IMG/VR virus record: IMGVR_UViG_3300003332_000014 | Location: 1 to 42,715 of that record | Length of the DNA stretch: 42,715 nt | Reading direction: 5' to 3' (one strand) | Source of the DNA: a virus | Shown here: positions 1 to 42,715 of the stretch, one piece after another | How positions within the stretch are numbered: the first letter of the stretch is position 1 | Layout: the number at the start of each line of letters is the position of its first letter | Translations under genes and position numbers: made by a program | The notes under the pieces: model-generated | What the model saw: the letters and a program-made list of their open reading frames with translations, nothing else | Database searches by the model: none | Told to the model about the DNA's origin: nothing

Positions 1-91
1 ACTTCAGCATTGACGTCTGAAGCAGATATATCGTTAAGATCATCAAGCGTCTGCTTCGTGCCAGCGATCTTGACAGGTTCAGTCAAAGATC
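1..91. repeat. Terminal redundancy, left copy (circular genome)
   Basis: Bases 1-91 are identical to bases 42625-42715. The reading frame of the large fibre gene continues unbroken across the joined ends, so the overlap most likely marks a circular molecule, or a circularly permuted one, that was opened at an arbitrary point. An odd-length exact overlap is typical of a k-mer assembler closing a circle. Because the overlap lies inside a gene with internal repeats, a collapsed repeat remains a small risk. Confidence 0.9.
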
Positions 92-2519
92 TCGTCGCAA
101 CATTCCAAACATCTTCAGGGCTATGAGTTGAGAACCCAGTAGCCGTGAGACATTGTGGTAGACTGTGAGTGTCTTTCACAAAGCCAGTGCCCTTAATATC
201 AGTTAGATGGTTCTCGAGAGTAGTGCTGGTGTCCTCAAGAATAGCATCAATATCACTCGGCATGTTCTCGCTATCGAGCTCAGATAACCTTGCCTCGGTA
301 CAGACGGATGCGAGAGCAGCGTTATCAGTACCACGCATCGGTGTACCATGAGGTTCGGTATCCCTAAGCGCCTCCATGCTATCGGTACTCTGATCATAAG
401 TCTGGTTGCTATCTTTGTTCATCATTAAGTCGAGATACGAGCCAATTGTTGGCTTCTCAGCACCAGCAGATACCTGTATGAGATGATCGAGACCAATATC
501 AGCCAAAGCAGCGTCGACCTCGGCATTCACATCAGCAGCTGAAAGGTCATTGAGAACACCTTTATCGTTAACATTAGCTAACACATTATTAGAACCGTCG
601 AACTGAAGCTTATCGGTTTGAGTCTTGATGTTCTGCACCGTTGACTCGAGAGCTAATGCTGACACATCAGCCTTATAATCGTCAATACTCTCAGATGGCA
701 CAACCCTTTGATTCTTAGCACCGAAAGTACCACCAGTTGTGTGATCAGCTATAGATTCATCCCACACATCATCCACAATTGCTGCCCTCGATGCCGATGA
801 CAACTCAAAGTCTGTTTTATCCGTCAAACCTCTCGTGCTATAATTCCAAACATCAGCCGCGCTATGAGAGCTTCTACTCGATATCGCAGCGTCTATATTA
901 GCGCCAGCGAATGGGGTAGCGTCAGATAATATATCTGATTGTGCAAGATCATTAAGATCGTCAAGCCTATTCTTAGTACCAGCGATTTCGACCCTTTCAG
1001 TCAGTGACCTCGTAGAATAACTCCAGACTTCAGACGCTGAAGCACCAGTGCCTGTGAGTATGTAGTTTGGCAATATCAAGAACTTGCTCGTATTATCGGG
1101 AACAGTAGCCCAGTTCGAATCAACAGTCGCAACTTTTGTAGAACCATCATACGTTGAAATCTTCCTCGACTGTCCAGCACCAGTGCCCTCGACAATAAAT
1201 ACTGTCTGGTTTACATACCAATCATCAGTACTTGAAGCCCCAGAATCGAGAGTGATTGTGTTTGTGCCACCGCCCTGAGCAGTATTTGCTCTGACAATCT
1301 GAGCTGCCTGCCCGAAAGTACCATCAGCCATGTGCTCACTCATAGCCTCATTCCAAACAGCATCAGCAATATCACTCGCAGAACCACCGCCTTCCCAACT
1401 ACCGCTACCATGCGATGATGACAACTGAGAATCTATATCACTCACCGATGGATCGTTTAATACGCCTTTATCATTGACTCTCGACTGCACATTGTTTGAA
1501 GCATCGAATTGCAGTTTATCCGTCTGCGTCTTGATACTCTGAGCAGTTGATTCGAGCGCAAGCGAAGATACATCCGCTTTGTAATCATCGACGCTCTCGC
1601 TTGGTACAACTCTTTGGTTCTTAGCGCCAAACGTTCCAGCAGTTACATGATCGGCAATCGCTTCATCCCAAACTTTATCAGCAACATCATCAGCCGATGG
1701 GTCATTAAGTACTCCTTTATCATTAACTCTTGACTGTATGTTATTGGAGCCATCAAACTGCATTTTATCTGTTTGTGTTTTGATGCTCTGAACAGTTGTT
1801 TCGAGAGCAAGACTCGACACATCAGCCTTATAATCATCAACACTTTCACTTGGCACAACTCTCTGGTTTTTAGCACCGAAAGTACCAGCCGCTGTATGAT
1901 CTGAGATTGCTTCATCCCAAACCTTATCAGCAACATCATCAGCGCTATGAGAACTTCTGCTTGAAATCGCAGCATCAATATTAGCACCAGCAAATGGCGT
2001 GGCATCAGATAATATATCCGTTTGAGCAATATCATTCAAATCATCAAGCTTTGTCTTGGTACCCGCGATCTCAAAACCAGTCTTATTCGTCAACTCAGTG
2101 ACTGTTGGCATCGTGCACCCAGTGAACCCATAACCAGTTCCATCAAACGCAGACTCCATATTGCCAGCAGCACCAGTATCATCCGATACCGCCTTAACAT
2201 TCACTGGAATATCAACGTCCTCGGCTGGATACAATACAAACGACGTTGTCTTAGCACCATCCGTCGACGTCTTAACAACAACAGCCACTGTATCCGCGTC
2301 CATCTCATCGGCAGTCAAATCAAGATAATAAATGCCTGATGACGTCGCAATCTCAGTGGCTTCGTTAGTACAATCAACAAAAGCACCACCATCTTTTGAT
2401 ATCTCAGAATCAAGATTAGCAGCGCCACTGACAAGATCACCATCAGCATCTAAGATGGGGAATGTAACCCTATACGCTTGACCCTTAACGGGTATCGGTT
2501 TTGCATCTGCAGCACCCAT
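1..2519 (-). CDS. Large modular repeat-built tail fibre/appendage protein, N-terminal 840 residues (gene crosses the junction)
   Basis: This is the start of a 917-residue protein that begins at ATG 2519, runs leftward past base 1 and finishes at 42390 on the other end of the window. Residues 1-100 look like a small beta-sandwich (VKGQAYRVTFPILDADGD). The rest is built from repeated modules: a unit near 83 residues beginning VWDEAIADHTTAGTFG and containing SIKTQTDKLQFDGSNN occurs three times, and an IAGTK..LDDLND unit occurs three times. VWDEA...H...GTFG modules are common in tail fibre and baseplate-associated proteins of tailed viruses, and the neighbours are virion genes. The role in host adhesion is inferred. 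A GGTAGGTG ribosome binding site lies upstream of the start. It is downstream of the DUF2341 gene in the same leftward operon. Confidence 0.75.
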   Translation of the reverse strand, partial: MGAADAKPIPVKGQAYRVTFPILDADGDLVSGAANLDSEISKDGGAFVDCTNEATEIATSSGIYYLDLTADEMDADTVAVVVKTSTDGAKTTSFVLYPAEDVDIPVNVKAVSDDTGAAGNMESAFDGTGYGFTGCTMPTVTELTNKTGFEIAGTKTKLDDLNDIAQTDILSDATPFAGANIDAAISSRSSHSADDVADKVWDEAISDHTAAGTFGAKNQRVVPSESVDDYKADVSSLALETTVQSIKTQTDKMQFDGSNNIQSRVNDKGVLNDPSADDVADKVWDEAIADHVTAGTFGAKNQRVVPSESVDDYKADVSSLALESTAQSIKTQTDKLQFDASNNVQSRVNDKGVLNDPSVSDIDSQLSSSHGSGSWEGGGSASDIADAVWNEAMSEHMADGTFGQAAQIVRANTAQGGGTNTITLDSGASSTDDWYVNQTVFIVEGTGAGQSRKISTYDGSTKVATVDSNWATVPDNTSKFLILPNYILTGTGASASEVWSYSTRSLTERVEIAGTKNRLDDLNDLAQSDILSDATPFAGANIDAAISSRSSHSAADVWNYSTRGLTDKTDFELSSASRAAIVDDVWDESIADHTTGGTFGAKNQRVVPSESIDDYKADVSALALESTVQNIKTQTDKLQFDGSNNVLANVNDKGVLNDLSAADVNAEVDAALADIGLDHLIQVSAGAEKPTIGSYLDLMMNKDSNQTYDQSTDSMEALRDTEPHGTPMRGTDNAALASVCTEARLSELDSENMPSDIDAILEDTSTTLENHLTDIKGTGFVKDTHSLPQCLTATGFSTHSPEDVWNVATRSLTEPVKIAGTKQTLDDLNDISASDVNAE
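548..1923 (-). repeat. Intragenic repeats of the fibre gene
   Basis: Three diverged copies of one coding unit lie at about 548-772, 1451-1674 and 1698-1923. The last two are adjacent in tandem with a 249-bp period (83 codons). A second repeated segment, encoding IDAAISSRSSHSA and IAGTK..LDDLND, lies at about 871-1015 and 1963-2080, with a further LDDLND copy at the circle junction. Differences are largely at third codon positions, so selection is on the protein. Confidence 0.85.
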
Positions 2520-2530
2520 GACTCATACAC

Positions 2531-3523
2531 CTACCATATTTTTACACCAAATCTTTGTCCTTTCATAAATGGAATACCGCCTAAACGCTTAACGAATGGT
2601 TGACCCGAAGGTTCGCCACTACTTTCTTCAGCACCAGCTGAACTAAAGGCGGGTTCTGGATCAGCGTACTTGCGAACACGGAAGTCATCGACATAACCCC
2701 TGACCTCTCTCGTAGAGATATTGATCGTTGCTGGAGTTCCAGAATAAACCCCCCCAGCAGTAGATGAACCAACCTCGTCATCATCAACATAAAATTTTGC
2801 CGTATCATCTTCGTCGTATTTGATCGTGAACTTATACCACACGTCTGGTTGATAATCAACATTTGTATCGTGTTCGCCGTTAGCATCTGTCCAATAGAAA
2901 TCTTGATCTACATTCGCTTTGTAGAACAACAATCGCCATATCAATTTCGATCGATCACTGTTTTTAATTTCAATATCGTGATATTTGAATCCCGTCTCGT
3001 CGATCTGCACATCAACTTCAAGGACTCCAGATGATGGCAGAACATCGGTTCTCCATGCGTTATCCCAATCTCGATTAACACCGCCAACATACGCACTATA
3101 GACACCACGTTTCGATCTATCACTTGAAGCAACAATGATACCATCAGTGCCCCAATTATTCACATCTCCATCCTCAAAATCATCGAAGAACTCAAAGGTA
3201 GCATATCCATCACTCGTTGTATTATCACCACTCTTCCCATAATAACAGTAAATACTTTGATCACTGCCAAGATCATCAGCAACCTTCACCCAGACAGTAA
3301 TCGGGTCAGCCGTCGTATCTTCAATCCAATAGCTAAGCTCAGTCACTCCATCATCATCAGTGAAGCGGATATCATGTGGGAAATTCTGACAATGACCTTC
3401 AAGGTGAAAATCACCACCAGCAGAATCACCAATCTCGAGCTTGATCTGGTAACCAGTACCAGCGCCACTCTGACCAGTGATGTTCACCTGTTTCCGATAT
3501 GAATATCCGCTCAACCACGCCAT
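2531..3523 (-). CDS. DUF2341 and lectin-like domain protein, putative receptor-binding or tail-tip protein
   Basis: 330 residues. The N-terminal half matches the DUF2341 pattern found in archaeal surface proteins: WLSGYSYRKQVNI at residue 3, then DIRFTDDDG, LSYWIE, VWVKV, IYCYYG and FEFFDDFEDG near residue 113. Residues 115-290 read as a concanavalin/LamG-like jelly roll (YKFTIKYDEDDTAKFYVDDDEV). The C-terminus ends in KRLGGIPFMKGQRFGVKIW. DUF2341 domains are associated with carbohydrate or surface binding. Position inside the virion operon, next to the giant fibre, suggests an adhesin on the tail. No signal peptide is seen, which fits a virion part rather than a secreted protein. Confidence 0.7.
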   Translation of the reverse strand: MAWLSGYSYRKQVNITGQSGAGTGYQIKLEIGDSAGGDFHLEGHCQNFPHDIRFTDDDGVTELSYWIEDTTADPITVWVKVADDLGSDQSIYCYYGKSGDNTTSDGYATFEFFDDFEDGDVNNWGTDGIIVASSDRSKRGVYSAYVGGVNRDWDNAWRTDVLPSSGVLEVDVQIDETGFKYHDIEIKNSDRSKLIWRLLFYKANVDQDFYWTDANGEHDTNVDYQPDVWYKFTIKYDEDDTAKFYVDDDEVGSSTAGGVYSGTPATINISTREVRGYVDDFRVRKYADPEPAFSSAGAEESSGEPSGQPFVKRLGGIPFMKGQRFGVKIW

Positions 3524-3529
3524 GAATCA

Positions 3530-4006
3530 TCACACTATTTCAATTTCAAAACCATCATCAGCCTCAGTTACGATAGCTCTCTTCTCGCTATTATCTGGCA
3601 TAATTGCAGAAACCAAAGCTTTCTTAGCCTGTTCGAGCACCTCTTCTATATACCCAAACTTTATAGTACCATCAGCAATTTTCTCAGCTATGAAATTATT
3701 GACACGCTCAACAAACGAAGGTTCGTGTGTCGGCTGGGTTGGCTTTGGCTCACGATCACCCCAGTATGCATTACCATTTTCATCGGTATAGAACATAAGA
3801 TTATATTTCTTTATAACACCATCGACCTCATCAAAAACACTAATACCCCAAGCAGTTATACCAGCTTCAGTTTTTCCTTGTCGAATATTAGAATCATCAA
3901 CCCTAAAAAACTTCGTCTTCAAACTATCAACGAGCTCATCCTTGCTGGTGAAAGCACTGCTTGTATAATAACCACTACCAACCTTAGAACCACCAAATTC
4001 AACCAT
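3530..4006 (-). CDS. Hypothetical protein in virion operon
   Basis: About 158 residues from ATG 4006 (MVEFGGSKVGSGYYTS), chosen because GAGGTGA sits eight bases upstream; an in-frame GTG at 4018 is also possible. The first half looks beta-rich (GISVFDEVDGVIKKYNLMFY), and a proline-rich linker (REPKPTQPTHEP) leads to a helical acidic tail. I do not recognise the family. It overlaps the end of the preceding terminase-like gene by a few bases and so is likely co-translated with it. A virion accessory or packaging role is only inferred from position. Confidence 0.6.
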   Translation of the reverse strand: MVEFGGSKVGSGYYTSSAFTSKDELVDSLKTKFFRVDDSNIRQGKTEAGITAWGISVFDEVDGVIKKYNLMFYTDENGNAYWGDREPKPTQPTHEPSFVERVNNFIAEKIADGTIKFGYIEEVLEQAKKALVSAIMPDNSEKRAIVTEADDGFEIEIV

Positions 4007-4014
4007 TACCAAAA

Positions 4015-4596
4015 TCACCTCTCAATATTGACTATATTTTTCTCATTTCTCGGTTTATTAACTCCCAAATTTTCGTTGTCACTTGAATTTCGGAGTTCAT
4101 GTGCTCGCCTCATAACGTTGATAATAACACTACGATTATCAACCAATGCGCCATTATCCTTAGACGCTGGAGTCGCCTTTAACTCCTTTATATACGACAA
4201 AATATTACGCTCAATATCATTAACAGCTTTCAGTAATGGATTCGCTCGTATATTTTTGATCAGAGTGCCATCGCGAGCAACATTGACAACTTCTTCATAA
4301 ACAATCCCAATCTCAGCCAGCGCCATCTCACAACGCCATCGCTTTACAAACAAATCAGCCAACGTTGCTATCAAACCAAGTTCGATGGCGTCTTTAAGTC
4401 CATAGCTATCCGCCAATTCAGTTACTGCCTGGCGAATCCCAAGCTCTATCGGACACTGGCGATCGCTGCGTTCACGATATTCACACCCAAGAAATGGACA
4501 TTTTGAACATCTTAAAGTTGCTGGTTTGTATAAGCTACCCTGAGTAATGGGTAAATTATGCCAGCGATCACGATTATACTTGCGCTTAAGCCCCAT
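4015..4596 (-). CDS. Putative terminase small subunit (cysteine-containing)
   Basis: 193 residues from ATG 4596 (MGLKRKYNRDR); a GTG two codons upstream lies inside the AGGTG site. Residues 25-50 carry a cysteine cluster (CSKCPFLGCEYRERSDRQC), probably zinc-binding. The C-terminal half is helical, and NPLLKAVNDIERNILSYIKEL resembles the segment with which P27-type small terminases end. Small terminases recognise viral DNA for packaging and hand it to TerL, whose gene lies 5 kb further along the same leftward arm (39969-41456). It is the first gene after a strong BRE/TATA promoter at the candidate origin. The alternative is a DNA-binding regulator of the late operon. Confidence 0.5.
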   Translation of the reverse strand: MGLKRKYNRDRWHNLPITQGSLYKPATLRCSKCPFLGCEYRERSDRQCPIELGIRQAVTELADSYGLKDAIELGLIATLADLFVKRWRCEMALAEIGIVYEEVVNVARDGTLIKNIRANPLLKAVNDIERNILSYIKELKATPASKDNGALVDNRSVIINVMRRAHELRNSSDNENLGVNKPRNEKNIVNIER

Positions 4597-4598
4597 AG

Positions 4599-4644
4599 AC
4601 ACCTATATATAATATATGTAAGTAATAGTATATAAATCTTTCGG
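4599..4644 (-). promoter_or_regulatory. Archaeal promoter for the leftward virion operon (module copy P1)
   Basis: Read on the minus strand: BRE CCGAAAGA (4644-4637), then TATA box TTTATATA (4636-4629), then the tail ACATATATTATATATAGGTG that ends in the ribosome binding site of the 4596 gene. The same module occurs at 38632-38673, 17634-17678, 14989-15025 and 16274-16319, with a degenerate copy at 5052-5094. Confidence 0.8.
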
Positions 4645-4670
4645 TGTTTTAGACAGTGTACACACTATAA

Positions 4671-4725
4671 CACGTACACTCCATCATTGAACATTCGAAT
4701 GGAACGTTCATTGATGGAACGTACA
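4671..4725. repeat. Palindromic repeat, copy 1
   Basis: Starts CACGTACACTCCATCATTG; arms CCATCATTGAACATTC and GAACGTTCATTGATGG can pair (14 of 16) around a 5-base centre. The second copy at 4932-4986 is nearly identical except in the centre. Both are bordered by ACTATAACAC words. Confidence 0.8.
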
Positions 4726-4773
4726 TACTATAACACGTACACACTATAACACTATAGCAGGGGATGGGATGGG

Positions 4774-4798
4774 ACGACACAGCGCCGCGCTGTGTCGT
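4774..4798. repeat. Perfect 11-bp stem hairpin
   Basis: ACGACACAGCG (4774-4784), loop CCG, CGCTGTGTCGT (4788-4798). It is among the strongest stems in the region and lies just inside the first palindromic repeat. It could be a protein site or part of an RNA structure. No T-tract follows on either strand, so it is not a typical terminator. Confidence 0.7.
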
Positions 4799-4931
4799 TG
4801 GGAGTTTCGAAAGCACGCTAATACACGTACGTCACACTCTCTCCGACGCACGTTCGAACACACCGCCTTCGGCGACGCGTTCATACGTGCGAGCGTACGC
4901 TGTATCACACCAGAGCGCTATAACACCATGG

Positions 4932-4986
4932 CACGTACACTCCATCATTGAACATTCAAGTAGAACGTTCATTGATGGTACGTACA
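4932..4986. repeat. Palindromic repeat, copy 2
   Basis: Second copy of the 4671-4725 element in direct orientation. Here the palindrome extends outward to CCATGG on both sides (4927 and 4988), giving a longer potential cruciform. The centre differs between the copies (GAATG against AAGTA) while the arms are kept, which suggests the arms are functional. Confidence 0.8.
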
Positions 4987-5051
4987 CGCCATGGTACTAT
5001 AGTTACTATAACACTATAACACCACACCCACACCTCACCTGCACAAGCTTG

Positions 5052-5094
5052 CCACTATATACTACAACGACTTCATAGTATAAATACTTTTCGG
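5052..5094 (-). promoter_or_regulatory. Leftward promoter facing a gene-less region (module copy P6, degenerate)
   Basis: Read on the minus strand: CCGAAAAG then GTATTTATA, then after normal spacing TAGTATATAGTGG. This follows the layout of the other promoter modules, but no start codon with a usable frame follows. It is most likely the promoter of an untranslated RNA or a second promoter for the virion operon. Confidence 0.5.
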
Positions 5095-5381
5095 TCATCA
5101 AAAACGCTATCGGTCGACATCATTGTAAATAAATTGACACAACGGTTGACCGACGCGCCGCACTTGCGTCGACGCATATCGATTTTTACACTACTGCATT
5201 AATTTTACAATGTAACAATCAATATGGTTTTTTAGGTGTAAGTGTGGTGGTTGTGGTGAATTTGTAGTATTTAAAGTTTACGATGATGGCGATGGCACCA
5301 TGGCGTGGAAGTGTGAAAGTGTGAAAATGCGAAAATGTGTTGGTAACAGCATAACCCCTTACGGGTTTCTACCATGGTATG

Positions 5382-5489
5382 TTGGTGTGAAAATGCGAAA
5401 ATGTGTTGGTGTATTGGTGTGAAAATGCGAAAATGTGTTGGTGTATTGGTGTGAAAATGCGAAAATGTGTTGGTGTATTGGTGTGAAAG
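5382..5489. repeat. 32-bp tandem iterons
   Basis: Three perfect 32-bp units at 5382-5413, 5414-5445 and 5446-5477 (TTGGTGTGAAAATGCGAAAA and on to TGTGTTGGTGTA), followed by a partial unit from 5478. A diverged copy lies at about 5311-5343. Three helical turns per unit and the position in the intergenic region suit binding sites for an origin-binding protein. Confidence 0.85.
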
Positions 5490-5588
5490 TGTGTTAGAGT
5501 TGAAGAGCGCTGGTATTTAAGAATATAACGTATTTTTTTGAGCGCAAACCACCCCCGATCATCATCATTAATCTACTCTATCACTCCC

Positions 5589-5688
5589 ATCATCATCACA
5601 CCACAACACCAACATCATCATCACACCACAACACCAACATCATCACCACACCAGAACACCAACATCATCATCACACCACAATATTAAC
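5589..5688. repeat. 25-bp tandem repeats
   Basis: Four 25-bp units (ATCATCATCACACCACAACA then CCAAC) at 5589-5613, 5614-5638, 5639-5663 and 5664-5688; the last diverges at its end. The strand bias (C and A on the plus strand, almost no G) is strong, as is seen at some origins and protein-loading sites. Confidence 0.85.
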
Positions 5689-5740
5689 GATTAATAATTG
5701 ATAACTCAAAAACAACAACAGTAGCCATAGTATCATGATC
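5683..5740. repeat. 58-bp AT-rich duplicated segment, copy 1
   Basis: ATTAACGATTAATAATTGAT, AACTC and an A-run, then GTAGCCATAGTATCATGATC. Copy 2 is at 5764-5822. Only the short stretch after the A-run differs. A candidate DNA-unwinding element. Confidence 0.8.
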
Positions 5741-5763
5741 TATCATTACAAAAATACCATAAC

Positions 5764-5822
5764 ATTAACGATTAATAATTGATAACTCAAAAAACGATGT
5801 TAGTAGCCATAGTATCATGATC
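5764..5822. repeat. 58-bp AT-rich duplicated segment, copy 2
   Basis: Direct repeat of 5683-5740 at an 81-bp spacing. It is followed by further AT-rich DNA with interleaved ATCATGATC words to about 5920. Confidence 0.8.
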
Positions 5823-5930
5823 ATTAATGAACAATTGAATGATAAATCATGATAGATCAAAAATCGATATGCATTGACATTGTTAATTTTTTATCATTAA
5901 CATTTGAAAACCCAACATACCGCACCTTTG

Positions 5931-6035
5931 CCTGATAGCGTTTTTATCAAAAATGTGGCTATTGATGGTGTTTTGGTGTGAAAACGTTATCGGGTGATGG
6001 ATTCTAAAAAGTTTTGGAATGAAAAACGATATCGG
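5931..6035. promoter_or_regulatory. Repeated AAAACGNTATCGG motif upstream of the rightward operon
   Basis: Copies at 5931-5945 (minus strand, AAAAACGCTATCAGG), 5980-5993 (GAAAACGTTATCGG) and 6022-6035 (AAAAACGATATCGG), plus one far copy at 5100-5113 (AAAAACGCTATCGG). The nearest copy ends about 15 bases before the TATA box of the 6135 gene. Likely sites for a regulator or initiator. Confidence 0.6.
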
Positions 6036-6040
6036 TAGAG

Positions 6041-6060
6041 ACCGCAATGCTTATATACTC
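6041..6060 (+). promoter_or_regulatory. Archaeal promoter of the rightward arm
   Basis: ACCGCAATG (BRE-like) followed by CTTATATAC (6050-6058). A start site about 25 bases downstream (near 6080) would give a short leader before the GGTAGGTGATTG ribosome binding site of the 6135 gene. The tail differs from the shared promoter module, so this unit is probably controlled separately. Confidence 0.65.
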
Positions 6061-6134
6061 TCAAAGCCTATGTGTTGGTTGGAAGTTTGCGAGTGTGCAG
6101 ACTTCCAAAAAAAAATTTGGTAGGTGATTGAAAT

Positions 6135-6620
6135 ATGGCAAAAAGTGAGAATGTAGGTATAGACAGTACAGTAGTTGAGCAAATTGTAAATAGAGTATTA
6201 AAAGAGATGGAACAGAAGTACGTAGTTACTTCAACGGAACAAGTGAAGCCAGAGTTATCCGACGATTTCGACCAGTTAGGACTTAACCTAATAAACCACA
6301 GTACAGATACGGTATTGGGCTTGCTTGTTCAAAAGTTCGAACAAGAGACGAACAGTAAATGCATACTTTCAAGACCCCATCGCAAAACAGCACAAGGACA
6401 CAATAGTCTAAGGACACGACGGTATAATATAGTGATATTCAAACACAACAAAAGCAACAAGTATCTAGTAACATATCCAAAGTTCACGGAAGAAATGCCA
6501 GTATTGCGTGAGCATCGTGAGAGATTCGATAACATCCACAAACTTACAATGTACTTAAGGAAACTCCCGATATCAAGCTGGTACATATCAAAGCTTGAGA
6601 AAATAGAGGGAGGACGATGA
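6135..6620 (+). CDS. Hypothetical protein, first gene of the rightward arm
   Basis: 161 residues from ATG 6135, preceded by GGTAGGTGATTG. The first 35 residues form a likely amphipathic helix (VVEQIVNRVLKEMEQKY). The middle is basic (RPHRKTAQGHNSLRTRRY) and the end has alternating strands and helices. I do not recognise the family. As the first gene after the iteron region, and with a basic centre, an origin-binding or early regulatory protein is possible, but this is inference from position. Codon use is more AT-rich than in the genes from 7450 on. Confidence 0.65.
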   Translation: MAKSENVGIDSTVVEQIVNRVLKEMEQKYVVTSTEQVKPELSDDFDQLGLNLINHSTDTVLGLLVQKFEQETNSKCILSRPHRKTAQGHNSLRTRRYNIVIFKHNKSNKYLVTYPKFTEEMPVLREHRERFDNIHKLTMYLRKLPISSWYISKLEKIEGGR

Positions 6621-6688
6621 AAGCTAACAAAACCAAAGCGCTTAGGCGCAAACGCCTAAGCGTCTTGGGGTCTTTAATATGTCGCTAA
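6617..6688 (+). CDS. Possible basic micropeptide (23 aa)
   Basis: MKANKTKALRRKRLSVLG and a few more residues, starting at an ATGA overlap with the stop of the previous gene and preceded by a good GGGAGG site at 6608-6613. A perfect 10-bp hairpin (6639-6662) lies within it and encodes its arginine-rich part, so the hairpin may be the real selected feature and the reading frame incidental. Confidence 0.3.
   Translation: MKANKTKALRRKRLSVLGSLICR
6639..6662. terminator. Perfect hairpin after the first rightward gene
   Basis: CGCTTAGGCG, loop CAAA, CGCCTAAGCG. It lies 19 bases after the 6135-6620 gene. There is no immediate T-run, so it could be an attenuator, mRNA stabiliser or weak terminator. 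Confidence 0.5.
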
Positions 6689-6929
6689 AAGCTTTCGTAT
6701 CTATGTTGCTTGTGGCTGTTGTAACCGAGTTATATACTCTGGTGATACTCACATTGTGAGTATCACTATATTTTTTTTCTTTAATATTATAACATACAAA
6801 AAATAAACATATTGTAATCACAGATACTATGGGAATATAACAACAATAACTGATAGCCATTCCTATAGTATTTGTAAAACCTTCATAGATTAGCCACATT
6901 AAGAGATTATTTGCATCAAATACTATCAT
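6642..6929 (-). CDS. Doubtful leftward membrane protein ORF (95 aa)
   Basis: An open frame on the strand opposite to all neighbours. Its first 50 residues hold two hydrophobic stretches (IGMAISYCCYIPIVSVITIC and on to LFFVCY). No convincing ribosome binding site or promoter precedes the ATG at 6929, and its 3' half crosses both hairpins at 6639-6662 and 6742-6766. It may be chance in AT-rich DNA; the two membrane segments are the only point in favour. Confidence 0.2.
   Translation of the reverse strand: MIVFDANNLLMWLIYEGFTNTIGMAISYCCYIPIVSVITICLFFVCYNIKEKKYSDTHNVSITRVYNSVTTATSNIDTKAFSDILKTPRRLGVCA
6679..6759 (+). CDS. Possible single-pass membrane micropeptide (26 aa)
   Basis: MSLKAFVSMLLVAVVTELYT followed by LVILTL; almost entirely one hydrophobic helix. 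The start is preceded only by GGGGTC. Its stop lies inside the terminator hairpin at 6742-6766. Other tiny one-helix proteins occur in this arm (7360, 16702, 18293), which is why it is listed. Confidence 0.25.
   Translation: MSLKAFVSMLLVAVVTELYTLVILTL
6742..6780 (+). terminator. Hairpin plus T-tract terminator
   Basis: GTGATACTCAC, loop ATT, GTGAGTATCAC (perfect 11-bp stem, 6742-6766), followed by TATATTTTTTTTCT. It ends the first rightward transcription unit. A new promoter follows at about 7069. Confidence 0.8.
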
Positions 6930-7050
6930 ACCTAAACATCATTAATCTTTTGTTGTAGCTAATCTATGAGCAAACATAAGCTATTACACAACAGCACAAT
7001 AGCCACATCCCACAACATACACAGCCATCAACAGCCATCAATCGATCGTA
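6781..7050. other. Gene-poor spacer with short repeats
   Basis: No gene is supported on the plus strand. It holds an inverted repeat, CATAGATTAGC (about 6884) with GCTAATCTATG (about 6957), and a tandem ACAGCCATCA pair at 7021-7040. The doubtful minus-strand ORF covers its left part. Confidence 0.5.
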
Positions 7051-7084
7051 CCCCTATTCACAATATAGTTTAAATACATAGGGG
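7051..7084 (+). promoter_or_regulatory. Promoter flanked by an inverted repeat (possible operator)
   Basis: TTTAAATA at 7069-7076 serves as a TATA box for the 7162 gene, with a start near 7098. The box is bracketed by CCCCTAT (7051-7057) and ATAGGGG (7078-7084), an inverted repeat placed where a bound repressor would block TBP. Confidence 0.5.
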
Positions 7085-7161
7085 CGGCGATCATCATCAT
7101 GGTCATTGCCAATGAAACCCATAAGGGTTGAGGCATGATAAATATAAAGAGGTGAAAAAGC

Positions 7162-7353
7162 GTGGACAACGAGGAAACTGTAAAGCCCCTGACCTATAAG
7201 GGTCATGAAGTAGTGATTCGAGGTCACTCTGATGGAGTGGCTGAAGTGTTCTATAAAGGTCAATACTGGGGGCGTATTGACCTGAGAGAGCTGTTGAACA
7301 TCACCTACGACATGCTTTCGAGCGGTCGTAGGTATAAAAAATGGCGGAGGTGA
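7162..7353 (+). CDS. Small hypothetical protein (63 aa)
   Basis: Starts at GTG 7162 after an AGAGGTGAAAAAGC ribosome binding site. It has a compact beta-like pattern (HEVVIRGHSDGVAEVFYKGQ) and a basic end (SSGRRYKKWRR). No family is recognised. It is the first gene of the unit that leads into the amidoligase-like block; the next gene starts 6 bases after its stop. Confidence 0.6.
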   Translation: MDNEETVKPLTYKGHEVVIRGHSDGVAEVFYKGQYWGRIDLRELLNITYDMLSSGRRYKKWRR

Positions 7354-7359
7354 GTGATA

Positions 7360-7446
7360 ATGGACGAAGAGCTCATAGATGTCATTGCATGGGTCATCAT
7401 CGGCTCTGCAATGATTGTGTTTGGTCAATGGTTAATCTGGGGGTGA
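7360..7446 (+). CDS. Single-pass membrane micropeptide (28 aa)
   Basis: MDEELIDVIAWVIIGSAMIV and eight more residues form an acidic N-terminus plus one membrane helix ending in tryptophans. GGAGGTGA lies 6 bases before ATG 7360, overlapping the end of the upstream gene, and the next gene follows after 3 bases. The tight spacing and strong ribosome binding site support it as real. Function unknown. Confidence 0.6.
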   Translation: MDEELIDVIAWVIIGSAMIVFGQWLIWG

Positions 7447-7449
7447 TGA

Positions 7450-8634
7450 ATGATGATGGATGAGAAACTACTCTATGCTGTTGAATTGCTCGAGGGCTTC
7501 GACGGTTTTTATTATCATGAAGCCTTCGAGTCAGCAGATGATAACCTCAGAGAGTGCATTGAAAACTTTAAAGAGCTTGCACGTGTTGGATTTGAACTTG
7601 AATGTGCAAGCCTCAGTGATAATTATAGCGCCGATGTCTTCGGCGTAAAGGTCGAGACGGAGGCGCTCGAGTATTTCCATGATGCACTTGAGGAAATCAC
7701 TGACGTCGCATGGGAAGAAGCAACGGATAATCTACAGGATGCCCTTTATACTCTAAGGGATATCGTTACTGACTGCTCAGTGCAATCGGAACTGATAACA
7801 GAGCCATTAGAGATTAAAGAGATTGAACCAGTATTGAACTTCTGGCTGTGGTTTTTGCACAAGTGTGATCTCGAATGCTCACCAGAGCACGGTGCTGGCT
7901 GTCATATGACGGTCAGTCTTAAAGATCGCAGACTGCCAGACTTCGTAAAAGCGAACGTTGAACAGCTAACAGTGAGGTTCGCATTGCCTCTCGCATTATT
8001 ATCATGGCGAGAGTGCCATAGCGAACGAGATCGAGGGTACTTTAATCTTAACAGCATGCATGCCAATTATAATACAATGGGCATCGTGCTGTGGGAAAAT
8101 GAGGCAGAGGGCAAGATTCTATTGTCAATGCGCAATAAATACAGCTTTGTCCACGATAAAGAATTCCCAACAAACACAGCGTTTGAGTTTCGTTACCCAG
8201 ACGCATCAATGAACGCAAGACACTTATGGCGTGTCGCCATAGTTAATATGGCGATCGTCTTAAAGGCATTAAAGATCAGTTACTACTGGGGAGGCATCAT
8301 CCAGTGGAACTTAGCGAACACAGTTAATGCTTATGATGTGATAGACGAACTTAATAGCTTCCCTGATATTCAAGGAGCTATTAAGAAATACGACAGACAC
8401 ATCAAGGAATTCTTAGACTTCATACGACCAGAGATCGAAGAAATCACAGACGGTCATTATGATGAATGGTTCGAGGATGCTTTCGATGTTTACGCAAGGG
8501 ACGAGTATGACTTTATGCCAGCACACTTCGGAATTTACCCAGACCTTAAACTCAATCTCGCTGACTACATCGACAGAGACTATGAAGACGAATACATCGA
8601 TGATTATAAATATGATGAAGATCTATATCTGTGA
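7450..8634 (+). CDS. Amidoligase-like (carboxylate-amine ligase fold) paralogue 1
   Basis: 394 residues from ATG 7450 (ATGs at 7453 and 7456 are also possible). It shares an ordered motif set with the proteins at 10307, 11288 and 12232: VGFELE near residue 47, SELITEPL near 119, GAGCHMTVS near 148, KANVEQL near 165, FEFRYPD near 247 and a C-terminal PEIEEIT.GHYDEWF near 330. A FE(I/L)E strand, a D-x-S...E.V..P segment, a G-x-H turn and a late EFR motif, in this order, are the hallmarks of the glutamine-synthetase-fold amidoligase/GCS2 group, where Glu and His bind ATP and metal and Arg binds substrate. This copy is the most diverged (DCS for DGS) and has a long acidic tail. Proposed role: ATP-dependent amide bond formation, substrate unknown. 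Confidence 0.6.
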   Translation: MMMDEKLLYAVELLEGFDGFYYHEAFESADDNLRECIENFKELARVGFELECASLSDNYSADVFGVKVETEALEYFHDALEEITDVAWEEATDNLQDALYTLRDIVTDCSVQSELITEPLEIKEIEPVLNFWLWFLHKCDLECSPEHGAGCHMTVSLKDRRLPDFVKANVEQLTVRFALPLALLSWRECHSERDRGYFNLNSMHANYNTMGIVLWENEAEGKILLSMRNKYSFVHDKEFPTNTAFEFRYPDASMNARHLWRVAIVNMAIVLKALKISYYWGGIIQWNLANTVNAYDVIDELNSFPDIQGAIKKYDRHIKEFLDFIRPEIEEITDGHYDEWFEDAFDVYARDEYDFMPAHFGIYPDLKLNLADYIDRDYEDEYIDDYKYDEDLYL

Positions 8635-8656
8635 GTCGTTCGTTATAAGGTGATGA

Positions 8657-9001
8657 ATGATGAAGATTGAAAGGCGTAAAGTGTTATGGCTCGTTGGTCA
8701 TAAACCTTATGCAGAACAAGTTAGAGAGTTACAAACGATCTTTCATGCCGAGGTCGTTGTAGACACTCGGCATCTGGATTCAGTGGCTGAAATAGTTGAG
8801 AAGATGAAGAACATTGGGGCTGATGAAGTAGTCGTATCACTGCCAGATTCATGGCTTTGCGACTTACTGAAGCTCGGCATCCAGCCCATAAGAGCTAAGA
8901 TGCGAAGACTCTTTACACGTAATGGAAAACCAGTGTTTCAACACACTGGCTTTGAACGTGTAAAGAAATTTGAGTTGGAAGTTGAAAAATTAGAAAGTTA
9001 A
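8657..9001 (+). CDS. Small Rossmann-like hypothetical protein
   Basis: 114 residues; tandem ATGs at 8657 and 8660 after AAGGTGATGA. The alternation KVLWLVGHKP, AEVVVDTRH, ADEVVVSLPDSWL suggests a small alpha/beta fold, with a basic patch (IRAKMRRLFTRNGKP) later. I recall similar short proteins in phage genomes without a known role. It lies inside the amidoligase block between paralogue 1 and the amidotransferase, so a link to that pathway is possible but unproven. Confidence 0.55.
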   Translation: MMKIERRKVLWLVGHKPYAEQVRELQTIFHAEVVVDTRHLDSVAEIVEKMKNIGADEVVVSLPDSWLCDLLKLGIQPIRAKMRRLFTRNGKPVFQHTGFERVKKFELEVEKLES

Positions 9002-9013
9002 AGAGGTGATGAG

Positions 9014-9409
9014 ATGAAAGATATTAAAAAGTTTTATAGGGTCGAGCGGATAGACATATACCACGATAGTGGTATTACAATAGGTGATATCAAAACCGAT
9101 GAGCCATCATCGGTTTTCGAATACTTTAAGGAGATGAAAGAGCTAATAACCAAATCACACAAAGACTTCCCAGAGTTTACGTGTGATGGAGTCATTATAC
9201 AAGCAGACTTCATAAGCGTGCGTGATGTCAGTGATGAATTCGTAAAGCTGTGGCTCATCTGCGAGATGGTCACTGGCTTTACAGTGCAGAAGATAAACGC
9301 TCATCATAATGTCGCTGAGAAGTTCAAGAACTATGAATTAACGGGCGATGATTACCAGTATGCATTCACACAGTATTACTGGGAGTTATTGGAACTACTA
9401 AAACATTAA
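9014..9409 (+). CDS. Hypothetical protein in amidoligase block
   Basis: 131 residues from ATG 9014 after AAGAGGTGATGAG. Mixed alpha/beta, rich in acidic and aromatic residues (YHDSGITIGDIKTDEPS; YAFTQYYWELLELLKH at the end). No motif or family is recognised. It sits directly before the glutamine amidotransferase gene, whose ribosome binding site follows its stop at once, so the two are probably co-translated. Confidence 0.6.
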   Translation: MKDIKKFYRVERIDIYHDSGITIGDIKTDEPSSVFEYFKEMKELITKSHKDFPEFTCDGVIIQADFISVRDVSDEFVKLWLICEMVTGFTVQKINAHHNVAEKFKNYELTGDDYQYAFTQYYWELLELLKH

Positions 9410-9422
9410 GGAGGTGATGAAC

Positions 9423-10307
9423 ATGTGCGGTGTCATAGGCATGTATGTAGTGGATTCAAAAAAGGTTGTTGATGATATAAAAACAATTATGAAGTCTCAG
9501 ATCAGTCGAGGTAAAGAAGGCTTTGGGGCTTCAGTATTGATGGTTGATGGTGGTATGATTCACATCAGAGAACGATGGGAGACTTATGGTGAAGTATGGG
9601 AGTCATCATTCTGGAAGATTCCCAGCGACGGCGACTTCCTGTTATTCCATAATCGATTACCGACCAGCACTCCAAACATCGCAGAATGCAATCATCCAAT
9701 AGCCAATGAAGACGAGAGCATCATGATGGTTCATAATGGACATGTGTGGGTTTCTTCACACGAAGAGAACCACATGTTCAAGAACCATCACTTCGAGACA
9801 CTGCTAACAACCAAGCGATATATTGGTGATCGATTGATCGATGAGTCTTATGAGTATACGGACAGTGAGTATGCTGTCCATCAGCTCGAAGACCTCATTA
9901 AAGGCGGTAAAACAATTCTGGAGGCTGTCGAGCACGTAGGTGATCAGCACACAGCGTGTGCGTTCCTTTACACGCTAACGAAAACTAAAGGCATTTACTT
10001 CTCATCAAACATGCAGGACTTAACATATCAAGAAATGAAAAGCGATAATAAGGTAATATCAAGCGTCGGCGGTAAAGAATCGTTGATGAACAGTTATGGC
10101 GTGCTGACTGAGGACGACATAGTAACCCATGATCTCGAAACGTATGCAGTCAACTATTACGGCTACAACTACGAAATCAAGCGTGGTGATGCGAAAGTGC
10201 GGCGACTGACGGGTGATGAAACAAACGTCATCAAAAGACGTAAAGGCAAAGAATGGTGGTATGGAGATAACTATTACGATGGTGAGCGTATGTGGGTGGT
10301 GAGATAA
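9423..10307 (+). CDS. Class II glutamine amidotransferase (Ntn hydrolase)
   Basis: 294 residues from ATG 9423, chosen because it puts the catalytic cysteine at position 2 (MCGVIG), exposed after Met removal as this family requires, and because AGGAGGTGATGAAC precedes it. Other family motifs: HNRLPTS at 76-82 (the HTR/HNR glutamine-binding arginine), CNHPI at 89-93 and VHNG at 103-106. Known members (GlmS, PurF, AsnB, glutamate synthase domains) hydrolyse glutamine and pass ammonia to a partner domain. There is no synthetase or SIS domain here; the C-terminal 100 residues are unassigned and end basic. The partner is probably one or more of the flanking amidoligase-like proteins; the gene's stop overlaps the start of paralogue 2. 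Confidence 0.85.
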   Translation: MCGVIGMYVVDSKKVVDDIKTIMKSQISRGKEGFGASVLMVDGGMIHIRERWETYGEVWESSFWKIPSDGDFLLFHNRLPTSTPNIAECNHPIANEDESIMMVHNGHVWVSSHEENHMFKNHHFETLLTTKRYIGDRLIDESYEYTDSEYAVHQLEDLIKGGKTILEAVEHVGDQHTACAFLYTLTKTKGIYFSSNMQDLTYQEMKSDNKVISSVGGKESLMNSYGVLTEDDIVTHDLETYAVNYYGYNYEIKRGDAKVRRLTGDETNVIKRRKGKEWWYGDNYYDGERMWVVR

Positions 10308-11287
10308 TGAAAGTTGAAGAACTTTCTGGCTTTCTGGAATTTAGAGGGTTCAGGGAGCATACAAAACTCCCATCAACCCTCGATTTAAGTAACCTCAATG
10401 AGCGTCTGCGTGTAGGCTTTGAAATTGAAGGAGATGTATTACAAAAAGGTCGGGACAGACTCGAAATACACGGTAAACATTCACGTATCAACTCCGACCT
10501 GAAAGACCACCCTTACTTTAGTCTGGTCTATTATGATGGCAGTGTCGATACAGAACTGGTAACACAGCCAATCGAAATTAAGAACATCATCGATGTTATG
10601 CATGAATTTCAATGGGTCTTGAAAAATCATGGCGTGTCAATGTTGCCAGTAACAGGTGCTGGCGGTCATCAGACCGTTAGCGTTAAAGACCTGTTCATAG
10701 ACCGAGACATCAAAGTCAATATCGAGCAACTGACACGTTATTTCTCGCCAACACTGTTACGTCTTGGATGCATACCACATCTAACACATCATAGAAAGTA
10801 TTACTACCGAAAACTCAACGGCTCTGGCATTTACACATGGACACTCGATGGATACCATAAATACCGAGCATTACATTTCAAGAATTTCATGGACTGCAGT
10901 GGCTTCGAGTTCCGATACCCAGACGTGTTATCACCCATACACTCATGGGTATCGGCAGTGGCAAACGCATCGATAGTCTTAAAAGCGTTAAAGATTGATG
11001 ATGGTAGAATCAGATGGTCATGGGCATCCGAAGATGCGACAGTAAAAACGTATCATTACATGCTAAGCGGTAAATCCAACGCTTACATTCTTAAGAAACC
11101 GAGAGACTTCTACATTGAGAATGTTTACAGCGATACCAGAAGAATCAATAGAATACGATGGTTTAAAGAACATCAGAGGGACGTTGAGTTCTTCGAGTTC
11201 TTTAAGCCAGAGATTCAAGAGATCACTGGTGGTCAGTATGATGAGTGGTTCAAACATGTTTATGACTTTAATGGGATGGTGGTATAA
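10307..11287 (+). CDS. Amidoligase-like paralogue 2
   Basis: 326 residues from ATG 10307, overlapping the TAA of the amidotransferase gene (TAATG) with GGTGGTGAG upstream; a GTG at 10292 is less likely. Motifs in order: VGFEIEGD near residue 40, YDGSVDTELVTQPIEI near 80, GAGGHQTVSV near 120, KVNIEQLTRYF near 140, FEFRYPD near 202, VLKALKI near 227, PEIQEITGGQYDEWF near 305. It keeps every conserved residue of the group and could be the active member. Translational coupling to the amidotransferase suggests a stoichiometric complex in which ammonia is fed to the ligase. Substrate unknown. Confidence 0.65.
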   Translation: MKVEELSGFLEFRGFREHTKLPSTLDLSNLNERLRVGFEIEGDVLQKGRDRLEIHGKHSRINSDLKDHPYFSLVYYDGSVDTELVTQPIEIKNIIDVMHEFQWVLKNHGVSMLPVTGAGGHQTVSVKDLFIDRDIKVNIEQLTRYFSPTLLRLGCIPHLTHHRKYYYRKLNGSGIYTWTLDGYHKYRALHFKNFMDCSGFEFRYPDVLSPIHSWVSAVANASIVLKALKIDDGRIRWSWASEDATVKTYHYMLSGKSNAYILKKPRDFYIENVYSDTRRINRIRWFKEHQRDVEFFEFFKPEIQEITGGQYDEWFKHVYDFNGMVV

Positions 11288-12226
11288 ATGGACATTAAAG
11301 AATTAGAAGATTATGCTGGCATCTATAGGGATCAATCAATATCCCTGCTACCGAGTGAAGTCGAACTACTGCAAAAACTGATACCACGATTCAACGAGCG
11401 AGTCTGTTGTGGATTCGAACTTGAAGGCGATTGGACATACCATGAATATGCGAGAGTCGGTGGACGTGAAGCTATCATCGAGGAAGTGGACGAGTTGCAT
11501 AGCTTCATAATTGAAGCGGCAGAAGAGCAAGGAGGTCTTTATAGCACACTGTTAGATGCCTATGATGATGGAAGTGTAAACACCGAACTGGTAACACAAC
11601 CGTTAAGAGTTGATGAAATAGTGCCAGTGTTAGACCTGTGGCTGGATGTTCTTGATACATGCGGTGTCATATTCGATTCAAGAGTCGGGGCGGGTTGCCA
11701 CATGACAGTATCAGTGGGCACCAGTCTACCGTTAATCGTTAAAGCGAACGTCGAACAACTGGTACGTTATTTCATTCAACCACTATTAGAGTTCGGTTGT
11801 AATCATAAGCGGTCGAGACGAGATCATGAATACTATAGCTTTAACAAATCACCAATAAAACGCCTTAAAAGAGGCGACCGACTTAATGGCGAAAACAAAT
11901 ATAAAGCTGTCCACTTCAAGGAATTCGGTGATGTTACAGCATTTGAATTCAGATACCCAGATCCAGCGCCGACGAGAAAACTTTACTCGATCGCCACATT
12001 GAATATGGCGATAGTATTGAAGGCAATTAAAATATCGTTCAAATATAATGGAGTTTTTAAAATTAAAAACTCCAGAATTCGAGCGAGTGAAAGTGCATAT
12101 CAATGGGATGGTTGTGATTCAGAGCTTATCGACGAATTCATAGACTTCATGGCTGATGATATCAAAAGCATAAGTGGTCTAACACTTGAAGAATGGATGT
12201 GGCATATTGAGAATCAGGAGGTATAA
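11288..12226 (+). CDS. Amidoligase-like paralogue 3
   Basis: 312 residues; ATG 11288 follows the previous stop without a gap, with GGTGGT upstream. Motifs: CGFELEGD near residue 41, YDDGSVNTELVTQPLRV near 94, GAGCHMTVSVG near 133, KANVEQLVRYF near 152, FEFRYPDPAP near 220. The C-terminal DEWF motif of the paralogues is weaker here (LEEWMWHI). A helical insertion lies between the first two motifs. Divergence from its neighbours suggests a distinct substrate or step, not simple dosage. Assignment to the carboxylate-amine ligase fold rests on motif order, not on a search. Confidence 0.6.
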   Translation: MDIKELEDYAGIYRDQSISLLPSEVELLQKLIPRFNERVCCGFELEGDWTYHEYARVGGREAIIEEVDELHSFIIEAAEEQGGLYSTLLDAYDDGSVNTELVTQPLRVDEIVPVLDLWLDVLDTCGVIFDSRVGAGCHMTVSVGTSLPLIVKANVEQLVRYFIQPLLEFGCNHKRSRRDHEYYSFNKSPIKRLKRGDRLNGENKYKAVHFKEFGDVTAFEFRYPDPAPTRKLYSIATLNMAIVLKAIKISFKYNGVFKIKNSRIRASESAYQWDGCDSELIDEFIDFMADDIKSISGLTLEEWMWHIENQEV

Positions 12227-12231
12227 GAACG

Positions 12232-13419
12232 ATGGATATTAAAGATGTTGATGGTTTTGATGGGTTTAGCGGTCGAGCATCCATTGACCTCGATTATGCC
12301 AGACACTTCTCAGAAGTATCACGGCACTTTAAAAGTGTCGTGCGTATAGGCTTTGAGATCGAGGGCAACAGCTCGTTACCGAAAACGATCAATTGCCCAC
12401 GCTGTGGGCAGGAAGTAACGATCCATGAATACGAACAACTCCATCGAATCATCCACTATCTGATCCACAATGGCAAACATCACGCATTAAAGCAAGCGAT
12501 AAAAATATACTGGGATGGTAGCGTAGATACTGAGTTGGTAACACAACCGTTAAGAATTGATGACATAAAGCCAGTGCTAACATTCTTCATGGGTCTTCTG
12601 CAAACTTTCGGGGTCAGCATGTCGCCAGACACAAGAGCTGGCGGGCATCAAACAATAAGCGTCGGTGAGCGGTTGCCAGACGTTTATCTGGCGAATATTG
12701 AACAGTTATCAAGACGATTCGCACCAACACTCACCAGAGTTGCATGCAGTCCTTACGATACATACAGAAGATCCACACGCTTCAGAGTTCTTAATGAGTC
12801 ACCGATACACCACTACCCATTAGATGGGTGGGAAGAGAAGTATCGGTTCGTTCACTTTAAAGATTATGAAACAGTGACTGGCATAGAGTTTAGATACCCA
12901 GACGTATTACCACCAGAATACAATTACGTATCAGCGATCCTGAACATGGCTTTAGTGTGGAAAGCCATTAAGATCACAAATCGTTACAGGAAAGTGATTA
13001 CATGGAAGAACGTAATCATCAGAGAACAAAAGAATGCCTATCACACGATGATCGATGACTCGACGTATGTTGGCGATGATTACGAAGAATATCACGTTGC
13101 AGATAACTATGAATGGCTGAGATACTACAACACTCATGATACAATCGTCGATGCAGAAATCGATGGTCACTGGTGGTATAGGCGTGAAGATGATGACACA
13201 CTGTTCAAGCTATTGCGACCAGAGATTGAAGCACTGACGGGTGATTATGATGAATGGTATAAGCACGTGTATAACTACAGCGAGATGCTGAACTATCGAG
13301 TAGACGACTTTGACTACAGTACTATCGAATGCGAAAAATTCGCAGAAGATGATGGGATTGATCTTAATATTGAAGAAGAGCCACCACGTAGAATAAGAGT
13401 TATCGGGAGGGTGCTGTAA
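12232..13419 (+). CDS. Amidoligase-like paralogue 4 with CxxC insert
   Basis: 395 residues from ATG 12232 after CAGGAGGTATAAG. Motifs: IGFEIEGN near residue 41, WDGSVDTELVTQPLRI near 98, RAGGHQTISVG near 139, LANIEQLSRRF near 160, IEFRYPDVLP near 220 and PEIEALTGDYDEWY near 330. After the first motif it carries a CPRCGQEV insert, a likely half zinc knuckle supported by nearby histidines, which the other three lack. The C-terminus adds an acidic extension ending basic (EEPPRRIRVIGRVL). Its stop overlaps the start of the next gene (TAATG), so the ligase block is coupled to the CxVC trio that follows. Confidence 0.6.
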   Translation: MDIKDVDGFDGFSGRASIDLDYARHFSEVSRHFKSVVRIGFEIEGNSSLPKTINCPRCGQEVTIHEYEQLHRIIHYLIHNGKHHALKQAIKIYWDGSVDTELVTQPLRIDDIKPVLTFFMGLLQTFGVSMSPDTRAGGHQTISVGERLPDVYLANIEQLSRRFAPTLTRVACSPYDTYRRSTRFRVLNESPIHHYPLDGWEEKYRFVHFKDYETVTGIEFRYPDVLPPEYNYVSAILNMALVWKAIKITNRYRKVITWKNVIIREQKNAYHTMIDDSTYVGDDYEEYHVADNYEWLRYYNTHDTIVDAEIDGHWWYRREDDDTLFKLLRPEIEALTGDYDEWYKHVYNYSEMLNYRVDDFDYSTIECEKFAEDDGIDLNIEEEPPRRIRVIGRVL

Positions 13420-13943
13420 TGGTCGATAGCTGGTGTGAAGTCGAGATCAGTGGAAGCCATTTTACGCATAGTGGTTGTAGCGTCTGCTACACTAATGATG
13501 GCAAAATCACTGTAAGGCGATTGTTCAATGATGTCATTGAGCCGTTAAATGTGCTCGGCGAGGAAGAGCTAAAATTGACAATCGACGTAAACGGCAACTT
13601 CCACGTACGCTCACTACCGCTTCCACTCGCAAGACGAGATTACGATGGCATCGACGATTGTCGTAAATTCGCAATCAACGTTACGTCGACCTATCATCTT
13701 CCAGTTCGATATTTCCAGCACATTCCATTCAACGATCATAATGGCGAAGTGATCGATGAGATTCGGTATTATGACAATGCACATGCTTTCAAGATCTCAG
13801 AACGTCCAGATACTGGCGTCGATATCGTCGAGATCGATGGTAAACAGTATCTGAGACTGTGGATCAATCTGATATCACCACCATTCATAGACACAGTGCT
13901 GGATAATTTCTATCATGCGTTACCAGAGAGGTGGTTCGAATGA
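13419..13943 (+). CDS. CxVC-family paralogue 1 (unknown function)
   Basis: 174 residues, ATG 13419 overlapping the previous stop, with GGGAGGGTG upstream. The first of three tandem related proteins. Shared landmarks: an N-terminal WCEVEI strand followed by CSVC near residue 20, DDCRKFAI in the middle, and a C-terminal VEIDGKQYLRLWI then a helix ending in W. The CxVC could bind metal or form a disulfide. No known family is recognised. Tight coupling to the amidoligase-like genes suggests a substrate, carrier or partner of that pathway, which is inference only. Confidence 0.6.
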   Translation: MVDSWCEVEISGSHFTHSGCSVCYTNDGKITVRRLFNDVIEPLNVLGEEELKLTIDVNGNFHVRSLPLPLARRDYDGIDDCRKFAINVTSTYHLPVRYFQHIPFNDHNGEVIDEIRYYDNAHAFKISERPDTGVDIVEIDGKQYLRLWINLISPPFIDTVLDNFYHALPERWFE

Positions 13944-14473
13944 TCATAAATGAGCTGGCACTTACAAACACTGAAGTACTTACACGCACGCTATCTATAG
14001 AATGTCCAGTATGTGATTGCACTGATATCACTGTCAATACAATCAGCTATATCGCATTAATGAAAAAGCGATATGGCTATAACATAACAGTGACAACGGA
14101 TGATAGCATTTTCTATGTCCGTAGTTCTTCAGAAGAGGTCTTCGGTGACGTCTACCATCTGGCATCTACAAACAACTTCAGAGCTATCGCAGACTTCAAC
14201 ATCATAGTTCCACTGGGCAGTCGAGCTAAAGTCACTGAATTCATTGACATATTTAAGTCGCTCGATGATGGGCAAAATGACTACCACATCGACATTATTA
14301 AATACGATCAAATCCAGAGTATCAGAGATATTCATAAACGATGGGGCATACGCCTTACGGTCCAATTGACACCCACAAACCACTTGACCAGTTACTCACT
14401 GCCACTCATCGGATTCGCAACGACTTACGAAATCATAAAAAACGATAAGATCGTGAGTTTGAACTGGGGGTGA
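13940..14473 (+). CDS. CxVC-family paralogue 2 (unknown function)
   Basis: 177 residues from ATG 13940, which overlaps the previous TGA (ATGA); an in-frame GTG at 13931 exists but falls on the ribosome binding site. It shares the N-terminal CPVC-x-C motif followed by an ITV strand, the central NNFRAIADF segment (compare DDCRKFAI and DNCRTIAF in the others) and similar length. The C-terminal VEIDG motif is lost and replaced by another strand-rich segment, so this is the most diverged of the three. Function unknown. Confidence 0.55.
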   Translation: MIINELALTNTEVLTRTLSIECPVCDCTDITVNTISYIALMKKRYGYNITVTTDDSIFYVRSSSEEVFGDVYHLASTNNFRAIADFNIIVPLGSRAKVTEFIDIFKSLDDGQNDYHIDIIKYDQIQSIRDIHKRWGIRLTVQLTPTNHLTSYSLPLIGFATTYEIIKNDKIVSLNWG

Positions 14474-14478
14474 CTGAC

Positions 14479-15003
14479 ATGCGATCGCATTGTGAAGTAT
14501 TTATACATCAATCGTTTATTAGTCAGTGGCATTCATGCCACGTGTGTTCACGCAGATACGGTATACCAGTGACCACTATTGTAGCATACACCGACCCAGA
14601 ACAGGATCCAGTGAACTTTTATACCGACAGTCATGGATCTTTAAAGATCAGAAGTGAGTGTGTAGATGTTTGCCAGAGAGTCAGAGGTATCGACAATTGT
14701 CGAACTATAGCATTCTGGTTGCTAAGGAACTTTGCAGTATATTTGACATACCGACAGTTTATAGTTATTGATTCAGTGGACGAGGGATATCAAATACTCA
14801 ATGATGCATTGGCGGTCATAAACAACAGCTCTCTTACACTCGCTGGTGCATTAAAGCTTGGGATTGTTGAAATTGATGGCGTTCTACACATTGAAGTTTG
14901 CATTGCAACCGAATGTCCATCGGAACTTGAACATGAACTCTGTTGCTTCTATATGGGTCTGGGATTCGATGAGTGTAGGGAGCAATGGGCGAAAGCTATA
15001 TAA
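14479..15003 (+). CDS. CxVC-family paralogue 3 (unknown function)
   Basis: 174 residues from ATG 14479, preceded by GGGGGTGA at the right distance; a GTG at 14470 is possible. It matches paralogue 1 along its length: HCEVFI then CHVC, DNCRTIAF, IVEIDGVLHIEVCI, and a cysteine-rich final helix ending in W. The TAA stop is embedded in the TATA box of promoter copy P4, so transcription of the following genes restarts exactly at the end of this one. Function unknown. Confidence 0.55.
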   Translation: MRSHCEVFIHQSFISQWHSCHVCSRRYGIPVTTIVAYTDPEQDPVNFYTDSHGSLKIRSECVDVCQRVRGIDNCRTIAFWLLRNFAVYLTYRQFIVIDSVDEGYQILNDALAVINNSSLTLAGALKLGIVEIDGVLHIEVCIATECPSELEHELCCFYMGLGFDECREQWAKAI

Positions 15004-15025
15004 GGGATGAGCGACATATATATAT
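14989..15025 (+). promoter_or_regulatory. Promoter module copy P4, TATA box overlapping a stop codon
   Basis: GCGAAAGC (14989-14996) followed by TATATAA (14997-15003), then ACATATATATATTATAA. It matches the shared module through the ACATATA segment but lacks the terminal AGGTG. The TATA box is the end of the upstream gene. Confidence 0.7.
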
Positions 15026-15057
15026 TATAATACTATAGTATTATAGATACTATAGTA
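15026..15057. promoter_or_regulatory. 20-bp perfect palindrome at the P4 start site (candidate operator)
   Basis: TATAATACTATAGTATTATA at 15026-15045 is fully self-complementary and lies where transcription from P4 should begin. A second TACTATAGTA follows at 15048-15057. TACTATAG-type words also occur in the origin region near 4994, which suggests a common binding protein. Confidence 0.55.
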
Positions 15058-15088
15058 CGATGGTATGATGGTATGTAGGTGTGATGGA

Positions 15089-15382
15089 ATGGCGGCACTG
15101 AAATACTATAGCCACCATAACACTAAAGCGGCTAATATATTAAAGCGTGCTAATGTGATAAGTGCTAATGTGATAAGTGATAGAATGATAATTAAGACGG
15201 CTAATAACTTATGTCTATCTTATCTTATGTCTTTCTTTCTTTCTATCTCTATATTAGCTTATAAGCTTTGTTGGTTTGTACGTTTGTACGCTTCTACATT
15301 AACATTAGTTGTTAGACTAAAACTCGTTGGCAATGTACATATGTACGTGTCAACGAATTATAATATGGAAGGTGATAAGTGA
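15089..15382 (+). CDS. Possible small membrane protein
   Basis: 97 residues from ATG 15089 (TAGGTG about nine bases upstream); an ATG pair at 15065 is also in frame. Residues 47-80 are strongly hydrophobic (LCLSYLMSFFLSISILAYKL and beyond). Base composition and codon use differ from its neighbours (runs of TCTTTCT, repeated CTAATGTGATAAGTG at 15150-15180), so this could instead be a leader region. The stop overlaps the start of the STAS-like gene, which favours a translated unit. Confidence 0.4.
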   Translation: MAALKYYSHHNTKAANILKRANVISANVISDRMIIKTANNLCLSYLMSFFLSISILAYKLCWFVRLYASTLTLVVRLKLVGNVHMYVSTNYNMEGDK

Positions 15383-15765
15383 TGAGTGATAATATAGGAG
15401 TATTTAAGCTTGTAGAGTTGTTTACACCACGTTTACTCTATAGAGAAGAAGCTAATGAATTGTTTGATATGTTTATAGGCTATGATACCATTATTGTTGA
15501 CTTCAAAGATATTGAAAGCATTAATTATTCGTGGACACATCAATACGTACGTAATGAATACACTGTGGATTTAACAATTGAACGAGCCAACGTACCCAAA
15601 TCGATAATGCCAATGTTCGCAATAGTCAACAACCGTATGAATGTTGATGGTGAGTTTGAGTTCATCGATACTCTTAAGCGTAATGGTGACTTCGTGAACC
15701 TCGAGATCCATCTCGATGCGGTCGGTCATGACTTCGTGGATGAACTTGTAGATTTGGGGCATTGA
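15382..15765 (+). CDS. STAS-like (DUF4325-type) protein
   Basis: 127 residues from ATG 15382 after GGAAGGTGA; it overlaps the previous stop. LLYREEANELFDMFIGYDTI followed by IVDFKDIESINYSWTHQYV, near residues 18-55, follows the pattern of STAS-like DUF4325 domains (R..A..L, then V.LDF..V..I..SF..E). These are usually found beside signalling or conflict-related proteins and their biochemical role is not settled. The C-terminal 50 residues are an additional alpha/beta segment. The only recognisable neighbour is the phosphoribosyltransferase, separated by structured element A. Confidence 0.5.
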   Translation: MSDNIGVFKLVELFTPRLLYREEANELFDMFIGYDTIIVDFKDIESINYSWTHQYVRNEYTVDLTIERANVPKSIMPMFAIVNNRMNVDGEFEFIDTLKRNGDFVNLEIHLDAVGHDFVDELVDLGH

Positions 15766-15772
15766 CCACCCA

Positions 15773-15890
15773 CCAGAATCGCTGAGGATTGCTCAGGATG
15801 CCCGAGATTAAAAGATTTTATGTGCCCAAGTACAATTACACCTTTGGCAAAAAATCTTCGATTCTGGGGCATTTTAGAGTGCATTGAAAA
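15773..15890 (+). ncRNA. Conserved structured element, copy A
   Basis: Nested stems: CCAGAATCG (15773-15781) with CGATTCTGG (15859-15867), AAGATTTT (15812-15819) with AAAATCTT (15851-15858), and TGCCCAAG (15823-15830) with CTTTGGCA (15842-15849). A small CTGAG/CTCAG hairpin sits in the 5' arm, giving a branched fold. It shares GCTCAGGA, the AAGATTTT/AAAATCTT stem and the trailing GAGTGCATTGAAAA with copy B at 28262-28371. It fills the gap before the phosphoribosyltransferase gene. It could be a terminator, leader or stand-alone RNA. Confidence 0.5.
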
Positions 15891-15908
15891 TTTGTTTAAG
15901 GAGTGACG

Positions 15909-16295
15909 ATGTGTATGCTCATAAAGTGTGGAAGGTTTAAGTCACATTCGGGCTTGGATTTGAGCTTCAAAATTGAATGCGATGCACTGGGTTATGAGGA
16001 TGTTCAGTGTATTGCGAGGCTAATAGCTGAAGTGCAGTCATTCAGATACGTTCATGGAATTCCGCGTGGTGGAATAAAGCTTGCGGTAGCGTTGAGAGAT
16101 TATACGGACGATAGCTCTAATACGATGTTGATAGTCGATGACGTTCTAACAACTGGTCGAAGCATGGAGAAGGCAAAAGAAATATACGAGTCAACGGGTT
16201 TAAATGTTGTTGGCTGGGTTATATTCGCAAGAGGCGAAGTGCCTGAGTGGATTAATGCTGTTTTCACTCTGAACCGAAAGTTATTTAAGGTATGA
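15909..16295 (+). CDS. Phosphoribosyltransferase (PRTase type I)
   Basis: 128 residues from ATG 15909 after AAGGAGTGA. The PRPP-binding signature MLIVDDVLTTGRS lies at 73-85 and a pyrophosphate loop (GIPRGGI) at 50-56, as in orotate and purine PRTases. At 128 residues it is shorter than most complete enzymes (170-210) and lacks a clear hood domain, so the base it uses cannot be told. In a viral genome with ThyA and ribonucleotide reductase it probably serves nucleotide salvage, though a modified-base pathway is also possible. Its 3' end contains promoter copy P5. Confidence 0.8.
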   Translation: MCMLIKCGRFKSHSGLDLSFKIECDALGYEDVQCIARLIAEVQSFRYVHGIPRGGIKLAVALRDYTDDSSNTMLIVDDVLTTGRSMEKAKEIYESTGLNVVGWVIFARGEVPEWINAVFTLNRKLFKV

Positions 16296-16319
16296 AAGCG
16301 TATATAGTATATAGGAGTG
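16274..16319 (+). promoter_or_regulatory. Promoter module copy P5, inside the end of the PRTase gene
   Basis: CCGAAAG (16274-16280), TTATTTAA (16281-16288), then TATATAGTATATAGGAGTG leading to the start at 16326. It aligns with P3 almost without gaps. Confidence 0.6.
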
Positions 16320-16325
16320 TTTGAG

Positions 16326-16490
16326 ATGAATGAATTAATAACATCGACATTTGTCGATGATCTAAAGCTTCGGTGGTTGTTGGCAAAAGTGTATCCAGAC
16401 CATCGACTCAATGGTGCGATCTTCAGATCCCAAGCTGAAAGTGTTAGAGTTCACAGATCAACACTTTCAAAGATCGGTTATAAAGTTTAG
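16326..16490 (+). CDS. Small protein with possible helix-turn-helix (54 aa)
   Basis: MNELITSTFVDDLKLRWLLA continues to GAIFRSQAESVRVHRSTLSK, a segment with the spacing of a DNA-binding helix-turn-helix. The ATG at 16326 has TAGGAGTG upstream, provided by promoter copy P5. The helix-turn-helix call is from pattern only. If right, it could be a small regulator controlling the genes that follow. Confidence 0.5.
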   Translation: MNELITSTFVDDLKLRWLLAKVYPDHRLNGAIFRSQAESVRVHRSTLSKIGYKV

Positions 16491-16503
16491 AGGTGATGGT
16501 GTG

Positions 16504-16692
16504 ATGAAGTGCAGGTTCTCTAAAGGTGGTAAGTGCTACTACGTTATTGGTAGTGTTGATTGTGATGGTGATGAAGAATCACAGCTCGCATGTCCGCTGT
16601 GGAGCATAGCTCGTGGTGTTAATGGCATCTGGAGTTTCGGTGTCAGTAGACGTTGGCATTATGAGGATGCCATTGATACTGAGATTGAGTAG
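16504..16692 (+). CDS. Small cysteine-containing hypothetical protein (62 aa)
   Basis: Start chosen at ATG 16504 behind AGAGGTGATGGTG; a longer frame reaching 16411 would overlap the previous gene in another frame. It begins MKCRFSKGGKCYYVIG and has four cysteines (KCRF, KCYY, DCDGD, ACPLW) suited to binding a metal. It ends in acidic residues. No family is recognised. Confidence 0.55.
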   Translation: MKCRFSKGGKCYYVIGSVDCDGDEESQLACPLWSIARGVNGIWSFGVSRRWHYEDAIDTEIE

Positions 16693-16701
16693 GCGGTGAA
16701 C

Positions 16702-16791
16702 ATGGATTCCATTCTTGACTCTAATCTTTTTTGGTTTATTGTGATTATGACGATGTTGGTAGTGGCTTGTCGTCTTTGTCATGGGTGTTAG
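16702..16791 (+). CDS. Single-pass membrane micropeptide (29 aa)
   Basis: MDSILDSNLFWFIVIMTMLV then VACRLCHGC: one membrane helix and a C-terminal CxxC..C cluster. GGCGGTGA precedes ATG 16702 and the next gene starts 3 bases after the stop. The cysteine tail makes it unlike the other micropeptides; it could bind metal or be modified. Function unknown. Confidence 0.5.
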   Translation: MDSILDSNLFWFIVIMTMLVVACRLCHGC

Positions 16792-16794
16792 GTG

Positions 16795-16947
16795 ATGATA
16801 ATTTATTTGCCCGATGATTCAATAGAAGCTTGGATGATCAGAAACACGATCATACATTTAGAAATGTGTGGGTATACTGGTGCAACGGCTCGAGATGCCA
16901 TCAGGTTTTTATATGAAATCGCAGATGAGGCTAATCCTGAGAGGTGA
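16795..16947 (+). CDS. Small hypothetical protein (50 aa)
   Basis: ATG 16795, with GGTG immediately before it. MIIYLPDDSIEAWMIRNTII is followed by an amphipathic helix (ATARDAIRFLYEIADEAN). Its stop overlaps or abuts the start of ThyA, so the two are translationally coupled. No family is recognised. Confidence 0.5.
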   Translation: MIIYLPDDSIEAWMIRNTIIHLEMCGYTGATARDAIRFLYEIADEANPER

Positions 16948-16952
16948 TTAGA

Positions 16953-17633
16953 GTGTTGGTTAATAGATTTAGACCGAAAATCCCACCCACAGTTTGCATT
17001 AATGAAGGCAGTGCTAAAGATGCGTGGGCTACTTTGATCATTAAGATCTTAAATGGTGGTGTGAAGTTACATAACGACTATGGTGTGGATGCACTCGATG
17101 TTAATGGCGTGGTCGTCATTGGTGAACGTGGCGTTAAAGAGCTGTTGGACATTGACATACATCCACAAGATCCATTTGGGAAGAAACGTATAATCGAATA
17201 CATTGAAGAATATGATCGTGATAAGGCTTATAAATTCAAAGATTTCGATTATACGTATCTTAAACTGCTAACAACTCCCATCGATCAGTTGAAGCTGATG
17301 AGAGCCGCTATAGCCACAGACAATATGAACAGCAGACGTATACAGGCAATTACTGTCAGTAATATCGGAGAGTATTGGGAGATGGAGAATCGAGCGTGTT
17401 TACAGCGTATATGGATTCGTAAGCTAAATGACAGTGATGCTGAAGTGCATCTGTCATGGAGGAGTAGAGATGCTTATGGTGCATTCACGCCAAATCTATG
17501 TGCGTTGATGTGGCTATTGTATGATGAGGTATTAGAGCCAAACGAACTTGAATGTGTTAAGCTCGTGGATATGAGCGATTCATATCACATATACGAGCAC
17601 GACATTAAAGAAGCTTCGAAAGTGAGGTTGTAA
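16953..17633 (+). CDS. thyA: Thymidylate synthase, archaeal ThyA type
   Basis: 226 residues from GTG 16953, chosen for the GAGGTGATTAGA site just before it; a GTG at 16944 is possible. It converts dUMP to dTMP with a methylene-tetrahydrofolate-type cofactor. Family landmarks in order: SAKDAWATLIIKILNGG near residue 20, NSRRIQAITVS near 130, the catalytic cysteine in NRACLQRIW near 148, SWRSRDAYGAFTPNLCALM near 170 and DSYHIYEHDI near 210. The length matches the short methanogen enzymes (about 220), not the 264-residue bacterial form. The Asn in TPNL is the residue that favours uracil; dCMP hydroxymethylases usually carry Asp there. It supplies dTMP for viral DNA together with NrdD/NrdG. Confidence 0.8.
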   Translation: MLVNRFRPKIPPTVCINEGSAKDAWATLIIKILNGGVKLHNDYGVDALDVNGVVVIGERGVKELLDIDIHPQDPFGKKRIIEYIEEYDRDKAYKFKDFDYTYLKLLTTPIDQLKLMRAAIATDNMNSRRIQAITVSNIGEYWEMENRACLQRIWIRKLNDSDAEVHLSWRSRDAYGAFTPNLCALMWLLYDEVLEPNELECVKLVDMSDSYHIYEHDIKEASKVRL

Positions 17634-17678
17634 CGAAAGGTATTTATAGTATTAGTGACATATATAGTATATGAGGTG
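17634..17678 (+). promoter_or_regulatory. Promoter module copy P3, upstream of the replication genes
   Basis: CGAAAGG (17634-17640), TATTTATA (17641-17648), then ACATATATAGTATATGAGGTG ending in the ribosome binding region of the 17689 gene. It begins one base after the ThyA stop. Confidence 0.75.
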
Positions 17679-17688
17679 AAAGGTAAAT

Positions 17689-18291
17689 ATGCCAAAGTTT
17701 GAAGACGTCGCTCCTGAGGATGGTAATGAAGCCAGTGGTAATGGCTTCGGTGAAATTGTTAAGATTCCCGTTGGCAAGAAGATTGTTGGGCTTGTGTATC
17801 TACAGTCCCATCATGCGAAGTCTGAGTATGGTGAGTTTATAGCTCATGAGTTTGTTGATGTGACGGACGATAACAGGGTTATAACGCTTATAGGCTCAGA
17901 AGCCACGGCATGGGGACGAGCGTTGAACAAAGCACTATTGGTTGATAATGAGACGCTTGAACCGAGACTTGGAATTACCAATAGGCTTCTGACCATTGGT
18001 AAATCTGAGACAGTCTCCAGAGTCGGTCGCAAGTACCATACGCTTGTGTTTAGTGTTGGCAAGGAAGTTAGCATTGACCCAGAAACCATCAAGCGACCAG
18101 AGGCACCAGAGGACGATGGTGATGATGGCGCTGAAGAGCTTGAGGAGCTAAAGGATCGACTTCGAGAGATCTTAAAGGGCTACAAGAAGAACGGTTTAAC
18201 GATTAAAGAGGCAAGAGAGCGAGCACTTCAGGAAATACCCGAAGCTGATGATGAGCTTGTGAAAGACGTGGCACTTGAGACGTATTTCTGA
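17689..18291 (+). CDS. Putative single-stranded DNA-binding protein (OB-fold-like)
   Basis: 200 residues from ATG 17689. The N-terminal 130 residues are strand-rich (GKKIVGLVYLQSH, FIAHEFVDVTDDNRVITLIG, RKYHTLVFSVG) in the style of virus SSB-like OB folds with an EYGEF..H.F..V core. Residues 140-155 are an acidic linker (EDDGDDGAEELEEL), and the C-terminus is helical and ends in an aromatic residue. Acidic tails that recruit partners are typical of SSBs. It is the first gene of the replication unit driven by P3. The assignment rests on pattern and context; a transcription-related OB protein is an alternative. Confidence 0.45.
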   Translation: MPKFEDVAPEDGNEASGNGFGEIVKIPVGKKIVGLVYLQSHHAKSEYGEFIAHEFVDVTDDNRVITLIGSEATAWGRALNKALLVDNETLEPRLGITNRLLTIGKSETVSRVGRKYHTLVFSVGKEVSIDPETIKRPEAPEDDGDDGAEELEELKDRLREILKGYKKNGLTIKEARERALQEIPEADDELVKDVALETYF

Positions 18292-18292
18292 G

Positions 18293-18379
18293 ATGACAAT
18301 AGATGAGAACTTTAAAGTGGCAGTCATTGCCACGATCATTATTGTTGGCAGTCTATATTTGATTGTCAACTATCTTTAA
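18293..18379 (+). CDS. Single-pass membrane micropeptide (28 aa)
   Basis: MTIDENFKVAVIATIIIVGS then LYLIVNYL: a short polar head and one membrane helix. ATG 18293 lies one base after the previous stop; the ribosome binding site is weak, so it would rely on coupling. It fits the pattern of tiny one-helix proteins in this arm. Confidence 0.45.
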   Translation: MTIDENFKVAVIATIIIVGSLYLIVNYL

Positions 18380-18388
18380 TTTTTTAAC

Positions 18389-19867
18389 GTGGTGATTGGA
18401 GTGGTCAGTGATTTATCAACGAAAGTCATCGAGTATTCACGTGGTAGTGTTGTTGGCAATGAGAGTCAAGTGTTGACAATCTTCCTCTCGGCTCTAACTG
18501 GCTACGCATCATCACCGTCTGAATATGTCAGCACTATGGCAATTGGCGAAAGTAGTGGTGGCAAAACACACGTCACCCGTGTGGCTTTTTCACTTCTACC
18601 ACCTGAACATATCGTACAATTCACCAGCGGAAGTGAGAAAGCGACCATTTACTCTAAAGCACTTCGGGATGAAAACGTTAAGGTGTTGTGGCTCGCTGAG
18701 TTGCAGAAACTATCACCGACAACTGTCGAGTTTCTTAAGAGTCTGTCTGGCGATGATAACGACTTCATTTATGAAGTAACCGATCCAGTGGGTGGTAGAA
18801 CTCGGAGGTTTAAGTTGAGTAAAAAACCGTATACAGTCAGTTATGCCAAAGGTTTGATAGACAAGGAATTACAAACAAGACTTTTGCTTGTGCCGATTGA
18901 GGAGAACGTTGAAATCAATAAAGCAGTTGTTAGATCAAAGTTTGGTGAAACCGATATCGAATATAAAGGCAATCGTTATGTTTATGATACCAGTGATCTT
19001 CGTGATGAAATCATGGACGCCGTCAGAGCTTTGGGTGATTATCAGATCGAAGTCTCCATACCGTATAGTAATGCTTTAATGCCAATGGTTAATTGTTATA
19101 GAACCGAGAGCAAGAGACACGCACAGACTATAGCGTCATTGCTCAAAAGCTCAGCACGTCTAAATTTGTTCGAGCGTAAGATTGATGATGATGGTCGTGT
19201 AATCGCATCCGCACAGGATGTGGTTTCGTTAATCACAATGTTTCCCGTGATTCAGGCGACTGTCCAGAATTGTGATCTTATCGATACGTTCATTTACAAT
19301 TACTTGCTTGCACACCCATCGTCTTCAGAGATTGAGATTATCAGAGCAGTCGAGGATGAAGGATTGACGGAGTTGCGATTGGACGAGCTACGTAATCGTC
19401 TGGAGCGTTTGAAGACTGAAAACTACATCTACCTCGAACCATCAGCGACTGGAGTCCTCGCAAGTGCCAATTTTGAAAAACGGATAATAACACCATCAAT
19501 CAACTGGTCTGAGGTCTATGAATGTGATAAATCTGAAGTCATTGACCCATTGACTGGTAAAGTTTATAAAGACATACGCAGTTATGGTGAATACATAACA
19601 GAACGTTATGGTCTCAAAGTCGATGAAGAAGAAGCTAAGAAACGAGCTGAGAAAGTGCGTAAGGATATTGGACTCGATGAAGCGATGTTGCGTAATGATA
19701 TTATAACGTTTGAACGTGAAAATGATGGCGTTACAGCTCAGGACATTGTGAATGAATTTAATGTTCCAATGCTAAAAGCTATGGACATCCTCGATGATCT
19801 CGAAGCTTCTGGAGCGTTTAAGCGTGAAGGAGATGTTTATAGGTTTGTGCCGTATGATCAGAGGTGA
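18389..19867 (+). CDS. AAA+ ATPase, putative replicative helicase
   Basis: 492 residues from GTG 18389; GTG 18401 (after GGTGATTGGA) is equally likely. Walker A GESSGGKT at 53-60, Walker B VLWLAE at 99-104, a sensor/arginine region KELQTRLLLVP near 165, and a C-terminal winged helix (VTAQDIVNEFNVPMLKAMDI and on to VYRFVP). The layout, a single AAA+ core followed by winged helices, resembles MCM-like and phage helicase ATPases that unwind DNA at the fork. It lies between the SSB-like protein and the exonuclease, resolvase and primase genes. No zinc finger or MCM N-terminal domain is seen. A helicase loader is the alternative. Confidence 0.65.
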   Translation: MVIGVVSDLSTKVIEYSRGSVVGNESQVLTIFLSALTGYASSPSEYVSTMAIGESSGGKTHVTRVAFSLLPPEHIVQFTSGSEKATIYSKALRDENVKVLWLAELQKLSPTTVEFLKSLSGDDNDFIYEVTDPVGGRTRRFKLSKKPYTVSYAKGLIDKELQTRLLLVPIEENVEINKAVVRSKFGETDIEYKGNRYVYDTSDLRDEIMDAVRALGDYQIEVSIPYSNALMPMVNCYRTESKRHAQTIASLLKSSARLNLFERKIDDDGRVIASAQDVVSLITMFPVIQATVQNCDLIDTFIYNYLLAHPSSSEIEIIRAVEDEGLTELRLDELRNRLERLKTENYIYLEPSATGVLASANFEKRIITPSINWSEVYECDKSEVIDPLTGKVYKDIRSYGEYITERYGLKVDEEEAKKRAEKVRKDIGLDEAMLRNDIITFERENDGVTAQDIVNEFNVPMLKAMDILDDLEASGAFKREGDVYRFVPYDQR

Positions 19868-19872
19868 ATAGA

Positions 19873-20469
19873 TTGAAGCCAATATATAATGGAATTAGGG
19901 ATGTTATAGCGATTGTGCTATTGTCAGCAATAGTTGCATCACTGGTAACACTGTGGGTCAATGCATTTGTGACATTAGCAGTCTATGAACCACCAGCTTC
20001 AACAAGTCATGGTGGCTTCGAGCCCACAGTACCAGAGCCCACTGGTATTTACGCCGTTGATGCTAACCTGTCACGGTTCGCAGACACTGGCTGGTATACG
20101 CTGTACATGAATGGTGGTTTCGATTGTTCACGTATGACAGTTGCCATGTGGTACTATTTCAATAAGACATATGGCATTGAGCCATTGATAATGCTCGGCA
20201 GTAGGCATACGTGGTTAGCGATACCCAAAGATGTGTTCGGTGATTCGAGTTATCCAGCGTGGATTATAGGAAATAAAAGTTATTACTACGTCGAAGCAAC
20301 TGTACCAAGAGTTGTACCGTATTCGGTTGCCGATGTATACACAAATATCGGCAAAAACGCTATGGTATTCAAGCATCCCAATGATGTTGCAGGTGCTTAT
20401 AGCTCAGAGTTTGTAATAACACCCGAAGTTGTTAAGTTTGTTAATGTGGTGATGAATGCATGTCGTTAA
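19873..20469 (+). CDS. Membrane-anchored transglutaminase-like cysteine protease or amidase
   Basis: About 198 residues from TTG 19873, placed by AGAGGTGA five bases upstream; GTG 19864 gives 201. A membrane helix (VIAIVLLSAIVASLVTLWV, about 14-32 in the longer form) anchors it, with the domain probably outside. The catalytic pattern is transglutaminase-like: FDCSRMTVAMWYYF (Cys88), SRHTWLAI (His115) and YYYVEAT (Glu144 in place of the usual Asp). Archaeal pseudomurein endoisopeptidases and many cell-surface peptidases use this fold. It is the best lysis or wall-processing candidate in the genome, although it sits in the replication unit. The wall substrate is unknown. Confidence 0.6.
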   Translation: MKPIYNGIRDVIAIVLLSAIVASLVTLWVNAFVTLAVYEPPASTSHGGFEPTVPEPTGIYAVDANLSRFADTGWYTLYMNGGFDCSRMTVAMWYYFNKTYGIEPLIMLGSRHTWLAIPKDVFGDSSYPAWIIGNKSYYYVEATVPRVVPYSVADVYTNIGKNAMVFKHPNDVAGAYSSEFVITPEVVKFVNVVMNACR

Positions 20470-21053
20470 GAGAGGTTGTCTTTGACATTGAAACGACTGG
20501 TCTTAAGTATCCAGTGGACATTGTCATGGCTACCGTGCTTGAGATAAAACGCAGTGGTCGTCGGGAGTATAAGACGTTTATACTCGACGACTTCGATAGT
20601 AACCATGACTTCCTAAAGTCGATACTCAAAGAACTGAGTCCTGATGGCTATGATGAGCTAAAACTTCAATTGAATATGCAGACAACAATGATCACGTTCA
20701 ACGGTGATGCTTTTGATTTACCAGTGCTTAGAGACAATTTATTACGTTTTGGAGTCGAATGGTATCCAGTCAAATATTTTAAGCACGTTGATATCTATAG
20801 CAACTTTATACGCAATGGTTTTATCAGATCACCAAAGACTCTTGGCGCTAATAAACTTGAGAAGGTCTATGATCGATATGTCGGTGGTGAACGAAATACA
20901 TACGATGTCGATGGTCTAAAATTTCCAGAGCTCTATAAACAGGCGATTGAGCATCACGATGATGTGCTTCTCGAAAATCTGGTTAAATATAATCAGGAAG
21001 ACGTTAGATTGACGTATGAACTATATGAGAAGTTTAAAATGTTTTTACCGTGA
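20460..21053 (+). CDS. DnaQ/RNase H-like 3'-5' exonuclease
   Basis: 197 residues; ATG 20460 overlaps the previous gene's end by 10 bases, with GTGGTGATGA upstream. Three exonuclease motifs of the DEDD superfamily are present: VFDIETTGL at 8-16 (Exo I), MITFNGDAFDLPVLR near 77-91 (Exo II), and YNQEDVRLTYELYEKF near 178-193 (Exo III, DEDDy style with Tyr then Asp). It is related to the exonuclease domain of family B polymerases, but no polymerase domain follows. It could proofread for the host polymerase or degrade host or recombination intermediates. The adjacent gene encodes a resolvase. Confidence 0.75.
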   Translation: MSLREVVFDIETTGLKYPVDIVMATVLEIKRSGRREYKTFILDDFDSNHDFLKSILKELSPDGYDELKLQLNMQTTMITFNGDAFDLPVLRDNLLRFGVEWYPVKYFKHVDIYSNFIRNGFIRSPKTLGANKLEKVYDRYVGGERNTYDVDGLKFPELYKQAIEHHDDVLLENLVKYNQEDVRLTYELYEKFKMFLP

Positions 21054-21062
21054 GGGTTGGTT

Positions 21063-21509
21063 ATGGTTGGTTTTGGTGAAGCACACATTGTCAGGTATTT
21101 AAACAAGATGTTCGAGACTAAAGGTATACACGCTTTTGCGTGGCGGATACCACAGCTCAGATACAGATTACAGGTTGCTGATATTGTTGTGGATTCGCCG
21201 TTACCAGAGTTCTTTATGGCAATTGAGGTTAAATCATGTGGGACTCCGCATTATTTCAACATCGACGCACGTGGACGCTCGAAGGCACTCAATGCAACAC
21301 AGCTTGAAATTTTGTGTAACTTCGCTGACAAGACAGGACGTCTGCCCTATTATGTCATAGCTTATAGACCAAAGCGTAAAGTCACTCACGGTAAAGCGAC
21401 CTTCTACACCATTGATGCATATGAACTTCTCGAATTGTTTAAAGCTGGTAGGAAGCGTATAAGTTTGAAGGATGAATGTTATGAAGGAATTATATTCCCT
21501 GCTGAGTAA
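21063..21509 (+). CDS. Hjc-like archaeal Holliday junction resolvase
   Basis: 148 residues from ATG 21063 (GAGGG upstream; TTG 21057 possible). PD-(D/E)XK pattern: EAHIVRYLNKMFETKG at the start, LQVADIVVDSPLP near 38-50 with the catalytic Asp, then FFMAIEVKSC near 53-62 (the ExK pair), and Q-rich helix and strand FADKTGRLPYYVIAYRP. This is the layout of archaeal Hjc, which cleaves four-way junctions as a dimer. Viruses use such enzymes to clear branched DNA before packaging or in recombination-driven replication. Size is close to the family norm (about 125-150). Confidence 0.7.
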   Translation: MVGFGEAHIVRYLNKMFETKGIHAFAWRIPQLRYRLQVADIVVDSPLPEFFMAIEVKSCGTPHYFNIDARGRSKALNATQLEILCNFADKTGRLPYYVIAYRPKRKVTHGKATFYTIDAYELLELFKAGRKRISLKDECYEGIIFPAE

Positions 21510-22332
21510 TCTCTTCATACATCGCTGGGACACTTATGCTGTCCAGACTGATGATGGTAGATACGTTAGAGTTGATGAGCCAGTGACTGAAGATTTAATA
21601 CGCCAACATCTCTTGGGTGACATCACTATTGGTGTTTATCAGGTATATAATGGCACTGTGAAGTGGATATGCTATGATATCGATGATCACCATGGCACTG
21701 GTGACATGTTCGATCTATTGCGTGTGATGGTGTGTCTGGGCGAGCGTGGTATTCAATATTATGTCGAAGAGAGCGGCAGTCCTAATAGCTATCATGTGTG
21801 GGTGTTTATAGAAGAGACGCCCGTTGAAGATGCCTATGTCTTCGCACGTTCACTTGTAAAAGGCGTTGATGTTGAAGTGTTTCCAAAACAGAAGAAGCCA
21901 AAGCCTTATGGCAATCTCGTCAAATTACCACTCGGTCTCAATCGAAAGACTGGAAAATTTTCGAAAATGCGATTACCGAAAGTAATGGTTGATCGTATAA
22001 GCGTTCCGAATATGAAGATGCTTGCAGTCGAACATGATTATAGTGTGATGCCAGTGGGCATTCGTCCATGTTTGAAGCGTTTGATGGATGAAAAGGTTGA
22101 ACTCATTGGTACTTATGGGCATGCGACCAGATGTGCGTTGTGTGTTGAGCTCTTGAATAATGGTGTCAGTATTGAAGATATTCATGAAATCTTCAAATCT
22201 CAGAGTGATTATGATTATGATTATACTCAGAGACAGATTGAGTCATTGCTCGGGTATAAACGTTATAAATGTTCAACACTCCGAGAACAGTGTGGTCATT
22301 ACATAAAGGGGTGTGAGAGCTGTGGTGTTTAA
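21481..22332 (+). CDS. Archaeo-eukaryotic primase (TOTE/PrimPol-like catalytic domain)
   Basis: 283 residues from ATG 21481, overlapping the resolvase gene (GAAGGATGA upstream; ATG 21472 possible). Motifs: VKWICYDIDDHHG (catalytic Asp pair near 60-64), GSPNSYHVWVFIE (the SxH motif, near 102) and DVEVFPKQ with GNLVKLPLG near 137-155, all characteristic of the primase domain found in TOTE conflict systems and viral PrimPols. The C-terminal 70 residues hold cysteines (CALCVEL; CSTLREQCGHYIKGCESC) as in iron-sulfur or zinc primase tails. It should make primers for viral replication; with no polymerase in the genome, a PrimPol activity is also possible. Confidence 0.8.
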   Translation: MKELYSLLSNLFIHRWDTYAVQTDDGRYVRVDEPVTEDLIRQHLLGDITIGVYQVYNGTVKWICYDIDDHHGTGDMFDLLRVMVCLGERGIQYYVEESGSPNSYHVWVFIEETPVEDAYVFARSLVKGVDVEVFPKQKKPKPYGNLVKLPLGLNRKTGKFSKMRLPKVMVDRISVPNMKMLAVEHDYSVMPVGIRPCLKRLMDEKVELIGTYGHATRCALCVELLNNGVSIEDIHEIFKSQSDYDYDYTQRQIESLLGYKRYKCSTLREQCGHYIKGCESCGV

Positions 22333-23008
22333 ATTATTCGAAGAACCATTCATCTCTGGTATAGAAGTGCATGATGATCTGGCACTCGTAGTGCCATTGA
22401 GTTATTGTAATTTGAAATGTCCAAAATGCCATGTTAGGGGATTAATGAATCGAGTAATTAAAGAGTATACGGTTCGTGAGTTCTTCGAGTTTCTGAGAGA
22501 TGAAGATTGTTTAGATCTGACTATATGCTTCACTGGTGGTGATCCATTATTATACACTGAAGAGCTTGATGAATTTCAAGAATTTATGATCGACTATAAA
22601 CTTAAAGTGGTTATTGAGACGAACGGTATTGGTTTTAAATTATTGCCAGCTGTTCGTTACTGGTATATAGATGTTAAAGCTCCATTATTGCCATCACCAG
22701 TTCATGAGTATGTTGGTGTTAATATCACTTTCGGTACATATTACAACTGTATTCGTAAACTTGCAAGAGCGTATCCACTGAACTCGTACTATAGAATGAC
22801 TTTGATTGATGGTCTATTCGATTCGCCAGAGTATATAGTTTATAATACAAGAGTGATAGCAAGGAACCTCGGTGATCGGATAATAATTAATCAGGGCAAT
22901 GTTAGCGATGAGAAACTCGAAGAGGTATTGGATTTTATGCGTGAAGAATCTCTCGATTTATTAGATATTATGGTTTTTTCGAAGAATCAGGGATGGTTCA
23001 AGCTTTAA
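22325..23008 (+). CDS. nrdG: Anaerobic ribonucleotide reductase activating protein (radical SAM)
   Basis: About 227 residues; GTG 22325 or 22322 fits AAGGGGTGTGAGAGCT, and GTG 22313 is also in frame. CNLKCPKC supplies the CxxxCxxC that holds the 4Fe-4S cluster, followed by CFTGGDPLLY, the SAM-binding GGE/GGD-P motif, and VIETNG. The enzyme generates the glycyl radical of NrdD, which is encoded 14 bases downstream. The similar radical-SAM family QueE makes a 7-deazaguanine precursor, but the NrdD neighbour and lack of other queuosine-type genes favour NrdG. Acts in the cytoplasm and is inactivated by oxygen. Confidence 0.8.
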   Translation: MFKLFEEPFISGIEVHDDLALVVPLSYCNLKCPKCHVRGLMNRVIKEYTVREFFEFLRDEDCLDLTICFTGGDPLLYTEELDEFQEFMIDYKLKVVIETNGIGFKLLPAVRYWYIDVKAPLLPSPVHEYVGVNITFGTYYNCIRKLARAYPLNSYYRMTLIDGLFDSPEYIVYNTRVIARNLGDRIIINQGNVSDEKLEEVLDFMREESLDLLDIMVFSKNQGWFKL

Positions 23009-23021
23009 GAGGTGATGTGTA

Positions 23022-24794
23022 ATGAAGACAGTCGATATCGAAGGTCATTTTATTCGCTATATAGCTGATTCACATGATGATAAAAATGAGAATGCTAATC
23101 ATGGTAAGAGCATAAGTGGCATGAAGTCTTCGCTTCTGAAGCTTGTGGTATCTTCGGAGACAATAAGACAGTTACTCGAAGATGCAAACAGCTATGAGCG
23201 AGAACTCTTCAAAGCAAACACCATACACGTTCACAAAGCTGAAGGCAGTGTTTATGCTCCATATTGCTGTGGTCTGTCGCTTGAGAAGTTATTACATGAA
23301 GGTCTTGGCGTTGGTTCTGCAGTGCGTTCACGTCCAGCTAAACACCTCGACGTGGCTATTGATCACATGGGAACGTTGATACAGATAATGGCTAATGAGT
23401 ATGAAGGTGCTGTGGCTTTCAGTGGCGTTGACACGTTACTGGCACCATTTATTGATAAAGATAAGCTTGAATATAGAGATGTTAAGCAGTGTATTCAAAG
23501 ATTCGTATACGGTCTTAACTATGAGTCACGTCAGGCATTTCAGACACCATTCTCCAACGTGACATTTGATTTTGACGTGCCAGAAAGCGATAGAGATAAA
23601 TACGCTATAATTGGTGGTGAGATATACGATAAGCCCTATGGTGAGCTACAGCGTGAAAGTGATATGATTAAACAGGCGTTCTTTGAAGTATTAAGTGAAG
23701 GTGATGCCAACGGTGCACCGTTCACGTTCCCAATACCAACGTTTAAAATATTCGGTGATAAAGATAGGCTTTTAGATCTTGAAGATCCAGTAAGTAGACA
23801 ACTATGGGATTTAACATGTAAAACAGGGGCACCTTATTTCGCAAATTACACAAACAGAACGGAGGATGCTGCACTATCGATGTGTTGTAGGCTGAACATT
23901 GATCTTGACGAAGTACGTGGTACTGGGTTATGGAATATTGGTTCAAGCACAGGTTCACTCGCTATCAACACCATCAACTTAAATGCTGTTGCATGCAAGT
24001 CACTTCTGGATCATATTGACTTCTTCGATCTCTTACGTGACGTTTGCGACTTAACAGCTAAAATGCTTTTGAAGCGTAAGGATTATATACTCTATGGTTA
24101 CGAACATGGATTATTGCCGTATACACGTGGCTACATCAACACACTCGAAACATTCTTCTTAACTATTGGTCTCGTTGGTGCAGCCGATGCGTATGTGAAC
24201 TATTATCGCAAAAGAATCGATGATATTAAAGATTTTACGGATTTCTGTGTGAATATTCTCAATACCATCAACGAACGTGTTGAATATTATAAAGCTAATA
24301 GTGACTGGAAGCTCTGGAACGTTGAACAATCGCCTGCTGAAGGATCTGCACATTCACTTGCGAGACGTGATAGACGACTATATCGTTGTTACACGGGCGG
24401 TATCGCTGGCAGTGAGTATTTAACAAACTCAACACATCTACCAGTCGATATGCAGTTAACGCTTGAACACATTAAACATCGAAGTGTAACCGATAATCTT
24501 TATAGTGGTGGAACACTTTTGAACTTTTACACTTCAGAAGTTATGGAAAGTGCCAGAACAATGCAACTTATAAAGCGACTGGTCATTAAGAGTCAGTTGC
24601 CTTATGTAGCATATACGCCGACGTTTAAAGTATGTCCAGTTCATGGTTATGCAGGTATTGGCATAGAGCGTTGTAAGGACTGTGGACGTGAGCTTGTTAA
24701 CTATACAAGAGTTGTCGGGTATATTAGACCCACCACACGCTTTAACCCAGGTCAGTTGAGACAGTTCATGGATAGGAGGTATTCAAGTGCCTAA
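23022..24794 (+). CDS. nrdD: Anaerobic (class III) ribonucleoside-triphosphate reductase
   Basis: 590 residues from ATG 23022 after AAGAGGTGATG. It reduces NTPs to dNTPs by glycyl radical chemistry. Landmarks: YAPYCCGLSLEKLL near 78-91 (the first active-site cysteine region), a GADAYVNYY-type barrel segment (LVGAADAYVNYYRKR), and the C-terminal zinc site CPVH...CKDC near 545-560 followed by the glycyl radical loop RVVGYIR near 568. The usual loop is RVCGYL; here Val replaces Cys, and the zinc ligands appear to be C-x-x-H and C-x-x-C. No ATP-cone domain precedes the catalytic core, so the enzyme may escape dATP inhibition, a common viral simplification. Confidence 0.85.
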   Translation: MKTVDIEGHFIRYIADSHDDKNENANHGKSISGMKSSLLKLVVSSETIRQLLEDANSYERELFKANTIHVHKAEGSVYAPYCCGLSLEKLLHEGLGVGSAVRSRPAKHLDVAIDHMGTLIQIMANEYEGAVAFSGVDTLLAPFIDKDKLEYRDVKQCIQRFVYGLNYESRQAFQTPFSNVTFDFDVPESDRDKYAIIGGEIYDKPYGELQRESDMIKQAFFEVLSEGDANGAPFTFPIPTFKIFGDKDRLLDLEDPVSRQLWDLTCKTGAPYFANYTNRTEDAALSMCCRLNIDLDEVRGTGLWNIGSSTGSLAINTINLNAVACKSLLDHIDFFDLLRDVCDLTAKMLLKRKDYILYGYEHGLLPYTRGYINTLETFFLTIGLVGAADAYVNYYRKRIDDIKDFTDFCVNILNTINERVEYYKANSDWKLWNVEQSPAEGSAHSLARRDRRLYRCYTGGIAGSEYLTNSTHLPVDMQLTLEHIKHRSVTDNLYSGGTLLNFYTSEVMESARTMQLIKRLVIKSQLPYVAYTPTFKVCPVHGYAGIGIERCKDCGRELVNYTRVVGYIRPTTRFNPGQLRQFMDRRYSSA

Positions 24795-25143
24795 CGATTC
24801 GACGACTATCAATCTTTTATTTACAATACTCGATGCACACAACGTCAAATACATTAGACAGTTTAGGTATTGTTTACGTGAGAGATGTTGTAAGTTCAGA
24901 ACAAACGTGCTTGAGCCCATGAAAATGCGAGTCTACGAGCTACCAGACGGTAGCTTACTGAGGATTTGTGAGCGTTGTGGATTTTCAATGCACTTCAATG
25001 ACTGGAATGAGCTCGAAGCGCATGATATGAATGCTTTCAGAGTTGTTCGGAGACTTGGAACAGATGAAGAACGTTTGTTGTTTACGCTCGATGATGTTAT
25101 GAATGTTATAGGTGATGAGGATGAAGACGCAGAAGTGTCGTAA
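24787..25143 (+). CDS. Small zinc-binding hypothetical protein
   Basis: 118 residues from GTG 24787 (GGAGGTATTCAA upstream), overlapping the NrdD stop. Cysteines are arranged YCLRERCCKF near 27-36 and ICERCGFSMHFNDW near 60-73, a plausible zinc ribbon between short strands. The C-terminal third is acidic (VIGDEDEDAEVS). No family is recognised; DNA binding or a link to ribonucleotide reductase are only possibilities. Confidence 0.55.
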   Translation: MPNDSTTINLLFTILDAHNVKYIRQFRYCLRERCCKFRTNVLEPMKMRVYELPDGSLLRICERCGFSMHFNDWNELEAHDMNAFRVVRRLGTDEERLLFTLDDVMNVIGDEDEDAEVS

Positions 25144-25612
25144 ATGCGGACAGGTGAAACCGCTCAAGGATTTCGTGAAAGACAGACGTCTAAAGAGTGG
25201 CTACACTAAAATATGTAAGCAGTGTAAGCGCGATGCTGCGAGAGAAGCTGTTGATAGAGATCCCGTGAGAGCTTTCGCAATTAACACGTTAAAGAACCAT
25301 AAACGCAGGGGTTGTGAGATAGAAGTGTCCCCCGAGGACATAATTAAGAAGGCTAAGACTCGTGAGTTCTGTCCAATCTGTGGGCGAAAGATACTCTGGA
25401 ATCCAGCCGAGCGTTCGCTTAATAGAATGCAGTCACCATCGCTCGACAGAGTTAATGGTGAGAAGGTTATAAGACATGATAATTATGAGATAATGTGTGT
25501 CCGTTGTAATATGGCAATGGGTGATGGCAATTATAGGGATCTTATCAACTGGTGTATAGATGTTCTAATGAACAATGGATTTGAGGTGGTGAAAGTCTGT
25601 GGGTGGCAGTGA
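25121..25612 (+). CDS. HNH endonuclease-like protein
   Basis: 163 residues from ATG 25121 (GGTGATGAGG upstream; ATG 25115 also possible). The N-terminus holds a zinc ribbon (CRKCGQVKPLKDF...ICKQCKRDA, residues 7-42). The C-terminal half is an HNH module: EFCPICGRKI near 88, SPSLDRVNGEKV near 112 and DNYEIMCVRCNMAMGDG near 127-143. This two-part layout is common in phage HNH proteins, which serve in packaging, homing or host DNA attack. It is far from the terminase genes, so homing or DNA processing is more likely than a packaging partner. Confidence 0.7.
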   Translation: MKTQKCRKCGQVKPLKDFVKDRRLKSGYTKICKQCKRDAAREAVDRDPVRAFAINTLKNHKRRGCEIEVSPEDIIKKAKTREFCPICGRKILWNPAERSLNRMQSPSLDRVNGEKVIRHDNYEIMCVRCNMAMGDGNYRDLINWCIDVLMNNGFEVVKVCGWQ

Positions 25613-25763
25613 ACGTTTAAATTCAACGGATCTTGTAGTGATTACGAGTTACTTCGTAACGATCACTCTAAAATCTGAAAATTTCAATTATGGTGTGACG
25701 CATCCATGCATTTATAATGGTGAAGATGATTTCACACATGAACCAGAACTGGAGGAAGAGTGA
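25599..25763 (+). CDS. Small hypothetical protein (54 aa)
   Basis: GTG 25599 follows GAGGTGGTGAAA and overlaps the end of the HNH gene. It begins MGGSERLNSTDLVVITSYFV and ends acidic (EPELEEE). Within it, GTTAC TTC GTAAC forms a short hairpin. The stop abuts the start of the kinase gene, which supports translation through this stretch. No family is recognised. Confidence 0.4.
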   Translation: MGGSERLNSTDLVVITSYFVTITLKSENFNYGVTHPCIYNGEDDFTHEPELEEE

Positions 25764-26321
25764 ATGTACAATAATTGTTATTATGTTGCAGTGTCTGGTG
25801 CACAGTGCACGGGTAAGAGTTCGATAGTACGCAGGATTGGTAAAGAGTTCAATTGCGTTCTTGTGTCAGAGAGTGTTAGTCGACGAGTGGCTAAACGTAG
25901 TAACCTTAGCACGGTGGACCTTAAATTCGAAGATGAGTTGATGCGTGAATACGTTAACATCTTTAGAAACCTTAGAGATATTAGAGATAAAGTCATTGTC
26001 TTCGATCGTTCACCAATGGACGTTGTCGCTTATGTATGGGCTAAGACTGAGAACATCGAAAAAGTCAACTATTTCAGAAGTATTGCGACATCGTTGATGG
26101 ATGAACGTTTCGACACTGTCTTCATACTCGATTCTCAGGATTTCGAGTATGTCGATGATGGTGTCAGAACCAGAGACTATAGAGACGAAATACAGTGGAG
26201 ACTTGAAGCACTGTATTCTGGTATTAACATTACAAAGTTAATACTTAAAGGATCATGGGATGAACGCTTTAGAAGAGTTAAAGATGTTATAGAATTCTAT
26301 TGCAGGAGGGTTGAAAGATGA
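25764..26321 (+). CDS. P-loop kinase (AAA_28/NadR- or deoxynucleotide-kinase-like)
   Basis: 185 residues from ATG 25764 (GGAGGAAGAGTGA upstream). Walker A GAQCTGKSS lies at 12-20, a Walker B-type strand and motif VIVFDRSPMDVVAY near 72-86, and a late RTRDYRDEIQWRLE near 136 that could form the lid. This is the pattern of the AAA_28 and deoxynucleoside/thymidylate kinase group. Given NrdD, NrdG and ThyA nearby, phosphorylation of a (deoxy)nucleoside or dNMP is the simplest idea. Nicotinamide riboside kinase or RNA repair are alternatives. Confidence 0.6.
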   Translation: MYNNCYYVAVSGAQCTGKSSIVRRIGKEFNCVLVSESVSRRVAKRSNLSTVDLKFEDELMREYVNIFRNLRDIRDKVIVFDRSPMDVVAYVWAKTENIEKVNYFRSIATSLMDERFDTVFILDSQDFEYVDDGVRTRDYRDEIQWRLEALYSGINITKLILKGSWDERFRRVKDVIEFYCRRVER

Positions 26322-26566
26322 AAGTTAAGATAGTACCGATAGATGTCAAAGTTAGTGAAGATGGTAATGTCATAGCTAAGCACATATTTGCAATCATAAC
26401 AGGTGATTGTGATTCAGAAGCTGTGGCACAGTCGATTGTGAATGGTTATAGAGATATTTGTATTAAAGATGAGAGCATGAAACTCGGAGAGCTCAGTGAG
26501 CGAGTGAAAGCCGAGACTGGCGTTGATGTTACACTGGCTACTTTAAATGTGATGTCAGGACGGTGA
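26318..26566 (+). CDS. Small hypothetical protein (82 aa)
   Basis: ATG 26318 overlaps the kinase stop (ATGA) with GGAGGGTTGAAAG upstream. The sequence MKVKIVPIDVKVSEDGNVIA, later AIITGDCDSEAVAQSIVNG and a helical end, reads as a compact beta-beta-alpha fold. No family is recognised. Confidence 0.5.
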   Translation: MKVKIVPIDVKVSEDGNVIAKHIFAIITGDCDSEAVAQSIVNGYRDICIKDESMKLGELSERVKAETGVDVTLATLNVMSGR

Positions 26567-26570
26567 TGTA

Positions 26571-26732
26571 GTGGAAAATCTGAAAGAGATATTCAGAGAC
26601 ACCTATAACCAGAGGATCTGTTGGAAAGATTATCCGTTCGCACTTTTACATCCGAGGCTGGTCATACGACTGGCGAAAGTTGGTTTGAAAGCGATGATAC
26701 TTTATGGATTGGAGAAAGAACTTCGGAGGTGA
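26571..26732 (+). CDS. Small basic hypothetical protein (53 aa)
   Basis: GTG 26571 with CGGTGATGTA just upstream; begins MENLKEIFRDTYNQRICWKD. The second half is an amphipathic basic helix (LVIRLAKVGLKAMILYGLEK). The stop lies 4 bases before the next start. No family is recognised. Confidence 0.45.
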   Translation: MENLKEIFRDTYNQRICWKDYPFALLHPRLVIRLAKVGLKAMILYGLEKELRR

Positions 26733-26736
26733 TGTT

Positions 26737-26955
26737 ATGAGTGAAATTGATAGGCTCATAGAGGTTCACAAGAGAGAGATTGAGAAGGTAACTAAAGAGA
26801 TCCGTAGAGTGAAAGAACAGATCAGTGATTTAAATGTGATTCTTGAAGAGCATGAAGCGTGGAAGATCCACTTACAAGGCAGACTTTCAGTGTTGATGGA
26901 AATACGGGGTGGCAATGATGAAAGAGCTAAAGAGAATGATGGGTCACGCGAGTGA
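26737..26955 (+). CDS. Small coiled-coil protein (72 aa)
   Basis: ATG 26737 is preferred because GGAGGTGATGTT lies just before it; the frame opens earlier at 26704. The protein is nearly all heptad-patterned helix (IDRLIEVHKREIEKVTKEIR, then RVKEQISDLNVILEEHE). It overlaps the start of the DHH nuclease gene by about 40 bases in another frame. A structural partner or oligomerisation factor is likely. Confidence 0.5.
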   Translation: MSEIDRLIEVHKREIEKVTKEIRRVKEQISDLNVILEEHEAWKIHLQGRLSVLMEIRGGNDERAKENDGSRE

Positions 26956-28270
26956 CCTCATCAACCACCTTAAAACGTTAAAGAGCAATAGTGTGCCAGT
27001 GCGAATCATAACACATACTGATGCTGATGGGATAACGAGTGCGGCAATAACATCTATCACTCTAAAGCACTTAAATATCGAACACACTGTCGAGTATTTG
27101 AACCAGATACCAGAGAACTATCGTCCACCGAGCTATGGCGTTTCAATATACACAGACCTTGGCTCAAGCACTCCAGGCATTGTTTTTTATGAAAATGCAG
27201 TGATTCTTGATCATCACGTACCGTGCACTCGGAAGTGCAACAAATTGCATTTAAATCCACATCACTATGGCTTTGATGGTGGCAGTGAATGCAGTGGTAG
27301 TGTTGTTGCGTGGTTGGTTGCGAGAGCGGCTGGTGTTGATGATCCATTTGTCGATTATCTTGCGATTGTTGGTGCTGTTGGTGACTTACAGGCGCATGGG
27401 CGTTTTGGATTAGTTGGACTTAACAGATTGCCAGTGAACAAAGGTCTGCGTGACCACAGCATTCAAATAGTGGTAACCATCTGTGCTTATGGTCGTCATC
27501 AGCGAAGAGTCGATAAGTTGCTCGAGTATATGGACACTCCAATGATCGAAGGTATCACTGGTAACCCAGAAGGTGTTGAACGTTTTCTCAGAGAACTTAA
27601 GATAGATCCAGCGTTAAAGTGGTGTGAGCTTTCGAGTTCTGAGAAACAAAAGATATTAACAGCGTTGGAAGAGCGTGCACCCGATGGAGCAATAGTCACG
27701 TGCGAGGCGTATGAGTATCGACACGCTGAAGTATGCACGAATTATCGAGACGCGCAAGAGTTTTCAACACTTTTAAACGCTTGTGCTCGCAATGATGCAC
27801 CAGAGCTTGGTCTCAAGTTATGCTTAAATCCAAAAGAAGCTGAAGCGAGAGAAGCAGCTGATGTGATGTTGAATAGACACAAACAAAGGCTTGTTGAGGC
27901 TTTGAATGTTTTGAAAGCAACAATACCCTATGAGCTTGAACATGTGTTAGTATTTGAACCTTTCAAGCGGATACCCGAACGCATCATTGGCATTGTTATT
28001 GGGATGATGTTAAGTGAATACCCAAGCAAGGTTTTAGTGGGAACATCGAGAACAATTGATGGTAAAATTAAAATGAGTCTACGTGCCAACAAGTTCTTGA
28101 CTGATAAAGGCGTTGATCTCTCTGAAGTTGTCAAACACGTCACAGCGAATGTCGGTGGTGTTGGTGGCGGACACTCTGGCGCTGCTGGACTTGTCATTGA
28201 GCCAGCATTAAAAGCCAAAGCTATACATCTCATGAGTGAACTCATTGACAAGCAGATAAGAGGCTCATAG
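26915..28270 (+). CDS. DHH-family phosphoesterase, archaeal RecJ/GAN-like nuclease
   Basis: 451 residues from ATG 26915 (GGGGTGG upstream; GTG 26909 and ATG 26918 possible). DHH motifs: ITHTDADGITSAA (I, near 33-45), VSIYTDLGSS (II), VILDHHVP near 97-104 (III) and VGAVGDLQAHG near 152 (IV); then the DHHA1 domain ending in GGVGGGHSGAAG near 430. Archaeal RecJ homologues (GAN) are 5'-3' or 3'-5' exonucleases that associate with the GINS/CMG replisome; related proteins degrade nucleotides. A viral copy at the end of the replication unit suggests primer removal, recombination or nucleotide recycling. Confidence 0.8.
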   Translation: MMKELKRMMGHASDLINHLKTLKSNSVPVRIITHTDADGITSAAITSITLKHLNIEHTVEYLNQIPENYRPPSYGVSIYTDLGSSTPGIVFYENAVILDHHVPCTRKCNKLHLNPHHYGFDGGSECSGSVVAWLVARAAGVDDPFVDYLAIVGAVGDLQAHGRFGLVGLNRLPVNKGLRDHSIQIVVTICAYGRHQRRVDKLLEYMDTPMIEGITGNPEGVERFLRELKIDPALKWCELSSSEKQKILTALEERAPDGAIVTCEAYEYRHAEVCTNYRDAQEFSTLLNACARNDAPELGLKLCLNPKEAEAREAADVMLNRHKQRLVEALNVLKATIPYELEHVLVFEPFKRIPERIIGIVIGMMLSEYPSKVLVGTSRTIDGKIKMSLRANKFLTDKGVDLSEVVKHVTANVGGVGGGHSGAAGLVIEPALKAKAIHLMSELIDKQIRGS

Positions 28271-28376
28271 ATGGCTCAGGAGCGAAGATTTTGGGTGCCT
28301 TAATATGATAGCACCTCGACAAAAATCTTCGCTCTACGGGCGTCTATGGGGCTCTGAGAGTGCATTGAAAAAAAGC
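28262..28376 (+). terminator. Conserved structured element, copy B; bidirectional terminator at the convergence point
   Basis: GAGCGAAGATTTT (28280-28292) pairs perfectly with AAAATCTTCGCTC (28322-28334), enclosing a second stem GGTGC/GCACC. The outer sequences CATAGA (about 28266) and TCTATG (about 28343) can extend it. It shares GCTCAGGA and the trailing GAGTGCATTGAAAA (28358-28371) with copy A at 15773-15890. Position between the ends of the two arms suits termination from both sides, but the shared sequence outside the stem suggests more than a terminator. Confidence 0.6.
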
Positions 28377-28386
28377 TTATACAGTT

Positions 28387-29073
28387 CTAAGCTGTAGGTG
28401 GTAGCACAACAGTGCCAGTGCCTCCACCCGTTCCATAAGTTTCACATTGAAGAACAATTGTCTTGTCAAGTGTTATGGGGTCTTGGCTGGAATAATCACC
28501 AAAACCAATATGCAGTAGTCCGCCAGCGCCAACTGACTCGATACCAGCCTTTATTGTTTTTTTGGATGTACTCCACGTTTTTCCGTCATTTGAGTCGTCA
28601 CCACTCAGATCAACGTAAATTTCATCTGGGTCATACGTTACTCGCAGTGATACAGCTGGGAAGTTTTCATACGTCCATTCTGTTTTTGGTGTTGTTGTAT
28701 TAACATCTTCTTCGACCGTGTGGTATGCGAAATTATCTTCACCCGATGGTTGGTCAATGTGTATGCCATCATATGTTCCATTAAAATAGAATCCTATATA
28801 ATCATCGACAAAAACATCTATGTCGGTTGTGAAAGAATTATAACCTTCAACTATCGTTTCCAAATCACTCTCTGCAACGAAAATGTAGTTATCATCATCT
28901 TCACGGAATATTTTCAGACGGCATTGATGCGGCGACTGTGCGCCAAGATGAAAATGGACACACCAGTTGGTAACATTCCCAGAACATGGGAACCTATGTT
29001 TCAGATATATGCATGTCGTTGGCACCACGAAAAGATTTGTTCTATCAACACAATCATCACCAAGCGTCGCCAT
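28387..29073 (-). CDS. Putative tail fibre/receptor-binding protein with beta-helix-like end
   Basis: 228 residues from ATG 29073 (GGTGG seven bases upstream); a TTG at 29079 is also in frame. Residues 1-130 are a strand-rich jelly-roll-like domain (ETIVEGYNSFTTDIDVFVDD). From about 150, IYVDLSGDDSNDGKTWSTSK then KTIKAGIESV and LLHIGFGDYSS follow the opening of parallel beta-helix (DUF1565/pectate-lyase-like) surface proteins, here ending early after roughly two turns. It is the last gene of the leftward arm, next to another fibre gene. Glycan binding is inferred. Confidence 0.6.
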   Translation of the reverse strand: MATLGDDCVDRTNLFVVPTTCIYLKHRFPCSGNVTNWCVHFHLGAQSPHQCRLKIFREDDDNYIFVAESDLETIVEGYNSFTTDIDVFVDDYIGFYFNGTYDGIHIDQPSGEDNFAYHTVEEDVNTTTPKTEWTYENFPAVSLRVTYDPDEIYVDLSGDDSNDGKTWSTSKKTIKAGIESVGAGGLLHIGFGDYSSQDPITLDKTIVLQCETYGTGGGTGTVVLPPTA

Positions 29074-29075
29074 CT

Positions 29076-30077
29076 TCAATCCACCACTATTTTAACTTTA
29101 TGACCCGATGGAACGTGAAGTTCCATGTCACCACTGTTTGCTTTTAAATAAACATCAGTTTCCATGTTAAGATAAAGATTGTAATTGTAAAGTGCCACAT
29201 CATCGTGGAACCACACAGTACCATCAGTTGTGTAAATGTACATGTTATTAGTCGATGTGACCAACAACCTGTTCGATGAGTCAAGTGAAAACCATGCACT
29301 CGCGATTCCATTGCCAGGCGCTAATGCGAGATATGTGCTCGCAGCATCATAGAGTTGATAATCACCAGTATAATGATTGGCTTCATCAAGCTTAGCACAA
29401 TCGTCACAACTACCACTATTATCATCAACATATTTCTTAGTAGCAACGTCTTGATTGTCTACTGGATCAGCGACATCTGTGATCCTGTAGTTGTTCATAT
29501 TGAGATTACCATGGACACTGGCACCATTGTAGATGTTTATCGGCATTCCTTGAGCAGCTATTGAATTACAGTGTATTATACTATGTGAGTTCATATCAAC
29601 GTTATCATCGATAACCAGATCACCAGCAGTGTCCCTGCTTATAGTGTTGGTTTTCACGTGTAGACAAACAACTTGCTCACACCCAAGCACCGCACAATCG
29701 AGATCAGCAAGAGTTGATTGCGTATCTCCATCATACCACAGTTCAAATGTTTGATCACTTTCATCCCATTTCAGTACAGCATCCTCACCACTACTGCCAC
29801 GATTAAAACGTAAATACGTATCAACACCAGCGCCCTCATTATCCATGTCGATAGTGAATGTCGTGCTGTTGGTGCCTGGTGGGTTACTGGCTGCTGATAT
29901 TAATTCAGAACCATTATAATAAACTTTACCATTTTTAAACTCAAGGTTAGCGCCGCTTGGATGTGATATCCTCAACGGTATGCCACGAGATCCACGGATA
30001 TTGTTAAGATTTAAACTGCGAGTGTTCTTAAGCACTTCAGCGCTTAAACTTCTTATTCTATCAGCCAACACGCTCAT
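29076..30077 (-). CDS. Tail fibre protein
   Basis: 333 residues from ATG 30077, overlapping the hub gene. A short N-terminal helix is followed by collagen-free beta-rich repeats (GSSGEDAVLKWDESDQTFEL; DLVIDDNVDMNSHSIIHCN). The segment NMNNYRITDVADPVDNQDVA with TKKYVDD near residue 195-225 is a widespread fibre motif that precedes the receptor-binding end. The rest is strand-rich (TYLALAPGNGIASAWFSLDS) and ends HVPSGHKVKIVVD. It probably trimerises on the baseplate hub encoded just upstream. Confidence 0.7.
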   Translation of the reverse strand: MSVLADRIRSLSAEVLKNTRSLNLNNIRGSRGIPLRISHPSGANLEFKNGKVYYNGSELISAASNPPGTNSTTFTIDMDNEGAGVDTYLRFNRGSSGEDAVLKWDESDQTFELWYDGDTQSTLADLDCAVLGCEQVVCLHVKTNTISRDTAGDLVIDDNVDMNSHSIIHCNSIAAQGMPINIYNGASVHGNLNMNNYRITDVADPVDNQDVATKKYVDDNSGSCDDCAKLDEANHYTGDYQLYDAASTYLALAPGNGIASAWFSLDSSNRLLVTSTNNMYIYTTDGTVWFHDDVALYNYNLYLNMETDVYLKANSGDMELHVPSGHKVKIVVD

Positions 30078-32161
30078 TCGCCGTTCCCACCACCGTTGCC
30101 ACTTTCGACTTCGCCCTGACGCCTACTAACAACCAAACGTGTTTCGAGTCTAACATCATCAACAACTTTATAATGGATCTCTTCAATCTGGAAACCAACG
30201 AGTGGGCGATCAATGAGACTAAAGTCTGGACATTTAATGTAAGCACCAAGTAAGCATATGAACTTATTTGGTTTGTCGGTATAATCAAGTAGTGGTTGAT
30301 AACCATGAGTCCAATAATGTTCATCGGGTATAAACTCGCCAACGAATATAGTCTGACGAACTCTTGGATATTTAGTGTAAGCAAGCTTACGATCGATATA
30401 ATCCTTGATACCAAAACGACCGTCTCCAATGTTATTTGTGAGTGAATTTAATTGTGGACTATCAACCTCTTCACTGTGGAGACCATATTTGCGAATACTT
30501 TCCTCATCACGAGCTTCGTAGAACAGATATTCGTCGTTACTAATTTCAACCCAACCATAATAGTGATTGACAATACCATAGCGTTCGATGTTTGAAACTT
30601 CGTAGATATCTTCTTCTTCGAACGTTATGGGATCCTCGCCGTGGCTATAGTCATTGCCATAAAGCTTGATAAGGTTAATGTTCTTCATAAAGTCGACAAA
30701 ACCAACGGTCATTTCATCAGCATCATCATTAGTCCTATCAACCAACTTAGCTATCGACTCCAATGTATCATAGAGCGTTGATTCGATATTCATTTCAATC
30801 ATCAAGTTGTCATTGCTTGTGTATGGTGAGTCAGCGAGCTCAAACACCCAAACTTTATCACCACTTTTATGTGAAATGTTTTTAGTATTTAAAACACCAC
30901 GACCATCTGGTGCCACATCAATATACGTGTCAAAAATTGTACCGAATATAAACTCGTAAATATCATCTCCTTCATCCTGTGTCCTAATCATAACGTAAAC
31001 ATCTGTAGCATTGAAGCCATTTGGATTGTTTATGTCGATCGAAGTATCTTCTGACGTACAATCACTCGACAATGTGATATCAGCATCGAGTTCTCTAAGA
31101 CCATAAGGACGACTGACATTAACATCAATTTCAAGACTATTAGCCATATCTCTAAGCGCCATTAAACAGCGGAAGTAATCATAAGGATAAGGTTGATAAC
31201 TGTCATGGTCAGATGGCGCATAATTGTCGTCATAAGAAAATCCATCATAAGGAAGTGGTCTACTGTAATCTGGTACATAATCTAAACAACGATAGTCACT
31301 ATCACATAACTCGCCTGTCGGGTGACGTGTATCATAATCACCAACAAAACATTTGCCAGGTGCTCGGAAGTTGGGCGATGCTTTATTACAAGCTCCATAC
31401 GTCCAATATTCCTTGAAATAACTGCACCTATAGCGAGCACGATAACCAGCTATGTACTCGCTAATCTCGAACAAACCACCGTAATCAACACAGCTATAGT
31501 TTAAAATATCAAAAGTTCGGTCGTTTGAAACGCTCTGGAGCCTACACCAACCAGCGAACATTAACCCATAAACGCCATCTTCATTAACGTCACCGTAAAT
31601 GAAGATCTCACGTGCGACATCTTCAGCATCTTTTTGAAGAACCCAGACACTAAAATTAGCCTTTAAACCAGCACCGACATCAGCTTGTGAAAGACTATCA
31701 TATTTATAAGCACTGCGATAGCAACCATAACCATTGATTTCAATTTCTTCTTCTTCATCACCTTCATCGCCATGACGAGTGCCAGTGATTGTGAAAGTGC
31801 CATAAGGGTTATCATCGCTTGAGCCACTATCATCTACTTGTACATAAACATAAGTGCCTTCATCTGGAAAGTCTAAGTCATGATCGGGTTCGCCGAGTGG
31901 AAAGTCTATATATGGATGGGTAGTCCAGTAAGGCTCAAGCATCATAATCTCTTGTTCATCACTCAGTAACTGAAAATAAGCAGTTGATGGTTTAAAAAGT
32001 GAATCGACGATTGTTAGATTCATTAAACCAACACAATAATCGGGAAATTCGTGACGTCCACATTCATAGATGTTGGTCTCTACTGGAAAGTTGATATCTT
32101 CGAAATCAGTGTAGTTATCGAGCGTTGATCTTAGAAATACTTTGAACTTTGTCAATATCAC
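30074..32161 (-). CDS. Baseplate hub / tail tip protein
   Basis: 695 residues; GTG 32161 is the longest start, and TTG 32155 lies at a better distance from GGGGGTGA. It follows the tape measure gene directly, the usual place for the distal tail and hub proteins. The first 150 residues are strand-rich (NLTIVDSLFKPSTAYFQLLS). A cysteine-rich acidic stretch at 240-330 (YRCSYFKEYWTYGACNKASP; KCFVGDYDT; CDSDYRCLDYV) may bind metal or form disulfides. No lysozyme or peptidase motif is seen. Assignment is from gene order and composition, not from a specific family match. Confidence 0.55.
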   Translation of the reverse strand: MILTKFKVFLRSTLDNYTDFEDINFPVETNIYECGRHEFPDYCVGLMNLTIVDSLFKPSTAYFQLLSDEQEIMMLEPYWTTHPYIDFPLGEPDHDLDFPDEGTYVYVQVDDSGSSDDNPYGTFTITGTRHGDEGDEEEEIEINGYGCYRSAYKYDSLSQADVGAGLKANFSVWVLQKDAEDVAREIFIYGDVNEDGVYGLMFAGWCRLQSVSNDRTFDILNYSCVDYGGLFEISEYIAGYRARYRCSYFKEYWTYGACNKASPNFRAPGKCFVGDYDTRHPTGELCDSDYRCLDYVPDYSRPLPYDGFSYDDNYAPSDHDSYQPYPYDYFRCLMALRDMANSLEIDVNVSRPYGLRELDADITLSSDCTSEDTSIDINNPNGFNATDVYVMIRTQDEGDDIYEFIFGTIFDTYIDVAPDGRGVLNTKNISHKSGDKVWVFELADSPYTSNDNLMIEMNIESTLYDTLESIAKLVDRTNDDADEMTVGFVDFMKNINLIKLYGNDYSHGEDPITFEEEDIYEVSNIERYGIVNHYYGWVEISNDEYLFYEARDEESIRKYGLHSEEVDSPQLNSLTNNIGDGRFGIKDYIDRKLAYTKYPRVRQTIFVGEFIPDEHYWTHGYQPLLDYTDKPNKFICLLGAYIKCPDFSLIDRPLVGFQIEEIHYKVVDDVRLETRLVVSRRQGEVESGNGGGNGE

Positions 32162-33874
32162 TCACCCCCTTACAGATCTCTGACGACCGTAGGGTAGTGT
32201 TTGCTTTGAGATATTGACGGTATCGGTGTCGAGATCAGCAGCTATTAGCTCGGCGACAATGCCTTCATCTATGAACAGGTTCAAGTCTATCTTCTGACCC
32301 ATCATCTGTGCTTCAGCCTGGCGCTCAGCAATTTTTTCTCTGAACCAGTCAATGTCCTTATATTCAAGCATTGGTTCATCGCTACCAGTTAAGATATTCT
32401 TAATCTTTCTGAAGAAGTTTCTGATAGCAGTGCCCATGTTGGCAAGGAACCAGGCAACCTCAGGCACTCTTTCTGACAATGCCATAAGCACGCCAGTTAA
32501 AGCTGTTATGGCACCAACGACACCAAGCGCAGCAAAGCCAATGCTACCAAAGATCGTATAAATAACCCCAAGGACATTCAACACAGCAATGAATGTACCA
32601 ATAGCTCCAGAGAGCAATGAAACTATCAATGTTATGGTTAATGCAACCTTCATCAAGCGAGCAACATTATTGGCACCAATAGCATCGACAACTTTGACGA
32701 TTAATAGACCAGCAAATTTAAGGAGCTTATATACGAAGTCGAGAACGCTGTTGAGTATTGGCAGGAATTTATCACCGATGAGATATAATAGTCTCAATAG
32801 CTTTGCAAACTTTTTCATAAATTCATCGATCTGCTTGAAGTTATCGCCAACTGTCAGCCATCTGGCAACTCCAAGCAAAAATCTGCCAATACCTTTAATA
32901 ACTTTATTTATTCGCTCTATCGATCCTTTGCCTATAAGACTGAGAAGTTCAGAGCCAAAAATTGCTAACAATTCACCGAGTCTTGGCAATGCTCGTTCGA
33001 ATAAGTCCTGAAGCATTTTAACAACTTGTGGATTTACATGTCGTAAAAATGCTCTGAATGCATTAGGTAAGACAACCTGAAAGATCTTTTTAGTCCATTC
33101 AGCAAGGCGTTCGAAGCTTCTGGCAAATTCACCAGTGTCCATGACAGCTTTAATGCCAGCCATCACTTCGCCCATGAATCCCCACATCTGGAGACCTCTA
33201 CCACCACGACCGAAGTGATATGGTCTGCGTGCGCCAGCATAACCACCAAAGCCTTCCTCGACTTCTTTCCATTGCCGATACCACTTATACAGCCCAAGAC
33301 CCAGAAGACCTGCTATGGCGGCTGCCGCTGTCGTGGCGGCTGTGGCAACTGCCAGTAACCCAGAAGCTATCGGCACTAACGCAGTTGCGAGCGCACTCAA
33401 AACTATGAGTGTCTGGTGGCGAATCCTAAAGTTTAAGTTACCGAGAGATACACCAACATGCTCAACACTATCAGCAAGACGAGAGTTTGCGAGCGCAGCG
33501 AGCGATGTTGCGAATGTCTCACGCTTCAATAACCCTGTCATGAGTTGCAATGCTTGACCGAGACTGATGGTTTTCCTACGTACATTACCAATAGCAATAC
33601 CAAAATCAAACAAAGAACGAACATTCTCTTTTATACGCTGAGTGAGGCTCATGGTTGTTCTCGCCACATACGAATCAACCTCAGCCATCAGACGTCTAAA
33701 ACCAATCATTGCATTGGTGTTAGCAGCGATATTAGAGCCAGTGCTAACACTCGTTCTGTTAAGCTTCTGCATGGTGGCGTCGAAAACCTTGGCAGAAGCG
33801 GCTATACGCGCAAACTCAGCCTCGGCATTTGAGGCAATTATAACCTCATATATAGCCTGACCAGCGTTGACCAA
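32162..33874 (-). CDS. Tape measure protein
   Basis: 570 residues from TTG 33874 with GGGGGT upstream. Long helical N-terminal part (YEVIIASNAEAEFARIAASA, RTTMSLTQRIKENVRSLFD), a central hydrophobic stretch with several membrane-like segments (IVLSALATALVPIASGLLAV; GTFIAVLNVLGVIYTIFGSI; ALGVVGAITALTGVLMALSE) and a polar end. This matches tape measure proteins, which set tail length and contact the host membrane during DNA entry. By the usual rise per residue, 570 residues imply a tail of roughly 85 nm. Preceded, as expected, by the two small tail chaperone genes and a gp10-like gene. Confidence 0.75.
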   Translation of the reverse strand: MVNAGQAIYEVIIASNAEAEFARIAASAKVFDATMQKLNRTSVSTGSNIAANTNAMIGFRRLMAEVDSYVARTTMSLTQRIKENVRSLFDFGIAIGNVRRKTISLGQALQLMTGLLKRETFATSLAALANSRLADSVEHVGVSLGNLNFRIRHQTLIVLSALATALVPIASGLLAVATAATTAAAAIAGLLGLGLYKWYRQWKEVEEGFGGYAGARRPYHFGRGGRGLQMWGFMGEVMAGIKAVMDTGEFARSFERLAEWTKKIFQVVLPNAFRAFLRHVNPQVVKMLQDLFERALPRLGELLAIFGSELLSLIGKGSIERINKVIKGIGRFLLGVARWLTVGDNFKQIDEFMKKFAKLLRLLYLIGDKFLPILNSVLDFVYKLLKFAGLLIVKVVDAIGANNVARLMKVALTITLIVSLLSGAIGTFIAVLNVLGVIYTIFGSIGFAALGVVGAITALTGVLMALSERVPEVAWFLANMGTAIRNFFRKIKNILTGSDEPMLEYKDIDWFREKIAERQAEAQMMGQKIDLNLFIDEGIVAELIAADLDTDTVNISKQTLPYGRQRSVRG

Positions 33875-33885
33875 ACACAGACCCC

Positions 33886-34341
33886 CTACATCTTCAACAC
33901 TAAATCACAGGCACGACCAAAAATCCAGTCAATCGCGCCATCCATGACACTCCTGACACTCGAGTGCATGAAAAACCTACCATGTATCCACCTCTTAGCA
34001 AGGTAGTGTCTGAAGCCTTTTTCGATGTAAATTGCATACCCAGTAGCTGCAACTAATGCAAACGTAAAGAATCTACGAAAGTGGAAGATCTGTGACACTT
34101 TGAGTGAACGCTTTAAGCGGGCTGGAAATATTGTTGATTCCATAGCGTGCTGCATATGTTTGAACTCTGGATATTTGACGGGATTGTAAACAGGAGCTGT
34201 GACTTTACTGAGATTTTCGATACTCTTTGAAGCAATTGTTAGCGTTGATTTCATAGCGCGTGGAAACTCAGCACCAGCTCTGGTGAACTTAGCAACTGGA
34301 TCACCTTTGACTCTGCGAATAACTATAAACCGTGTTGCCAT
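33886..34341 (-). CDS. Minor tail/neck protein (HK97 gp10-like)
   Basis: 151 residues; ATG 34341 overlaps the preceding stop. FTRAGAEFPRAMKSTLTIAS with SIENLSKVTAPVYN matches the early part of gp10-like proteins (helix, then a proline after a conserved strand), and GYAIYIEKGFRH is close to the family's YA..vE.G...h segment. In this family the protein joins the tail terminator region. It is very basic. Its place just before the tape measure gene is slightly unusual, as it more often lies before the tail tube gene. Confidence 0.55.
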   Translation of the reverse strand: MATRFIVIRRVKGDPVAKFTRAGAEFPRAMKSTLTIASKSIENLSKVTAPVYNPVKYPEFKHMQHAMESTIFPARLKRSLKVSQIFHFRRFFTFALVAATGYAIYIEKGFRHYLAKRWIHGRFFMHSSVRSVMDGAIDWIFGRACDLVLKM

Positions 34342-34592
34342 TAATTACCACGCCTTATTTCTATGAGCTTCTGGAGCTTCGACTTTCTTTCACGCTTACG
34401 CTCGTCAGACATTCGAGTTTTCGGTCGTTTGCCCTTGGATGCTTGCTCCTCAGCTTCTATCAGATCACTGAGTTCCTGGACGTACCATTGAAATACTTTA
34501 AATGGCATATCCAGAATCTCATTGTAGCTGATCTTGAGTTTATAGCTGAGGAGGAAACAGAGTTTTATAAACTCTGGAACCTCCTGAGCCAT
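34341..34592 (-). CDS. Probable tail assembly chaperone 2
   Basis: 83 residues from ATG 34592 (GGAGTGA upstream; GTG 34601 in frame). Helical, ending in a very basic cluster (KGKRPKTRMSDERKRERKSK). In tailed viruses two small overlapping genes between tube and tape measure encode the chaperones that hold the tape measure protein. The positions fit. There is no clear slippery sequence at the end of the upstream gene, so it is probably a separately started protein rather than a frameshift extension. Confidence 0.5.
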   Translation of the reverse strand: MAQEVPEFIKLCFLLSYKLKISYNEILDMPFKVFQWYVQELSDLIEAEEQASKGKRPKTRMSDERKRERKSKLQKLIEIRRGN

Positions 34593-34597
34593 CGACG

Positions 34598-34894
34598 TCA
34601 CTCCTGGTCTGGTAAATCCGATGTATCTATGCCATTAAATTCGAGGATTTCTTTGAGCAATGGCTCGATAACATATAAGGGTATTTTGCTGACAGTTTCA
34701 AGAGTCTCTTCGGGATGATTGTCTTTAATGCTTTCATATACGAGCGTGAAAGCTGCTTTTGCTGGATCTTTCATCCCCTGAACTCTGGCAACTGTCCGAG
34801 TTGAAAGTGTTGATATTGTAATTTCAAGCTCATCGCCGTTTTTAAGTGGTATTTTAACCACTTTCTCGCTATCGAGACCATCAAACATTGACAT
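34598..34894 (-). CDS. Probable tail assembly chaperone 1
   Basis: 98 residues from ATG 34894. KIPLKNGDELEITISTLSTR at the N-terminus is followed by helices (AAFTLVYESIKDNHPEETLE; PLLKEILEFNGID) and an acidic end (TSDLPDQE). The fold pattern and place after the tail tube gene match the first chaperone (gpG-like). Its stop lies just before the start of chaperone 2. Confidence 0.55.
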   Translation of the reverse strand: MSMFDGLDSEKVVKIPLKNGDELEITISTLSTRTVARVQGMKDPAKAAFTLVYESIKDNHPEETLETVSKIPLYVIEPLLKEILEFNGIDTSDLPDQE

Positions 34895-34915
34895 TTTTGT
34901 TTAGCCCCCTCAATG

Positions 34916-35386
34916 TTAGGATATCGTTCGTGTTTTAGCTCTACCACTCATTGAACCAGTGACATTACCACCTTCTGAGGCTTCGAGGTTGTCAGTGCTT
35001 GCGACACAATGTGTTAACACTATTGTGCGTTCAACACTGCCAGTGATCTCGTTGGTGAACGTGAGTCTCATTGCAAATCGTTTACCAGCGTCAATCAGCT
35101 CAAGGAAATCGACGCCGTTCTGGTCATTGCTGTCCACAAAATCCGTGTCAGTGTAGATCTCTTCAAGCGACCACTCGTAAGTGATTCTACCCTCTTTAAT
35201 TTCCTGGGGTGTCTGATGGTTGAGACCATGGAACTCGGTAACTTCTTTGCTTGTATTGACGCTCGCAGTTGTTGCTATTGCGAAAGCTGTCTTGGTGGCA
35301 GTGTCCCAGTCGCTCGGAGCTTCGCCTGGGTTTGTGGCATCCCTATAAATCTCGACCAACACATCTTTGCCCGTATAACCTACCAT
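34916..35386 (-). CDS. Major tail tube protein
   Basis: 156 residues from ATG 35386 after GGAGGTTAATAT. Strand-rich with the usual tube pattern: an N-terminal VLVEIYRDATNP strand, then TASVNTSKEVTEFHGLNHQT, EWSLEEIYTD, a central helix (FLELIDAGKRFAMRL), SVERTIVLTHCVASTDN and a G-rich end (SEGGNVTGSMSG). This is the beta-barrel order of phage tube (gpV-like) proteins. Position between the connector genes and the chaperones agrees. No sheath gene is seen, so the tail is probably non-contractile. Confidence 0.65.
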   Translation of the reverse strand: MVGYTGKDVLVEIYRDATNPGEAPSDWDTATKTAFAIATTASVNTSKEVTEFHGLNHQTPQEIKEGRITYEWSLEEIYTDTDFVDSNDQNGVDFLELIDAGKRFAMRLTFTNEITGSVERTIVLTHCVASTDNLEASEGGNVTGSMSGRAKTRTIS

Positions 35387-35397
35387 ATATTAACCTC

Positions 35398-35811
35398 CTA
35401 ATCTATCACATCATAAGTGACACTTAATGTTGTCAGGTACATTTCACTATTCTCTTCGGGTCTAAAAGCTGGGTTAACCGCAGACCCAATAATTCCCATT
35501 GTAAGTCCACCGAGCTTTTGATTATTATGTAATAGATGTTCTACGCGACCAATCAGTGGATTAAAAACTTCCATGACTGCACTCATGTTTAAACCACGAA
35601 TGAATATGTTAACATCGACAACAACACTATAGCGATTGCGGTTTATAATACTACCAGCACTATTAATGCTACCAGCTGTAACACATATAGTGTCTTTAGC
35701 TCTGACCTGTTCACCCATGCAGACATCGATAGTGCGAATATATTTACGCACGATTGAATCTGATGATAGTATATTCACAACTGCATCAAGAATTTTATCA
35801 ACTTCAATCAT
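35398..35811 (-). CDS. Tail terminator / head-tail joining protein
   Basis: 137 residues from ATG 35811, overlapping the end of the connector gene by 8 bases. IDKIL-type N-terminal helix (IEVDKILDAVVNILSSDSIV), then a central strand VVVDVNIFIRGLNMSAVMEV and a C-terminal YLTTLSVTYDVID. Tail terminators (gpU-like) have this helix-strand-strand layout and cap the tube. The order connector, terminator, tube is standard. No specific family is claimed. Confidence 0.5.
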   Translation of the reverse strand: MIEVDKILDAVVNILSSDSIVRKYIRTIDVCMGEQVRAKDTICVTAGSINSAGSIINRNRYSVVVDVNIFIRGLNMSAVMEVFNPLIGRVEHLLHNNQKLGGLTMGIIGSAVNPAFRPEENSEMYLTTLSVTYDVID

Positions 35812-36214
35812 AAGGGTTTACCCTCGTGGAATCATAAATTTCTTCAGGCTTTGGGTTGTAATTGTAAACGTACAAGCGTTCATCGTTTGTAAGCTCGGTA
35901 GCATCTGATAATTTTAAGATGCCTGAAAGATAACCATTTAATAATTCTTCGACGGTTCTTTCAAGCCGTTCAAGATCTTCAAGGTTAACACGATCTGGGT
36001 ATCTAAGCATTAAAAGATAGGTAGCTCTGAAGATCGAAAGCATTCTGATTTCAGTGGGTACTGGAGAAAAAGGAGTGGCGTAGCGCTGAGACAGACGGCT
36101 ATCAATGTAAGCATCAGCTGCTTCTATTGCCCACTGAACATCTGAAGACGAAATTATATCAAACGTCGCATCGGGCATGTTCTTACGCACATCCATCTCA
36201 GACGCATACGCCAT
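35804..36214 (-). CDS. Head-tail connector (adaptor, gp6/DUF1320-like)
   Basis: 136 residues from ATG 36214 (GAGGTGATTAATA upstream). Mostly helical: an N-terminal MAYASEMDVRKNMPD, then VQWAIEAADAYIDSRLSQRY followed by PFSPVPTEIRMLSIFRATYL. The pattern of a helix with a conserved A..yID..L..RY and then a proline and a long helix is that of adaptor proteins that bind the portal from outside. It lies directly after the capsid gene. Confidence 0.65.
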   Translation of the reverse strand: MAYASEMDVRKNMPDATFDIISSSDVQWAIEAADAYIDSRLSQRYATPFSPVPTEIRMLSIFRATYLLMLRYPDRVNLEDLERLERTVEELLNGYLSGILKLSDATELTNDERLYVYNYNPKPEEIYDSTRVNPYD

Positions 36215-36229
36215 TATTAATCACCTCGC

Positions 36230-37027
36230 TTAGCTGTGGAGCGTTAGTTTGACAATTGCGTTGGGTGCGAACACAACCGCAGCCATCCGCTCGAATACCT
36301 GATTGAGATATGCCTGATTGACGAGCCTATACTCGTTCTCAGTCTGGAGATCCTCGGCGACTATGATTCCGACAGCGCTTGAGTCGAGTGCAAAACCGCC
36401 CTTGAGTGTTGACGGTATCCATGCAGTCTCGACGACCTCAACTCCCGTTGGGAGCTGATCTATCGGTCGATTACCATAATCGTCGGTCTTTATGAGCTCT
36501 GCGTAAGAATCGACGTCTACTATAAGATGTGTGAACGAATAGTTATAATCTCGGAGCATTCCTCGGATATCGACAACGTCACCCTGGATCGTTGCATTAG
36601 CAGCATCCCAAAGTGGGTCAGCAGTGAATGACTGACCAGCGCCAGCATTTACGACGCCCCAGACAGTCTCCTCTTCTTTCTCAACGACCTTTCTCGCAGC
36701 GCTTCTTGCGGCACGAGTATCCAGCGGATAGTTGGTTGCTCTTGCAGCCTGCAGAGCCTCGCGGCTTATATAGAAAGCCTTACCGATCTTCTCGATCAGC
36801 ACAGTCTTTTTGGTCTTTGAGACCTCATCGCGTGGAAACTCTGCATTCTCGGCGACAACCTCGGCATCGCTCATCGCAGTCTCTTCATTGTAAGACCATG
36901 ACATCAGATGAGGTGCCACATTTATTGTGCCGAAGATTCTGCGAGCCACGGTCGCTTCGAGCTGTTCCTCAATTATCGTCGTACTTATGAGTTCCAGCTC
37001 TTCATCCGTGAACACATTACTCTGCAT
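36230..37027 (-). CDS. Major capsid protein (HK97 fold)
   Basis: 265 residues from ATG 37027 after AGGTGGTTAGAAG. The N-terminal EQLEATVARRIFGTINVAPH resembles encapsulin-like and other compact HK97-fold proteins. It continues KIGKAFYISREALQAARATN (the E-loop strand into the spine helix), HLIVDVDSYAELIKTDDYGN (P-domain) and IIVAEDLQTENEYRLVNQAY (A-domain end). At 265 residues, without a long N-terminal delta domain, scaffolding must come from elsewhere, probably the C-terminal coiled coil of the protease gene upstream. Base composition here is slightly more GC-rich than in the neighbours, as is common for highly expressed capsid genes. Confidence 0.8.
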   Translation of the reverse strand: MQSNVFTDEELELISTTIIEEQLEATVARRIFGTINVAPHLMSWSYNEETAMSDAEVVAENAEFPRDEVSKTKKTVLIEKIGKAFYISREALQAARATNYPLDTRAARSAARKVVEKEEETVWGVVNAGAGQSFTADPLWDAANATIQGDVVDIRGMLRDYNYSFTHLIVDVDSYAELIKTDDYGNRPIDQLPTGVEVVETAWIPSTLKGGFALDSSAVGIIVAEDLQTENEYRLVNQAYLNQVFERMAAVVFAPNAIVKLTLHS

Positions 37028-37048
37028 CTTCTAACCACCTCAATTTAT

Positions 37049-37447
37049 TTACAGTAAGAGCACTTCTATGTCGTCGCCATTATCACCACTCGTGAGCGCA
37101 CGACCAGCTATAAGATCGACGGTATCGTTGGCGGTGTCGAACTTCTGTGCTTTGCCATCGTTGGCAGCCTTGACGAGATCGCCCATGGTTATGCCATCAG
37201 CGCCAGCCTCGACTATCACAACGCCCCTATGTCTCACGGCTATCTTATCGCCGTCTTCATAGGGATCGCTTGCAGTGCCATCGTGGTTGTTGACTTTACC
37301 GCCGTCAGCAACGCCGACCACCTGATCACCTGCGCTTGCGAGCTTCACAGTATCACCAGTGTCGGCAGTTACAAAACGACCGTTTATAACTCCATCAGTT
37401 CCAACCTCACGGGTTGTTACATCTCCATCATACTTGCAAACTACCAT
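37049..37447 (-). CDS. Capsid decoration protein (DUF2190-like)
   Basis: 132 residues from ATG 37447, preferred because GAGGTG lies seven bases upstream; an ATG two codons earlier falls almost on that site. The sequence is a G- and D-rich beta barrel: QVVGVADGG, DKIAVRHRGVVIVEAGADGI, GDLVKAANDGKAQKF, IAGRALTSGDNGDDIEVLLL. This series of V..G...V and aG.al..a..g motifs is that of DUF2190 capsid-stabilising proteins. It sits between the protease/scaffold and the capsid gene as in many phages. Confidence 0.65.
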   Translation of the reverse strand: MVVCKYDGDVTTREVGTDGVINGRFVTADTGDTVKLASAGDQVVGVADGGKVNNHDGTASDPYEDGDKIAVRHRGVVIVEAGADGITMGDLVKAANDGKAQKFDTANDTVDLIAGRALTSGDNGDDIEVLLL

Positions 37448-37449
37448 GT

Positions 37450-38286
37450 TCATGCACCTCTATTCATTTCATCTCTCTTAGCCATTAGCTCATCGAGCTT
37501 GCTCGGTTTCTTAACATCCTCTTCGACGTGTTTAGATAACTGCACTTTAACACTCTCGACTGCCTTCTCAACAGCCTTTGAGAGTTTCATCAGTGTTTCC
37601 ATATCCTCAACGCCATCGAGCTCTACATCAGGATACTTCTCAGCGAAAGCAGCTTTAGCCTCTTCGAACTCCTGAGCTTTGAGTGTCTCGATATGGGACA
37701 TAAGCTCATCGCGCTCAGTGACAACACTCGAGAGCTCTGCTTTCGTGCTTTCGAGCTCCTGCTTGAGAGTCTCGATCTGACCCATCAACTCTTCAACATT
37801 CACCTCTTCTGCCAAATTATCAACCTCCGTCTGTGTTTCTCCAAACTCAACAACAGCACAAGAGTTATCATCACTCGAGCCACCGACAGTTACCGATAGC
37901 TTAACACTTTCAACACCACAACCCATCTCAGTGCTACAGCGACCTTCGTCGACCATTGACAAGTGGTCGAGTGTCCAGCCACTACCAGTGTAGACTTGCT
38001 GTCCATCGATATATTCACCTTCAATGGGTATCAGATCACCGATGCCCATCGCAACCGAGACTTCGTGGCTTTCAACGTCGGCGATGAATTTAATACCATC
38101 ACCATCACGGACAGCTTCTTTAACAATTCCAAGTTTCGATGGATTCTGATGATCAAGAGATGATACAAATTCAGCGCCTTTAAGTGCTTCAGCTATCTCG
38201 TCGAGATCGTCTTCTCTAATGCGTATATATCTGCCATCATCTGTAGTGTAGACGCCTGCTTTGAGCGCAACACCTTCGACGATCAT
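37450..38286 (-). CDS. Prohead protease with C-terminal scaffold
   Basis: 278 residues from ATG 38286, which overlaps the stop of the small zinc protein gene. Residues 1-130 match a prohead protease of the S78/DUF2213 type: MIVEGVALKAGVYTTDDGRY, SLDHQNPSKLGIV near 42, and DHLSMVDEGRC near 108-118 (the family's DHlalV..GR). Residues 150-278 form a long charged coiled coil (LMGQIETLKQELESTKAELS), a scaffold that would be cut during maturation. A protease-scaffold fusion just upstream of the decoration and capsid genes is a common arrangement. Confidence 0.7.
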   Translation of the reverse strand: MIVEGVALKAGVYTTDDGRYIRIREDDLDEIAEALKGAEFVSSLDHQNPSKLGIVKEAVRDGDGIKFIADVESHEVSVAMGIGDLIPIEGEYIDGQQVYTGSGWTLDHLSMVDEGRCSTEMGCGVESVKLSVTVGGSSDDNSCAVVEFGETQTEVDNLAEEVNVEELMGQIETLKQELESTKAELSSVVTERDELMSHIETLKAQEFEEAKAAFAEKYPDVELDGVEDMETLMKLSKAVEKAVESVKVQLSKHVEEDVKKPSKLDELMAKRDEMNRGA

Positions 38287-38393
38287 TTGCTATCACCTTT
38301 CTTCGCTATCATCCGCTGACAATCATCACAGATATCAAAAAACGTGTCAGCATCACTTTCATATTCACGACCGCAAATCGTACATTCTTTCAT
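38283..38393 (-). CDS. Small zinc-ribbon protein (36 aa)
   Basis: MKECTICGREYESDADTFFD then ICDDCQRMIAKKGDSK, with two CxxC pairs 19 residues apart, a complete zinc ribbon. GAGGTG lies upstream and its stop overlaps the start of the protease gene (ATGA), which supports translation. It could bind DNA or RNA; a virion role is unproven. Confidence 0.6.
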   Translation of the reverse strand: MKECTICGREYESDADTFFDICDDCQRMIAKKGDSK

Positions 38394-38405
38394 CGCTAAA
38401 ACACC

Positions 38406-38621
38406 TCAATCCAAAGGTGTGTGGTGCTCATAGCCATTGCGCTCGAGGCATCTGACAATTCTCGCATGCTCTTCCCTGACTTCCTGGAGTGTGTATTTGA
38501 AGTCACCCTTGGGATTTCGCTTCATGCGATTGTAGAGTGCGTGGCAGTAACGATGACCCGCAATTAGATTGGCTCTTGTGCTACAATCAAAGATCTCGCA
38601 GTGACATGGTTTGAACGCCAT
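38406..38621 (-). CDS. Small cysteine/histidine-rich protein (71 aa)
   Basis: First gene behind promoter copy P2. MAFKPCHCEIFDCSTRANLI then AGHRYCHALYNRMKRNPKGD: a C-x-C...C...H..C..H cluster in the first 30 residues, probably zinc-binding, followed by a charged helix (EVREEHARIVRCLERNG). Small cysteine-rich proteins at the head of a late operon can be regulators. No family is recognised. Confidence 0.55.
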   Translation of the reverse strand: MAFKPCHCEIFDCSTRANLIAGHRYCHALYNRMKRNPKGDFKYTLQEVREEHARIVRCLERNGYEHHTPLD

Positions 38622-38631
38622 CTACCATCAC

Positions 38632-38673
38632 CTATATATATTATATGTAACTCATACTATATAAAGCTTTCGG
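38632..38673 (-). promoter_or_regulatory. Promoter module copy P2, upstream of the capsid and tail genes
   Basis: Minus strand: CCGAAAGC (38673-38666), TTTATATA (38665-38658), then ACATATAATATATATAGGTG ending at the 38621 gene. Nearly identical to P1, so packaging/fibre genes and capsid/tail genes should be switched on together. Confidence 0.8.
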
Positions 38674-38683
38674 TTAACTTTCA

Positions 38684-39976
38684 TCATTTACTTATAAACT
38701 TCTTACGCTTGCTACCTCTGCGACCATCGACATCTTCGGCTGGCTCACCAGCTTCACTCTGAAGTGCTGGCTCAGTCATCTCTGGTCTATCATGCACTGG
38801 TGCCTCTTCTTCAGACTCTGGATCAATGTCAATATCTATAATACCTTTCTCCTTAAGTATCAATGCACCGACTTCTGGACTTATGATACCATTCTGTACC
38901 AGTTGCACGACATTGTTAACATGTCTACGTTCATCTTCAATGTCAAAGTCTTTCCAGTGCAATTCAACTACAAGGTTATCAATGCCATGGGATTCGAGCA
39001 TGTATCTGAATACCTGCTTTTCAAAGACCTCAGATATGTATGTTCTCATGTCCATTACCGATGCTTTGAATGAGTTGATCTGTGAATCTATTGTGAATTG
39101 ACCAACTTCTCGCTGTGTTGGTGTAAACGATGCTGGTGCTCGCATGCCCGTCAGCACTAAAGCCGCGAACATTGATATGTATGGTTCAACATCTATCGTC
39201 TCACCACTGACACCAACGACCTGAGCATCAACATCACCACGGACACTTATCTGGTCAGCGGGCGATGGACTTGCACGATCATTGCCCCATGCTTCAATGT
39301 CTTTTTTGCCCCATGGTCGCTCTGGTGTTCCAAGCTTCCACACGATAGGTGGATGCGCTTTAGTAGCTATGAAGTTTGCAAGATCAAAGCTCATATCTCT
39401 GATAATATCAACGTATTCTGCAACATTTTCAATATCACTAAATCCAAATTTTTCATCAGTGGCACAGCGATTCTTGAAGTGCACAAGTCTATTGGGTTCA
39501 AAGGATATTTCAGCTCCAGAAACTGTCTGCACAAATTCCGTTGGTTTACCATCGTCCCCAAGAACAACACTCATTGTCGATGGTTTAACAGTTACAAAAT
39601 CAACGACATTACCATGACCGTTCTCGACAAGTTCGAGGTAAGCATTGCCATAGACTATCATGTCATTGAGTATCATTCTGATAGTTGAATACATAGGTAT
39701 TTTATCGATAATTTCTTTGATTGGATGATCAACAGTATTGCCATTACGATCACGTATGATAGTATATACACCACCATTGAGTATGTGACTGATCTTATAC
39801 TCAATGATACCAGCAACCAGTGGATCCGTGATACTTAAGAGTCTATACTGCGATAGTTGTCCACGTGTTCGTATTTTGGATTCTTTAGTGTTCGAAGTTA
39901 CTGACTTCTGAACACCCTCATCGCCACGATCACCTCTAACACGTCGAGCAAGTGATATCAATGCGTTCTTAATCAT
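38684..39976 (-). CDS. Portal protein
   Basis: 430 residues from ATG 39976 after GGAGGAGAG. Features typical of portals: YRLLSITDPLVAGIIEYKIS near 42, then MILNDMIVYGNAYLELV near 102 (the conserved YGNAY.e), LVHFKNRCATDEKFGFSDI near 160 (the yG.Sdl segment), and TPTQREVGQFTIDSQINSF near 285 followed by an acidic end. The portal forms the dodecameric DNA gate and docks TerL, whose gene overlaps the start of this one by 8 bases. Just below the 400-500 residue norm. Confidence 0.8.
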   Translation of the reverse strand: MIKNALISLARRVRGDRGDEGVQKSVTSNTKESKIRTRGQLSQYRLLSITDPLVAGIIEYKISHILNGGVYTIIRDRNGNTVDHPIKEIIDKIPMYSTIRMILNDMIVYGNAYLELVENGHGNVVDFVTVKPSTMSVVLGDDGKPTEFVQTVSGAEISFEPNRLVHFKNRCATDEKFGFSDIENVAEYVDIIRDMSFDLANFIATKAHPPIVWKLGTPERPWGKKDIEAWGNDRASPSPADQISVRGDVDAQVVGVSGETIDVEPYISMFAALVLTGMRAPASFTPTQREVGQFTIDSQINSFKASVMDMRTYISEVFEKQVFRYMLESHGIDNLVVELHWKDFDIEDERRHVNNVVQLVQNGIISPEVGALILKEKGIIDIDIDPESEEEAPVHDRPEMTEPALQSEAGEPAEDVDGRRGSKRKKFISK

Positions 39977-41456
39977 AAACTCTCCTCCGTTCAGCTTTCA
40001 TTCTTTTATTGCTAACAACCCAACCAATGCGTTCACGCTCTGGCTTTGTAGCTTTTGAGATTACTGGTCTGTTAGCCATTTCACCAGTATCTTCGGGCAG
40101 TGACAACCATAGCGCATTAACAATGTCATCACTACCGCCATGTTTACCACTTACACGTGTCAGACCAGTTTTAGTGACTTCAATTCTGACACGTCTCAGT
40201 TCTGATAACAACTCTGGATCACCTTCAAAGCGTATACGCGGTGAAAGACCATTCTTCGCATTTTGCAAATACATCTTCAGTCTACTCGCCATTTCATTCT
40301 TAACGGCGTTTGTGTAATTGACGCCTTCAACTGCGAGACCGTATTCACGACCAAGCTCACGATCGATATGAGCACCAAAAGCCCCCGTTTTATCGTGTCT
40401 GATGAGCTTTGGTCGATAGATATCGAATAACTGTCTTATACGTTTTAGTTGTTGGTCATAATCATTACTGAGAATTTCAATATGAACAACATTATAATCA
40501 CGACCATCGAACTGTGTAACCACCAACGCACTTCGGTCATGGGCAACTGCAGTATCAATGCCAAAAGTGCAGGGTTTATCAGGATCATAGAGTGGTCGCT
40601 CTGGAACAACACCAGCCATTATCAGATCACCAGGGTAATAGGCTGATTGCTCATCAATGGGCTGACATAGATACTCCTGAGCAAATCTATCGGGTGATTT
40701 TGCTCGAACACTCTCAACACGATCGATCGAAATGTCTGGGCATATGGGTGTCAGATCCTGTTCGAATAATGATTTCAAAATGTCAACACGCTCTGGTGGG
40801 AACAATGGTAGATAATATGCATCAGTGTTTGGAAGTGTGCCATTCTGAGCATCTCTAAACATTGACATGAACAAATCATCGTCCCTTAGGGGTGTGCTAA
40901 TAATTGTAACTTGACCACCCCTCGATACTTTTGGTTCAACAGCATCTAAAGTAGCTCGTTGATCTGGGACGAATGCAAACTCGTCCAGATACACTTTAAT
41001 ACTTGCATCTCCTCTGATGCTGCTGGGGTTACTGCTATAAGGTACTATAACAACACCAGTATCAGACTCAATGCGCTCACGCTGAATATTGGACTCTTTA
41101 AATGGCAGTGGCACAGAAGAGTTTCTGATAATATTACCAATGCCAATGATGATCTTGCGAGCCTGTTTATACTGTGATGAGATGATTGAGATCTCGGTGT
41201 CTTCGAATGTCATGGCAGTTATAATAGCTTCAATTGAAATTGCGGTTGTAAACCCTATCTGTCTTGACTTTAACACAATGCGATCGTGGTCAAGATGTCT
41301 TAGCCCAACGTCGAAGAACGGTTTTAAATATTCATAAGGTGTATATGGGACGAGGCGTCCATCGAGTCGTCTAACCCTAAACACGTCTTCAACGAGATTC
41401 ATCGGGTCAGCCCAACGCTCAGCAAGGACGTCAACGTCGTCCATAACACTTACCAC
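39969..41456 (-). CDS. terL: Terminase large subunit
   Basis: Up to 495 residues from GTG 41456; ATG 41444 (GGAAGTGGT upstream) is more likely. ATPase: Walker A KSRQIGFTT at 63-71 (numbered from the GTG), Walker B VYLDE at 155-159, and the coupling motif STP at 187-189. RNase H-like nuclease: FGIDTA with Asp301, HDKTG with Asp355 and GSDD near 441-444. These are all catalytic parts of an active packaging motor and headful or cos nuclease. The WADPMNLVEDVF start resembles TerLs of other archaeal and thermophile viruses. Its small subunit candidate lies 5 kb away at the start of the same arm. Confidence 0.9.
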   Translation of the reverse strand: MVSVMDDVDVLAERWADPMNLVEDVFRVRRLDGRLVPYTPYEYLKPFFDVGLRHLDHDRIVLKSRQIGFTTAISIEAIITAMTFEDTEISIISSQYKQARKIIIGIGNIIRNSSVPLPFKESNIQRERIESDTGVVIVPYSSNPSSIRGDASIKVYLDEFAFVPDQRATLDAVEPKVSRGGQVTIISTPLRDDDLFMSMFRDAQNGTLPNTDAYYLPLFPPERVDILKSLFEQDLTPICPDISIDRVESVRAKSPDRFAQEYLCQPIDEQSAYYPGDLIMAGVVPERPLYDPDKPCTFGIDTAVAHDRSALVVTQFDGRDYNVVHIEILSNDYDQQLKRIRQLFDIYRPKLIRHDKTGAFGAHIDRELGREYGLAVEGVNYTNAVKNEMASRLKMYLQNAKNGLSPRIRFEGDPELLSELRRVRIEVTKTGLTRVSGKHGGSDDIVNALWLSLPEDTGEMANRPVISKATKPERERIGWVVSNKRMKAERRRVYD

Positions 41457-41623
41457 TTCCGTATTTCCTCTTCGTGACTATTCAAGCGCTTCGACTGCTC
41501 ATCAACACGACCACTGAGAACACCAATATCGCCGCGGATCTTTCCTATCTCAATCCAAATACTGAAAACACCAGCTAAAACAGCGGTATTAATTCCAATA
41601 AGTCCAGCAATTGCCGCGTCCAT
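41450..41623 (-). CDS. Small membrane protein with coiled coil (57 aa)
   Basis: MDAAIAGLIGINTAVLAGVF from ATG 41623 (GGTGAGTGTT upstream; a GTG at 41635 is in frame) gives one membrane helix, followed by a heptad helix (GVLSGRVDEQSKRLNSHEEE). One helix plus a coiled coil matches small spanin or holin-accessory-like proteins seen in phages next to holins. It lies beside a second small membrane protein and before TerL. A lysis role is possible. Confidence 0.45.
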   Translation of the reverse strand: MDAAIAGLIGINTAVLAGVFSIWIEIGKIRGDIGVLSGRVDEQSKRLNSHEEEIRKW

Positions 41624-41661
41624 AACACTCACCAATAATAATATGTTTTAACACTGAGTGA

Positions 41662-41853
41662 TTATCCACTTAAAGATTTTGCCTTCTCACCTAACAATAC
41701 CATCGCTACAACTGCGCCAAGATATGCTGCAAACATTTCAGCATCGACGCCACCACCACTCTTAACAATCATAAGAGCAGTGACAGCTGAAGCAGCTAAA
41801 ATGCCAACAAGCGAACGAACATAAACAGTTGCAATCTCCAACACAACAATCAC
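41662..41853 (-). CDS. Putative holin-like membrane protein (63 aa)
   Basis: GTG 41853 gives 63 residues; GTG 41844 (GAGGTGATTGTT upstream) gives 60 and is as likely. Two hydrophobic helices (SLVGILAASAVTALMIVKSG and MFAAYLGAVVAMVLLG) separated by a glycine turn, and a charged C-terminus (EKAKSLSG): the layout of class II holins, which pierce the cell membrane at lysis. Only topology supports this; archaeal viruses do not always use holins. Confidence 0.45.
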   Translation of the reverse strand: MIVVLEIATVYVRSLVGILAASAVTALMIVKSGGGVDAEMFAAYLGAVVAMVLLGEKAKSLSG

Positions 41854-41861
41854 CTCATAAT

Positions 41862-42149
41862 CTATTCAACCATGAAATTTGTGGTTTCAATAGTAGTTCT
41901 TGTGCCATCAACACATATCACTTTAGCACACCAAACACCAACGGCGTCATCATTCTGTATAGTGTAATCATAGTGATAATTGCCAGTGGAATCTCTCGTC
42001 ATTGAGCCCGATGACTTCACAACACCATTTGGGTCAATGATCTCGGCAGTTACTGACGTATCAGGATCATAATAATCACCAGAATCATCTTTAACCTCGA
42101 GACCAAGAACGTATGTCTCACCCCTCTGATAAATCAACTCAACCACCAC
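41862..42149 (-). CDS. Ig-like virion protein
   Basis: 95 residues from GTG 42149, overlapping the previous gene. VTAEIIDPNGVVKSSGSMTR followed by TGNYHYDYTIQNDDAVGVWC is the beta-sandwich pattern (I.DP.G....g.m......G.Y.Y.Y......G.W) of small Ig-like domains found in tail and fibre proteins of many viruses. Such domains bind weakly to cell-surface sugars or join fibre parts. It follows the fibre and another small protein in the leftward operon. Confidence 0.6.
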   Translation of the reverse strand: MVVELIYQRGETYVLGLEVKDDSGDYYDPDTSVTAEIIDPNGVVKSSGSMTRDSTGNYHYDYTIQNDDAVGVWCAKVICVDGTRTTIETTNFMVE

Positions 42150-42390
42150 CCATACTCGAAAGTGTTAAGTCAAGACCTTCAAGACTTTCCAATGTCAAAT
42201 CTAAACCATCCAAGTTCGACAACGTGAGATGGAGAAACTCTGGAACTTTCGGCTCACTTGCTTCAATACCACAATATAAGCCAGCAACGTGTATGCGATC
42301 AGCGGCATCTATGGAGCCATCGGGAACTGGTGGAATGTGGCAAATCCAATTTGCCACAGACCTCCTCTTATTCTCAGTGTCAATTGTCAT
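42139..42390 (-). CDS. Small virion-associated hypothetical protein
   Basis: 83 residues; ATG 42390 overlaps the fibre gene stop. ENKRRSVANWICHIPPVPDG with SIDAADRIHVAGLYCGI follows a pattern I know from many phage tail regions (RRsa..y.pvPDG.i...DR....G.Y.G). The C-terminus is a leucine-rich repeat of LDGLDLTLESLEG type, three short copies. Function unknown; the linkage to fibre genes suggests fibre assembly. Confidence 0.55.
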   Translation of the reverse strand: MTIDTENKRRSVANWICHIPPVPDGSIDAADRIHVAGLYCGIEASEPKVPEFLHLTLSNLDGLDLTLESLEGLDLTLSSMGGG

Positions 42391-42715
42391 TAAGCACCAC
42401 TCACATACCTTTCTTTAGTGAACACCGTGCCATTATCAGAAATAGTTGCTTTGAATAATACAGTATCGCCACTATCATTGTATACCATGTCCTCTGTTGA
42501 TGAAGTCACGGTCTTGTTCCTGAGCTTCCTGTATATGTAATTAACAGCCTCTTCGAGCGTTGGCTCTGCTGGCGGTGCTCCTTGAGACATCTCAGAGATA
42601 GTATCAACCTTCAACACATCACAAACTTCAGCATTGACGTCTGAAGCAGATATATCGTTAAGATCATCAAGCGTCTGCTTCGTGCCAGCGATCTTGACAG
42701 GTTCAGTCAAAGATC
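42390..42715 (-). CDS. Large modular fibre protein, C-terminal part (continues at base 1-2519)
   Basis: Final segment of the 917-residue protein. The bases 42625-42715 repeat 1-91, so the unique part is 42390-42624 (78 codons including the stop). It includes the last LDDLNDISASDVNAEVCDVL module, then a helix (LEEAVNYIYRKLRNKTV) and a short strand-rich foot (VYNDSGDTVLFKATISDNGT) ending TKERYVSGA. Feet of this type occur at the end of many VWDEA-repeat proteins and may mediate trimer formation. Confidence 0.75.
   Translation of the reverse strand, partial: SLTEPVKIAGTKQTLDDLNDISASDVNAEVCDVLKVDTISEMSQGAPPAEPTLEEAVNYIYRKLRNKTVTSSTEDMVYNDSGDTVLFKATISDNGTVFTKERYVSGA
42625..42715. repeat. Terminal redundancy, right copy
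   Basis: Exact copy of bases 1-91; see the left copy. Removing one copy gives a circle of 42,624 bp. Confidence 0.9.

Follow-up and report, generated by a model that had tools for sequence, protein, structure and literature searches.

What might a virus do with four diverged ligases of one family and a single glutamine amidotransferase, all encoded in one gene block? This question is raised by a virus record of 42,715 bases (IMGVR_UViG_3300003332_000014; the whole record is called the window here), which carries terminase, portal, capsid and tail genes. The genes between positions 7450 and 13419 all lie on the same strand, and neighbours are separated, or overlap, by a few to about 22 bases, an operon-like arrangement with the following content.

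7450..8634, + strand: amidoligase-like paralogue, copy 1, 394 aa, with GFELE at residue 47, DCSVQSELITEP at 108, AGCHMTVS at 149 and FEFRYPD at 245; assigned by Pfam PF12224 (7.9e-6, 26.4 bits, cut-off 22) and motifs
8657..9001, + strand: small ORF, 114 aa; assigned as an ORF, with a weak, sub-cut-off Pfam match to Tra_M
9014..9409, + strand: small ORF, 131 aa; assigned as an ORF, without Pfam match
9423..10307, + strand: class II (Ntn) glutamine amidotransferase, 294 aa, with Cys2, HNR at residue 76, HNG at 104 and TDSE at 146
10307..11287, + strand: amidoligase-like paralogue, copy 2, 326 aa, its start overlapping the amidotransferase stop; assigned by an AF2 model
11288..12226, + strand: amidoligase-like paralogue, copy 3, 312 aa; assigned by PF12224 (2.7e-5, 24.6 bits, cut-off 22) and motifs
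12232..13419, + strand: amidoligase-like paralogue, copy 4, 395 aa, whose first two motifs are separated by a CPRCG insert; assigned by identity to copy 3 (37%) and copy 2 (35%), without a PF12224 match of its own

All ORF positions given in the original prediction were recovered. Its placement of the amidotransferase between copies 1 and 2 is true but incomplete, since the two small ORFs (8657-9001 and 9014-9409) are also found there. It is evident that the ORFs starting at 7450, 10307, 11288 and 12232 are diverged paralogues, as had been proposed: they share 29-37% identity over nearly their full lengths, with pairwise BLASTP E values of 1e-34 to 2e-57 (computed for a database size of 1e6 residues), and 50 columns of their alignment are identical in all four. 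All four proteins contain the motif series GFExE, DxSVxxELxTxP, AGxHxT[VI]S, NxEQL, KYxxxHxK and xEFRYPD, each motif once per protein and in identical order. The shared order had been noted before and stands, but two of the motifs needed correction, in that copy 1 has DCSVQSELITEP rather than DGSV.TELVTQP and copy 3 has EEWM rather than DEWF/Y as its C-terminal motif. A more general ordered pattern, GxExE / DxS..E / GxHx[HT] / E[FLVY]R, which was derived from the ligase families compared here, fits all four copies, the ligase of a related virus (G001, described below), YbdK and some phage PF12224 proteins, whereas none of 4160 shuffled frames matched it. None of the copies looks decayed, because the motifs are retained in every one of them.

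The curated cut-off of PF12224 (Amidoligase_2; 22 bits) is passed by copies 1 (26.4 bits) and 3 (24.6 bits), in agreement with the predicted amidoligase assignment. In a six-frame search of the record copy 1 scored 18 bits, below that cut-off; its family match is therefore genuine though weak. Copies 2 and 4 have no PF12224 match of their own and are 32-37% identical to copy 3. An AF2 model of copy 2 (pTM 0.76, from a five-sequence alignment) has the glutamine-synthetase fold and not an unrelated one: glutamine synthetases and ligases of the YbdK/GCS2 type occupy the 50 top entries of the structural comparison at Z scores of 13.7-15.1, with about 235 residues aligned at an rmsd of 3.5-4.4 and the best score (Z 15.1) for 1tt4. 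Models of viral "amidoligase" proteins are among the Foldseek matches of the same model, in which the motifs sit on core strands. In the alignment with E. coli GlnA, the FEFRYPD motif of the ligase copies corresponds to IEVRFPD, a stretch that contains the active-site residues Glu357 and Arg359 (established glutamine synthetase numbering). When PDB sequences were searched with a profile of the ligases, chance matches only were returned. The four ORFs are confirmed as amidoligase-like paralogues, and the model of copy 2 has the glutamine-synthetase fold.

Class II glutamine amidotransferases are characterized by an N-terminal Cys, the Arg of HNR, the Asn-Gly of HNG and the Asp of the SE/TD motif. 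The protein encoded at 9423-10307 begins with MCG and carries HNR at residue 76, HNG at residue 104 and TDSE at residue 146. It scores 26.6 bits (6.7e-6) against PF13522 (GATase_6), for which the cut-off is 27; its two-sequence profile matches PurF chains in the PDB at 6e-5, and comparison with amidotransferases of the phiEco32 type gives a probability of 89%. The AF2 model, built from two sequences, is unreliable, with a pLDDT of 34.5. The motifs and the PurF and GATase_6 matches bear out the prediction of a stand-alone class II amidotransferase with Cys2, HNR and HNG, and by its sequence the product is a class II glutamine amidotransferase that has kept its catalytic residues.

The RecJ of the window virus scores 343 bits against the RecJ_archaeal model (cut-off 360) and 46 bits against the bacterial recJ model. 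Its portal matched 55 records, nearly all of them named haloarchaeal viruses, and the best-scoring places for its TerL are Halorubrum viruses. An archaeo-eukaryotic primase is also encoded, the thymidylate synthase matches the methanogen-type model TIGR03283 at 2e-19 (below the cut-off of that model), and ribosome-binding sites of the GGTG type precede 19 of the 27 starts. A census of archaeal TATA boxes in the window found 3 sites with 2.5 expected and is uninformative. The archaeal-type RecJ and the halovirus-like portal together indicate that the window most likely belongs to an archaeal tailed virus (Caudoviricetes). NrdD and an NrdG2-like activase, a radical SAM protein, are encoded side by side; the presence of NrdD suggests an anaerobic host, which is probably an anaerobic archaeon. 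No pointer to a pseudomurein host was seen anywhere in the window.

Scans of IMG/VR found only one close relative, G001 (IMGVR_UViG_3300017963_000105). This tailed virus encodes DNA polymerase A and has a single ligase gene with an amidotransferase gene directly after it. The window copies score 126-187 bits among themselves and 52-91 bits against the G001 ligase; that they are closer to each other than to this ligase indicates expansion within the window lineage. Sequence comparison shows the ligase-amidotransferase pairing to be conserved in this unrelated virus. No convincing match was obtained by tblastn in phage records with copies 1 and 2 and the amidotransferase as queries; the best match of copy 1, in Bacillus phage G, has an E value of 0.5 and is attributed to chance. 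An IMG/VR pattern match (L035) proved to be a terminase, and a single scan of genome contigs returned only a bacterial PurF.

Possible archaeal precedents are found in the Vertoviridae. According to a survey of tailed viruses of archaea, the haloviruses phiCh1 and ChaoS9 encode a class II amidotransferase (PMC8651126). The gene immediately upstream of it is annotated in both only as uncharacterised, and its product contains GMEIE or GMEVE, DASGPRE, GSHVH and IELR; adjacent genes of this ligase-like and amidotransferase type also occur in two further IMG/VR contigs. The ligase-like protein matches no Pfam family and its profile comparison is not significant, so that the upstream gene is a candidate ligase by the order of its motifs, a lead and not proof. 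The phiCh1 motif pattern was devised after its sequence had been seen, and the shuffled-frame control is thus not fully independent for it. If the candidate is correct, the amidotransferase of phiCh1 and ChaoS9 would be one half of a ligase-amidotransferase pair.

According to the original prediction, such a viral system had not been described before. This proved wrong: a cassette of a PF12224 ligase and a class II amidotransferase is in print for many phages (PMC3890496, PMC10580990, PMC5498523), usually together with a COOH-NH2 ligase, an ATP-grasp ligase and a gamma-glutamyl cyclotransferase, in phiEco32-, LUZ24- and RIO-1-like phages. It is also visible in the genomes of phiEco32, UFV-P2, RIO-1 and T2S2, each with a block of amidotransferase, PF14395 ligase, one PF12224 ligase, ATP-grasp and cyclotransferase genes. 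The role proposed for the cassette in PMC10580990 and PMC5498523 is cell-wall modification and superinfection exclusion, credited there to Iyer et al.; in these published accounts the envelope role is a prediction. There was one PF12224 match per genome in the five phage genomes checked, and the phiEco32 ligase as a tblastn query matched 304 places in 301 phage records. Thus, four copies in a row are unusual. Profile comparison of the window ligases with those of the phiEco32 type aligned the motifs at a probability of 2%, which is not significant. No gamma-glutamyl cyclotransferase (PF06094) was matched in the window record, which is possibly incomplete, with a positive control; no RimK-type ATP-grasp was matched in the window by a model for which the phiEco32 ATP-grasp itself falls below the cut-off; and no PF14395 COOH-NH2 ligase was matched in a search whose control was likewise without match. 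With no recognisable cyclotransferase or ATP-grasp gene, the pathway in the window would have to differ from that of the phage cassette.

Taken together, the reading that we favor, at a probability of roughly 45%, is that the window carries an archaeal-virus variant of this cassette, in which four ligases, supplied with ammonia by the amidotransferase, would form amides on an envelope polymer or a surface protein of the host. For each paralogue, the prediction is an active site of the glutamine-synthetase type that holds ATP and Mg2+, where a carboxylate would be phosphorylated to an acyl phosphate and then joined to an amine, giving the amide. The amidotransferase would hydrolyse glutamine and pass ammonia to at least one ligase, and the four copies would most likely serve different carboxylates or successive steps in one pathway, a possibility also raised in the original prediction. 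The target, most likely on the host envelope or surface, would be altered after infection, for example to exclude other viruses. Envelope modification appears to be the most likely purpose because phage cassettes of the same make-up have been proposed to modify the cell wall. The peptidoglycan target itself is not transferable from the phage cassette, since an archaeal host is without murein; a ligase-amidotransferase version in the virus of a murein-less host offers a test of the peptidoglycan explanation.

Among the alternative purposes, in falling order small-molecule synthesis, protein tagging and DNA modification, the first is a possible one. The operon might make or modify a small molecule or cofactor that serves infection, such as an amino acid conjugate, a gamma-glutamyl peptide or a methanogen coenzyme; the carboxylate-amine ligases YbdK and GmaS are among the structural neighbours of the copy 2 model, and successive additions would fit four diverged copies, but beside the operon there was no recognisable gene for transport, a carrier or a peptidase. 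More speculatively, the block could give a virus of an anaerobic archaeon a four-enzyme, glutamine-fed line in which each ligase has its own substrate. The product would be a kind of non-ribosomal modification not seen before, on the archaeal envelope or on proteins of the virus or its host. We regard this as doubtful; if it were true, pairs of amidoligase and amidotransferase would be an overlooked strategy of archaeal viruses, with a simpler form in phiCh1 and ChaoS9. Whichever the substrates, four intact ligases and one amidotransferase make a small, defined set of proteins for assay.

It seems rather unlikely that the ligases act like the Pup ligase PafA and amidate or tag proteins of the virion or the host. 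PafA and Dop do occur among the structural matches of the copy 2 model, but with scores no higher than the bulk of the glutamine synthetase family, and the small neighbouring ORFs (8657, 9014 and 13419-15003) would be possible substrates, but no Pup-like gene was recognised. A further explanation concerns the number of copies and could be combined with any target: the extra copies may have a structural or regulatory part in one hetero-oligomeric ligase, in which only some subunits are catalytic. Glutamine synthetase enzymes are oligomers and a single amidotransferase accompanies four ligase genes, both of which would suit such an assembly; the full motif set in all four copies argues against it, and we consider it unlikely. 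Some base modifications of phages involve class II amidotransferases, and nucleotide-metabolism genes are present in the window, but modification of viral DNA bases, with the amidotransferase used as in deoxyarchaeosine phages, is very improbable, because genes for 7-deazaguanine or hypermodification were not found (no QueC-, QueD-, QueF- or TGT-like gene among the ORFs searched) and the NrdG2-like radical SAM protein next to NrdD and the methanogen-type thymidylate synthase apparently provide a plain dNTP supply. The dG+ base modification of phage 9g is discussed in PMC5567051.

The block can be compared with four known systems. E. coli YbdK, a GCS2-type carboxylate-amine ligase, and glutamine synthetase have the fold and the ordered active-site motifs in common with the window ligases, but the sequence similarity is not significant and the substrates differ. 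G001 is nearer, with a ligase 28-36% and an amidotransferase about 33-37% identical to those of the window, adjacent and in the same order; it differs in having a single ligase with a Cys-rich insert and PolA replication genes, and represents a separate virus lineage. In phiCh1 and ChaoS9 one ligase-like gene lies directly 5′ of the amidotransferase gene, compared with four ligase copies in the window. The phiEco32/LUZ24/RIO-1 "peptidoglycan modification" cassette resembles the window in that a PF12224 ligase is encoded beside a class II amidotransferase in one block of a tailed virus. It has one PF12224 ligase in each of five genomes, whereas the window has four PF12224-like copies; and it belongs to phages with cyclotransferase and ATP-grasp genes, whereas the window belongs to a probable archaeal virus without a cyclotransferase or RimK-type match. 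What is new here is a block without a cyclotransferase or recognisable ATP-grasp gene that holds four intact ligases and has a probable archaeal tailed virus as its carrier.

The fourth ligase of the window (12232-13419) carries a CPRCG insert between active-site motifs 1 and 2, and a Cys-rich insert is likewise found between the first and second active-site motifs of the ligase (L002:4133-5902) in the IMG/VR virus IMGVR_UViG_3300017963_000105. Both could possibly be zinc-binding insertions. Immediately 3′ of the fourth ligase lie two paralogues of ~175 aa each (13419-13943 and 14470-15003), which match each other at 2e-7 (BLASTP, seven-protein set) and share a CxxC motif; the ORF between them (13931-14473) shows no clear relation to either.

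Elsewhere in the window, a protein with a DUF2341 domain (2531-3523; 1e-18) adjoins a large 839-aa ORF that extends past the window start. A TOTE-type archaeo-eukaryotic primase is encoded at 21472-22332, and NrdD, the anaerobic ribonucleotide reductase, adjoins an NrdG2-like radical SAM activase (22313-24794); the window ORFs searched included no recognisable DNA polymerase gene. This tailed virus also has a gene for an archaeal-type RecJ nuclease (26909-28270), for which tblastn against 50,697 phage records returned zero matches.

Uncharacterised proteins with GS/GCS2-like motif order are encoded directly 5′ of a class II amidotransferase at the following positions:

L025:916-1983, halovirus phiCh1
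L026:916-1989, halovirus ChaoS9
L033:1426-2490, IMG/VR contig
L034:4001-5038, IMG/VR contig

The halovirus protein upstream of the amidotransferase at these four loci is probably an unannotated amidoligase.
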